Origin: Candidatus Parcubacteria bacterium
Lineage (GTDB): Bacteria > Patescibacteriota > Patescibacteriia > UBA1558 > GWA2-36-10
Assembly (NCBI GenBank): GCA_002869235.1
Contig: PKTI01000047.1
Coordinates: forward strand, 4,092 to 38,441
Direction of reading: 5' to 3'
Length of the DNA: 34,350 bases
The notes below the pieces were generated by a model. That model did not search any database and was not told the DNA's origin. It saw nothing but the letters and a program-made list of their open reading frames with translations. This document shows, in pieces, positions 1 to 34,350 of this stretch. Both the position numbers and the translations under genes were made by a program. How positions within the stretch are numbered: position 1 is the stretch's first letter; each line of letters begins with the position of its first letter.

Positions 1-1194
1 ACTCAGGTCTACGGCGGGCAAGCGCCCTTCGATTTCGAGATCCGAGTGGATGGTCAGCTGGTCTCCTTCGAGCCCACACACCTTTACCAGGTCAACTTCT
101 TGGGCGAGAAGATCGCCATGGTCAAGGTGACTGATGCCACCGGCATGTCCAGTGAGATCGGTTTGTCCATCTTCGGTGTCGAGCCCGACATCTACATTCC
201 TCCGCTGACCGTCGACGTGACGGCCAGTCCTCACCAGGCTCAGCAGGGTGAGGACATTTCCTTCCACGCTGATGTGCGTGGGGGAGATTACGATCTGGTG
301 GAGTGGTATGTTGTCGGCAACGACGTCGAGATCGGGCGAGGCGATGACATCACCCACAACTTCCAGCGTCTCGGTTTTGAGTACGTGGAGGCTCGGGTGT
401 ACAACTGGGGCAACTTCCTGGCAGCGGACACTGTCAGAGTGACCATCACGCCGATGGACGCTCCTGACAGTTTGTCTGTCGATGTCACCGGCGGTCCGCA
501 GGGACTGGTCGAGCCGGTTACGGCTACTCTCGAAGCTCATCCTTCCGGGGGTGACGGCAACTATCAGTACATCTGGTATTGGCCGACGGCCGATCACGTC
601 TTTTCGACGGAGCGTTTCCCGATCATCGGTGATTTGATGGCAGGGAGTCACACCTTCATCTGCGAGGTGACCGACGGCATCGGCAATACGGCTGACGACG
701 AGATCGTCATCACCGTGCTGGAGCAGCCGGACGACAACACTCTCATCTGGAGCGTGTGTCCCAATTTGCAGGTTGGTCCCAGTGATGACTTTGCTAGCAC
801 CACGGCCACGGTCGAGGTCAGCGGTGAGTATCGCAACGGCTACCTGCAGATCGAGTGGGACGCGGTTCCTTCGGGGACGTCCAGCGAGGTGCTGGTCGAG
901 GTGCTCCGTTCCGACGAGCATCGTTACACCTGGCATTTGATCAAGCCGTCTTCGTGGGGTCGCAAGACCGTCTACTACGAGGTCGGTAGCCTCAACCTCC
1001 AGGAGGGCGAGGTCAGCCTGAACATGTACTGGCTGGGCGACGACAAGTCGTCCAAGTCGGCCGCAAGATGTGATGGCTGGGACAAGTGGCAGCTGATCTG
1101 GGCCAACACCACTATGCCGGCCGACAAGGCTGGAGACGCCATGGTGATCGATCTCGATCATCCCGATCGGAGTCACTACATCCAGCGTCAATAG
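1..1194 (+). CDS. PKD-like repeat surface protein, 3' part only
   Basis: The reading frame is open from the first base of the window, so the gene begins upstream and 397 codons are seen. The visible product is a string of beta-sandwich repeats of PKD/Ig type: one ends near residue 55, one runs about 70-150 (with an aromatic-rich core around WYVVGNDVEIG), and one runs about 155-240 (core around YQYIWYWP). A C-terminal region of about 150 residues with many Trp and Tyr follows. Such repeats normally sit outside the cell and mediate adhesion or spacing; the ligand is unknown and no catalytic motif is seen. The gene is strongly G+C-rich, with third positions mostly G or C, unlike the AT-rich genes downstream, and shares this with three other single genes in the window. 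It ends at TAG before a hairpin terminator. The PKD-like fold is an inference from pattern. Confidence 0.7.
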   Translation, partial: TQVYGGQAPFDFEIRVDGQLVSFEPTHLYQVNFLGEKIAMVKVTDATGMSSEIGLSIFGVEPDIYIPPLTVDVTASPHQAQQGEDISFHADVRGGDYDLVEWYVVGNDVEIGRGDDITHNFQRLGFEYVEARVYNWGNFLAADTVRVTITPMDAPDSLSVDVTGGPQGLVEPVTATLEAHPSGGDGNYQYIWYWPTADHVFSTERFPIIGDLMAGSHTFICEVTDGIGNTADDEIVITVLEQPDDNTLIWSVCPNLQVGPSDDFASTTATVEVSGEYRNGYLQIEWDAVPSGTSSEVLVEVLRSDEHRYTWHLIKPSSWGRKTVYYEVGSLNLQEGEVSLNMYWLGDDKSSKSAARCDGWDKWQLIWANTTMPADKAGDAMVIDLDHPDRSHYIQRQ

Positions 1195-1204
1195 TTCATT
1201 TCAA

Positions 1205-1268
1205 GGACCTGACAAGGTCCGCAAGCTATAGGGGGAGTAAGTCCTGTCACAAGGCATCCCCTTTTTTT
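1205..1268 (+). terminator. Terminator region after the PKD-like gene
   Basis: A 6-bp hairpin (GGACCT/AGGTCC, 1205-1220, loop GACA) is followed by a second pairing GGGGA (1232-1236) with TCCCC (1257-1261), which runs directly into a T-tract at 1262-1268. The second hairpin plus T-tract is a plausible intrinsic terminator; the first hairpin may stabilise the mRNA end. Confidence 0.6.
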
Positions 1269-1285
1269 ATTTGTTCTGATAATAC

Positions 1286-1314
1286 TTGACAAAAAATCTC
1301 TTTTGCTCTACAAT
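1286..1314 (+). promoter_or_regulatory. 16S rRNA promoter
   Basis: The -35 is TTGACA (1286-1291) and the -10 is TACAAT (1309-1314), with a 17-bp spacer. Both are near consensus, as expected for rRNA. Transcription should start near 1321, leaving a leader of about 255 nt before mature 16S. Confidence 0.85.
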
Positions 1315-1380
1315 ACGGGAGCATTAATTTTAAGGGAAAACCTTTCGTAGCTGATTGAAAACAACTAGAGTTGCAAATAG

Positions 1381-1426
1381 AGAAAAGACAGTAGTGTCTG
1401 AGTTTTCGGACCTTGCTGTTTTTTCT
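1381..1426 (+). promoter_or_regulatory. Leader stem-loop upstream of 16S rRNA
   Basis: AGAAAAGACAG (1381-1391) pairs with CTGTTTTTTCT (1416-1426), with one G-U pair. An inner stem GTCTG/CGGAC closes a T-rich loop. The 3' arm carries a run of six T, so the element resembles an attenuator or a protein-binding leader hairpin; its role is not known. The remainder of 1195-1576 holds the terminator, the promoter and the 5' arm of the 16S processing stem, with no gene. Confidence 0.5.
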
Positions 1427-1475
1427 TGATATTTAAAAGAAAAATGTAGTATCTTGACAATTGAAACATGTTCAA

Positions 1476-1510
1476 TTTTGACAATTTGGAAGTGACAAGC
1501 TTTTAGTCAA
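1476..1510 (+). other. 5' arm of the 16S processing stem
   Basis: This segment, centred on GAAGTGACAAGCTTTTAGTC, is complementary to 3131-3164 after the 16S gene, with only a few G-U pairs and one bulge over more than 30 bp. Such leader/trailer stems are the usual RNase III target that releases pre-16S. Its 3' arm ends only four bases before the terminator hairpin, which shows that the 16S transcript is a complete single-gene unit. Confidence 0.85.
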
Positions 1511-1576
1511 TTTCAATTTTTTAAGTTTATTGAGTCATTAGACTCAAACTCATATTTACTTAGTTTTTACTAAGTT

Positions 1577-3062
<1,486 letters not shown>

Positions 3063-3130
3063 AAGGAGTATAATTTGTAAGTTAATTCTCACATTAATTT
3101 ACTCTATGTCGAGTCAGCATTCGCTGACGT

Positions 3131-3164
3131 TGACTAGAAGCTTTCACTTCTAAGTTGTCAAAAA
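3131..3164 (+). other. 3' arm of the 16S processing stem
   Basis: This arm is complementary to 1476-1510. A smaller trailer hairpin, GTCAGC/GCTGAC (3113-3129), lies between it and the 16S 3' end. Confidence 0.85.
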
Positions 3165-3167
3165 ATC

Positions 3168-3190
3168 CTCGCTCACGCGAGGTTTTTTTA
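3168..3190 (+). terminator. 16S transcript terminator
   Basis: The perfect 6-bp stem CCTCGC/GCGAGG with loop TCAC is followed by seven T. It separates the 16S unit from the tRNA cluster, which has its own promoter. Confidence 0.9.
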
Positions 3191-3204
3191 TAAAAATGAA
3201 CCCT

Positions 3205-3233
3205 TGCCAAAACTTGATTTTTCTGGTATTATC
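3205..3233 (+). promoter_or_regulatory. tRNA cluster promoter
   Basis: The -35 is TTGCCA (3205-3210), the spacer is 17 bp, and the -10 is TATTAT (3228-3233) preceded by TGG, an extended -10. The predicted start near 3240 is about 20 nt before the first tRNA-like sequence. Confidence 0.75.
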
Positions 3234-3260
3234 TTTCGTGTTATTTATATTTACATTTTA

Positions 3261-3332
3261 GGGCATGTAGCTCAGCTGGTTAGAGCACTACACTGATAAT
3301 GTAGGGGTCGTCCCGCTAAGCGGGACCATGCC
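3261..3332 (+). pseudogene. tRNA-Ile(GAT)-like copy with replaced T-arm
   Basis: Bases 3261-3310 are identical to the first 50 bases of the functional tRNA-Ile at 3368: acceptor strand GGGCATG, D-arm and a GAT anticodon arm. Then 15 bases of the T-arm are replaced by a different sequence of equal length. The arm becomes GTCCC-GCTAAGC-GGGAC, still a 5-bp stem and 7-nt loop but without the conserved TTCRA loop. CATGCC at 3327-3332 can still pair with the 5' acceptor strand (6 of 7 pairs), but no CCA follows. It lies just downstream of the cluster promoter and should be transcribed. It is most likely a non-translating relic; a tRNA-mimic function cannot be excluded. Confidence 0.8.
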
Positions 3333-3351
3333 AAAGTAATTTAAAATATAG

Positions 3352-3455
3352 AGCGCTTAAACTGCTGGGGCATGTAGCTCAGCTGGTTAGAGCACTACAC
3401 TGATAATGTAGGGGTCGGAGGTTCAAGTCCTCCCATGCCCACCAGTTTAAGCGCT
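3352..3455 (+). repeat. Inverted repeat enclosing tRNA-Ile
   Basis: AGCGCTTAAACTG (3352-3364) is perfectly complementary to CAGTTTAAGCGCT (3443-3455), which starts inside the encoded CCA. In the precursor RNA this 13-bp helix would stack on the acceptor stem and close the tRNA into one long hairpin, a likely processing structure. Confidence 0.8.
3368..3444 (+). tRNA. tRNA-Ile (GAT)
   Basis: A complete 77-nt cloverleaf has acceptor GGGCATG/CATGCCC, anticodon loop CTGATAA, T-arm GGAGG-TTCAAGT-CCTCC and an encoded CCA. It is the functional counterpart of the aberrant copy at 3261. Confidence 0.97.
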
Positions 3456-3477
3456 TTAATAGAATATATTTTTATAT

Positions 3478-3552
<75 letters not shown>

Positions 3553-3578
3553 AATTTGCATATTTTTTATTTATATTT

Positions 3579-3655
3579 CGGGGTGTGGCGCAGTTGGCTA
3601 GCGCGCGTCGTTTGGGACGATGAGGTCGGAGGTTCGAGTCCTCTCACCCCGACCA
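3579..3655 (+). tRNA. tRNA-Pro (TGG)
   Basis: A 77-nt cloverleaf has acceptor CGGGGTG/CACCCCG, anticodon loop TTTGGGA, T-loop TTCGAGT and an encoded CCA. Confidence 0.96.
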
Positions 3656-3671
3656 TTAAAATTTAAAATCA

Positions 3672-3747
3672 GCGGGTATAGTATAGTGGCTTATTATGCT
3701 AGCCTTCCAAGCTAGAGACGGGGGTTCGATTCCCCCTACCCGCTCCA
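3672..3747 (+). tRNA. tRNA-Gly (TCC)
   Basis: A 76-nt cloverleaf has acceptor GCGGGTA/TACCCGC, anticodon arm CTAGC-CTTCCAA-GCTAG, T-arm GGGGG-TTCGATT-CCCCC and an encoded CCA. It is the last gene of the cluster. Confidence 0.95.
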
Positions 3748-3750
3748 GAA

Positions 3751-3782
3751 AATTCGCCGTAAAGGGTGTTTTTTTGTATACT
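3751..3782 (+). terminator. Compact terminator fused to the next promoter
   Basis: The sequence AATTCGCC is followed by a small stem (CGCC/GGTG, 3755-3768) and seven T, ending the tRNA transcript. The T-tract runs straight into TGTATACT, whose -10 TATACT (3777-3782) lies exactly six bases before the ATG of the next gene. Related AATTCGCC terminators occur at 5265 and 7417. Confidence 0.65.
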
Positions 3783-3788
3783 TAAAAT

Positions 3789-4043
3789 ATGATCAAGGAA
3801 AATAAGTCAATAAAGAAAAAGGAGCATGAAGAGCAAATTGAAAATTTTCATTATATTTTTTATATAATTTTATCATTTGCGATTTTATTAAACTTTGTTT
3901 TTGTTATTATGGGTATTGGTAGACAATATTATGATTATATACTTTTGGCTGCCTCGGGGATGATTGCAATTGTCTTGTATATTTTAGTATCCAAAGATTC
4001 CAAGAGATTAAAAAAGAAGAAAAAATTAAAATTAATAAAATAA
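3789..4043 (+). CDS. Small two-helix membrane protein, Lys-rich ends
   Basis: The 84-residue product has a charged N-terminus (KENKSIKKKEHEEQ), two hydrophobic segments at about 22-42 and 48-66, and a poly-lysine tail (KRLKKKKKLKLIK). The topology is a helical hairpin in the inner membrane with both charged ends probably in the cytoplasm. I recognise no family. The start is supported by a -10 element (TATACT) six bases upstream, which places the predicted transcription start on the A of ATG: a leaderless mRNA with no Shine-Dalgarno. A hairpin with T-tract follows directly after the stop, so it is a single-gene unit. It could be a scaffold or anchor, but nothing in the sequence assigns a function. 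Confidence 0.7.
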   Translation: MIKENKSIKKKEHEEQIENFHYIFYIILSFAILLNFVFVIMGIGRQYYDYILLAASGMIAIVLYILVSKDSKRLKKKKKLKLIK

Positions 4044-4068
4044 AACGTACCTTTACTGGCGTTTTTTT
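4043..4068 (+). terminator. Intrinsic terminator
   Basis: AAACG (4043-4047) pairs with CGTTT (4060-4064), and CC (4050-4051) with GG (4058-4059), leaving a TA bulge. Seven T follow from 4062. Confidence 0.6.
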
Positions 4069-4125
4069 GGTTTAAAAATTTGTCACTACTTCTAAAAGCG
4101 ATAAATGGAACTTTTTGATGTGAGG

Positions 4126-4134
4126 TGGTATAAT
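4126..4134 (+). promoter_or_regulatory. Extended -10 promoter for the 4161-5245 genes
   Basis: TGGTATAAT is a perfect extended -10 (4126-4134) with no convincing -35. The predicted start near 4141 leaves a leader of about 20 nt before the ATG at 4161, without a Shine-Dalgarno. Confidence 0.6.
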
Positions 4135-4160
4135 ATGAAAGACAATTAACCAATAAAAAT

Positions 4161-4475
4161 ATGATAATTTCAACAACAAATGAAGTACCTGATAAAGAAG
4201 TGTCTCAAATATTAGGTATAGTAAGAGGTAACACAGTTAGATCTAGAAATTTAGGCAGAGACATTGGAGCTGGGCTCAAGAGTATAGTTGGCGGCGAAAT
4301 AAAAACATATACAGAAATGATCAGCCAGTCTCGCGAAGAAGCTATAAATAGAATGATAAACCAGGCCATTGATATGGAGGCTGATGCTATTATTGGTGTT
4401 AAGTTTATGACTTCAATGGTAGTGCAAGGTTCGGCCGAAATGCTTGCCTATGGCACAGCTGTTAAATTGAAATAA
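4161..4475 (+). CDS. YbjQ/UPF0145 family protein
   Basis: The 104-residue product matches the small YbjQ (UPF0145, Pfam YbjQ_1) family in length and pattern. It has an N-terminal beta strand, the VRGNTVRSRNLGRDIGAG segment (about 22-39), the helix with REEAINRMINQAIDMEADAIIGV (about 58-80), and a final strand ending YGTAVKLK. Family members form pentameric rings and are sometimes labelled putative heavy-metal binding; the real function is not established. It is the first gene of a tight group: the next ATG is five bases after the stop, with a small membrane protein and a NYN protein downstream. The start follows from the upstream extended -10 and the position of the family's N-terminus. Confidence 0.88.
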   Translation: MIISTTNEVPDKEVSQILGIVRGNTVRSRNLGRDIGAGLKSIVGGEIKTYTEMISQSREEAINRMINQAIDMEADAIIGVKFMTSMVVQGSAEMLAYGTAVKLK

Positions 4476-4480
4476 TAAAG

Positions 4481-4702
4481 ATGAAAAATAAATTAGGAAT
4501 ATTTGGATCCATTGTCTTGATAATTTTTGGTATTGGAGTTCTGAAGATAGCTAGTAGTAATTTTTCTGAAGAAGGTTTCAATTTCGGTATACTAATTTTA
4601 TTTTTATATGGTGCAATTCCATTGGGCTTGGCTTTTTATACTTTATTCAATCTAGACAAAGAAGACAAAATCGAACAAATAAAAGACACAAAAAAAGATT
4701 AA
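4481..4702 (+). CDS. Small two-helix membrane protein
   Basis: The 73-residue product has two hydrophobic segments (about 5-22 and 33-58) and a charged C-terminal tail (NLDKEDKIEQIKDTKKD). I recognise no family. It starts five bases after the YbjQ-family stop and ends nine bases before the NYN gene, so it is probably translated from the same mRNA. The sequence gives no function beyond a probable inner-membrane location. Confidence 0.65.
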   Translation: MKNKLGIFGSIVLIIFGIGVLKIASSNFSEEGFNFGILILFLYGAIPLGLAFYTLFNLDKEDKIEQIKDTKKD

Positions 4703-4711
4703 TTATTTTTT

Positions 4712-5245
4712 ATGAAAAATAACCAACAGATGCAAAATTCAACAAATGATTATAGTATCAACCAGTCTGTGGCTGTGCTATGTGATGGAAACAACATCGA
4801 AAGAAGCATACATGAGCTTTCCAAAAATAAAAATACAATGATTGATTTTGACAAGGTCATTCCCAAGTTGTTAAATGGTAGGGGCTTGAATAGACTGTTG
4901 TATTTTAGAGAGGGCATATCCATTTCATCAAAGTTTGCCGAGAGATTGCATGAAAATTATTATGGTTCAGTTATAGCTTGTCACAAGTCAGCTGATATAC
5001 CTTTGACCATCAAAGCTACCCAACTGGCTTCCAAGGTAGATACTATTATCATAATGTCAGGAGATTCAGATTATGTAGACTTGGTAGAACATCTCAAGGG
5101 AGAAGGGGTAAGAGTAGAAATTGCAGCTGTCAAAAAAACAGCAGCCAAAGTATTGATTGATGGAGCTGATTATTTTTACGAAATCACCAAAGATGACTGG
5201 TTTTCATACAAAGCCCCTAGAGTTTATGGTCGGAAGAAAAAATAA
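4712..5245 (+). CDS. NYN-domain (LabA/DUF88-like) putative RNase
   Basis: The 177-residue product is a NYN-domain protein of the PIN-like nuclease superfamily. The metal-binding acidic residues expected of the fold are visible: D25 in CDGNN, D95 in HKSADIPLTIKA, and D118/D120 in SGDSDYVDLV. The segment EHLKGEGVRVEI (about 126-137) and the late IDGADYFYEI match LabA-like proteins. The family is thought to cut RNA; the substrate here is unknown. It is the last gene of the group starting at 4161 and is followed by a terminator. The first 18 residues are polar and variable. Family assignment is firm; catalytic activity is inferred from the conserved aspartates. Confidence 0.88.
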   Translation: MKNNQQMQNSTNDYSINQSVAVLCDGNNIERSIHELSKNKNTMIDFDKVIPKLLNGRGLNRLLYFREGISISSKFAERLHENYYGSVIACHKSADIPLTIKATQLASKVDTIIIMSGDSDYVDLVEHLKGEGVRVEIAAVKKTAAKVLIDGADYFYEITKDDWFSYKAPRVYGRKKK

Positions 5246-5264
5246 ATTAAATTAGTATATCAAA

Positions 5265-5289
5265 AATTCGCCTTAACGGGCGTCTTTTT
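5265..5289 (+). terminator. Compact terminator of the AATTCGCC type
   Basis: The stem CGCC/GGCG (5269-5282) around TTAACG is followed by a T-run interrupted by one C. It has the same AAAATTCGCC start as those at 3751 and 7417. Confidence 0.7.
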
Positions 5290-5296
5290 GTTTTAC

Positions 5297-5353
5297 TTGT
5301 CTTTTTTTAGCTATTATTTTAAGATATATTTACGCAAGACTTCGGACTTGCGT
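5297..5353 (+). promoter_or_regulatory. Promoter and 5'-terminal hairpin of the 5389 gene
   Basis: The -35 is TTGTCT (5297-5302), the spacer is 17 bp and the -10 is TAAGAT (5320-5325). The predicted start, about 5332, is the first base of a hairpin ACGCAAG/CTTGCGT (5332-5353). After an A-A mismatch the hairpin closes on a C(TTCG)G tetraloop. A stable hairpin at the extreme 5' end should protect the mRNA; it could also bind a regulator. Confidence 0.6.
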
Positions 5354-5388
5354 TTACTTTCTCTTCAACTCCACAAGGAGGAATGGCC

Positions 5389-6117
5389 ATGACTTCGGAT
5401 TTGGCTAGGGCACCTGAAGGTGCATCTGTGGAACGCCGTCGACTGGCTCAAATGCTGAGCGGATATTGCGTCAGCTTGGGCAAGTTACGGCCCGATGAGT
5501 TCGACGATATCTTGAAAAAGATATTGTTGGACCTGTACATTCGCAACCTCAGAGGCTTTAAGCCGCTGAGACAAAGTGTTTCGTCAGGAGGTGATGAACC
5601 AGTAAATACGGATGACGACACCAAGTTTGTGGCCGAAGGATTCGAGGGCGTTTCCTTCACCATGGATACGCAGACGCAAGTGTTGCATCGAGGTGTCATC
5701 GCGCAAGACATGGTCTGGCGCGAAGATGAGACCGGCCAAGAATTTTCCGGTTACAGCCACGACAAGCCCAAAGAGTGGGGTCGTATAACTCTCGTCCGTG
5801 GTTCGCAGACTTTTCTAATATTGATGCGTTTGCCCAAGGGTGAGTATGGTTACGACAACCTAGTTCTAGTGACCAGTCACTACGAAAAGATTCCTCGCCG
5901 CAAGGCCTATCGAGTCACGCGACTCGTTGCTCGTCGTCTCTTGGTGAAGGATTTTCGTGAAGTTCTGGGAGAATCGGCGCCCCGTGTTGCCAATGAAATG
6001 ATTATGGGGATCGGCGACATCATCTCGCGGAGCATTACAGCTCTACAGGGAGACGTCAGTGTTCTGGAACAAGCCAAGGTCAGATGGAGGGAGCTGAGTG
6101 GCATCCTCACGGAATAG
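5389..6117 (+). CDS. Hypothetical soluble protein, G+C-rich gene
   Basis: The product is 242 residues and matches no family I recognise. It has no signal peptide or membrane helix. Residues about 10-60 look helical, 60-165 are rich in beta pattern (FVAEGFEGVSFTMD, WGRITLVRGSQTFLILMRLP), and a basic stretch RRKAYRVTRLVARRL lies near 170-185 before a helical C-terminus. I chose the ATG at 5389 over the one at 5383 because the strong ribosome site AAGGAGG (5375-5381) is seven bases before 5389 but only one before 5383. Codon use is G+C-rich, unlike both neighbours, and the gene is alone between its own promoter and terminator. That suggests horizontal acquisition of a single gene. The function is unknown. 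Confidence 0.75.
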   Translation: MTSDLARAPEGASVERRRLAQMLSGYCVSLGKLRPDEFDDILKKILLDLYIRNLRGFKPLRQSVSSGGDEPVNTDDDTKFVAEGFEGVSFTMDTQTQVLHRGVIAQDMVWREDETGQEFSGYSHDKPKEWGRITLVRGSQTFLILMRLPKGEYGYDNLVLVTSHYEKIPRRKAYRVTRLVARRLLVKDFREVLGESAPRVANEMIMGIGDIISRSITALQGDVSVLEQAKVRWRELSGILTE

Positions 6118-6126
6118 ATTGATATT

Positions 6127-6168
6127 ACCTATCGTTTATTGTTGATAAGCGGTAGGTGTTTTTTTTAT
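6127..6168 (+). terminator. Terminator after the 5389 gene
   Basis: ACCTATCG (6127-6134) pairs with CGGTAGGT (6150-6157, one G-U), followed by a long T-tract. Confidence 0.7.
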
Positions 6169-6171
6169 TGT

Positions 6172-6200
6172 TTGTATTTTTTATATTGACTTGCTAAGAT
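6172..6200 (+). promoter_or_regulatory. rarA promoter, leaderless
   Basis: The -35 is TTGTAT (6172-6177), the spacer is 17 bp and the -10 is TAAGAT (6195-6200) preceded by TGC. Exactly six bases separate it from the rarA ATG, so the predicted start is the A of ATG. Confidence 0.75.
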
Positions 6201-6206
6201 TGTTTT

Positions 6207-7415
6207 ATGGTAAGCAAACATAGTTCACCACTAGCAGATCGCATGAGACCCAGTAGTTTGGACGCCTTTTTTGGTCAGGAAAAGATAGTTGGTTCAGGTA
6301 AGATGCTGCGTCAAGCCATAGAAAGCGATCAAATACCGCCAATGATATTTTGGGGGCCACCTGGCTCTGGTAAGACTACTTTGGCACACATAGTAGCTAG
6401 TCAGACCAATTCGGATTTTGTCCAAATGTCGGCAGTTACCAGCGGTGTAGCCGAGCTCAGACAAACCATTACTCGGGCTGAGCAAAACAACCGGCTAGGT
6501 CAGCAGACAATTTTGTTTATTGATGAGATACATCGTTGGAACAAGGCTCAGCAAGATGCCTTGCTGCCCCATGTAGAAAAAGGCACCATAATTCTTATTG
6601 GCGCTACTACAGAAAATCCTAGCTTTGAAGTGCGTGGTGCCTTGCTTTCTCGTTGTAGGGTATTTGTGCTTGATAGACTAGAAAAAGATCATATCAAAAA
6701 TATTATAGACAATGCTCTCAAAGACACAGAAAAGGGCCTGTGTAATTTGAAGTTAAAAATAACTGATAAAGTCAAAAATCTTATTGCAGATTTCAGCAAT
6801 GGTGATGCCAGGTCAGCTCTCAATGTTTTGGAATATGCTAGCTCTATTAGCAAAAAAATAACCACTGAAGTAGTCAAAGAGGCTTTTCAAAAATCACATC
6901 TTCTCTATGACAAAGACGGCGAAGAGCATTACAATATTATTTCAGCTCTTCACAAATCAATGCGTGGCTCTGATCCTGACGCAGCCTTGTATTGGCTAGC
7001 TCGGATGCTTGAGGCAGGTGAAGATCCACTTTATGTAGCTCGTCGTTTGGTACGCTTTGCTTCTGAAGACATTGGTCTAGCTAATTCTCGAGCTCTGGAG
7101 CAGGCAGTTTCTGCTTATCAAGCTTGCTCTTTTATTGGTATGCCAGAGTGCAATGTGATTTTGGCCCAGGCAGTTGTCTACATGGCCAAGTGCAAAAAAT
7201 CAAATGATCTTTATGTAGCTTACGGCAAAGCAGCTCGCGATGTAAAAGAATTGGGCAATTTGCCAGTGCCACTTCACATCCGCAATGCTCCGACAAAATT
7301 GATGAAAGAGCTTGATTATGGCAAGGGCTACAAATATAGTCCAGACCATGATTATCAAGAAGATCAAGAATATTTGCCCGAAGAACTCAAGAATAAGAAA
7401 TATTTAAAAGATTAA
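6207..7415 (+). CDS. rarA: Replication-associated recombination protein A (RarA/MgsA)
   Basis: The 402-residue AAA+ ATPase is close to the normal family length. Walker A is GPPGSGKTT (residues 50-58), Walker B is ILFIDE (102-107) followed by the family signature [16 protein letters not shown], and the sensor-1 region is [11 protein letters not shown] (132-142). The C-terminal half has the RarA/WRNIP1 pattern, including [24 protein letters not shown] and [14 protein letters not shown]. RarA acts as a tetramer at stalled replication forks, where it influences fork repair and gap handling. The start is fixed by the extended -10 six bases upstream, giving a leaderless mRNA. No other recombination gene is nearby, and the downstream gene has its own promoter. 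Confidence 0.97.
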
Positions 7416-7416
7416 A

Positions 7417-7449
7417 AATTCGCCTTAGTAGCCGTTTTTTTGTTATAAT
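7417..7449 (+). terminator. AATTCGCC terminator fused to a leaderless promoter
   Basis: AATTCGCCTTAGTA is followed by a weak stem (CG and CT pairing around a C-C mismatch), seven T, then TGTTATAAT, a perfect extended -10 (7441-7449). Six bases later is the ATG of the next gene. The stem is weaker than in the related elements, so termination may be leaky. Confidence 0.55.
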
Positions 7450-7455
7450 AAAAAC

Positions 7456-7773
7456 ATGAACGAATCATTTGAAATGAAAGAGCCAAAATACTTAGAGGTT
7501 TTTCATGCTGCTCAAGCCAAGTTGTTGGAGGGTGATTTTGAGGCAGGTAGAGAATTTTTGGCGCAAGCGGCTACCCTTGTAGAGGATTTGGATGATAGAG
7601 ATTTTTTGGAGTACATAAAGGGGACTCAAGCATACTTAGAGCAGGATAGAGAATCTTTGAAATTGGCCATTGGCCAAATTCAGGAACCACACAACAAAGC
7701 CTTGCTGGAAAGATTTTTGTTTACATTAGAATCAGGAGAGCAGGTTGATTATAATAGAGATTATATGGGATAA
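7456..7773 (+). CDS. Small acidic helical (TPR-like) protein
   Basis: The 105-residue acidic protein appears fully alpha-helical, with helix pairs resembling tetratricopeptide repeats: FHAAQAKLLEGDFEAGREFLAQAATLVE, then FLEYIKGTQAYLEQDRESLKLAIGQI. It has no signal peptide or membrane segment. TPR-like folds usually mediate protein contacts; no partner is indicated. The start is supported by a perfect extended -10 (TGTTATAAT) exactly six bases upstream, predicting a leaderless mRNA. The next gene begins 24 bases after the stop, so it may be read through. The TPR-like assignment is an inference from heptad and helix patterns, not from a recognised family. Confidence 0.7.
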   Translation: MNESFEMKEPKYLEVFHAAQAKLLEGDFEAGREFLAQAATLVEDLDDRDFLEYIKGTQAYLEQDRESLKLAIGQIQEPHNKALLERFLFTLESGEQVDYNRDYMG

Positions 7774-7797
7774 GTTTGATGTATTTTATAAAATAAA

Positions 7798-8328
7798 ATG
7801 GATATAATTAAATTTATAATAATTTTGTTTATAGTTTTAGTAGCTTTTTACTTTTTTGTGATACAAAAGAAAGTAAAAAAATCTGGAAAGTTATTGTATC
7901 GCGAAACTAATGTAAGCTTATTGTTATTATTTTTTATTTTTCTTTTGGCGGCCTTGGCGAATGTTTTGTTTGCAGGCACTGAATATGCGTCTCTGCTTTT
8001 TAAAATAAATCCTTTTGTTTTTGGTTTTATATTTTATGGAATTTTAAATTTTGCCTTTTTTAAAAAAGGTAGCCAGCTTGGAGATATTATTTTTTCAGCT
8101 ATAGTTATTGGCATTACTTTTATTTTGGATAGCCTGGAGCTTCAACCACAATTTTTTGAAAAATTTTCCAGTATATATTCTATATTGGGTATAGTATTAG
8201 CTACTGTGGCAAGTGTTTTGTCTAAATATTTTATCAAAGATTATAATTCAACCAGTGTACTAAACCCCAATAATTTATCTTTTGGTATGATTGTAAAAAC
8301 AATCATAAAGGGACGAAATAAGTTATAA
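7798..8328 (+). CDS. Multi-pass membrane protein, unknown
   Basis: The 176-residue product is very hydrophobic, with about five membrane segments (near 3-22, 40-60, 70-88, 97-115 and 123-143) and a short polar C-terminus. I recognise no family. It lies four bases upstream of the M23 peptidase gene, so the two are probably translated from one mRNA; a role at the cell envelope fits but is not shown. There is no clear Shine-Dalgarno; TATAAA at 7787-7792 ends five bases before the ATG and might be a further leaderless-type promoter. Confidence 0.7.
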   Translation: MDIIKFIIILFIVLVAFYFFVIQKKVKKSGKLLYRETNVSLLLLFFIFLLAALANVLFAGTEYASLLFKINPFVFGFIFYGILNFAFFKKGSQLGDIIFSAIVIGITFILDSLELQPQFFEKFSSIYSILGIVLATVASVLSKYFIKDYNSTSVLNPNNLSFGMIVKTIIKGRNKL

Positions 8329-8332
8329 ATTC

Positions 8333-9385
8333 ATGAAGAAAATAAAGGCATTTTTACTGCCTCTTATCATATATACATTATTATTTAGCCCTTTTAGTGT
8401 CAGCGCTGAAGAAGTGCGCGACATTGTTTTTCCTATTCAGGAAGGCTGGGGTTATAATTTTTCTGATACTTACGGAGCAGCTCGTTCTGGCGGTCGTAGC
8501 CACGAAGGTACAGATATTATGGTTGATCAAATGACTCCTTTGGTAGCGGCAGTTGATGGTAGGGTGACTTATTTGGTAGACGAGGATAAAGGCTGGGGCT
8601 TGGCTCTGTACATAGAAGACGAAGATGGATATTCATATAGGTATTTACATATAAACAATGATACTCCTGGCACAGACGACGGCAAAGAAATTCGCGCCTA
8701 TGCTTTCCCCAAAAATATTGTCAGGGGCACTAGAGTGACAGCTGGACAGGTGGTAGCTTTTGCTGGCGATAGTGGTAATGCTGAATATACGGCTCATCAT
8801 TTACATTTTGAAATGTGGACACCTGATAGAGAATCAATAAATTCTTATCCAAGCTTAATGGCAGCCATTGGTCAGCCAGTAGCTACAGAAAACACAGATG
8901 GAGATGATTTGAAAGCAGATTATCACTTTATGCGTGATTTGGAGCTGGGCAATGAAGGCGATGATGTACGCGCCTTGCAAGAATATCTCAATCAAAATGG
9001 TTTTTATGTATCTTCCTCAGGAGTAGGCTCACCAGGAAATGAAAGTGATTATTTTGGTCCAGCTACCCAAGAAGCCCTAGCTAGATTTCAAAGGGCCAAT
9101 GATATCAGCCCAGCGGCAGGATTTTTTGGGGTTATTACTAGAACTTTTGTAAATGAAGCTGGTATTATAGCTAGCGATGATGACGACGAAACTATCAAAA
9201 CAGGCTGGCTTATAAAGGAAAAATCTTCTCCTAGAGTATATTATGTAGCGCCAAATAGAGAATTAATGTGGGTAGTAAATGAAGACTCTGCTTTGCGTAA
9301 TTTTGGCGAAGATTGGAACAAAGACATCAAAGAATTTGATGATTTGAAAGAACTAGAACTGCCATTTGGAGATTATATGGTTTAG
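8333..9385 (+). CDS. Secreted M23 peptidase with peptidoglycan-binding domain
   Basis: A signal peptide (residues 1-25, ending SVSA) precedes an M23/LytM metallopeptidase domain at about 30-175. The zinc motif HxxxD is H57-D61 (HEGTD), and the second motif HLHFE has H156 and H158. The YLH at 104-106 matches the family's active-site strand. Residues about 200-275 form a PG_binding_1 domain (LGNEGDDVRALQEYL, then YFGPATQEALARFQ). The C-terminal GWLIKEKSSPRVYYVAP segment resembles small modules seen in Patescibacteria surface proteins. The protein should cut peptide cross-links in the cell wall outside the membrane, either in wall remodelling or against other cells. A terminator follows at 9452. 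Confidence 0.93.
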   Translation: MKKIKAFLLPLIIYTLLFSPFSVSAEEVRDIVFPIQEGWGYNFSDTYGAARSGGRSHEGTDIMVDQMTPLVAAVDGRVTYLVDEDKGWGLALYIEDEDGYSYRYLHINNDTPGTDDGKEIRAYAFPKNIVRGTRVTAGQVVAFAGDSGNAEYTAHHLHFEMWTPDRESINSYPSLMAAIGQPVATENTDGDDLKADYHFMRDLELGNEGDDVRALQEYLNQNGFYVSSSGVGSPGNESDYFGPATQEALARFQRANDISPAAGFFGVITRTFVNEAGIIASDDDDETIKTGWLIKEKSSPRVYYVAPNRELMWVVNEDSALRNFGEDWNKDIKEFDDLKELELPFGDYMV

Positions 9386-9451
9386 AGTTGTTACTTTTTG
9401 TTTTTATTGTCGTTGTATATAATAAAAGCATGGGATTTTTTCAAGAGTCAT

Positions 9452-9472
9452 AGAGCAAGGCTCTTGTTTTTT
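9452..9472 (+). terminator. Intrinsic terminator after the M23 gene
   Basis: AGAGC (9452-9456) pairs with GCTCT (9460-9464) around AAG. The wider pairing CAAGAG/CTCTTG includes the same arms. A T-tract follows. Confidence 0.75.
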
Positions 9473-9486
9473 ATTTGGCCAAAAAA

Positions 9487-9495
9487 TGTTATAAT
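9487..9495 (+). promoter_or_regulatory. Promoter of the macroglobulin-like gene
   Basis: TGTTATAAT is a perfect extended -10. The predicted start near 9502 leaves a leader of about 39 nt. No good -35 or Shine-Dalgarno is visible. Confidence 0.6.
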
Positions 9496-9540
9496 ATAGG
9501 CGTCTTATATATAAAAATAAAATCACTAAAACAATAAGTT

Positions 9541-12500
9541 ATGTTTAAAGCAAAAGTTTGGACACCCATAATAGCGGTTTTTCTAATAGCTGCTGTATTA
9601 CTGGGTTATTTTTATTTTGGCTTTGGTAAAAATTTGGTACCTGATACACCAGACAATTTTTCCAAGCTGGTCATCAACACGGCTTACGCACAGGACAATT
9701 TTGAAGTAGAAGCAGCCTCAATTGATAGTACAGGCATAGATAGCGGTACTACCTTTATGATCAAGAGTAAAGATGCGATTTCTAGCCTTGATTCTTTGGC
9801 TGATAATGTCAGATTTTATCCAGAAGTTGATTATGAAATTACCCAAATTGATGAGCACAATTTCAATGTAATTCCCAAAAACCCCTTGGAAACCAGAAAA
9901 GTTTATCGTCTAGCTATTGATTCAAAGTATATTGATGAAGATGGCCTTGAACAAAAAAGAGATTATTCTTGGGCCTTTCAAGTCAAGGATGAATTCAAGG
10001 TTTATGGTACTTTGCCTCGTGACAAGGCTACTAATGTTCCTACCAACACCGGTATTGAGCTCAATTTTAGTCACGAAAACGTCGTAAACTATGAAGAGAA
10101 TTTTAGCATTGAGCCAAAGGTAAACGGACGCTTTGAACTTCACAAAAGAACACTGGTTTTTGTACCAGAAAAATTGGATCCAGGAATGATTTATAAAATC
10201 ACCATGAAAAAAGGAGTAGGAGTTGATCAGAGCACAACAGCCTTATCAGAAGACTATTCTTTTTCTTTTGAAACCAGTCCTACCAACGAACAAAGAGAGC
10301 ATACGCCTAGTTCAAGTTTTGGCTTTAACGTAGAATTCAATGAATTTCCTGACACCATGGAGCCAGCTCTTTCCGTGAGGACTTACAATGTAGACCAAAC
10401 AGAGTTTCCAGTCAGAGTATATGCCTTCAAAAGTGTTGATAATTTTTTGACAGCACTGGAAAAGACAAATGATTATCCTTATTGGGCTAGTTATTCTAGA
10501 AGTGCCAACCAGGTTGATAAATCAAACTTACAGGAAATAGGAAACTATAATCTTTCTTTATCAGAATATGATAGAGCCAAGTACTTGGTTTTGCCAGATA
10601 CCTTGCCCAAGGGATTTTATTTGGTAGAAACAGAATACCAAGGCAGAAACAGTCAGGCTTATATCCAGGTTAGCAATGTAGCTGCTTTTTCTAGTATTAC
10701 AAACACAGACACCCTAGTCTGGGTAAATAGCCTAGATACAGGTGGGCCCGTAAATGACGCTACAGTACAAGTAGCTGGCACAAATGTTCAGGCTAAGACA
10801 AATGATCAAGGTGTAGCTACTTTTGATAGTCGTCAGGCATTTGCCATCAATGATGATAATCAGGAAAAAGCTAGAAAAAATAGATTTTTAAAAATTCAAT
10901 CTGCTGATTCTATAATGGTAGTACCATTTTGGTTGTATCAAGGTTATCTCAGTTCAAGTAGTAATACAGATTTTTATTGGCATCACTTCTATACCGATAG
11001 AACCATGTATCAGCCAACTGATATGATCAATTTTTGGACTTTTATAAAACCCAGAAATAGTCAGAGAATTAGTGGTAAGGCCAAAATACGTTTGACCAAT
11101 AGTCGTTATTACAATTATTATAATGAACCAATCCCTATAGTTGAACAAGAACTTGATCTTGATGCCAATAATACTGCTATAGGAAATTTAAAAATAGACA
11201 ACCTTACTCCTGGTGGTTATAGCCTACAGCTTTTGGTAGATGATGAAATTGTTTATAGCAAATACATTAGTATTCAGACATATACCAAGCCAGCTTACCA
11301 GATAGAGGTGACTCCACAAAAACGGGCAGTATTTGCTGGCGAAGATGTGGTAATGGATATAGAAAGTACATTTTTTGAAGGTACTCCAGTAGCTGATCTG
11401 GAATTAAAATATAACACTGACACGAAAATTATTACTGATCAGTTGGGTAGAGCTCAAGTAGTGTTGCCTACTTCATATACGGATTGTTCTATAAGTAGTG
11501 GCTATTGTAATTCGGTCACTTCAAAGGGAATAAACGTATCTCCTGTCAAAGGCGAAGAAGGAGAAATCACAGCTTATGCTAGCACTAGGGTCTATGGTCC
11601 TCATGTGATGGCTAATGTAAGATTCAACAAAGAAAAAGACAGTAGTCAGGCCACTATAACTACATCAGTAAATGATATAGACTTGGACAAGATAAATATA
11701 GATGGAGAATTTAATCCTCAGGCAGGACCGTCAGCTAACAAAAGTCTTCAAGCAAAAATTACAGAGGTTACTTATGAAAAAGAAGAAACAGGCGAGTATT
11801 ATGATTTTATCAATAAGATAGTTAGAAAAACTTATAAGTATAACAGGATTGAGACTCCATTTGGTGAGTATTCAGGTACTACAGATCAGAATGGTGAGCA
11901 TGTTTACAATCTTACAGTAGACAAGGATAAAAGTTATTACGTAAATGTTTCCGTAGACGATGGACAGGGTAGGCACGACGTGAAAAGAGCTTATCTTTAT
12001 TCACGTTATGCCCGCACTAGTAGTTACGACAGCTACCGTTTGGTACTAAAAGATACTTCTGATTATAATTTTGCTGTTGGTGAAAAAGTAGAGTTTGAAT
12101 TTTTGAACAATGAAGTACTTTTGCCAGAAGAAGATCAAAGAAATTATCTCTATTACAATTTGCAAAATGGTTTGATGGAATATCAAACCAGTAATAGCCC
12201 AGAATATACCTTCAACTTCAAGGCAGATCACATACCAAATATTTATTCCAAAGGTGTTTGGTTCAATGGTATAACTTATCATGTTAGCTCCAACTATAGA
12301 TATTTTTATGGCTTTAGTGGAGGTGGTAGTAGCCTAGTTGCCTTTGATGCTGAGAGCAAACGTTTGAATATTGATATTCAAACGGACAAGACGGATTATG
12401 TGCCTGGTGAGGATGTAAATATTTCTGTCAAAGTGACTGATCAAAATGGTCAGCCTGTTCAGTCTAGTGTAAATATCAATCTAGTTGACGAAGCTTATTA

Positions 12501-14919
12501 TCAGCTCAGACAGGAGAGTGTAGATACTCTAAATAGTATTTACAATGTGCGCTTGAGTTCAGGTGAGCTGACTCAATATAGTTCACATAAATCAGCCGAG
12601 GCTCTTGGAGCCGATTCTATGGCTGAAGGCGGTGGCTGCTTCTTGGCTGGTACCAAGATAAAGATGGCCGATGGCAGCCAAAAAAATATAGAAGATGTAC
12701 AAATTGGCGATGAAGTGCTTACCTTTTCTGATGAAAAAAATCATCAATTAACCTCAGCCAATGTAGTGGACACAATTTCTCATACAGTGGATGGCTATTT
12801 GGTCATCAATGGATACCTCAAGGTAACCCCAGAGCATAGAGTATTTGTAAATGGTGCTTGGCAGATGATAGGTGAGGCTCAGATAGGTGATTATTTGCTC
12901 AACGAAAAAGGAGAAGGGGTTTTGATTGAAAGCATTGAGGTGGTTATGGATACGGTCAAAGTTTATAATCTAAGCGTCGAACCATACAATACCTATATTG
13001 CCGATGGCATATATGTACACAACCAAAAAGGTGGTCCTCGTGAAGAGTTTGTTGATAATGCTTTGTTTACCTCTTTGGTGACCAATTCAAGTGGGCAGGC
13101 CAGTACTAGCTTTACTTTGCCGGACAACATCACTTCTTGGCGTATTACTAGTCAGGCTCTAAACAATAGTTTGTATGCTGGTTCAAATACAACTAACATC
13201 AATGTGTCTTTGCCAGTATTTGTAGAGCCCAGTTTTGCCAAAGAATATTTGGCCTCAGATGATCCCATAGTAAAGCTCAGAGCTTATGGCAAAGCTCTTA
13301 GTTCAGGAGACAATGTAGAGTTTTCTTTGTCAGCTGAAAGTCTTGATTTTTCCCAGGACAATATGAGTGGCAAAGCCTTTCAAGCAAATTATATTGACCT
13401 ACCAACCCTTAGTTTGGGACAACACAAAATAAATTCAACTGTAGAATTTGCTGATTATAAAGACACAGTCATAAAACCTATTGAAGTAGTAGAATCAAGA
13501 TTAAGAGAAAGTATTCAAAATTTTTATACACTAGAAAAAGGTCTTCAGCCTCAGGGTAGTGAGCAGTATAGAACCAACTTGACATTTAGCGACAGGAATC
13601 AGGGTATGCTCTACCGTGACCTTAGATGGTTGTCATGGACATACGGTGATAGAGTAGATCAAGAATTGTCACGCGTCTTGGCTAGGGACATGCTAGAAGA
13701 GTATTTTGATGAAACCCCATACTATAATTCAAAATTTGAATCTGGTAATTATCAACTCAATGATGGCGGCATAGCTCTTTTGCCTTATAGTGGTTCAGAA
13801 TTTGAATTGAGTGCTCGCTTGGCTTATGTAGCAGCTGATGAATTTGATAAAATAAATTTGGCCAATTATTTTTATGGAATATACAATTCTGAAAATTCCA
13901 ATCAAGAACAGGTGGCTCTGTCTTTGTTTGGTCTAGCCAGTTTAAATGAGCCAATACTCTTACCTCTTCAGGCTTTTGCCAAATTGGATACTTTGACGCC
14001 AAAAGAAAAACTTTATGTTGGTCTAGGTGCTTACAGACTTGGCGATATTGAATTGGCACGACAGCTTTATTTTGAGGTTATGGGACAAAATGCTGAAGAA
14101 ATGGGCGATATGTATACTAGATTGAAAGTTGGCGAAGACGAGGATAGTTATTTGGAGCACACTTCTTTGGCAGCAATACTATCTGCAGCTGTCAATGATA
14201 AATATCATGAATCATTGTGGCAATATGTTCAAGATCATCGTAGCAAAGATATATTGCTTAATTTGGAAAAATTGAGTTATGTTTCTGGACTATTACCAAA
14301 CTTGAACCCAGGAGAAGTGAAGTTTAAGGTAAAAGTCGCTGGTCAAGAAATAGAAAAAACACTGTCTCGTGGTGCTACCTATAGAATTTCAGTTAGCCCA
14401 GAGGATTTACAAAATATTGAGTTTTCTGATATTGAGGGTAGAGTTGGTTTAGTCACTTCTTATGAAGTGCCTATGGTATCTTTGCCAGCAGGAGGGAGTG
14501 ATTATTTGAATCTTCGTAAGGAGTATTATGTAGACGGTGAAAAGACCAACAACTTCAAGGAAAATGATTTGGTAGAAATTAGGATTTATCCTGGCATTGC
14601 CAATGACGCGGTAGAGGGCTCTTATCAGATTACCGACTTAGTTCCTAGTGGTATGTCACCAATAACAGGATACTATTATAGAGGAAGAACCAATCGTTAT
14701 GATTCATGCCTTCGTTATCCTTATAATATTGATGGCCAGAGGGTAAAGTTTATAGTCAACAATAGATGGACAAGCAATTGTAGTGATTATTTCAGATATT
14801 ATGCTAGAGTAGTCAATCCAGGTACCTATACATCTGAGCCAATCTTAATACAAAATTATAAAGACAGTTCAATTTTTGATTATTCTGATAGTAGTCAAGT
14901 TATTATTGATCGTCCATGA
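9541..14919 (+). CDS. Alpha-2-macroglobulin-like surface protein with embedded Hint domain
   Basis: The 1792-residue protein is anchored by an N-terminal membrane helix (about 8-28). Two Ig-like (Big_5) domains cover about 60-250, and an MG2 domain with YTDRTMYQPTDMINFWTF lies near 480-575. An MG6-type segment (INLVDEAYYQL) lies near 980. A 129-residue Hint domain (C1033-N1161) comes next, followed at once by the A2M family domain (FTLPDNITSWRITSQAL, about 1190-1206). The Hint domain therefore sits where macroglobulins carry the bait region. The place of the thioester motif (YGCxEQ) reads TYGDRVDQELS (1367-1377) without cysteine, so covalent trapping is unlikely. Bacterial members are thought to trap proteases near the envelope. 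No pbpC is adjacent, unlike the YfhM/PbpC pair. The stop overlaps the next gene (ATGA). Confidence 0.92.
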   Translation: MFKAKVWTPIIAVFLIAAVLLGYFYFGFGKNLVPDTPDNFSKLVINTAYAQDNFEVEAASIDSTGIDSGTTFMIKSKDAISSLDSLADNVRFYPEVDYEITQIDEHNFNVIPKNPLETRKVYRLAIDSKYIDEDGLEQKRDYSWAFQVKDEFKVYGTLPRDKATNVPTNTGIELNFSHENVVNYEENFSIEPKVNGRFELHKRTLVFVPEKLDPGMIYKITMKKGVGVDQSTTALSEDYSFSFETSPTNEQREHTPSSSFGFNVEFNEFPDTMEPALSVRTYNVDQTEFPVRVYAFKSVDNFLTALEKTNDYPYWASYSRSANQVDKSNLQEIGNYNLSLSEYDRAKYLVLPDTLPKGFYLVETEYQGRNSQAYIQVSNVAAFSSITNTDTLVWVNSLDTGGPVNDATVQVAGTNVQAKTNDQGVATFDSRQAFAINDDNQEKARKNRFLKIQSADSIMVVPFWLYQGYLSSSSNTDFYWHHFYTDRTMYQPTDMINFWTFIKPRNSQRISGKAKIRLTNSRYYNYYNEPIPIVEQELDLDANNTAIGNLKIDNLTPGGYSLQLLVDDEIVYSKYISIQTYTKPAYQIEVTPQKRAVFAGEDVVMDIESTFFEGTPVADLELKYNTDTKIITDQLGRAQVVLPTSYTDCSISSGYCNSVTSKGINVSPVKGEEGEITAYASTRVYGPHVMANVRFNKEKDSSQATITTSVNDIDLDKINIDGEFNPQAGPSANKSLQAKITEVTYEKEETGEYYDFINKIVRKTYKYNRIETPFGEYSGTTDQNGEHVYNLTVDKDKSYYVNVSVDDGQGRHDVKRAYLYSRYARTSSYDSYRLVLKDTSDYNFAVGEKVEFEFLNNEVLLPEEDQRNYLYYNLQNGLMEYQTSNSPEYTFNFKADHIPNIYSKGVWFNGITYHVSSNYRYFYGFSGGGSSLVAFDAESKRLNIDIQTDKTDYVPGEDVNISVKVTDQNGQPVQSSVNINLVDEAYYQLRQESVDTLNSIYNVRLSSGELTQYSSHKSAEALGADSMAEGGGCFLAGTKIKMADGSQKNIEDVQIGDEVLTFSDEKNHQLTSANVVDTISHTVDGYLVINGYLKVTPEHRVFVNGAWQMIGEAQIGDYLLNEKGEGVLIESIEVVMDTVKVYNLSVEPYNTYIADGIYVHNQKGGPREEFVDNALFTSLVTNSSGQASTSFTLPDNITSWRITSQALNNSLYAGSNTTNINVSLPVFVEPSFAKEYLASDDPIVKLRAYGKALSSGDNVEFSLSAESLDFSQDNMSGKAFQANYIDLPTLSLGQHKINSTVEFADYKDTVIKPIEVVESRLRESIQNFYTLEKGLQPQGSEQYRTNLTFSDRNQGMLYRDLRWLSWTYGDRVDQELSRVLARDMLEEYFDETPYYNSKFESGNYQLNDGGIALLPYSGSEFELSARLAYVAADEFDKINLANYFYGIYNSENSNQEQVALSLFGLASLNEPILLPLQAFAKLDTLTPKEKLYVGLGAYRLGDIELARQLYFEVMGQNAEEMGDMYTRLKVGEDEDSYLEHTSLAAILSAAVNDKYHESLWQYVQDHRSKDILLNLEKLSYVSGLLPNLNPGEVKFKVKVAGQEIEKTLSRGATYRISVSPEDLQNIEFSDIEGRVGLVTSYEVPMVSLPAGGSDYLNLRKEYYVDGEKTNNFKENDLVEIRIYPGIANDAVEGSYQITDLVPSGMSPITGYYYRGRTNRYDSCLRYPYNIDGQRVKFIVNNRWTSNCSDYFRYYARVVNPGTYTSEPILIQNYKDSSIFDYSDSSQVIIDRP
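12637..13023 (+). other. Hint (intein-like) domain within the macroglobulin-like protein
   Basis: It begins with the block-A signature CFLAGTKIKMADGS (C1033 as splice-site nucleophile), contains GDEVLTFS, and has block B TPEH (T1096, H1099). It ends NTYIADGIYVHN (H1160, N1161). No homing endonuclease is present. The residue after the C-terminal Asn is Gln, not Cys, Ser or Thr, as in A-type bacterial intein-like domains. Cleavage at either end, rather than clean splicing, is therefore the likelier reaction. Confidence 0.93.
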
Positions 14920-15818
14920 ACAAAATAAACTTTAAGTTTATAATAATTGCATCAGCGATAGTTATTATCGCTGGTGTAATTTTGTTTTATCAAAAAAATG
15001 AAGATAGTGTACAGCCCTTTGATAAGGAAAAGGTAGTAAAAGAATACCAGGCTGTTTTAGTAGAATCTGATTACAATTTATTTTATGCCTCTCTGGAACA
15101 AGTAGATAAGTTTGATATCAAAAAAGATATAAGAGGAGCTATCGTGCCCCATCATGAAGTAGCTAGTGATTATTTGGCCAACTTTTTTTATAGTTTGTCT
15201 GAAAATCAAGATGTAGATACTTTTATAATCTTAGGACCCAACCATAGAGATTTTGCTGCTTGGCCAGCTGTCTCAGCTGAGGTATACTGGCAAACAGATT
15301 TTGGCATCATATATCAAAATGAAGAAATTTTAAGCCCTTTAGTAGAGAGTTGGCAAGTAGTTTATGACAAAGATAATTTTTTGCCAGAGCATTCTATTAA
15401 GGTTATTATGCCTTTTGTAAAAAATTATTTTCCTGAAGCTACTGTGGTGCCTATTATTTTGACCTCCAGACACGATCAAGTTATGTCCAGGGAGCTGGCA
15501 GAAAAATTAGCAGTGTATTTGGAAGACGACAAAACAGTCTTACTTTCATCTTTGGATTTTTCTCATTATCTTAATATAGAGACTGCCAGGCAAAATGATA
15601 AAATTACTTTGCAGGCCATTTATGACAAAGATTATAATTTGATATCTAATTTCAATAGCGACTATTTGGATTCACCGCCAAGTTTGATTACCCTACTTGA
15701 GACGATGGACTTGCTGGATAGTAGTGGTTTTGAGCTTGTCTACAATAGTAACTCAGGTGAAATATTGGGCGGAAACATGAATACAACCAGCTATATAATT
15801 GGATATTTTTCCAAATAG
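14916..15818 (+). CDS. MEMO-family protein (AmmeMemoRadiSam system protein B), membrane-anchored
   Basis: The 300-residue product belongs to the MEMO family, related to class III non-haem dioxygenases. Family motifs are PHHEVASDY (H79/H80), LGPNHRDFA (H110), LPEHSIKV (H159) and SSLDFSHYL (D214, H217). The C-terminal cysteine of some members is not seen near LGGNMNTTSYIIGYF. An N-terminal membrane helix (about 7-25) is an addition relative to cytoplasmic members and puts the domain outside the membrane. The start codon overlaps the macroglobulin-like stop by four bases, so the two are translationally coupled and probably act in the same compartment. The AMMECR1 and radical-SAM partners are absent from the window. 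The substrate is unknown. Confidence 0.88.
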   Translation: MNKINFKFIIIASAIVIIAGVILFYQKNEDSVQPFDKEKVVKEYQAVLVESDYNLFYASLEQVDKFDIKKDIRGAIVPHHEVASDYLANFFYSLSENQDVDTFIILGPNHRDFAAWPAVSAEVYWQTDFGIIYQNEEILSPLVESWQVVYDKDNFLPEHSIKVIMPFVKNYFPEATVVPIILTSRHDQVMSRELAEKLAVYLEDDKTVLLSSLDFSHYLNIETARQNDKITLQAIYDKDYNLISNFNSDYLDSPPSLITLLETMDLLDSSGFELVYNSNSGEILGGNMNTTSYIIGYFSK

Positions 15819-15827
15819 TCTAATATT

Positions 15828-15862
15828 AGCTATTATTTGGTTTGACTAGAGCTATTATTTGG
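15828..15862 (+). repeat. 13-bp direct repeat upstream of the glycosyltransferase gene
   Basis: AGCTATTATTTGG occurs at 15828-15840 and 15850-15862, one 22-bp period apart (two helical turns). Between them TTGACT (15842-15847) could serve as a -35 with CAAAAT (15865-15870) as a -10. The pair could be an operator flanking a promoter or a chance small duplication. Confidence 0.5.
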
Positions 15863-15879
15863 GGCAAAATAAACTACAT

Positions 15880-17013
15880 ATGAAAATAGTTGTCGCTACA
15901 GCTTTATATCCACCGGAAATAGAAAATTTGTCTACTTATAGTCAAGACATAGCTTCTTTTTTGGCCGAAAAACACCAGGTCAAAGTTTTGGCTTATGCCA
16001 ATGAAGTAGAGGAAAGCTCAGGTTTTCAAATACACACTATTAGCAAAAAACAACCACTGTGGTTGAGATTGATAAAATATACTATCAAGCTTTTCTCTTT
16101 ATCTAGAAAAGCAGACATTATTTATGTACAAAATTCTGTTGCAGTTGGCTTGCCAGCCATAATAGTAAAGATATTGTCGGGCAAAAATGTGATTATAAAT
16201 TTTTCCGAAGATGAAGCTTGGAAAAGAGCTATCAACTTATCCTTGACTACAAAATCTTACAATGACTTTATCCGTAGTAGCGCCAAGCAAAAGCTTGGCA
16301 ATATTATGAAGCTACAAGCTTTTATTTTGCGCAATGCTTCTGCTGTAATAGTGCCATCCAAAACATTGGGAGAAATTATTAGTGATGTCTATGGACTCAG
16401 AGAACAAAAAGTTTTTGTAAATTATATTGCTGAACACAGCGAACAAAAATTACCTTTTGATATAGACAAAAACAATTATCAGATTTTTACGGCAGCACCC
16501 TTGCTGGAGTATGCAGGTCTAGAGGCAACAATAAAAACTCTAGCTGTATTGATCAGAAATTTTCCTGAGGCCAAATTACTTATAAGTGGAGATGGTCCAG
16601 CCAAGGAAAGTCTCAAGAGATTGGCCAGCGATTTGGAGATTTCTGATAAGGTGGATTTTTTGGGCAAAATTTCTTTGGCCCAAAATTGGTATTTATATAA
16701 GAGCTCTGGTGTATATGTTTATAATTTTAAGGCCAATGATTTTTCTCACAACATTTCAACTGCTTGGCTAGCAGAGCTTCCAGTGGTAGGGGCTGATACT
16801 GAGGTAGCCAGAGAGATGAGCTCTGACCATGGAGCTATATTGTTTTTCAAACCAAATGACAGCAGAGATATGTCTCAGAAAATAACCAATATTTTTGAAG
16901 CACAAGAATTAAAAAATAAACTTATTTTGTCTGCCAGAGAAAACTTGCAAAAGAGATTTTCTTGGTCAGCGCATCTAGCAATATTAGAAAATATTTTTCA
17001 ATCATTTAAATAA
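15880..17013 (+). CDS. GT4-type glycosyltransferase
   Basis: The product is 377 residues from the ATG at 15880. I prefer this start because it begins directly with the first Rossmann strand (MKIVVATALYPPEIEN), whereas the frame upstream only offers a TTG with no ribosome site. The N-terminal acceptor-binding domain is followed by the donor-binding Rossmann domain, with LLISGDGPAKESLKRLASDL and VDFLGKIS typical of GT-B family 4 enzymes. It should transfer a nucleotide-activated sugar to a lipid- or glycan-linked acceptor at the cytoplasmic face of the membrane. The following gene starts two bases after the stop, so both are in one unit. Sugar and acceptor cannot be told from sequence. Confidence 0.88.
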   Translation: MKIVVATALYPPEIENLSTYSQDIASFLAEKHQVKVLAYANEVEESSGFQIHTISKKQPLWLRLIKYTIKLFSLSRKADIIYVQNSVAVGLPAIIVKILSGKNVIINFSEDEAWKRAINLSLTTKSYNDFIRSSAKQKLGNIMKLQAFILRNASAVIVPSKTLGEIISDVYGLREQKVFVNYIAEHSEQKLPFDIDKNNYQIFTAAPLLEYAGLEATIKTLAVLIRNFPEAKLLISGDGPAKESLKRLASDLEISDKVDFLGKISLAQNWYLYKSSGVYVYNFKANDFSHNISTAWLAELPVVGADTEVAREMSSDHGAILFFKPNDSRDMSQKITNIFEAQELKNKLILSARENLQKRFSWSAHLAILENIFQSFK

Positions 17014-17014
17014 A

Positions 17015-18103
17015 ATGTCAGTAGATCATCAAAAAAAATGGCAAGAGTACAAAGACAAAGAGCTAAAAAAGCTTGGGCCTATTTTTGATAAGCTAGGTTT
17101 TGCGTTGGATAGAGAACAAGTGCATATTGGCGGAGAACGTTATGTCTCTGGGGACAAAAAATTGGTTCTGTTGGGAAAAAGGATTAATGACAACAAAAAA
17201 GTTGTCATTAAAGTCAGCTCTGATAGAGAAATGATAGCCGAGATAAAAGCGGAATACAATGGCCGTAAAATTTTGGAAAAGATTAATTTTGCCTATTATA
17301 TATTTTTATACCCAGAGGAAATATTATTTGTGGAAACAGAAGGCTATACTATTTTTGTTACAGAATTTATAGAGCAAAACAAAAGGTTTATTGATAGGCC
17401 ACTCAAGGAGCAATTCTTTTTGGCTCTCAAGTCTTTTGAAGCACAAGAAGCAATACAGGCCACAACTTATGAGCACGCTGGTTTGATCAAAGAACATTTC
17501 GGTTTTTTTGATGCACATAATTATTTACAAAAATTTGATAAATATAGCCGAGATATTTTGACAGTATCAGAAAATGAAACAAAACTTAATGAACTCTTAT
17601 CTCAGGCTAGAAAATTTTTGGTGGGTAATAAAAAAATAATAGATTTGTATTCAGGATTTTTAGTTCATTGGGATTTTGTACCACATAATTTGCGTATAGC
17701 AGACAATGAAATATATTTACTTGATCACTCTTCTCTCCGTTTTGGCAACAAATATGAATCATGGGCCAGGTTTATAAACTTTATGGCTCTGTATAATCCA
17801 GAGCTTGAAAGTGTTCTTCTAGGCTATGTAAAACAAAACAGAGGAGAAAAAGAATTATTATCTTTGCGTCTAATGAGAGTATTTAGGTTGTCTGAGCTTA
17901 TTTGGTATTATACAAAAAGTTTGGAAATAGCCAGTGGCGATTTACTTGAGTTAAACAAAAAACGCATTGATCTATGGACCAATGTATTGTCAGCAGTATT
18001 ATCTGAAAAACAAGTTTCTTTTGATATACTGGAGCAGTATAGACATTCAAGAGATTCCCTGAGAGATAGAGAAGAGAAAAAGAGACAGGAGATATTGCAC
18101 TAA
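17015..18103 (+). CDS. APH/choline-kinase-fold protein
   Basis: The 362-residue product has the aminoglycoside-phosphotransferase-like kinase fold. The visible motifs are an ATP-binding lysine in KKVVIKVS (K66), the catalytic loop LVHWDFVPHNL (H218, D220, N225), and the metal-binding aspartate of LLDHSSLRFG (D237). The first 45 residues are charged and helical, and the C-terminus ends in a charged helix (SRDSLRDREEKKRQ). The family phosphorylates small molecules, often sugars, choline or antibiotics; between glycosyltransferases, a sugar or lipid head-group substrate is more likely than drug resistance, but this is inference. It is coupled to the upstream GT4 gene and converges with the HD gene, the two stops overlapping by four bases. 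Confidence 0.85.
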   Translation: MSVDHQKKWQEYKDKELKKLGPIFDKLGFALDREQVHIGGERYVSGDKKLVLLGKRINDNKKVVIKVSSDREMIAEIKAEYNGRKILEKINFAYYIFLYPEEILFVETEGYTIFVTEFIEQNKRFIDRPLKEQFFLALKSFEAQEAIQATTYEHAGLIKEHFGFFDAHNYLQKFDKYSRDILTVSENETKLNELLSQARKFLVGNKKIIDLYSGFLVHWDFVPHNLRIADNEIYLLDHSSLRFGNKYESWARFINFMALYNPELESVLLGYVKQNRGEKELLSLRLMRVFRLSELIWYYTKSLEIASGDLLELNKKRIDLWTNVLSAVLSEKQVSFDILEQYRHSRDSLRDREEKKRQEILH

Positions 18104-18639
18104 GTAAGCTCTTCGGTTTTTTTGATTAGTTTTTCGTATTCATCAACCAGGTCGTGAGACCAGGTTTTTTTGAAACCTTCAAGTAATTTTTTTTCAAACC
18201 ACATCTTTTTGTCTTTGCCGCGGTTGAATTTTTCCCAAATAGCTGGTCCCATTGTTTGGTGAGTATTTATCAATGATTCCAAGTTGTGTATTTTGTCAGC
18301 AATAGAAACAAATTTTACTTCTTCAGGAGAGTTTATGACTGTGTCTATATATTTTTGTTTGCGATCCTCCCACTCCATTTCTTTGTCTTCACTTACAGCC
18401 AATACAATTTGGTAGACTTTGTCTCCTACTTCTTGTTGGAGGTTTTTTTTATCAAAATCTGTGTCTTCCAAGACATCGTGAAGTAAGGCAGCAGCAACTA
18501 CCTCATCCCCAAGATCAAGTCGTGCTAATTTTTTGGCTACCATCATAGGATGAGCAACATAGGGTGATCCGTCGGTTTTTCTGGTTTGATTTTTGTGAGC
18601 AGCTAGCATTATCTTGGCTGCTTTATCTATTATGTTCAT
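18100..18639 (-). CDS. HD-domain phosphohydrolase, MESH1/SpoT-hydrolase-like
   Basis: The 179-residue protein is a stand-alone HD domain with the RelA/SpoT hydrolase pattern: H30 in YVAHPMMVA, H54-D55 and E58-D59 in HDVLEDT, and D115 in ADKIHNL. The size and the EDT motif match small alarmone hydrolases (MESH1/SAH type), which remove the 3' pyrophosphate of (p)ppGpp. There is no synthetase, TGS or ACT domain. Whether the substrate is (p)ppGpp or another nucleotide cannot be shown here. The ATG overlaps the stop of the upstream glycosyltransferase (ATGA), so it is the last gene of a minus-strand operon epimerase-GT4-HD. Confidence 0.9.
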   Translation of the reverse strand: MNIIDKAAKIMLAAHKNQTRKTDGSPYVAHPMMVAKKLARLDLGDEVVAAALLHDVLEDTDFDKKNLQQEVGDKVYQIVLAVSEDKEMEWEDRKQKYIDTVINSPEEVKFVSIADKIHNLESLINTHQTMGPAIWEKFNRGKDKKMWFEKKLLEGFKKTWSHDLVDEYEKLIKKTEELT

Positions 18640-19817
18640 GATAATATTTTGGTAAACACTTTATCTTTCATCTTTTGAGCCACCAAATCCCAATTGTATT
18701 CCTGTGAAACCATTTGGTGAGCGTTTTCGGTGATAGTTTTTACTTTTTGAGGATCATTTAATATATTTTTTACAGCCTCAGCTATTTGTTCAGGTGAATC
18801 TTTTTGTACCACCCAAGCAGTTTTTTCGTTTATGAACTCTCTTAGACCACCCTCTTGTGTAGCTATAACAGGGAGTCGAGAAGCCATGGCGGACAAAAAA
18901 GCATTGCCCAAACCCTCTGATCTGCTGGGGCAGACAAAAATATCAGATATTTGCCGATATTTACTGACCTCACCTCTATCTACTTGGCCAACAAATATTA
19001 CTCTATCTTCAAGCCCAAGTTCTCTAGCCAAATATTTGAGCATGTTTTTATCGTCCCCGTCACCAACTAAGAGAAATTTTATATTCTCTGGCAGCATAGC
19101 CATAGCAGTGATAATATCATCGTTGGCTTTTTGAGGGGCCAGCCGGGCAGTATTAACCAGATATACCTCACCTTCTTTTTTATTATATTTAGCTTTCAAT
19201 TTATCTAATTCTTCTTTACTTACATTTGGCTTAAGATCTTTGGGATTAGCACCATTATGTATCAACTCAATATTTTTTTCTGCTACTTCTCTTTTTTTGG
19301 CCCACTCTCCCAAAAACTTTGATATTACCTGGACCACAGTAGCTTTTTTGAACGAAGATGTAAAAAGGGACCAAAGGGGTTTCATGGTTTTTTCTATATA
19401 CTCAGGTGCATCACCTTCTTGTAGGGTAAGGGCATATTTTATCTTTGGGTTGAATAATTTAAAAATAGCTACTGGTACGCCAGTAGAGTGAGCCATCATA
19501 GCCCAGGCAGCATCGTATTTGTGTTTTTTGTGGAGTTGCTTGGCCTTGAAAGCAGCCAAAAATTGATAAAGCGGTTTATTGAGGTCAAGGGGCATTTTCC
19601 CCAAATCGGCAAAACTGGGATTTTTACTAGTCAGACCAATACGATGAATTATTACATTGCCAATCATTTCTTCTTTGGGTAAGTCAGAATTGTAACGCAG
19701 GGTCACCATGTGGAATTCGATATCATCTATACGATCAGTAATTTCTTTTATAGCAGCTTCGGCACCGCTGACATAGTTGGGATAATATGATAAAGAAAAA
19801 ATAAGTATTTTTTTCAT
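18636..19817 (-). CDS. GT4-type glycosyltransferase
   Basis: The 393-residue GT-B enzyme has an N-terminal strand (KKILIFSLSYYPNYVSGAE) typical of family 4. Its donor domain includes VNTARLAPQKANDDIITAM, LLVGDGDDKNMLKYLARELG and the nucleotide-sugar region PSRSEGLGNAFLSAMASRLP followed by VIATQEGG. It should act on the cytoplasmic face of the membrane in glycan or glycolipid assembly. The gene begins one base after the epimerase stop and overlaps the HD gene, so the three are co-transcribed. The linked NAD-dependent epimerase may supply its sugar nucleotide; this is inferred from context. Confidence 0.93.
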   Translation of the reverse strand: MKKILIFSLSYYPNYVSGAEAAIKEITDRIDDIEFHMVTLRYNSDLPKEEMIGNVIIHRIGLTSKNPSFADLGKMPLDLNKPLYQFLAAFKAKQLHKKHKYDAAWAMMAHSTGVPVAIFKLFNPKIKYALTLQEGDAPEYIEKTMKPLWSLFTSSFKKATVVQVISKFLGEWAKKREVAEKNIELIHNGANPKDLKPNVSKEELDKLKAKYNKKEGEVYLVNTARLAPQKANDDIITAMAMLPENIKFLLVGDGDDKNMLKYLARELGLEDRVIFVGQVDRGEVSKYRQISDIFVCPSRSEGLGNAFLSAMASRLPVIATQEGGLREFINEKTAWVVQKDSPEQIAEAVKNILNDPQKVKTITENAHQMVSQEYNWDLVAQKMKDKVFTKILS

Positions 19818-19818
19818 A

Positions 19819-20712
19819 TTATTGATTGGCTTCTTTAATTTCTTTTATGTATTGTCTAAGAGTATGCTTTTGTTTCCAGCCCATTTTTTTTATTTTAGCA
19901 GAAGAAAAATTTTTACTAGAACGTGAAGTTTTTGTTTTGGCTAGCATTTTTATTTTACAGCCAAACATTTTGGCCACATCAATGAGGGAGTAAGTTTGGC
20001 TAGCACAAATTCCATATTCATCATTTTTACCTTTTTTTCCTACCAAGATTATAGCATCTACAGTATCATCTACGTGAGTAAAGGCTCTAGTTTGTGTGCC
20101 AGGCCTTCTTACTTGGCAAGCTTCACCATTTAAATAGGCTTGTTTGAAAGTTTCAATAACAGTGCCATATTGCCCATTGAATTGTCCAGCCCTTTCACCA
20201 GGACCGTAGACATTGTAAAAATAAACAATAGAATATTTCAAGTTATACCAATTGCCATAATTTTTTACCAATTCAGAGTTAGCTGCTTTCATCCAAGTAT
20301 AAGGAGCCAAGTCTCTTCCTTCTATACCATTGTCTCCAGCGGGGTTGAATTTTGTAGAAGATCCAGCGTAGATCAATTTACATTTTTGTTCACGCCAAAA
20401 TTCTAGTACAGAAAAAGTGCCAGCAATATTCAAATCCCAGACCAAATCAGGCTCGTCCAAACTAGCAGCAACTCTTGAGTATTCTCCTAGATGATATATA
20501 GTGTCAATTTTTTCTGAAATTAATTTGTGGATATTTTTGCTGTGACCTTGACGGTAATCTACACCTGCGATATGATTTTTTTTGGAACCAGTAAAATAAT
20601 TATCCAAGGATATTATTTTTTGGTTTTTATCTTTTACTAGTTTTTCAATCAAATTGGAACCAATAAAACCAGCTCCGCCAATTACTAAAATTGTTTTTTT
20701 ATTCTTTTTCAT
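19819..20712 (-). CDS. NAD-dependent sugar-nucleotide epimerase/dehydratase
   Basis: The 297-residue short-chain dehydrogenase of the extended type has the dinucleotide motif GGAGFIGSN (12-20). The catalytic region is YAGSSTKF (115-122) and YTWMK (Y138, K142), and the substrate-side sequence YFYNVYGPGERAG follows. This fits the UDP-glucose 4-epimerase/dTDP-glucose dehydratase superfamily, acting on a nucleotide sugar in the cytoplasm; the exact reaction cannot be read from sequence. It is the first gene of the minus-strand operon with the GT4 and HD genes and is divergent from gtrA. CATAAT ends eight bases before the ATG and may be its -10. Confidence 0.92.
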   Translation of the reverse strand: MKKNKKTILVIGGAGFIGSNLIEKLVKDKNQKIISLDNYFTGSKKNHIAGVDYRQGHSKNIHKLISEKIDTIYHLGEYSRVAASLDEPDLVWDLNIAGTFSVLEFWREQKCKLIYAGSSTKFNPAGDNGIEGRDLAPYTWMKAANSELVKNYGNWYNLKYSIVYFYNVYGPGERAGQFNGQYGTVIETFKQAYLNGEACQVRRPGTQTRAFTHVDDTVDAIILVGKKGKNDEYGICASQTYSLIDVAKMFGCKIKMLAKTKTSRSSKNFSSAKIKKMGWKQKHTLRQYIKEIKEANQ

Positions 20713-20727
20713 GTAGGAAAATTATGA

Positions 20728-20756
20728 TTGATTTTAAGAGTTTAATATAGTAAGAT
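20728..20756 (+). promoter_or_regulatory. gtrA-like gene promoter
   Basis: The -35 is TTGATT (20728-20733), the spacer is 17 bp and the -10 is TAAGAT (20751-20756). The predicted leader is about 26 nt. Confidence 0.5.
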
Positions 20757-20788
20757 TATATTACTTAAATTAAAAAGTCAAAATAAAG

Positions 20789-21223
20789 ATGATTAAAATT
20801 CTAATTAATTTTGTATGGAAGAACAAGGGGCAGATAGCCCGTTTTTCGGTTGTGGGACTTAGTTCAGCAGTGATTGACTTTGGACTTTTATACATTTTTA
20901 CCGATATTTTTGAGCTTCATTATCTTTTGTCAGCCACTATTTCTTTTATAGTAGCAGCTACTTATAATTTTTCCCTCAACAGAGTTTGGACATTTAAGTC
21001 CCGTGGTAAAAGACGACGCCAATTGCCAATATTTTTTGGCATAGCAGTAGCTGGGATATTACTCAATTTGGGCATAATGTATTTTTCAGTAGACCACCTG
21101 GGCATTCATTATATGTTTGGTAAGGTTATAGCCACCGCTGTGGTTACTGTTTGGAATTTTTTAGGAAACAAATATATTACTTTTAGAAAAATAGAAGAAC
21201 CTTTAGCAGAAGAGGAAAATTAG
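20789..21223 (+). CDS. GtrA family membrane protein
   Basis: The 144-residue protein has four membrane helices in the GtrA pattern: ARFSVVGLSSAVIDFGLLYIF, a second helix with the conserved ATYNFSLNRVWTFKS, a third in FFGIAVAGILLNLGI, and a last with TVWNFLGNKYITFR. GtrA-like proteins help move lipid-linked sugars (such as polyprenyl-phosphate glucose) across the membrane or otherwise support polysaccharide synthesis. This fits the adjacent divergent operon of epimerase and glycosyltransferase. A terminator shared with the convergent gene lies directly downstream. The leading charged stretch of 17 residues (KNKGQIARF) is cytoplasmic. Confidence 0.94.
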   Translation: MIKILINFVWKNKGQIARFSVVGLSSAVIDFGLLYIFTDIFELHYLLSATISFIVAATYNFSLNRVWTFKSRGKRRRQLPIFFGIAVAGILLNLGIMYFSVDHLGIHYMFGKVIATAVVTVWNFLGNKYITFRKIEEPLAEEEN

Positions 21224-21248
21224 ATATTTATATATTAGAATAAAAAAG

Positions 21249-21280
21249 CCCGCAGTGTATAGAAACTCGCGGGTTATTTT
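21249..21280. terminator. Bidirectional terminator between gtrA-like and 21293 genes
   Basis: CCCGC (21249-21253) pairs with GCGGG (21269-21273), with A-runs upstream and T-runs downstream, so it can serve both convergent genes. Confidence 0.75.
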
Positions 21281-21292
21281 GTAGGGGAAATG

Positions 21293-22051
21293 TTAGTAGC
21301 CGTATTTTAGGTTGCGGTACATATTCATGTCTCGAATATCGCGGTATTCATCCCAGACAGCCGCTCGTAGACGGCCAAGTTCGTAGGCGTATGGCCTAGC
21401 GTTGTAGTTGCCACTTACTACTTCGTGTGCGAAGTTGCGCAAGCCTCGTCGGAAGGCGGAGATTAGATGCCTTCTGGCTTCTTCGTTGGGGCCAAAGGCT
21501 AGGTCACGCGTGTATTTTTCGATCAGATCTTCGACCTGGCCGTCGTCCTCGAGTTCTTGAGCAAACATCGTAAACATGTGGAACACATGGTGCTCGGCTG
21601 CCTCTGCTGCCTGAGCCATGTTGTCGGAATCTGTGGTGATACTGGAGTAGTGGATGCCCGTGGCAGAGTCGAAGATTTCGATCGAGACTACTCCACTGGG
21701 GCCACCGTAGTAAAAGATGTAGCCATCTCGTTCTTCGGGTGTCATATCTTCTGGTACGCCACCAGACGAAGTTTCCATTTCGTAGATTTTCAAGGCCTGG
21801 CCGCCGAACATTTCGGGGTGTTGTACGTGCAACTTGATCTGGCGGGAAAGCCAGTAGGGCGAGTGGCACTCGCCGTTTTCCTTGAAGTAGTCGCGGGCCA
21901 TTTGCATGAAATCGTGAGCATAGCCGTTTTTGAAGGCCACGCGGTCCAGGTCATCCTTGGTGATACAGCCTTCATCGGCTACGGCATTGCCCAAGAACAA
22001 TACAGAAAGCAGGATGTTGATCAGACAGGGTATCAACTTTGGCTTGTACAT
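21293..22051 (-). CDS. Secreted protein of unknown function, G+C-rich gene
   Basis: The 252-residue product has a clear signal peptide (residues 1-25, cleavage likely after AVA) and two cysteines in the mature N-terminal part (C29, C62) that could form a disulfide. The rest is acidic and mostly helical, with HHVFHMFTMFAQELEDDGQVEDLIEKY and EEARRHLISAFRRGLRNFAHEV as amphipathic stretches. No lipobox or known enzyme motif is seen, and I recognise no family. It has a ribosome site (GAAAGGAA) and a strong promoter directly behind the terminator of the upstream gene. Codon use is G+C-rich in an AT-rich neighbourhood, as for the genes at 1, 5389 and 25082. A single-gene transfer is likely; the function is unknown. 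Confidence 0.78.
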   Translation of the reverse strand: MYKPKLIPCLINILLSVLFLGNAVADEGCITKDDLDRVAFKNGYAHDFMQMARDYFKENGECHSPYWLSRQIKLHVQHPEMFGGQALKIYEMETSSGGVPEDMTPEERDGYIFYYGGPSGVVSIEIFDSATGIHYSSITTDSDNMAQAAEAAEHHVFHMFTMFAQELEDDGQVEDLIEKYTRDLAFGPNEEARRHLISAFRRGLRNFAHEVVSGNYNARPYAYELGRLRAAVWDEYRDIRDMNMYRNLKYGY

Positions 22052-22107
22052 GACATTTCCTTTCGTCTCAATGTGAAGGGACAGTTGCTTTTTGGGCGGG
22101 ACACCTT

Positions 22108-22136
22108 ATATTATACAGAATTTTTCTTATTGTCAA
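22108..22136 (-). promoter_or_regulatory. Promoter of the 21293 gene
   Basis: On the minus strand the -35 is a perfect TTGACA (22131-22136), with -10 TAATAT at 17 bp (22108-22113). An overlapping TATAAT lies at 15 bp (22110-22115). The predicted leader is about 50 nt with a GAAAGGAA ribosome site. Confidence 0.8.
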
Positions 22137-22140
22137 AAAT

Positions 22141-22163
22141 AAAGCCCGGAACAACCGGGCTTT
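22141..22163 (-). terminator. Terminator of the transketolase operon
   Basis: The 9-bp stem AAAGCCCGG/CCGGGCTTT with loop AACAA has T-rich flanks on both strands. It lies eight bases after the stop of the SIS-like gene. Confidence 0.9.
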
Positions 22164-22170
22164 TACAATT

Positions 22171-23100
22171 TTATTCTACTATTACTTTGAGATTTTTGCC
22201 AAACTTTTTTTTGCTGGCTTTTTTTATATAATCAGCTATATTTTTTTTGAACCACTGGGGCTTGTTTTCTTGAATTTTGCCTATTGTATAATACCCTATG
22301 GCCATGATAGTCCCTGGTACTGCCTTGGGTGGTAGTGGTACGACAATTTTGTCGTTGGCAAAATCTAGCTGCCCCTTGCCAAATTGTATGCACAATTCTT
22401 TTTCGTAAGGCACAACTGTGACAGCGTGTTTCGTTTCTTCAAAGGTTTTTATATCTTTGGCTATTCTTCTGCCAAACAATTCTGTAAATTTTATTTCAAA
22501 CAATTCTTTTCCTTGGGCAAAATTTTCTGGTGTTAGCAAAAGATAGCCATTGTATTTGCCTATACTTTTTTTGACTTTAACTTTTTTGTTTATAAAATCC
22601 AGAATCTTTTTTGGGTCTTCTTTGGTTTTGGCCAAAACCCAACCCAAGTAAGTAGAGGTATTGTAAGTATAGGGTTCTTTGTTTTTCTTTGTTACAATTA
22701 CATTTTTTTTGCCCAATATTTTTTCAGTTGTAGAATCAGAATTACAGGTAATCAGCTTAGTTTTTATTTTTTTTGTTTTGTAGTATTCGGCAATTATAGA
22801 GGCGTGCTTTTCTCCAGAGGCAGAAAAAATAATAGCTCCATCAGGCTTTCTTTTTAATACTTCTTTATAATTGTTTTCATCAGCAAAAATTACATCTTTG
22901 TCTCCATATAGCAATTTGGCACTCACTATAGCATTGCCGCTGCCAACAATAACTGGTTTTTTAAAATTAGGAATTTTTATTTTTGGCAATCCTTCACTAG
23001 CAAACAGTTCCAAAGCACCCAGAACACAGGTAGCCAAAGATGGTAGATTGTTTTCATCAAAGTTGTCCATCTTTCTTTTGTTTCTCAAGCTAAGTTTCAT
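22171..23100 (-). CDS. SIS-domain-like protein linked to transketolase
   Basis: The 309-residue product has features of the sugar isomerase (SIS) fold: PVIVGSGNAIVSAKLLYG (about 48-66) as the first nucleotide-fold-like strand and loop, then AIIFSASGEKHASIIAEYYK (about 93-112) in place of the usual S-SG-T motif. KTKLITCNSDSTTEKIL follows. A second half (about 180-300) is less clear but may be a second SIS-like lobe. SIS proteins isomerise or bind phosphosugars. It starts four bases after the transketolase C subunit, as third gene of that operon, so a pentose-phosphate or hexose-phosphate role is plausible. A distant phosphoglucose isomerase is possible, but the catalytic residues cannot be matched by eye. 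Confidence 0.65.
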   Translation of the reverse strand: MKLSLRNKRKMDNFDENNLPSLATCVLGALELFASEGLPKIKIPNFKKPVIVGSGNAIVSAKLLYGDKDVIFADENNYKEVLKRKPDGAIIFSASGEKHASIIAEYYKTKKIKTKLITCNSDSTTEKILGKKNVIVTKKNKEPYTYNTSTYLGWVLAKTKEDPKKILDFINKKVKVKKSIGKYNGYLLLTPENFAQGKELFEIKFTELFGRRIAKDIKTFEETKHAVTVVPYEKELCIQFGKGQLDFANDKIVVPLPPKAVPGTIMAIGYYTIGKIQENKPQWFKKNIADYIKKASKKKFGKNLKVIVE

Positions 23101-23104
23101 ATAA

Positions 23105-24067
23105 TTATTTTTTAATAAGTTTTAAAACAGCCTTTATTATATGAGGATATGATAGGCCATATTTGTCCCACAGTTCCTCGGGCTTGCCAGATTCACCAAA
23201 ACTATCGCGCACCCCTATCATTTGTGTGGGTACTGGAAAATTTTCTGATAGCATTTCGACTACAGTACTACCCATGCCACCGGCGATCTGGTGATCTTCT
23301 ACAGTGACCAACTTTTTGGTTTTTTTGACGCTACGCAAAATTGTAGATTTATCCAAAGGTTTTATAGTGTGGAGATTTATTATTTCGGCTTTTATTTTTT
23401 TGTTTTTTAGTTCTTTGGCAGCAAGTAGAGCTTCGTACAATATCGGTCCAGAAGCGACAATAGTAATATCACTTCCCTTTAGCAAAACATTTGCTTTGCC
23501 GATTTCAAATTTACTAGCCTTGGTAGTCATTATTGGACTCGCTGGTCTGCCAAAGCGAAGATAGGTAGGGCCTTTTATTTTTGCAGCAGCAATTGTGGCT
23601 TTTTTTGTTTCATTGTAGTCACAAGGTACTATAATAGTCATATTTGGCAAAGTTCTGACTATGGCAATATCTTCTAGGGCCTGATGACTAGCTCCGTCTT
23701 GCCCTACAGATAGGCCAGTGTGTGAAGCAGCTATTTTTACATTGGCTTTTGAATAAGCTACACTTACACGCAATTGATCCCAATTGCGACCAGGACTAAA
23801 CACTCCAAAACTAGCTATATATGGTATTTTGTCAGCCAGAGCCAAGCCAGCGGCTATGCCCATAGCATTTTGTTCAGCTACGCCCACTTCAAAAAAACGA
23901 TTGGGATATTTTTTGGCAAAATTATGTACCCTAGTTGATTCTGCCAAATCGGCTGATACCACAACTACGTCTTTATTTTTTTTGCCAAGTTCCAAAATAG
24001 CCTCGCCAAAACCATCTCGAGTAGACTTGGTCTTAATATTTTTTTCGTAAATATTTTTAGATAGCAT
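23105..24067 (-). CDS. Transketolase, C-terminal subunit
   Basis: The 320-residue product holds the pyrimidine-binding domain and C-terminal domain of transketolase. The catalytic glutamate lies in VGVAEQNAMGIAAGLAL (about 62-78), and the region ASHTGLSVGQDGASHQALED (about 113-132) matches the family. The C-terminal domain begins near 190 (VLLKGSDITIVASGPILYEAL). It must pair with the separate N-terminal subunit, whose gene overlaps it by 11 bases. Together they transfer two-carbon units between sugar phosphates in the non-oxidative pentose phosphate pathway, using thiamine diphosphate. Two-gene transketolases are common in archaea and Patescibacteria. Confidence 0.95.
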   Translation of the reverse strand: MLSKNIYEKNIKTKSTRDGFGEAILELGKKNKDVVVVSADLAESTRVHNFAKKYPNRFFEVGVAEQNAMGIAAGLALADKIPYIASFGVFSPGRNWDQLRVSVAYSKANVKIAASHTGLSVGQDGASHQALEDIAIVRTLPNMTIIVPCDYNETKKATIAAAKIKGPTYLRFGRPASPIMTTKASKFEIGKANVLLKGSDITIVASGPILYEALLAAKELKNKKIKAEIINLHTIKPLDKSTILRSVKKTKKLVTVEDHQIAGGMGSTVVEMLSENFPVPTQMIGVRDSFGESGKPEELWDKYGLSYPHIIKAVLKLIKK

Positions 24068-24884
24068 TTTGCAGTTGTTTTAGGGCTTGTTTTGTTTCTT
24101 TGTCATTTGGTGCTTTGCCATGCCAAATATATTTATTTTCCATAAATTTTACGCCTTTACCCATAGTAGTTCTGGCTATGATAACAGTTGGTTTGCCCTT
24201 GGTGTTTTTGGCTTTATTCAAAGTAGATAAAATTTCCTTGAGGTTGTGTCCATTTGTTTTCAAGACTCGCCAACCAAAAGAGGAATATTTATCAGCCAAA
24301 GAATGGAGTGGCATGATGTCTTTGGTGTAACCGTCAATTTGAATTCCATTTCTGTCTACTATATTTATTAGATTGTCCAATTTGTATTTTTTGGCGGTCA
24401 TCAATGCTTCCCACACCTGACCTTCGTTGTGTTCACCGTCAGAGCTGATACAAAAAATATAGTGTTTGGCTTTATCTAGTTTTGCTGCCAATGCCATACC
24501 AACAGCCTGAGATATTCCTTGACCAAGTGGTCCGCTGCTAGTTTCTACTCCTGGCAGGGCGGTGTTGTGTGGGTGCCCTTGTAGTGAAGAATTTATTTTG
24601 CGTAAACTTTTTAATTTTACTAAAGGAAAATATCCAGCTCTAGCCAAAGATGAATACAAAACTGGACAGATATGGCCATTTGATAAAACTAGTCTGTCTC
24701 TTAGAGGGTTATGGGGATTGTTTGGTGTATGATTTAAAATATTAAAATATAGGCTAGTAAAGATATCGGTCATACCCAAAGAGCCGCCGGCATGTCCAGA
24801 GCCAGCCTTGTTTTGCATAACAATAATATCTTGCCTTATTTGATTGGCAATTTTTTTTAGTTCAGAAACAGAATGTTTTTTCAT
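24057..24884 (-). CDS. Transketolase, N-terminal subunit
   Basis: The 275-residue thiamine-diphosphate-binding half of transketolase. Visible are SGHAGGSLGMTDIFTSLYF (about 28-46, with the conserved substrate histidine), GPLGQGISQAVGMA (about 117-130), and the ThDP motif starting SSDGEHNEGQVWEAL with DRNGIQIDG further on. It forms the active enzyme with the C-terminal subunit downstream (11-base overlap). The promoter is a leaderless type: TGGTAAAAT ends six bases before the ATG. It is the first gene of the operon transketolase N, transketolase C and SIS-like protein. Confidence 0.96.
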   Translation of the reverse strand: MKKHSVSELKKIANQIRQDIIVMQNKAGSGHAGGSLGMTDIFTSLYFNILNHTPNNPHNPLRDRLVLSNGHICPVLYSSLARAGYFPLVKLKSLRKINSSLQGHPHNTALPGVETSSGPLGQGISQAVGMALAAKLDKAKHYIFCISSDGEHNEGQVWEALMTAKKYKLDNLINIVDRNGIQIDGYTKDIMPLHSLADKYSSFGWRVLKTNGHNLKEILSTLNKAKNTKGKPTVIIARTTMGKGVKFMENKYIWHGKAPNDKETKQALKQLQNAI

Positions 24885-24890
24885 AACTAT

Positions 24891-24919
24891 ATTTTACCAT
24901 AATTTAAGACCTAAACCAA
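24891..24919 (-). promoter_or_regulatory. Leaderless promoter of the transketolase operon
   Basis: On the minus strand the -35 is TTGGTT (24914-24919), the spacer is 17 bp and the -10 is TAAAAT (24891-24896) preceded by TGG. Six bases separate it from the ATG. Confidence 0.7.
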
Positions 24920-24936
24920 AAAGTATTTTTTTATTA

Positions 24937-25016
24937 TTGACATTTTGTTACTTTTTTTATAAACTAGGCGAATTGCTCTTTTGACAATTGGGTAATTACT
25001 AGCAGAAAAATCTGCT
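24937..25016 (+). promoter_or_regulatory. Promoter and leader hairpin of the 25082 gene
   Basis: A perfect -35 TTGACA (24937-24942) is followed at 17 bp by TAAACT (24960-24965). A second TTGACA is at 24981, without a well-placed -10. The leader holds the hairpin AGCAGA/TCTGCT (25001-25016, loop AAAA). A ribosome site GAAGGAGA lies a few bases before the ATG at 25082. Confidence 0.55.
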
Positions 25017-25081
25017 ATAAGAGATAAATTCCCCCGTAACTAGTCACCCTAAACCCAACCGTTTTTCCGAAGGAGAGTCTG

Positions 25082-26416
25082 ATGGAGAGAGAAAGGATTT
25101 TGATCCTGGGAGCCGCAGGACGCGACTTCCACAACTTCAACGTGCTGTTCCGAGACAACGATGACTTCGAGGTGGTCGGCTTTACCGCCGCCCAGATTCC
25201 GGACATCGAGGGACGGGTCTACCCGGCTGAACTGGCCGGCAAGCTCTACTCGGAAGGGATTCCCATCTTCGACGAGGCCGAGCTGATCGACAAGATCAAC
25301 GACCTGGGAGTCGACGGCTGCGTCTTCTCCTACTCGGACGTGTCGGACAGCTACGTCATGCGTCTGGCCCAGCGGGTCAACGCGACCGGCGCCGATTTCG
25401 TGATGGTGGGGGCCTACTCCACCATGATCGACAGCCAGAAGCCGGTCGTGGCCATCTGCGCCGTTCGCACCGGTTGCGGCAAGTCGCAGACCACCCGCTA
25501 CGTCTGCCAGCTCCTCGAGCAGCAGGGTCATCGGGTTGTGCCGATCCGTCACCCCATGCCCTACGGTGATCTGGCCAAGCAGGCTGTGCAGCGCTTCGGC
25601 GATGTCAGCCACCTGGAAGAGCATCAGTGCACCATCGAGGAGATGGAGGAGTACGAGCCGCATCTGGCCGAGGGCCGCATCATCTACGCCGGTGTCGATT
25701 ACGGCGCCATCCTGACCGAGGCCGAGAAGGAGGCCGACATCATCATCTGGGACGGCGGCAACAACGACACCTCTTTCTACACGCCCGACATCCTGATCGT
25801 GGTGGTCGATCCTCTTCGCGTCGGCCACGAGCTGTCCTACTACCCCGGTTACCAAAACTTGTTGATGGCCGACGTGGTCATCGTCAACAAGGTGGACACC
25901 GCCTCGGAGGCCGACGTCGACCAGCTGTGTCGTACCATCCGCAAGGAAAACCCCCTGGCCAAGATCATCCAGTGCGAGTCGCCCGTGTCCGTCGATCAGC
26001 CGGAGCTGATCAAGGACAAGTGCGTGCTGGTGATCGAGGACGGGCCGACCTGCACCCACGGTGGCATGGACTTCGGCGCCGGCATGGTGGCCGCTCGGCA
26101 GATGGGCTGCAAGATCGTCGATCCCAGGCCTTGGTTGCAGGGCAAGCTCAGGGACACCTTCCACATCTATCCCAATATCGGGTCGCTTTTGCCCGCCATG
26201 GGTTACGGTGCGGAGCAGGTGGCTGATCTCAAGGCGACAATCGATGCCATGGCCGAGGCCGGCGTCATCGACGCGGTGGTGATCGGCACGCCCATCGATC
26301 TGAGTCGAGTCATCGAGATGCCCTTGCCTGCGGCACGGGTCACCTACAGGCTCGAAGAGCTCGATCCTCAACTGGACAAGTTCCTGCAACAGCGTATCTC
26401 GACCCCGGCTTCCTAG
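25082..26416 (+). CDS. P-loop protein resembling cyclic 2,3-diphosphoglycerate synthetase
   Basis: The 444-residue product has an N-terminal Rossmann-like part (ILILGAAGRDFHNFNVLFRD, 6-25), then a P-loop AVRTGCGKS (127-135). An acidic strand IIWDGGNND (221-229) and an NKVD motif (269-272) follow, as in P-loop GTPases and the cyclic 2,3-diphosphoglycerate synthetase family. Archaeal CpgS makes the osmolyte cyclic 2,3-diphosphoglycerate with ATP; bacterial relatives are mostly uncharacterised and often named GTPase. The gene is the most G+C-rich of the window and stands alone between an AT-rich promoter and a terminator, which suggests transfer. The start follows from the GAAGGAGA ribosome site. 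Family assignment is fairly firm; the reaction in this organism is unproven. Confidence 0.85.
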   Translation: MERERILILGAAGRDFHNFNVLFRDNDDFEVVGFTAAQIPDIEGRVYPAELAGKLYSEGIPIFDEAELIDKINDLGVDGCVFSYSDVSDSYVMRLAQRVNATGADFVMVGAYSTMIDSQKPVVAICAVRTGCGKSQTTRYVCQLLEQQGHRVVPIRHPMPYGDLAKQAVQRFGDVSHLEEHQCTIEEMEEYEPHLAEGRIIYAGVDYGAILTEAEKEADIIIWDGGNNDTSFYTPDILIVVVDPLRVGHELSYYPGYQNLLMADVVIVNKVDTASEADVDQLCRTIRKENPLAKIIQCESPVSVDQPELIKDKCVLVIEDGPTCTHGGMDFGAGMVAARQMGCKIVDPRPWLQGKLRDTFHIYPNIGSLLPAMGYGAEQVADLKATIDAMAEAGVIDAVVIGTPIDLSRVIEMPLPAARVTYRLEELDPQLDKFLQQRISTPAS

Positions 26417-26440
26417 TTATCATACCCATATTGAATTTTT

Positions 26441-26466
26441 GGCGTTGCCTGGCAGCGCCTTTTTTA
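26441..26466 (+). terminator. Terminator after the 25082 gene
   Basis: The 7-bp stem GGCGTTG/CAGCGCC (one G-U), loop CCTGG, is followed by seven T. Confidence 0.9.
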
Positions 26467-26499
26467 TTTGTTTTATTTTGAGCCTGTCGAGAGAAAACA

Positions 26500-26531
26500 A
26501 AAAATCCCCCGCCCTAAGGCAGGAGATTTTT
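26500..26531 (-). terminator. Terminator of the DsbA-like gene
   Basis: The pairing of AAAATC with GATTTT and GCC with GGC around CTAA gives a long imperfect hairpin with T-runs in the minus-strand direction, about ten bases after the stop codon. Confidence 0.75.
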
Positions 26532-26541
26532 GAACTGTATA

Positions 26542-27309
26542 TTAACTAGCAAATAATATATCTAGATATTGCCAGAAAACTTCGTTACCACCTAGTTCAC
26601 CAGCACATTCGGTTGCTTCTGCTTTATGGAAAGCATCTGGGTGGAGTTGTTCTAATGGGAAGTGACGATATACCCAAGCAACTTTATCACCATATTGGTC
26701 CATAAGCTGTGTCATGGTGTCATGATGACGTCCACAATATGGGCAGTCGATGTCAGAAAATTCAATCAACACAACATCAGCATCTGGATTTCCTCTTACC
26801 CAATCAACTTCTGGGTCCATAGGAACTATTTGAATGTTTGGGTCAGCACTGTCTATGGTGTTGCCTGCTAGCAAGTCATCAATCAATGATTTGAGTGAAG
26901 CATATGGCAAAGCACCTGGTACAGCTACTTTGGTATTACCAGCAATCAACACATTATGTGGAGTGCCTTGACCACCAGAAGCGGCTGCTTGTGTAATATG
27001 ACTCTCGATCTTGTTTTCTTGTTCTCCAGAGTTGAGACAACTAGCAAATGTATCTCCGTCTAGTCCTAGCTCAACTGCTGTATCAACCAAATCTTGGTCC
27101 AAACTGCCGACTACCTCGGTGTCTCCACCTTGGTATTTTTTGGCAGCATCGTTTTTTCCAAACTTGATTCCATCACCACTTAGCATCATGCCAAGTAAAA
27201 TAAAGAAGCCAATGACAAACATGACACCTATACCTGTAAACAGTCCAGCTTTGAAAGCTGATTTAGGATTCATATTGTCGATCGCCCCTTTTTGACGATG
27301 ATTATCCAT
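26542..27309 (-). CDS. Membrane-anchored DsbA-like protein with swapped halves
   Basis: The 255-residue product has an N-terminal membrane helix (about 18-43) and a periplasm-side thioredoxin-like part. In ordinary DsbA-like (Thioredoxin_4) proteins the CxxC half comes first and the half with the cis-proline comes last. Here the order is reversed. Residues 70-149 carry the usual C-terminal half (VDTAVELGLDGDTFASCL, cis-Pro motif GTP at 115-117, PGALPYASLKSLIDDLL). Residues 170-255 carry the usual N-terminal half (VLIEFSDIDCPYC with C189/C192, WVYRHFPLEQLHPDA, ECAGELGG, FWQYLDILFAS), and the protein ends where the second half would normally begin. A second cysteine pair, C91 and C235, is also present. 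The start has a good ribosome site (AAAGGAG). Confidence 0.9.
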   Translation of the reverse strand: MDNHRQKGAIDNMNPKSAFKAGLFTGIGVMFVIGFFILLGMMLSGDGIKFGKNDAAKKYQGGDTEVVGSLDQDLVDTAVELGLDGDTFASCLNSGEQENKIESHITQAAASGGQGTPHNVLIAGNTKVAVPGALPYASLKSLIDDLLAGNTIDSADPNIQIVPMDPEVDWVRGNPDADVVLIEFSDIDCPYCGRHHDTMTQLMDQYGDKVAWVYRHFPLEQLHPDAFHKAEATECAGELGGNEVFWQYLDILFAS

Positions 27310-27326
27310 CTTATTTATCTCCTTTC

Positions 27327-27406
27327 TTTTAAGAACGAGGGTGTATTCTTAAAAAATTATTTATTAAGAGTGCTCATAGTATATCATTTTTTATTTTGAC
27401 TTTCAA
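27327..27406 (-). promoter_or_regulatory. Promoter and leader hairpin of the DsbA-like gene
   Basis: On the minus strand the -35 is TTGAAA (27401-27406), the spacer is 17 bp and the -10 is TATACT (27378-27383). The leader of about 60 nt holds a 9-bp hairpin (TTTTAAGAA/TTCTTAAAA, 27327-27354) just upstream of the ribosome site, which could influence translation. Confidence 0.7.
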
Positions 27407-27426
27407 ATGTTTTTTTCCACTTACTA

Positions 27427-27455
27427 TTGACAAATATCAAAATGTATGCTATTAT
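27427..27455 (+). promoter_or_regulatory. Promoter of the 3D-domain gene
   Basis: The -35 TTGACA (27427-27432), 17-bp spacer, and -10 TATTAT (27450-27455) preceded by TGC form a strong extended promoter. Exactly six bases separate it from the ATG at 27462. Confidence 0.8.
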
Positions 27456-27461
27456 AATTAT

Positions 27462-27998
27462 ATGATCCCAACAAATAGGGATTTTTTAGTTTTAAAGATT
27501 TATATGAAATCAATTAAACAAGCCATTGAATATAGCTCGAGAAAGTATCTAAAACCATTATTTTTATTGGTTAGTATTACTTTTTTGAGTCTGCCAAATA
27601 TAAGTATTTCACAAGCAATTGAAGACAAAAATGCCGGTCCTAGGCCAAAATTGGCTATAAAAGCCTATTATGATGGGCCTACATTACCAGAAGTTGGACC
27701 TCGTCCAGCTCGTAGAACCATGTATATCAGTGTTACGGCTTACAATAGTTTGCCAGGACAAACTGATGATACCCCTTTTATTACAGCCTCAGGCACTCGT
27801 ACTCGTGATGGTGTATTGGCTGCTAATTTCTTGCCAATCGGTACAGTTGTCCGTTTTCCAGAACAATTTGGTGACAATGAGTTTTTAGTAGAGGATCGTA
27901 TGAATGCTAGATATTACTATAAAGCTGATATTTGGATGGAAAACTACGAAGATGCTAAGAATTTTGGTTCAAAATTCTTAAAAATGGAAATTTTATAA
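27462..27998 (+). CDS. Secreted 3D-domain (double-psi beta-barrel) protein
   Basis: The frame has ATG codons at 27462 and 27504. I chose 27462 because the promoter predicts transcription to start on that A, as in other leaderless genes here. Starting at 27504 would give a more ordinary signal peptide (MKSIKQAIEY onward, ending ISISQA), so the true start is open. The mature part carries a 3D/RlpA-like double-psi beta-barrel: YISVTAYNSLPGQTDD, the TASGTRTRDG loop, ANFLPIGTVVRFP, then FLVEDRMNARYYYKADIWM with the acidic residues of the fold. Such domains occur in cell-wall lytic enzymes (MltA, Rpf, YuiC families) and act outside the membrane. Residues 70-95 are proline-rich. The gene is a single unit ended by a terminator. 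Confidence 0.85.
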   Translation: MIPTNRDFLVLKIYMKSIKQAIEYSSRKYLKPLFLLVSITFLSLPNISISQAIEDKNAGPRPKLAIKAYYDGPTLPEVGPRPARRTMYISVTAYNSLPGQTDDTPFITASGTRTRDGVLAANFLPIGTVVRFPEQFGDNEFLVEDRMNARYYYKADIWMENYEDAKNFGSKFLKMEIL

Positions 27999-28030
27999 TA
28001 AAATAAGCAAAAAACAATAATATTTTATGG

Positions 28031-28057
28031 TAAAACCCCCATAAATTGGGGGTTTTA
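28031..28057. terminator. Strong terminator after the 3D-domain gene
   Basis: The perfect 10-bp stem TAAAACCCCC/GGGGGTTTTA, loop ATAAATT, is usable in both directions. Confidence 0.92.
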
Positions 28058-28097
28058 TTATAAAAAATATAAACATATTATCAACAGCCCTATATAT

Positions 28098-28126
28098 TTG
28101 ACAAAGTTAAAAAAATGATATATAAT
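28098..28126 (+). promoter_or_regulatory. 23S-5S rRNA promoter
   Basis: The perfect -35 TTGACA (28098-28103), 17-bp spacer and perfect -10 TATAAT (28121-28126) make this the strongest promoter in the window. It shows that 23S-5S are transcribed independently of 16S. Confidence 0.93.
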
Positions 28127-28500
28127 ACGGCTGTTATAAAAAACTAAGAATTATCTAATTCGCCAAAAGAAATGTTAATAAGTTTAAACAAGTTAAAAGC
28201 ATAGGATTTTAGGCAAAATTAGATTTGCGTAAAGTCCGCTCAAGAGCGGATTTTTGAACACTTTAAAAACTTAATCGTTAGCAAGTAGTCTTCTAAGTAA
28301 ATAGGCCCTAGGCGATTTACCTATAAGACTACTTATTGTCGGTTAAGCCTTGCCCGTGGTCTACGGTCGAGGGTCGACACAGAACGTTGACAACCAAATA
28401 CAACAAATCATAAATATCAACACAATGTTTATGAGCATCTTTATATATAATATAAAAAAATTACATCTTGTATACAACACAACAAAATTTTACACCAAAA
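28127..28500 (+). ncRNA. Long structured leader of the 23S transcript
   Basis: About 370 nt between promoter and 23S hold no credible gene but several foldings. GCAAA/TTTGC lies at 28213-28228. A terminator-like hairpin TCCGCT/AGCGGA with loop CAAG (28235-28250) is followed by five T. A long rod at 28270-28347 has the outer pairing CTTAATCG/CGGTTAAG, a perfect AAGTAGTCTT/AAGACTACTT, and inner GTAAAT/ATTTAC. Small hairpins CCGT/ACGG and GTCGA/TCGAC end at 28378. The last 120 nt are AT-rich and unstructured. I do not recognise a known RNA family. It may regulate or assist rRNA transcription and folding; an independent small RNA is possible. Confidence 0.55.
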
Positions 28501-28516
28501 GTTTTCAAAATTTTTG

Positions 28517-28525
<9 letters not shown>
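28501..28525 (+). other. 5' arm of the 23S processing stem
   Basis: This arm is complementary, with few mismatches, to 31613-31642. The inner GGTGGTTGCT/AGCAACCACT is 23S helix 1; the outer AT-rich part is the processing stem. Confidence 0.85.
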
Positions 28526-31612
<3,087 letters not shown>

Positions 31613-31622
<10 letters not shown>

Positions 31623-31642
31623 AAAGATTTTGGAAATTTTTT
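31613..31642 (+). other. 3' arm of the 23S processing stem
   Basis: This arm is complementary to 28501-28525; see the 5' arm. Confidence 0.85.
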
Positions 31643-31657
31643 AGTAAGTAATTGTTC

Positions 31658-31768
31658 ATGAACATTGATAAACACGCAGGAATGATCAAGATTGTCTTGA
31701 TGTTCCTAATGTTGATTTTGTTTTTAGGAGCTGTATTTTTCTTTACTCCTTTGAAACAATTTACATAA
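31658..31768 (+). CDS. Possible 36-residue membrane peptide in the 23S-5S spacer
   Basis: An ATG-TAA frame of 37 codons fills most of the spacer between 23S and 5S rRNA. The predicted peptide has a polar start (MNIDKHAGMIK), one strongly hydrophobic segment of about 18 residues (from IVLMFLML to AVFFF), and a short polar end (TPLKQFT), the layout of a single-pass membrane miniprotein. No Shine-Dalgarno is visible and the only upstream promoter is that of the rRNA. The same DNA folds into a hairpin: ATCAAGA/TCTTGAT with loop TTG, flanked by AGGAA/TTCCT and AACATT/AATGTT. An RNA processing element with a chance open frame is therefore the main alternative. Treat as a candidate only. Confidence 0.35.
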   Translation: MNIDKHAGMIKIVLMFLMLILFLGAVFFFTPLKQFT

Positions 31769-31796
31769 AAACGATATTTGTCAGGAAGAAGGTATC

Positions 31797-31914
31797 ATTC
31801 TCGTGATCCTAGCGGGTTGGTCACACCTGATCCCATTTCGAACTCAGCAGTTAAGCAACTCAGCGCCGATGGTAGTAGTCCATTAGGGCTGTGAGAGTAG
31901 GTCGTCGCGAGAAT
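31797..31914 (+). rRNA. rrf: 5S ribosomal RNA
   Basis: The 118-nt gene has paired ends (ATTCTCG/CGAGAAT) and the conserved loop regions CACACCTGATCCCATTTCGA, AACTCAG and GTTAAG. The end helix extends outward (AAGGTATC with AATGCCTT, some G-U) and runs into TTTTT at about 31920, so the same hairpin probably terminates the 23S-5S transcript. Confidence 0.96.
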
Positions 31915-31953
31915 AATGCCTTTTTCCCATAATGACAAATGTCGTTTTTTGTT

Positions 31954-31982
31954 TTGCTTAAAAACTTTTATTTTGCTAATAT
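31954..31982 (+). promoter_or_regulatory. Promoter of the Nudix gene
   Basis: The -35 is TTGCTT (31954-31959), the spacer is 17 bp and the -10 is TAATAT (31977-31982) preceded by TGC; TATAAT overlaps at 31980-31985. The predicted leader is about 54 nt. Confidence 0.6.
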
Positions 31983-32042
31983 AATTTCATAGCTTTATGA
32001 AGTATCTAGGAAGTTTTTTATTATTTTACAGAAAGTATATAC

Positions 32043-32537
32043 ATGTCAGAAGAAATTATAATAGTAGATGAGTATGATAATGTTGTTTCTTATAAGAAGC
32101 GTAAAGATCTTCAAGCGGAGGATATTTACAGAGTGTCAGCTTTATGGCTAACAAATTCTAAGGGAGAAATTTTGCTTGCGCAAAGAGCTTATGATAAAAA
32201 ACACCATCCTGGTAAATGGGGACCATCGGTAGCTGGAACAATAGAGAGTGGTGAAACTTATGATGATAATATAATCAAAGAGGCCGAAGAGGAGATTGGT
32301 TTAAAAGGTGTTGATTTTAAAAAAGGCCCCAAAGAATTAAATAAAAAAGATTATAGTCACTATACACAGTGGTATTTAGCTGTAGTTGATAGAAATATTG
32401 AAGATTTTATTGTTCAACCGGGCGAGGTAGTGAAAGTTCGTTGGTTTAACAAAGAGGAATTAATAAAAAAAATTAATACAGATCCAGATTTTTTTACACC
32501 AAATTTTCCTCATTATTTTAAATTACTTAACAAATAG
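32043..32537 (+). CDS. Nudix hydrolase, IPP-isomerase-like subgroup
   Basis: The 164-residue protein has a Nudix box at residues 65-87: G65-x5-E71-x7-KEAEEEIGL. The catalytic glutamates E80, E83 and E84 are present, but Lys stands at position 79 where Arg is usual. The N-terminus (EEIIIVDEYDNVVSYKKRKDLQ) and RVSALWLTNSKGEILLAQRA followed by HPGKWGPSVAGTIESGE match the isopentenyl-diphosphate isomerase/YfcD-like branch, which includes many hydrolases of unknown substrate. It is cytoplasmic. It lies ten bases upstream of the duplicated start of the endonuclease Q gene, so the two were probably co-transcribed before an insertion altered the junction. Confidence 0.9.
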   Translation: MSEEIIIVDEYDNVVSYKKRKDLQAEDIYRVSALWLTNSKGEILLAQRAYDKKHHPGKWGPSVAGTIESGETYDDNIIKEAEEEIGLKGVDFKKGPKELNKKDYSHYTQWYLAVVDRNIEDFIVQPGEVVKVRWFNKEELIKKINTDPDFFTPNFPHYFKLLNK

Positions 32538-32547
32538 AGGGAGATAG

Positions 32548-32646
32548 ATGAGACAAATAATTGATTTTCACCCCGTATAACTTCGTTTCACTCAGTCTAC
32601 GGGGCAAGTATACATTCAAAATTATGAGACAAATAATTGATTTTCA
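32548..32646 (+). repeat. Direct repeat flanking a palindromic insert; yields a 10-codon upstream ORF
   Basis: A 23-bp sequence starting ATGAGACAAATAATTG occurs at 32548-32570 and again at 32624-32646. Between them are 53 bp that begin with a palindromic element, CCCCGTA (32571-32577) paired with TACGGGG (32598-32604). The first copy has the good ribosome site AGGGAG and now encodes only MRQIIDFHPV before TAA at 32578-32580. The second copy continues as the intact gene but has no ribosome site. Confidence 0.9.
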
Positions 32647-33898
32647 TATACACAGTAAGTACGCTAGGGCTACTTCCAAGTATTTTGAGCTAGAAGAAAT
32701 GGTCAAATGGTCTGAGATAAAAGGCGTAGATATTATATCCTGCGCTGATTTTACTCATCCAACTTGGTACAAAAATCTTCAAGAAAATTTGGTAGAAGAC
32801 CCAAGTGGCTCAGGACTTTATAAATTAAAGAGCTCTGATTCTGACGTCAGATTTATAATTTCTACAGAAGTTTCTTGTATCTATAGACAGGGTGATAAGA
32901 CTAGAAGAGTACATCTTTGTGTGCTTATGCCAAATCTAGAAGCAGCTGGTAGATTTAATCAACTTTTGCAAGATGCTGGTGCTAAATTGGCCTCTGATGG
33001 ACGACCTATATTGGGTATGAGCGCTAAACAAGTTTTGCAATTTATGTTGGAGGCTGACAAAGACGCAATGATGATTCCAGCTCATGCTTGGACACCTTGG
33101 TTTGCGGTTTTTGGTTCCAAGTCGGGCTTTGATTCACTGGAAGAATGTTTTGAAGAACTGACTCCACATATCAAAGCTATTGAAACAGGTCTTTCTTCAG
33201 ATCCACCGATGAATTGGCAGCTCAAAGAATTGGACAATATTACTTTAGTATCAAATTCAGATGCTCATTCTGGTCCGCAAATTGGCAGAGAGGCAAATGT
33301 CATGGAACTGAAGCAAAGAACTTATTATGAGATTGTAGATATAATAGCCAAAAAGGACAAAAAAAGATTTTTGTATACCATAGAATTTTATCCAGAAGAA
33401 GGTATGTATCACTGGGATGGTCACCGTGATTGCGGATTTTTTTGTTCCCCAGAGGAAAGTAAGAAAAAGAAAAATATTTGTCCTAAATGCAAAAAACCTT
33501 TGACTCTAGGAGTGGAAACCCAGGTAAATAAATTGGCTAATATTAGCAAAAAAGACGTAGATTATAGTCAGCACATACCTTACAAAAGTATTGTGCCTTT
33601 GCCAAACATAATTGCTGACTATTTTGGTATGGGCAAGTCTAGCAAAAGAGTGGAAAATTTGTTTATGAGTATTATCAAATCAGCTGGTAATGAATTTAGA
33701 GTTTTGTTGGATCTTGAATACGAAGAATTATCAAAAATAATGCCAGAAACTTTGGCTAAAGGCATAATAAGAATGAGAGAAAATAAAATTAGATTGAATC
33801 CAGGTTATGATGGTCAGTACGGCACTGTGGAAATATTTACAGAAGAGGAGAGAAAGGCTGCCAAAAGTAAAAATAAAAATCAAACAGCATTATTTTAA
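32624..33898 (+). CDS. PHP-domain endonuclease Q-like DNA repair nuclease
   Basis: The 424-residue product has an N-terminal PHP metal-dependent domain (IDFHIHSKYARATSK, 5-19; later FIISTEVSCIY, IPAHAWTPWFAVFG, SNSDAHSG). A four-cysteine zinc-binding segment (CGFFC, then CPKCKKP) lies near 268-300, and a helical C-terminal domain follows. This order matches endonuclease Q (older name TIGR00375 family), which nicks DNA 5' of deaminated bases such as uracil and hypoxanthine. I place the start at 32624 because MRQIIDFHIHS is the natural N-terminus; upstream in frame there is only a TTG inside the repeat. The insertion at 32571 has separated the start from its original ribosome site, so translation may depend on reinitiation after the ten-codon frame. 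A terminator follows. Confidence 0.88.
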   Translation: MRQIIDFHIHSKYARATSKYFELEEMVKWSEIKGVDIISCADFTHPTWYKNLQENLVEDPSGSGLYKLKSSDSDVRFIISTEVSCIYRQGDKTRRVHLCVLMPNLEAAGRFNQLLQDAGAKLASDGRPILGMSAKQVLQFMLEADKDAMMIPAHAWTPWFAVFGSKSGFDSLEECFEELTPHIKAIETGLSSDPPMNWQLKELDNITLVSNSDAHSGPQIGREANVMELKQRTYYEIVDIIAKKDKKRFLYTIEFYPEEGMYHWDGHRDCGFFCSPEESKKKKNICPKCKKPLTLGVETQVNKLANISKKDVDYSQHIPYKSIVPLPNIIADYFGMGKSSKRVENLFMSIIKSAGNEFRVLLDLEYEELSKIMPETLAKGIIRMRENKIRLNPGYDGQYGTVEIFTEEERKAAKSKNKNQTALF

Positions 33899-33925
33899 GA
33901 TTAAATATATATATTTGGACAAAAT

Positions 33926-33972
33926 AAAAATTCCCTTACTCCACTGGGTGTAAAGGAATTTTTATTTTTTAG
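33926..33972. terminator. Terminator between the endonuclease Q-like and histone-like genes
   Basis: The stem AAAAATTCC (33926-33934)/GGAATTTTT (33955-33963) with inner TTAC/GTAA, followed by T-runs, can serve both convergent genes. Confidence 0.85.
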
Positions 33973-33980
33973 AAGAAATT

Positions 33981-34130
33981 CTATTTCTTTTTTCTGCGAA
34001 CAGTTTTTCTCTTTTTTGGGGCAGCTTTTTTCTTTGTAGTTTTCTTCTTGGTAGTCTTCTTGGCTACCTTTTTCTTTGGGGCAGCTTTTTTCTTACGGAC
34101 TACCTTTTTCTTTGTAGTTTTCTTTTTCAC
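33981..34130 (-). CDS. Lysine-rich histone-like mini-protein
   Basis: The 49-residue product is more than half Lys and Arg, with repeated units TTKKK and KKKAAPKK and an RRKKK end. The composition resembles the tails of histone H1-like proteins and bacterial Hc1/AlgP-type DNA compaction proteins, so binding of DNA or RNA by charge is likely. The start is a GTG at 34130, preceded at a normal nine-base distance by AGGAGG, the strongest ribosome site in the window. The lack of another full-length frame and the clean stop before the terminator support it. It lies 67 bases after a partial membrane-protein gene on the same strand and is probably co-transcribed with it. Confidence 0.85.
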   Translation of the reverse strand: MKKKTTKKKVVRKKKAAPKKKVAKKTTKKKTTKKKAAPKKRKTVRRKKK

Positions 34131-34197
34131 TTTGTTTCACCTCCTTTCCTTTTTAAGTTATTTTATTTTTATTTTTCAATTTTTATATTTTTTATTA

Positions 34198-34350
34198 TTA
34201 GACAATTATGTCAGCGATCCAACTCAAAATATCATCTGACAAATCAAAAGCATAAGTTAATCCAGCAAAGATTACAATAGTACCTAGTACTTTATATGCA
34301 AGTCTACTACCGCCCTCAGTTCCTAAATGTTTTTCTGCCCAATCAATTCT
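34198..34350 (-). CDS. Small membrane protein, 3' part only
   Basis: The minus-strand frame is open to the window end and gives 50 visible residues before TAA. It starts RIDWAEKHLGTEGGSRLAYK and has one hydrophobic segment (VLGTIVIFAGLTYAF) and an end LSWIADIIV. The WAEKHLGTEGG motif before a membrane helix is a pattern I associate with short conserved proteins of Patescibacteria, with no assigned function. The 5' end lies outside the window. The region 34131-34197 between it and the histone-like gene holds only the ribosome site of that gene. Confidence 0.75.
   Translation of the reverse strand, partial: RIDWAEKHLGTEGGSRLAYKVLGTIVIFAGLTYAFDLSDDILSWIADIIV

Follow-up and report, generated by a model that had tools for sequence, protein, structure and literature searches.

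A bacterial intein-like domain in the bait loop of a patescibacterial macroglobulin, a candidate for self-excision

An alpha-2-macroglobulin-like (A2M) surface protein encoded by a Candidatus Parcubacteria bacterium carries, in the loop that ordinary macroglobulins offer to proteases as bait, a Hint domain that is nearest – by sequence and predicted fold – to the A-type bacterial intein-like (BIL) domains. The domain and the protein are both of a known kind, and it is the place of the one within the other that is telling: a Hint domain at the A2M bait site is undescribed in the searchable literature. On balance, and with moderate confidence, its sequence suggests that this A-type BIL excises itself from the bait loop of its host, a type II-like A2M with no thioester, mostly by cleavage at both junctions, leaving two chains. 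The features discussed below (Table 1) lie in a window of 34,350 nucleotides, the whole stretch of DNA that was analysed.

Table 1. Features of the Hint-bearing A2M and its downstream neighbour (nucleotide positions in the window; residue numbers refer to the A2M unless stated otherwise)
Feature	Position	Strand	Evidence
Hint-containing A2M-like surface protein, 1792 aa	9541..14919	+	ORF, Pfam, Foldseek
N-terminal hydrophobic segment (about residues 8-27), membrane anchor or signal	9562..9621	+	sequence
A2M_BRD (PF07703), residues 843-989, includes N-terminal part of the bait-carrying MG domain	12067..12507	+	Pfam E 2.3e-8
N-side linker, residues 1004-1032, ends AEGGG, predicted disordered	12550..12636	+	low pLDDT
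Hint / A-type BIL domain, C1033 to N1161, 129 aa	12637..13023	+	PF07591, TIGR01443, 2lwy, 6y75
C1033, block-A nucleophile for N-S acyl shift	12637..12639	+	Cys in 59/59
Block B TPEH, T1096 to H1099	12826..12837	+	T 59/59, H 59/59
Block G His1160-Asn1161	13018..13023	+	HN in 57/57 with complete right junction
C-side junction Gln1162-Lys1163 (+1, +2), +1 without splicing nucleophile	13024..13029	+	family alignment
A2M domain (PF00207), residues 1175-1231, from the C-terminal part of the bait-carrying MG domain on	13063..13233	+	Pfam E 1.5e-8
Helical TED-like domain (about residues 1355-1587)	13603..14301	+	predicted helices, model residues 756-988
YGDRVDQ at the thioester position, without CxEQ	13642..13662	+	alignment with relatives keeping PYGCxEQ
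Memo-family (PF01875) protein with N-terminal membrane anchor, 4-base overlap with A2M gene stop	14916..15818	+	Pfam E 3.6e-29

The host protein, the Hint domain and the bait loop

Pfam, AlphaFold and Foldseek together reveal in the host protein the parts expected of a bacterial A2M, namely a string of MG domains, a bait-region domain, an A2M domain and a helical TED-like domain. When an AlphaFold model of residues 600-1792 is compared with known structures, the top Foldseek match is the A2M of Escherichia coli (ECAM; E 1.1e-44), followed by Salmonella A2M and then by complement and animal A2M chains. To judge from the sequence, the cytosolic portion of the protein amounts to a few residues only; downstream of the N-terminal hydrophobic segment, at about residues 48-51, lies a conserved AYAQ motif.

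The CxEQ thioester that marks type I A2Ms is absent, YGDRVDQ standing in place of PYGCxEQ. This lack of a thioester agrees with the definition of type II A2Ms (PMC5764988), but a mag-type operon (magABCDEF) is missing, and the gene is flanked by those of an M23 peptidase and a Memo-family protein. Without a thioester the protein is unlikely to trap proteases covalently, and the preliminary description of this DNA, which had spoken of a trap, goes unsupported on that point: what is missing, as in type II A2Ms, is the very thioester of the protease-trapping type I proteins. Even so, the type II protein MagD is able to retain a protease without a covalent bond (PMC5764988). Replacement by the Hint domain was considered as the cause of thioester loss and rejected, since the two are not associated: the motif is kept in 5 of 54 Hint-bearing and 4 of 37 Hint-less A2Ms (p 1.0).

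The Hint domain itself is recognised by PT-HINT (PF07591; residues 1040-1161, E 8.9e-12) and by the NCBIfam model of the intein C-terminal splicing region (TIGR01443; residues 1140-1161), each above its cut-off. Its top sequence match in the PDB is the BIL domain of Clostridium thermocellum (2lwy; residues 1033-1161, E 5e-9), and an AlphaFold model of residues 935-1255 has as its leading Foldseek matches Tetrahymena BIL2 (6y75, E 2.0e-12; also 6tmm) and again 2lwy (E 4.4e-11). In this model the Hint domain is confidently predicted and the two flanking linkers have low confidence; on the N-terminal side pLDDT falls below 50 at about residues 1004-1030 (and at residues 1016-1032 in the model of residues 600-1792). 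The sequence and fold traits of A-type BILs are found here – a Hint fold of some 130-155 residues with the block-A Cys and the block-B T..H, a terminal His-Asn, and no Cys, Ser or Thr at +1 – whereas class 1 inteins have one of these three residues where this protein has Gln1162. The preliminary description had already read C1033 to N1161 as an intein-like domain with the block-A Cys, TPEH and the terminal HN followed by Gln, and Pfam, NCBIfam, the match to 2lwy and the coordinates all confirm it. An intein with a homing endonuclease is ruled out by the domain's length of 129 residues without an insert, as is the delivery of a polymorphic toxin by PT-HINT, given that the Hint domain is followed by A2M, TED-like and MG domains and by no toxin domain.

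According to Pfam and the alignment, the Hint domain interrupts the bait-carrying MG domain, parting its two halves at the loop that defines the bait region. A profile built from 16 relatives resumes in human A2M at residue 721, just past the Hint domain; the human bait region comprises residues 690-728. In E. coli A2M the same profile aligns up to chain residue 886-903 and resumes at 936-953 (three entries). The gap brackets the disordered bait stretch of that protein, Arg923-Leu942 (PMC4498604), with chain index and residue number equated only approximately; for entry 4rtd, the structure described in that paper, the gap runs from 903 to 953, and any index offset from -11 to +20 keeps the bait stretch inside it. 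As the E. coli and human alignments both break at the bait stretch, the Hint domain lies in the bait loop. That it occupies this loop, as the preliminary description had proposed, is thus borne out by alignment and predicted fold.

Relatives and the history of the insertion

Searches of the phylum, of named genomes and of the class yielded 59 non-redundant Hint-bearing A2Ms, plus four more (L204-L207), all with the Hint domain at the same single site. These answer the call, made with the preliminary description, to look for other macroglobulin-like proteins with a Hint domain here, and their domains keep a fixed place instead of falling at random positions. Most are from Patescibacteria; WOR-1 and Micavibrio each label a single match, perhaps as a result of binning. 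Two congeneric genomes encode the same A2M with the same Hint site, at 70% and 65% full-length identity, so that neither chance nor an assembly join can account for a combination seen both there and in 59 A2Ms.

Beyond the catalytic residues (Table 1), both junctions are distinctive. The residue preceding the first Cys is Gly in 54 of 57 proteins, and AExG or GxGG stands ahead of it in 53 of 59. At +1, the tally over 57 A2Ms is D22 E16 Q8 A5 N3 K1 G1 S1 – Ser once, Cys or Thr never. A Lys follows the terminal HN at +1 to +3 in all 57 A2M Hints, or 61 of 61 with the four later ones, compared with 12 of 16 non-A2M Hints, where it is mostly at +1 (p 0.001); shared as it is with the latter, this Lys was rejected as an A2M-only trait and is a lead only. 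A rough dN/dS of the Hint domain is about 0.1, like that of the rest of the A2M, with synonymous sites nearly saturated.

The Hint domain is missing from about 40% of the sampled A2M relatives, which means that the family does not require self-cleavage. In 41 A2Ms without it, most of them from Bacillota and Patescibacteria, the Hint site is usually a Gly-rich loop (AExGG-type in 28, GxKGG in 7). The stretch between the preceding strand motif and the PDN motif has a median length of 81.5 residues in Hint-less proteins and 83 in Hint-bearing ones with the Hint domain removed, an equality of length that makes the domain a clean insertion. The bait loop of Hint-less A2Ms (e.g. L148, L140, L064) is a conserved Gly-rich motif, GGAExGG; animal A2M bait regions are thought to be variable. 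A single genome (G489) has both a Hint-bearing and a Hint-less A2M (C25:6005-6952, C1:4261-4845).

A tree of the flanks requires at least five changes of Hint state, by gain or loss, with eight as the best figure. The Hint tree repeats many subclades of the A2M flank tree, and this mirroring speaks for a long joint residence of the domain with its hosts. An independent capture of a second Hint type at this site (L067, L068, L072) was suggested by the tree and set aside, the AU test not rejecting a single origin (p 0.77).

The nearest Hint domains outside A2Ms (L194, L195, L196, L197, L199) lie at the very C-terminal end of large proteins that look secreted, with only some 6-12 residues after the HN; L194, L195 and L196 are three Hint proteins in a row. 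Their layout is Hedgehog-like, and these C-terminal Hints may be devices for surface attachment or release.

Proposed processing and its alternatives

A-type BILs end in His-Asn, lack a +1 nucleophile and mainly cleave, yet they can splice; they form an N-terminal thioester and cyclise their Asn, and the freed amine can attack the thioester, leading to ligation (PMC4031507). By the same chemistry, and judging by the invariant residues, Cys1033 of the folded Hint domain would form a thioester with Gly1032, and Asn1161 would cyclise, breaking the Asn1161-Gln1162 bond. With no nucleophile at +1, the reaction would mostly end as cleavage at both junctions and release of the Hint domain. Full excision appears the likeliest reaction because both reactive ends are strictly conserved. 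The product would be a two-chain A2M of about 1032 and 631 residues, whose chains presumably stay associated through the split MG domain, just as the pieces of A2Ms cut by proteases do; for the type II A2M MagD, the two pieces are known to remain associated after proteases cut the bait (PMC5764988). The protein would thus open by itself the loop where proteases cut ordinary A2Ms, in a reaction that could be regulated or slow. Part of it, small or dependent on conditions, may instead be ligated via the alpha-amine of residue 1162 or the Lys1163 side chain. Splicing, according to the preliminary description, needs Cys, Ser or Thr; this holds for class 1 inteins, but not for A-type BILs, which are able to splice without a +1 nucleophile (PMC4031507).

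It is possible, if somewhat doubtful, that ligation is in fact the main outcome: Gly1032 would be joined downstream, through the alpha-amine of residue 1162 or an isopeptide bond to Lys1163, restoring a single-chain Gly-rich loop and making the Hint domain a tolerated, intein-like passenger. In its favour, the Gly-rich motif is interrupted cleanly, without loss of residues, and the strict retention of the chemistry at both junctions would be explained as well by selection for splicing. The closest structural match, Tetrahymena BIL2, links its two flanks through an isopeptide bond to Lys (PMC8616854), and the invariant Lys of the A2M Hints could favour such a ligation, although a Lys after the HN is common in non-A2M Hints too. 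Against splicing stand the absence of a +1 nucleophile in 56 of 57 proteins and the mainly cleaved products of BILs (PMC7664689, PMC4031507), as well as the lack of a homing endonuclease and the long residence implied by the many subclades on which the Hint and A2M trees agree.

If the Hint thioester were instead a relocated warhead, replacing the lost A2M thioester, Gly1032 would be passed to an amine or another nucleophile on a partner or surface and the N-terminal half anchored covalently in a Hedgehog-like manner. BIL2 does transfer its own flank onto other proteins (PMC8616854), the window protein has no A2M thioester, and the closest non-A2M Hints, with their short tails after the HN, have the C-terminal placement that such a transfer recalls. 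The scenario is nevertheless very unlikely, as the Hint domain and the A2M thioester occur independently – five proteins have both – and the invariant Asn, which also serves C-terminal cleavage, would be needless for pure transfer. The same invariance bears on the suggestion that the domain is inert, a folded insert merely filling or shielding the bait loop: catalytic positions unchanged in 57-59 of 59 A2Ms would serve no end in such a domain, and we find this scarcely probable.

Neighbouring genes, significance and comparison with known systems

Where there is room downstream, the A2M gene is followed by an extracytoplasmic Memo-family gene in 54 of 93 loci (30 of 53 Hint-bearing, 24 of 40 Hint-less), and the pair spans Patescibacteria, Bacillota and Acidobacteriota (e.g. 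L081, L082, L083, L148, L135). Just upstream of the A2M gene in the window is an M23 peptidase with a peptidoglycan-binding domain (8333-9385), kept in a locus of the same genus (L082). An ECF sigma gene (Sigma70_r2, r4) lies immediately upstream in 21 of the 48 loci with a Hint domain and in 9 of the 35 without one; such genes are found at L083:2168-2749, L088:2349-2978, L049:3723-4337 and L148:2343-2963 and in about 26 other loci. Both linkages occur with and without the Hint domain, and the idea that either needs it was therefore rejected.

Among A2Ms with a placeable membrane segment, the sigma neighbour occurs only if at least 30 residues precede that segment (27 of 43 compared with 0 of 34, p 7e-10). 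This layout of genes and proteins makes an anti-sigma sensor role probable for the sigma-adjacent A2Ms; in the two A2Ms beside a sigma gene that were scanned from their N-terminus, Pfam found no anti-sigma domain. The window's own A2M has neither a cytosolic domain nor a neighbouring sigma gene. For RsgI anti-sigma factors, signalling begins with a self-cleavage outside the membrane (PMC12203970), and by analogy one might – tentatively, for we think it rather unlikely – picture a family of self-cut macroglobulin sensors. In these, the bait-site Hint domain would open the ectodomain (and partly reseal it, perhaps via an isopeptide bond to the Lys at +1 to +3), the bait cut would serve as a built-in, pre-cut joint, later force, binding or proteolysis would separate the chains, and the sigma-linked relatives would signal across the membrane to their ECF sigma factors.

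It takes a single cut in one loop, made by a foreign protease, to activate A2Ms and complement proteins. In the conserved group of bacterial A2Ms described here, that loop holds a single-use cutter of the protein's own, which, if working, would open a protease-free route to the cut form, provide a natural tool for making two-chain A2Ms, and give a purpose to BIL domains, about whose biological role little has been established. Through the link to sigma factors, the idea of a signalling role can be put directly to the test, and this in a phylum from which few surface proteins have been characterised. None of the papers searched, which were open-access, describes a Hint or BIL domain joined to a macroglobulin in this way.

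Among known systems, the A-type BILs of C. thermocellum (2lwy) and Tetrahymena thermophila (BIL2, 6y75) resemble the window Hint in length, fold, block-A Cys, block-B T..H, His-Asn ending and lack of a +1 Cys, Ser or Thr. They differ from it in host and in its fixed site, the A2M bait loop; the window Hint is known from sequence and predicted fold. The PT-HINT domains of polymorphic toxins belong to the same Pfam family, but the window Hint lies inside its protein, followed by a large conserved C-terminal half and by no toxin domain.

On the macroglobulin side, the type I proteins of E. coli (YfhM/ECAM) and Salmonella are the closest solved A2M structures, and the Hint insertion falls at their bait stretch; they have the thioester that the window A2M lacks and are activated by a foreign protease. 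With the type II MagD of Pseudomonas aeruginosa it shares the A2M fold, membrane targeting and the absence of a CxEQ thioester, whereas its Hint domain in the bait loop, the Memo gene next to it instead of a mag operon and its divergent sequence set it apart. Finally, RsgI, with its SEAL domains, is a membrane protein with an autocleaved extracytoplasmic domain (PMC12203970), as is proposed for the window A2M, and many A2M relatives adjoin an ECF sigma gene; the A2M Hint differs from it in both fold and chemistry, and the analogy is one of logic.

Follow-up and report, generated by a model that had tools for sequence, protein, structure and literature searches.

The window, a stretch of 34,350 nucleotides of Candidatus Parcubacteria DNA, carries a gene whose product is very likely a DsbA-type thiol-disulfide oxidoreductase, anchored in the membrane and extracytoplasmic, with a catalytic domain that is circularly permuted by nature, although no activity data are available. 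The window lies within contig C46 of a 967-kb draft genome that comprises 59 contigs and is 97% complete. The encoded protein (255 residues; 268 in the stop-to-stop frame) begins with a membrane anchor, continues with the half of the domain that bears the cis-proline (the back half, made up of three helices, two strands and a last helix) and ends, directly before the stop codon, with the half that bears the CPYC motif (the front half; Table 1). The canonical order of the family, beta-alpha-beta followed by helices and then beta-beta-alpha, is not met; the order is rotated, and a linker of about 20 residues connects what were originally the C- and N-terminal ends of the domain. The anchor region resembles that of the canonical orthologs that occupy this locus in relatives, with 62–65% identity over matches 3–55 and 2–53 (G017 and G019). 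Four terminator-like hairpins occur in the region, against 0.7 expected from shuffles, and one of them lies just past the stop codon.

Table 1 Features of the permuted dsbA locus in window coordinates.
Feature	Residues	Position	Strand	Basis or remark
Gene for permuted DsbA-like protein	255 in total	26542..27309	-	Open reading frame present at this place
N-terminal membrane anchor	15–43	27181..27267	-	AlphaFold2 helix 15–43
Disordered tether	45–67	27109..27177	-	pLDDT <50
DsbA back half	69–147	26869..27105	-	DSBA profile match and predicted elements
Cys91, second cysteine pair, back-half partner	91	27037..27039	-	Kept in 39/39 permuted rows
GTP cis-proline loop	115–117	26959..26967	-	Invariant in 21/21; proline in 39/39
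New linker	148–168	26806..26868	-	Lies between the two half-domain matches
DsbA front half	169–255	26545..26805	-	Thioredoxin_4 profile 5–87 at residues 169–253
Catalytic CPYC	189–192	26734..26745	-	Sequence and alignment of relatives
Cys235, second cysteine pair, front-half partner	235	26605..26607	-	Kept in 39/39 permuted rows
Terminator-like hairpin past the stop codon		26500..26531	-	14 pairs, 10 bases from the stop
GC-rich ORF		25082–26416	+	CobW/CbiA-like nucleotide-binding matches
Divergently transcribed neighbour		27396..27998	+	Marker of the orthologous locus in family f1

The reversed order of the half-domains is shown by profile searches. The back of the Pfam DSBA profile (positions 122–190 of 191) matches residues 71–143, whereas the front of Thioredoxin_4 (5–87 of 165) matches the later front half. 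In native order, the protein scores 58.4 bits with Thioredoxin_4 (cut-off 23.2) and 50.4 bits with DSBA (cut-off 25.6), each match being split in two stretches. By contrast, joining residues ~161–255 to residues 66–150 yields a single Thioredoxin_4 match that spans profile positions 5–165 of 165 with 67.8 bits; a canonical paralog encoded in the genome reaches 73.5 bits across positions 3–164, and aligns to the permuted protein as two separate pieces in opposite order. Half-domain HMMs, the seeds of which included the window protein's own halves, place the back half at residues 83–162 (E=4e-37) and the front half at 171–267 (E=1e-52) of the 268-residue frame, far above chance. Re-joining restores the family order across the whole domain, and the criterion for a circular permutant is thereby satisfied.

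AlphaFold2, supplied with an alignment of 21 permuted relatives, returned one compact domain with pLDDT block means of 96–98 across residues 71–250; the anchor and tether probably bring down the pTM, which is 0.72. The back half is predicted to form helices 69–80, 85–94 and 98–110, strands 118–123 and 126–131 and helix 136–147, and the front half strands 170–173 and 179–185, helix 190–206, strand 210–216 and helix 226–254. This element order, HHH-EE-H-EE-H-E-H, is an exact rotation of that in the canonical paralog, EE-H-E-HHHH-EE-H. The CPYC motif sits at the start of helix 190–206, the cis-proline loop precedes strand 118–123, and a thioredoxin fold with an inserted helical cap is recognizable, by prediction only. 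Foldseek against the PDB ranked first an engineered circular permutant of E. coli DsbA (1un2, E 5.7e-4), which in VIA-align was also the sole chain of 999 to reach Z≥8 (Z 13.8, 162 residues aligned, rmsd 3.1), its residues 4–185 aligning linearly to residues 69–255 of the model. For most natural DsbAs among these chains the alignment is confined to the front half of the model, whereas the canonical paralog, run as a control, gave Z≥8 for 505 of 991 chains and aligned to natural DsbAs over the full domain (best 4n30, Z 23.1). The permuted domain is hence predicted by the model to adopt the same compact fold as its parent.

The permuted order is also found in relatives. A search of 53 genomes, the host's own and those of relatives, recovered two further full-length permuted proteins, from G020 (47% identity) and G014 (44%). 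A first scan of GTDB contigs with a single-sequence query found no relatives; the contig scan used here retained the best 80 of 529 relatives, a set biased toward the permuted order. Across 182 loci, half-domain HMMs applied to ORFs of at least 60 residues distinguished 46 distinct permuted and 101 distinct canonical ORFs. Permuted loci occur within the Patescibacteria in Komeilibacteria, Uhrbacteria, Nomurabacteria, Woesebacteria, Moraniibacteriota, Kaiserbacteria, Elulimicrobium, Paceibacterota, Microgenomates and Parcubacteria, the remaining permuted loci of the GTDB contig scan belonging to bacteria without a group label; one genome (G355) has two permuted copies (L161 and L165). Among 379 genomes drawn from the phylum, 22 had a match at E≤1e-50 (21 permuted, 1 canonical), and among 380 drawn from the class, 21 did (13 permuted, 8 canonical). 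The phylum genomes were drawn evenly. The two draws overlap in some genomes, and permuted rows served to build the profile; these counts are lower bounds, because divergent members may fall short of the cut-off. A membrane-spanning-like segment precedes the domain in 45 of the 46 permuted ORFs, and the remaining one starts at a contig end. In the record of one locus (L075), part of the anchor and tether reads X owing to masked bases.

The candidates checked from outside the Patescibacteria did not survive inspection. On plasmids, single tblastn pieces had seemed to cover both halves, but the three candidates checked of 1390 records (L182, L183 and L184) proved canonical by half-domain HMMs, and the spans of single BLAST pieces are therefore unreliable. 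A relative on a viral contig (L142) likewise has the canonical order.

Conservation of the functional residues is shown by alignment. Both catalytic cysteines, the cis-proline and the second cysteine pair are present in all 39 permuted rows aligned (of the 46 later known). Of 99 canonical rows, 87 have all of these features and the remaining 12 have neither cysteine of the second pair. The permuted order brings Cys91 and Cys235, which make up this pair, close to the new N and C termini of the domain; they are likely to form a structural disulfide, which is inferred and not shown. The chain is opened within the helical cap, after the helix of the ECAG cysteine (FWxxxD) and before the helix preceding the SCL cysteine, and the same loop is cut in 45 of 46 permuted ORFs. 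Some of the permuted proteins (L064, L065, L075, L079 and L148) retain at their C terminus TPSNNGLD-like loop residues resembling those of canonical relatives. In L151 (genome G280, 1429–2211), the first back-half helix (LHDIAVEMDL) is C-terminal and absent from the N-terminal side, so that the cut falls one helix later.

The initial annotation, made from sequence alone, had read the protein as a circular permutant, with the cis-proline half first and the CPYC half last, a frame that stops at FWQYLDILFAS, a terminator about ten bases beyond the stop with no remainder downstream, and two parts that together make one complete domain. Each of these points held: Pfam and the half-domain HMMs agree on the swap, the frame ends as described, the hairpin at 26531–26500 is in place with no back-half remnant found within 400 bases downstream of the ORF, and the re-joined halves fill the Thioredoxin_4 profile. 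It had also suggested aligning the re-joined halves with family profiles, predicting the structure and searching related genomes; all three were done, giving one end-to-end match better than that in native order, one confident compact domain, and the reversed order in relatives. Circular permutation is thus supported by sequence, by predicted structure with a canonical control, and by relatives.

Family f1, of which 21 genomes were surveyed, holds both half-orders at one chromosomal locus. The divergent neighbour (Table 1) adjoins dsbA1 in 15 f1 genomes, in three of which dsbA1 is permuted (G014, G020 and the window's own genome, G000) and in 12 canonical. In G014, G020 and most canonical relatives, dsbA1 is followed by dsbA2 and then VKOR. 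The window locus has neither dsbA2 nor VKOR, and in their place a GC-rich, GTPase-like ORF lies on the opposite strand; with ~60% GC, against a contig mostly near 35%, this ORF may possibly have been acquired horizontally.

In three permuted relatives of family f75 (L150, L154 and L157), VKOR lies directly downstream of the permuted gene, with no other dsbA in between. Downstream of two more permuted genes, L008 and L009, VKOR follows dsbA2; all five cases were confirmed with Pfam. VKOR was present in the 1.2 kb downstream of only 5 of 46 permuted genes, immediately adjacent in 3 cases, though many loci are short. That some permuted genes directly precede VKOR suggests a DsbA-type oxidase function, which remains an inference. 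A thiol-disulfide oxidoreductase family enriched in CPR bacteria has VKOR among its most frequent neighbours, and a role in pilin folding has been suggested for it (PMC6744442). In the window's genome, no match to VKOR or DsbB was found at E≤0.001, and a single DsbD_TM match lies on C49; several DsbA-like genes are nonetheless kept. Because of this, the re-oxidizing partner in this genome is undetermined and a reductase or isomerase role is open.

The half-order changed more than once. In a tree of 138 rows and 162 columns (canonical row L036, 624–1247, was left out as too short), the order label requires 19 changes, of which well-supported branches force only 2, and 60 of 135 inner branches are poorly supported. 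Forcing all 39 permuted rows into one clade costs 136.65 log units (AU p=0.0014). In a more careful tree of 38 rows, uniting five permuted rows (the f1 trio, L064 and L151) costs 68.2 (AU p=1.9e-5), and these five are grouped in 0% of 200 bootstrap trees. Since the AU tests reject one permuted clade, the order changed at least twice; we regard this as very likely, with the provisos that gains cannot be distinguished from reversals and that tree noise and horizontal transfer may complicate the picture. The f1 trio as a single clade was not rejected (p=0.19, against p=0.67 for the quick tree), and the quick tree itself scored 16.1 log units worse than the one so constrained, so the quick search was not exhaustive. 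The trio may possibly stem from one event; separate events within it cannot be demonstrated.

How the permutation arose is less clear. The two main models of circular permutation are permutation by duplication, and fission and fusion (PMC3320104). The initial annotation had favoured tandem duplication followed by loss of the outer halves, a route that is not shown: only AB and BA arrangements, and no ABAB or BAB intermediates, were found among the 182 loci. Six-frame pieces from 400 bases either side of the 39 permuted ORFs contained no back-half match, the front-half matches being those of the neighbouring dsbA2 in L008 and L009 and an insignificant one in L079 (E 1.3). In the f1 trio the second cysteine pair is represented in both halves, but it is missing from the dsbA2 neighbours examined; a duplicated dsbA1 itself is therefore the likelier substrate, by inference.

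In the proposed mechanism, the permuted chain would fold to an ordinary thioredoxin fold with helical cap, bringing the cis-proline opposite CPYC, and a Cys91–Cys235 disulfide would pin the new chain ends together. Substrate binding at the cis-proline loop and exchange through the CxxC motif are established for the DsbA family. With the fold and active site of DsbA, the protein would be expected to carry out this usual exchange, which was not measured here; its likely work would be disulfide exchange with secreted proteins, and VKOR would re-oxidize the enzyme in those relatives that possess it. Because the membrane tether remains N-terminal, the domain is suspended by its helical cap rather than by strand 1. 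The initial annotation had placed the anchor on the opposite side of the fold; attachment at the cap follows from the element order, but the orientation to the membrane was not measured. A tether entering at the cap may turn the active site relative to the membrane in a way that suits a membrane partner, which is an inference. It is equally conceivable that it is, or is not, the case that Patescibacteria repeatedly and independently permuted one anchored DsbA, nearly always at the same cap loop, under likely selection for hanging the enzyme from its cap with the active site toward a membrane partner such as VKOR.

Of the alternatives, the one that survives best concerns function. The protein may possibly be permuted yet no longer an oxidase, acting as a reductase or isomerase fed by a DsbD/CcdA-like protein, as the absence of a VKOR or DsbB match and the single DsbD_TM match in its genome would allow; against this, three related genomes from a different family have VKOR immediately after the permuted gene, and the f1 relatives G014 and G020 have the dsbA1-dsbA2-VKOR array. 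It is very unlikely that the permutation happened only once, long ago, and was inherited vertically, with noise accounting for the scatter in the trees. The short alignment, the many poorly supported branches, the failure to reject the f1 trio as a clade and the shared cut loop speak for it, but the AU tests reject one permuted clade, both orders occur at one f1 locus, and L151 is cut differently. Equally improbable is a chance fusion of half-domains of different origin, or a pairing of halves between two chains. The nearest canonical rows by identity often differ between the two halves, and a domain-swapped dimer remains possible insofar as a monomer model is unable to exclude it; however, the re-joined halves make one Pfam domain end to end, the predicted monomer is closed and matches the engineered permutant, and the second cysteine pair is distributed over both halves in every permuted row aligned. 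An assembly or annotation artefact, a canonical dsbA misjoined or broken in a draft of 59 contigs next to a GC-rich ORF, is all but excluded by G014 and G020, which share both order and locus on contigs of different projects, and by 46 distinct permuted ORFs with conserved catalytic residues.

A natural, anchored circular permutant of DsbA, the reading preferred here, has its closest counterpart in the laboratory. Permutants of E. coli DsbA have been made both at random and by design (Hennecke 1999 and Manjasetty 2004, via PMC3281007, PMC12667903, PMC2213659 and PMC2395249), and one of them, cpDsbA Q100T99 (1un2), shares the order of parts and the fold, both proteins being cut in the helical cap. 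The engineered protein is, however, man-made, soluble and only ~15% identical, and the natural protein adds an anchor, the linker and a second cysteine pair. The canonical anchored DsbA of Patescibacteria (fam000318, PMC6744442), to which the canonical relatives studied here are inferred to belong, has in common the anchor, CxxC, cis-proline, second pair and VKOR neighbourhood, and occupies the same locus in 12 f1 genomes, but with the canonical half order; no mention of permutation was found in PMC6744442. Closest in sequence to the front half among solved structures is Pseudomonas aeruginosa DsbA2 (4n30; 31% identity, E 1e-11), which like other natural DsbAs has the canonical order and aligns to the front half only (92 residues). 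UGGT chains also appear among the VIA matches of the model (Z 5.6–7.5); their TRXL1 is a DsbA-like domain with helices before the thioredoxin part, but the rearrangement differs from that of permuted DsbA (PMC8024514, PMC7687155). Circular permutations occur among thioredoxin-like folds generally (PMC3091736), and the open-licence PMC literature searched yielded no account of a natural permuted DsbA, in Patescibacteria or elsewhere.

As a rule, the natural circular permutants that are known are pairs of families that are old and distant from each other. Here both orders occur at one locus within one family, with at least two changes in the phylum, making the origin and cost of the permutation directly testable and linking a textbook enzyme that was permuted by hand to a set of natural permutants. 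If repeated permutation at the cap loop is true, it would constitute a natural and recurrent counterpart of the laboratory experiment on E. coli DsbA. Where searches or annotation take domains to be collinear, permuted DsbAs will be listed as two partial matches or as truncated DsbAs.

Elsewhere in the window, positions 9541–14919 (+) encode a 1792-residue alpha-2-macroglobulin-like protein with a HINT/intein-like domain at residues ~1025–1161, between the MG2/bait-region and A2M domains (Pfam PT-HINT, 8.9e-12). This domain opens with a cysteine and closes with ...VHNQ, and splicing or cleavage is therefore conceivable.
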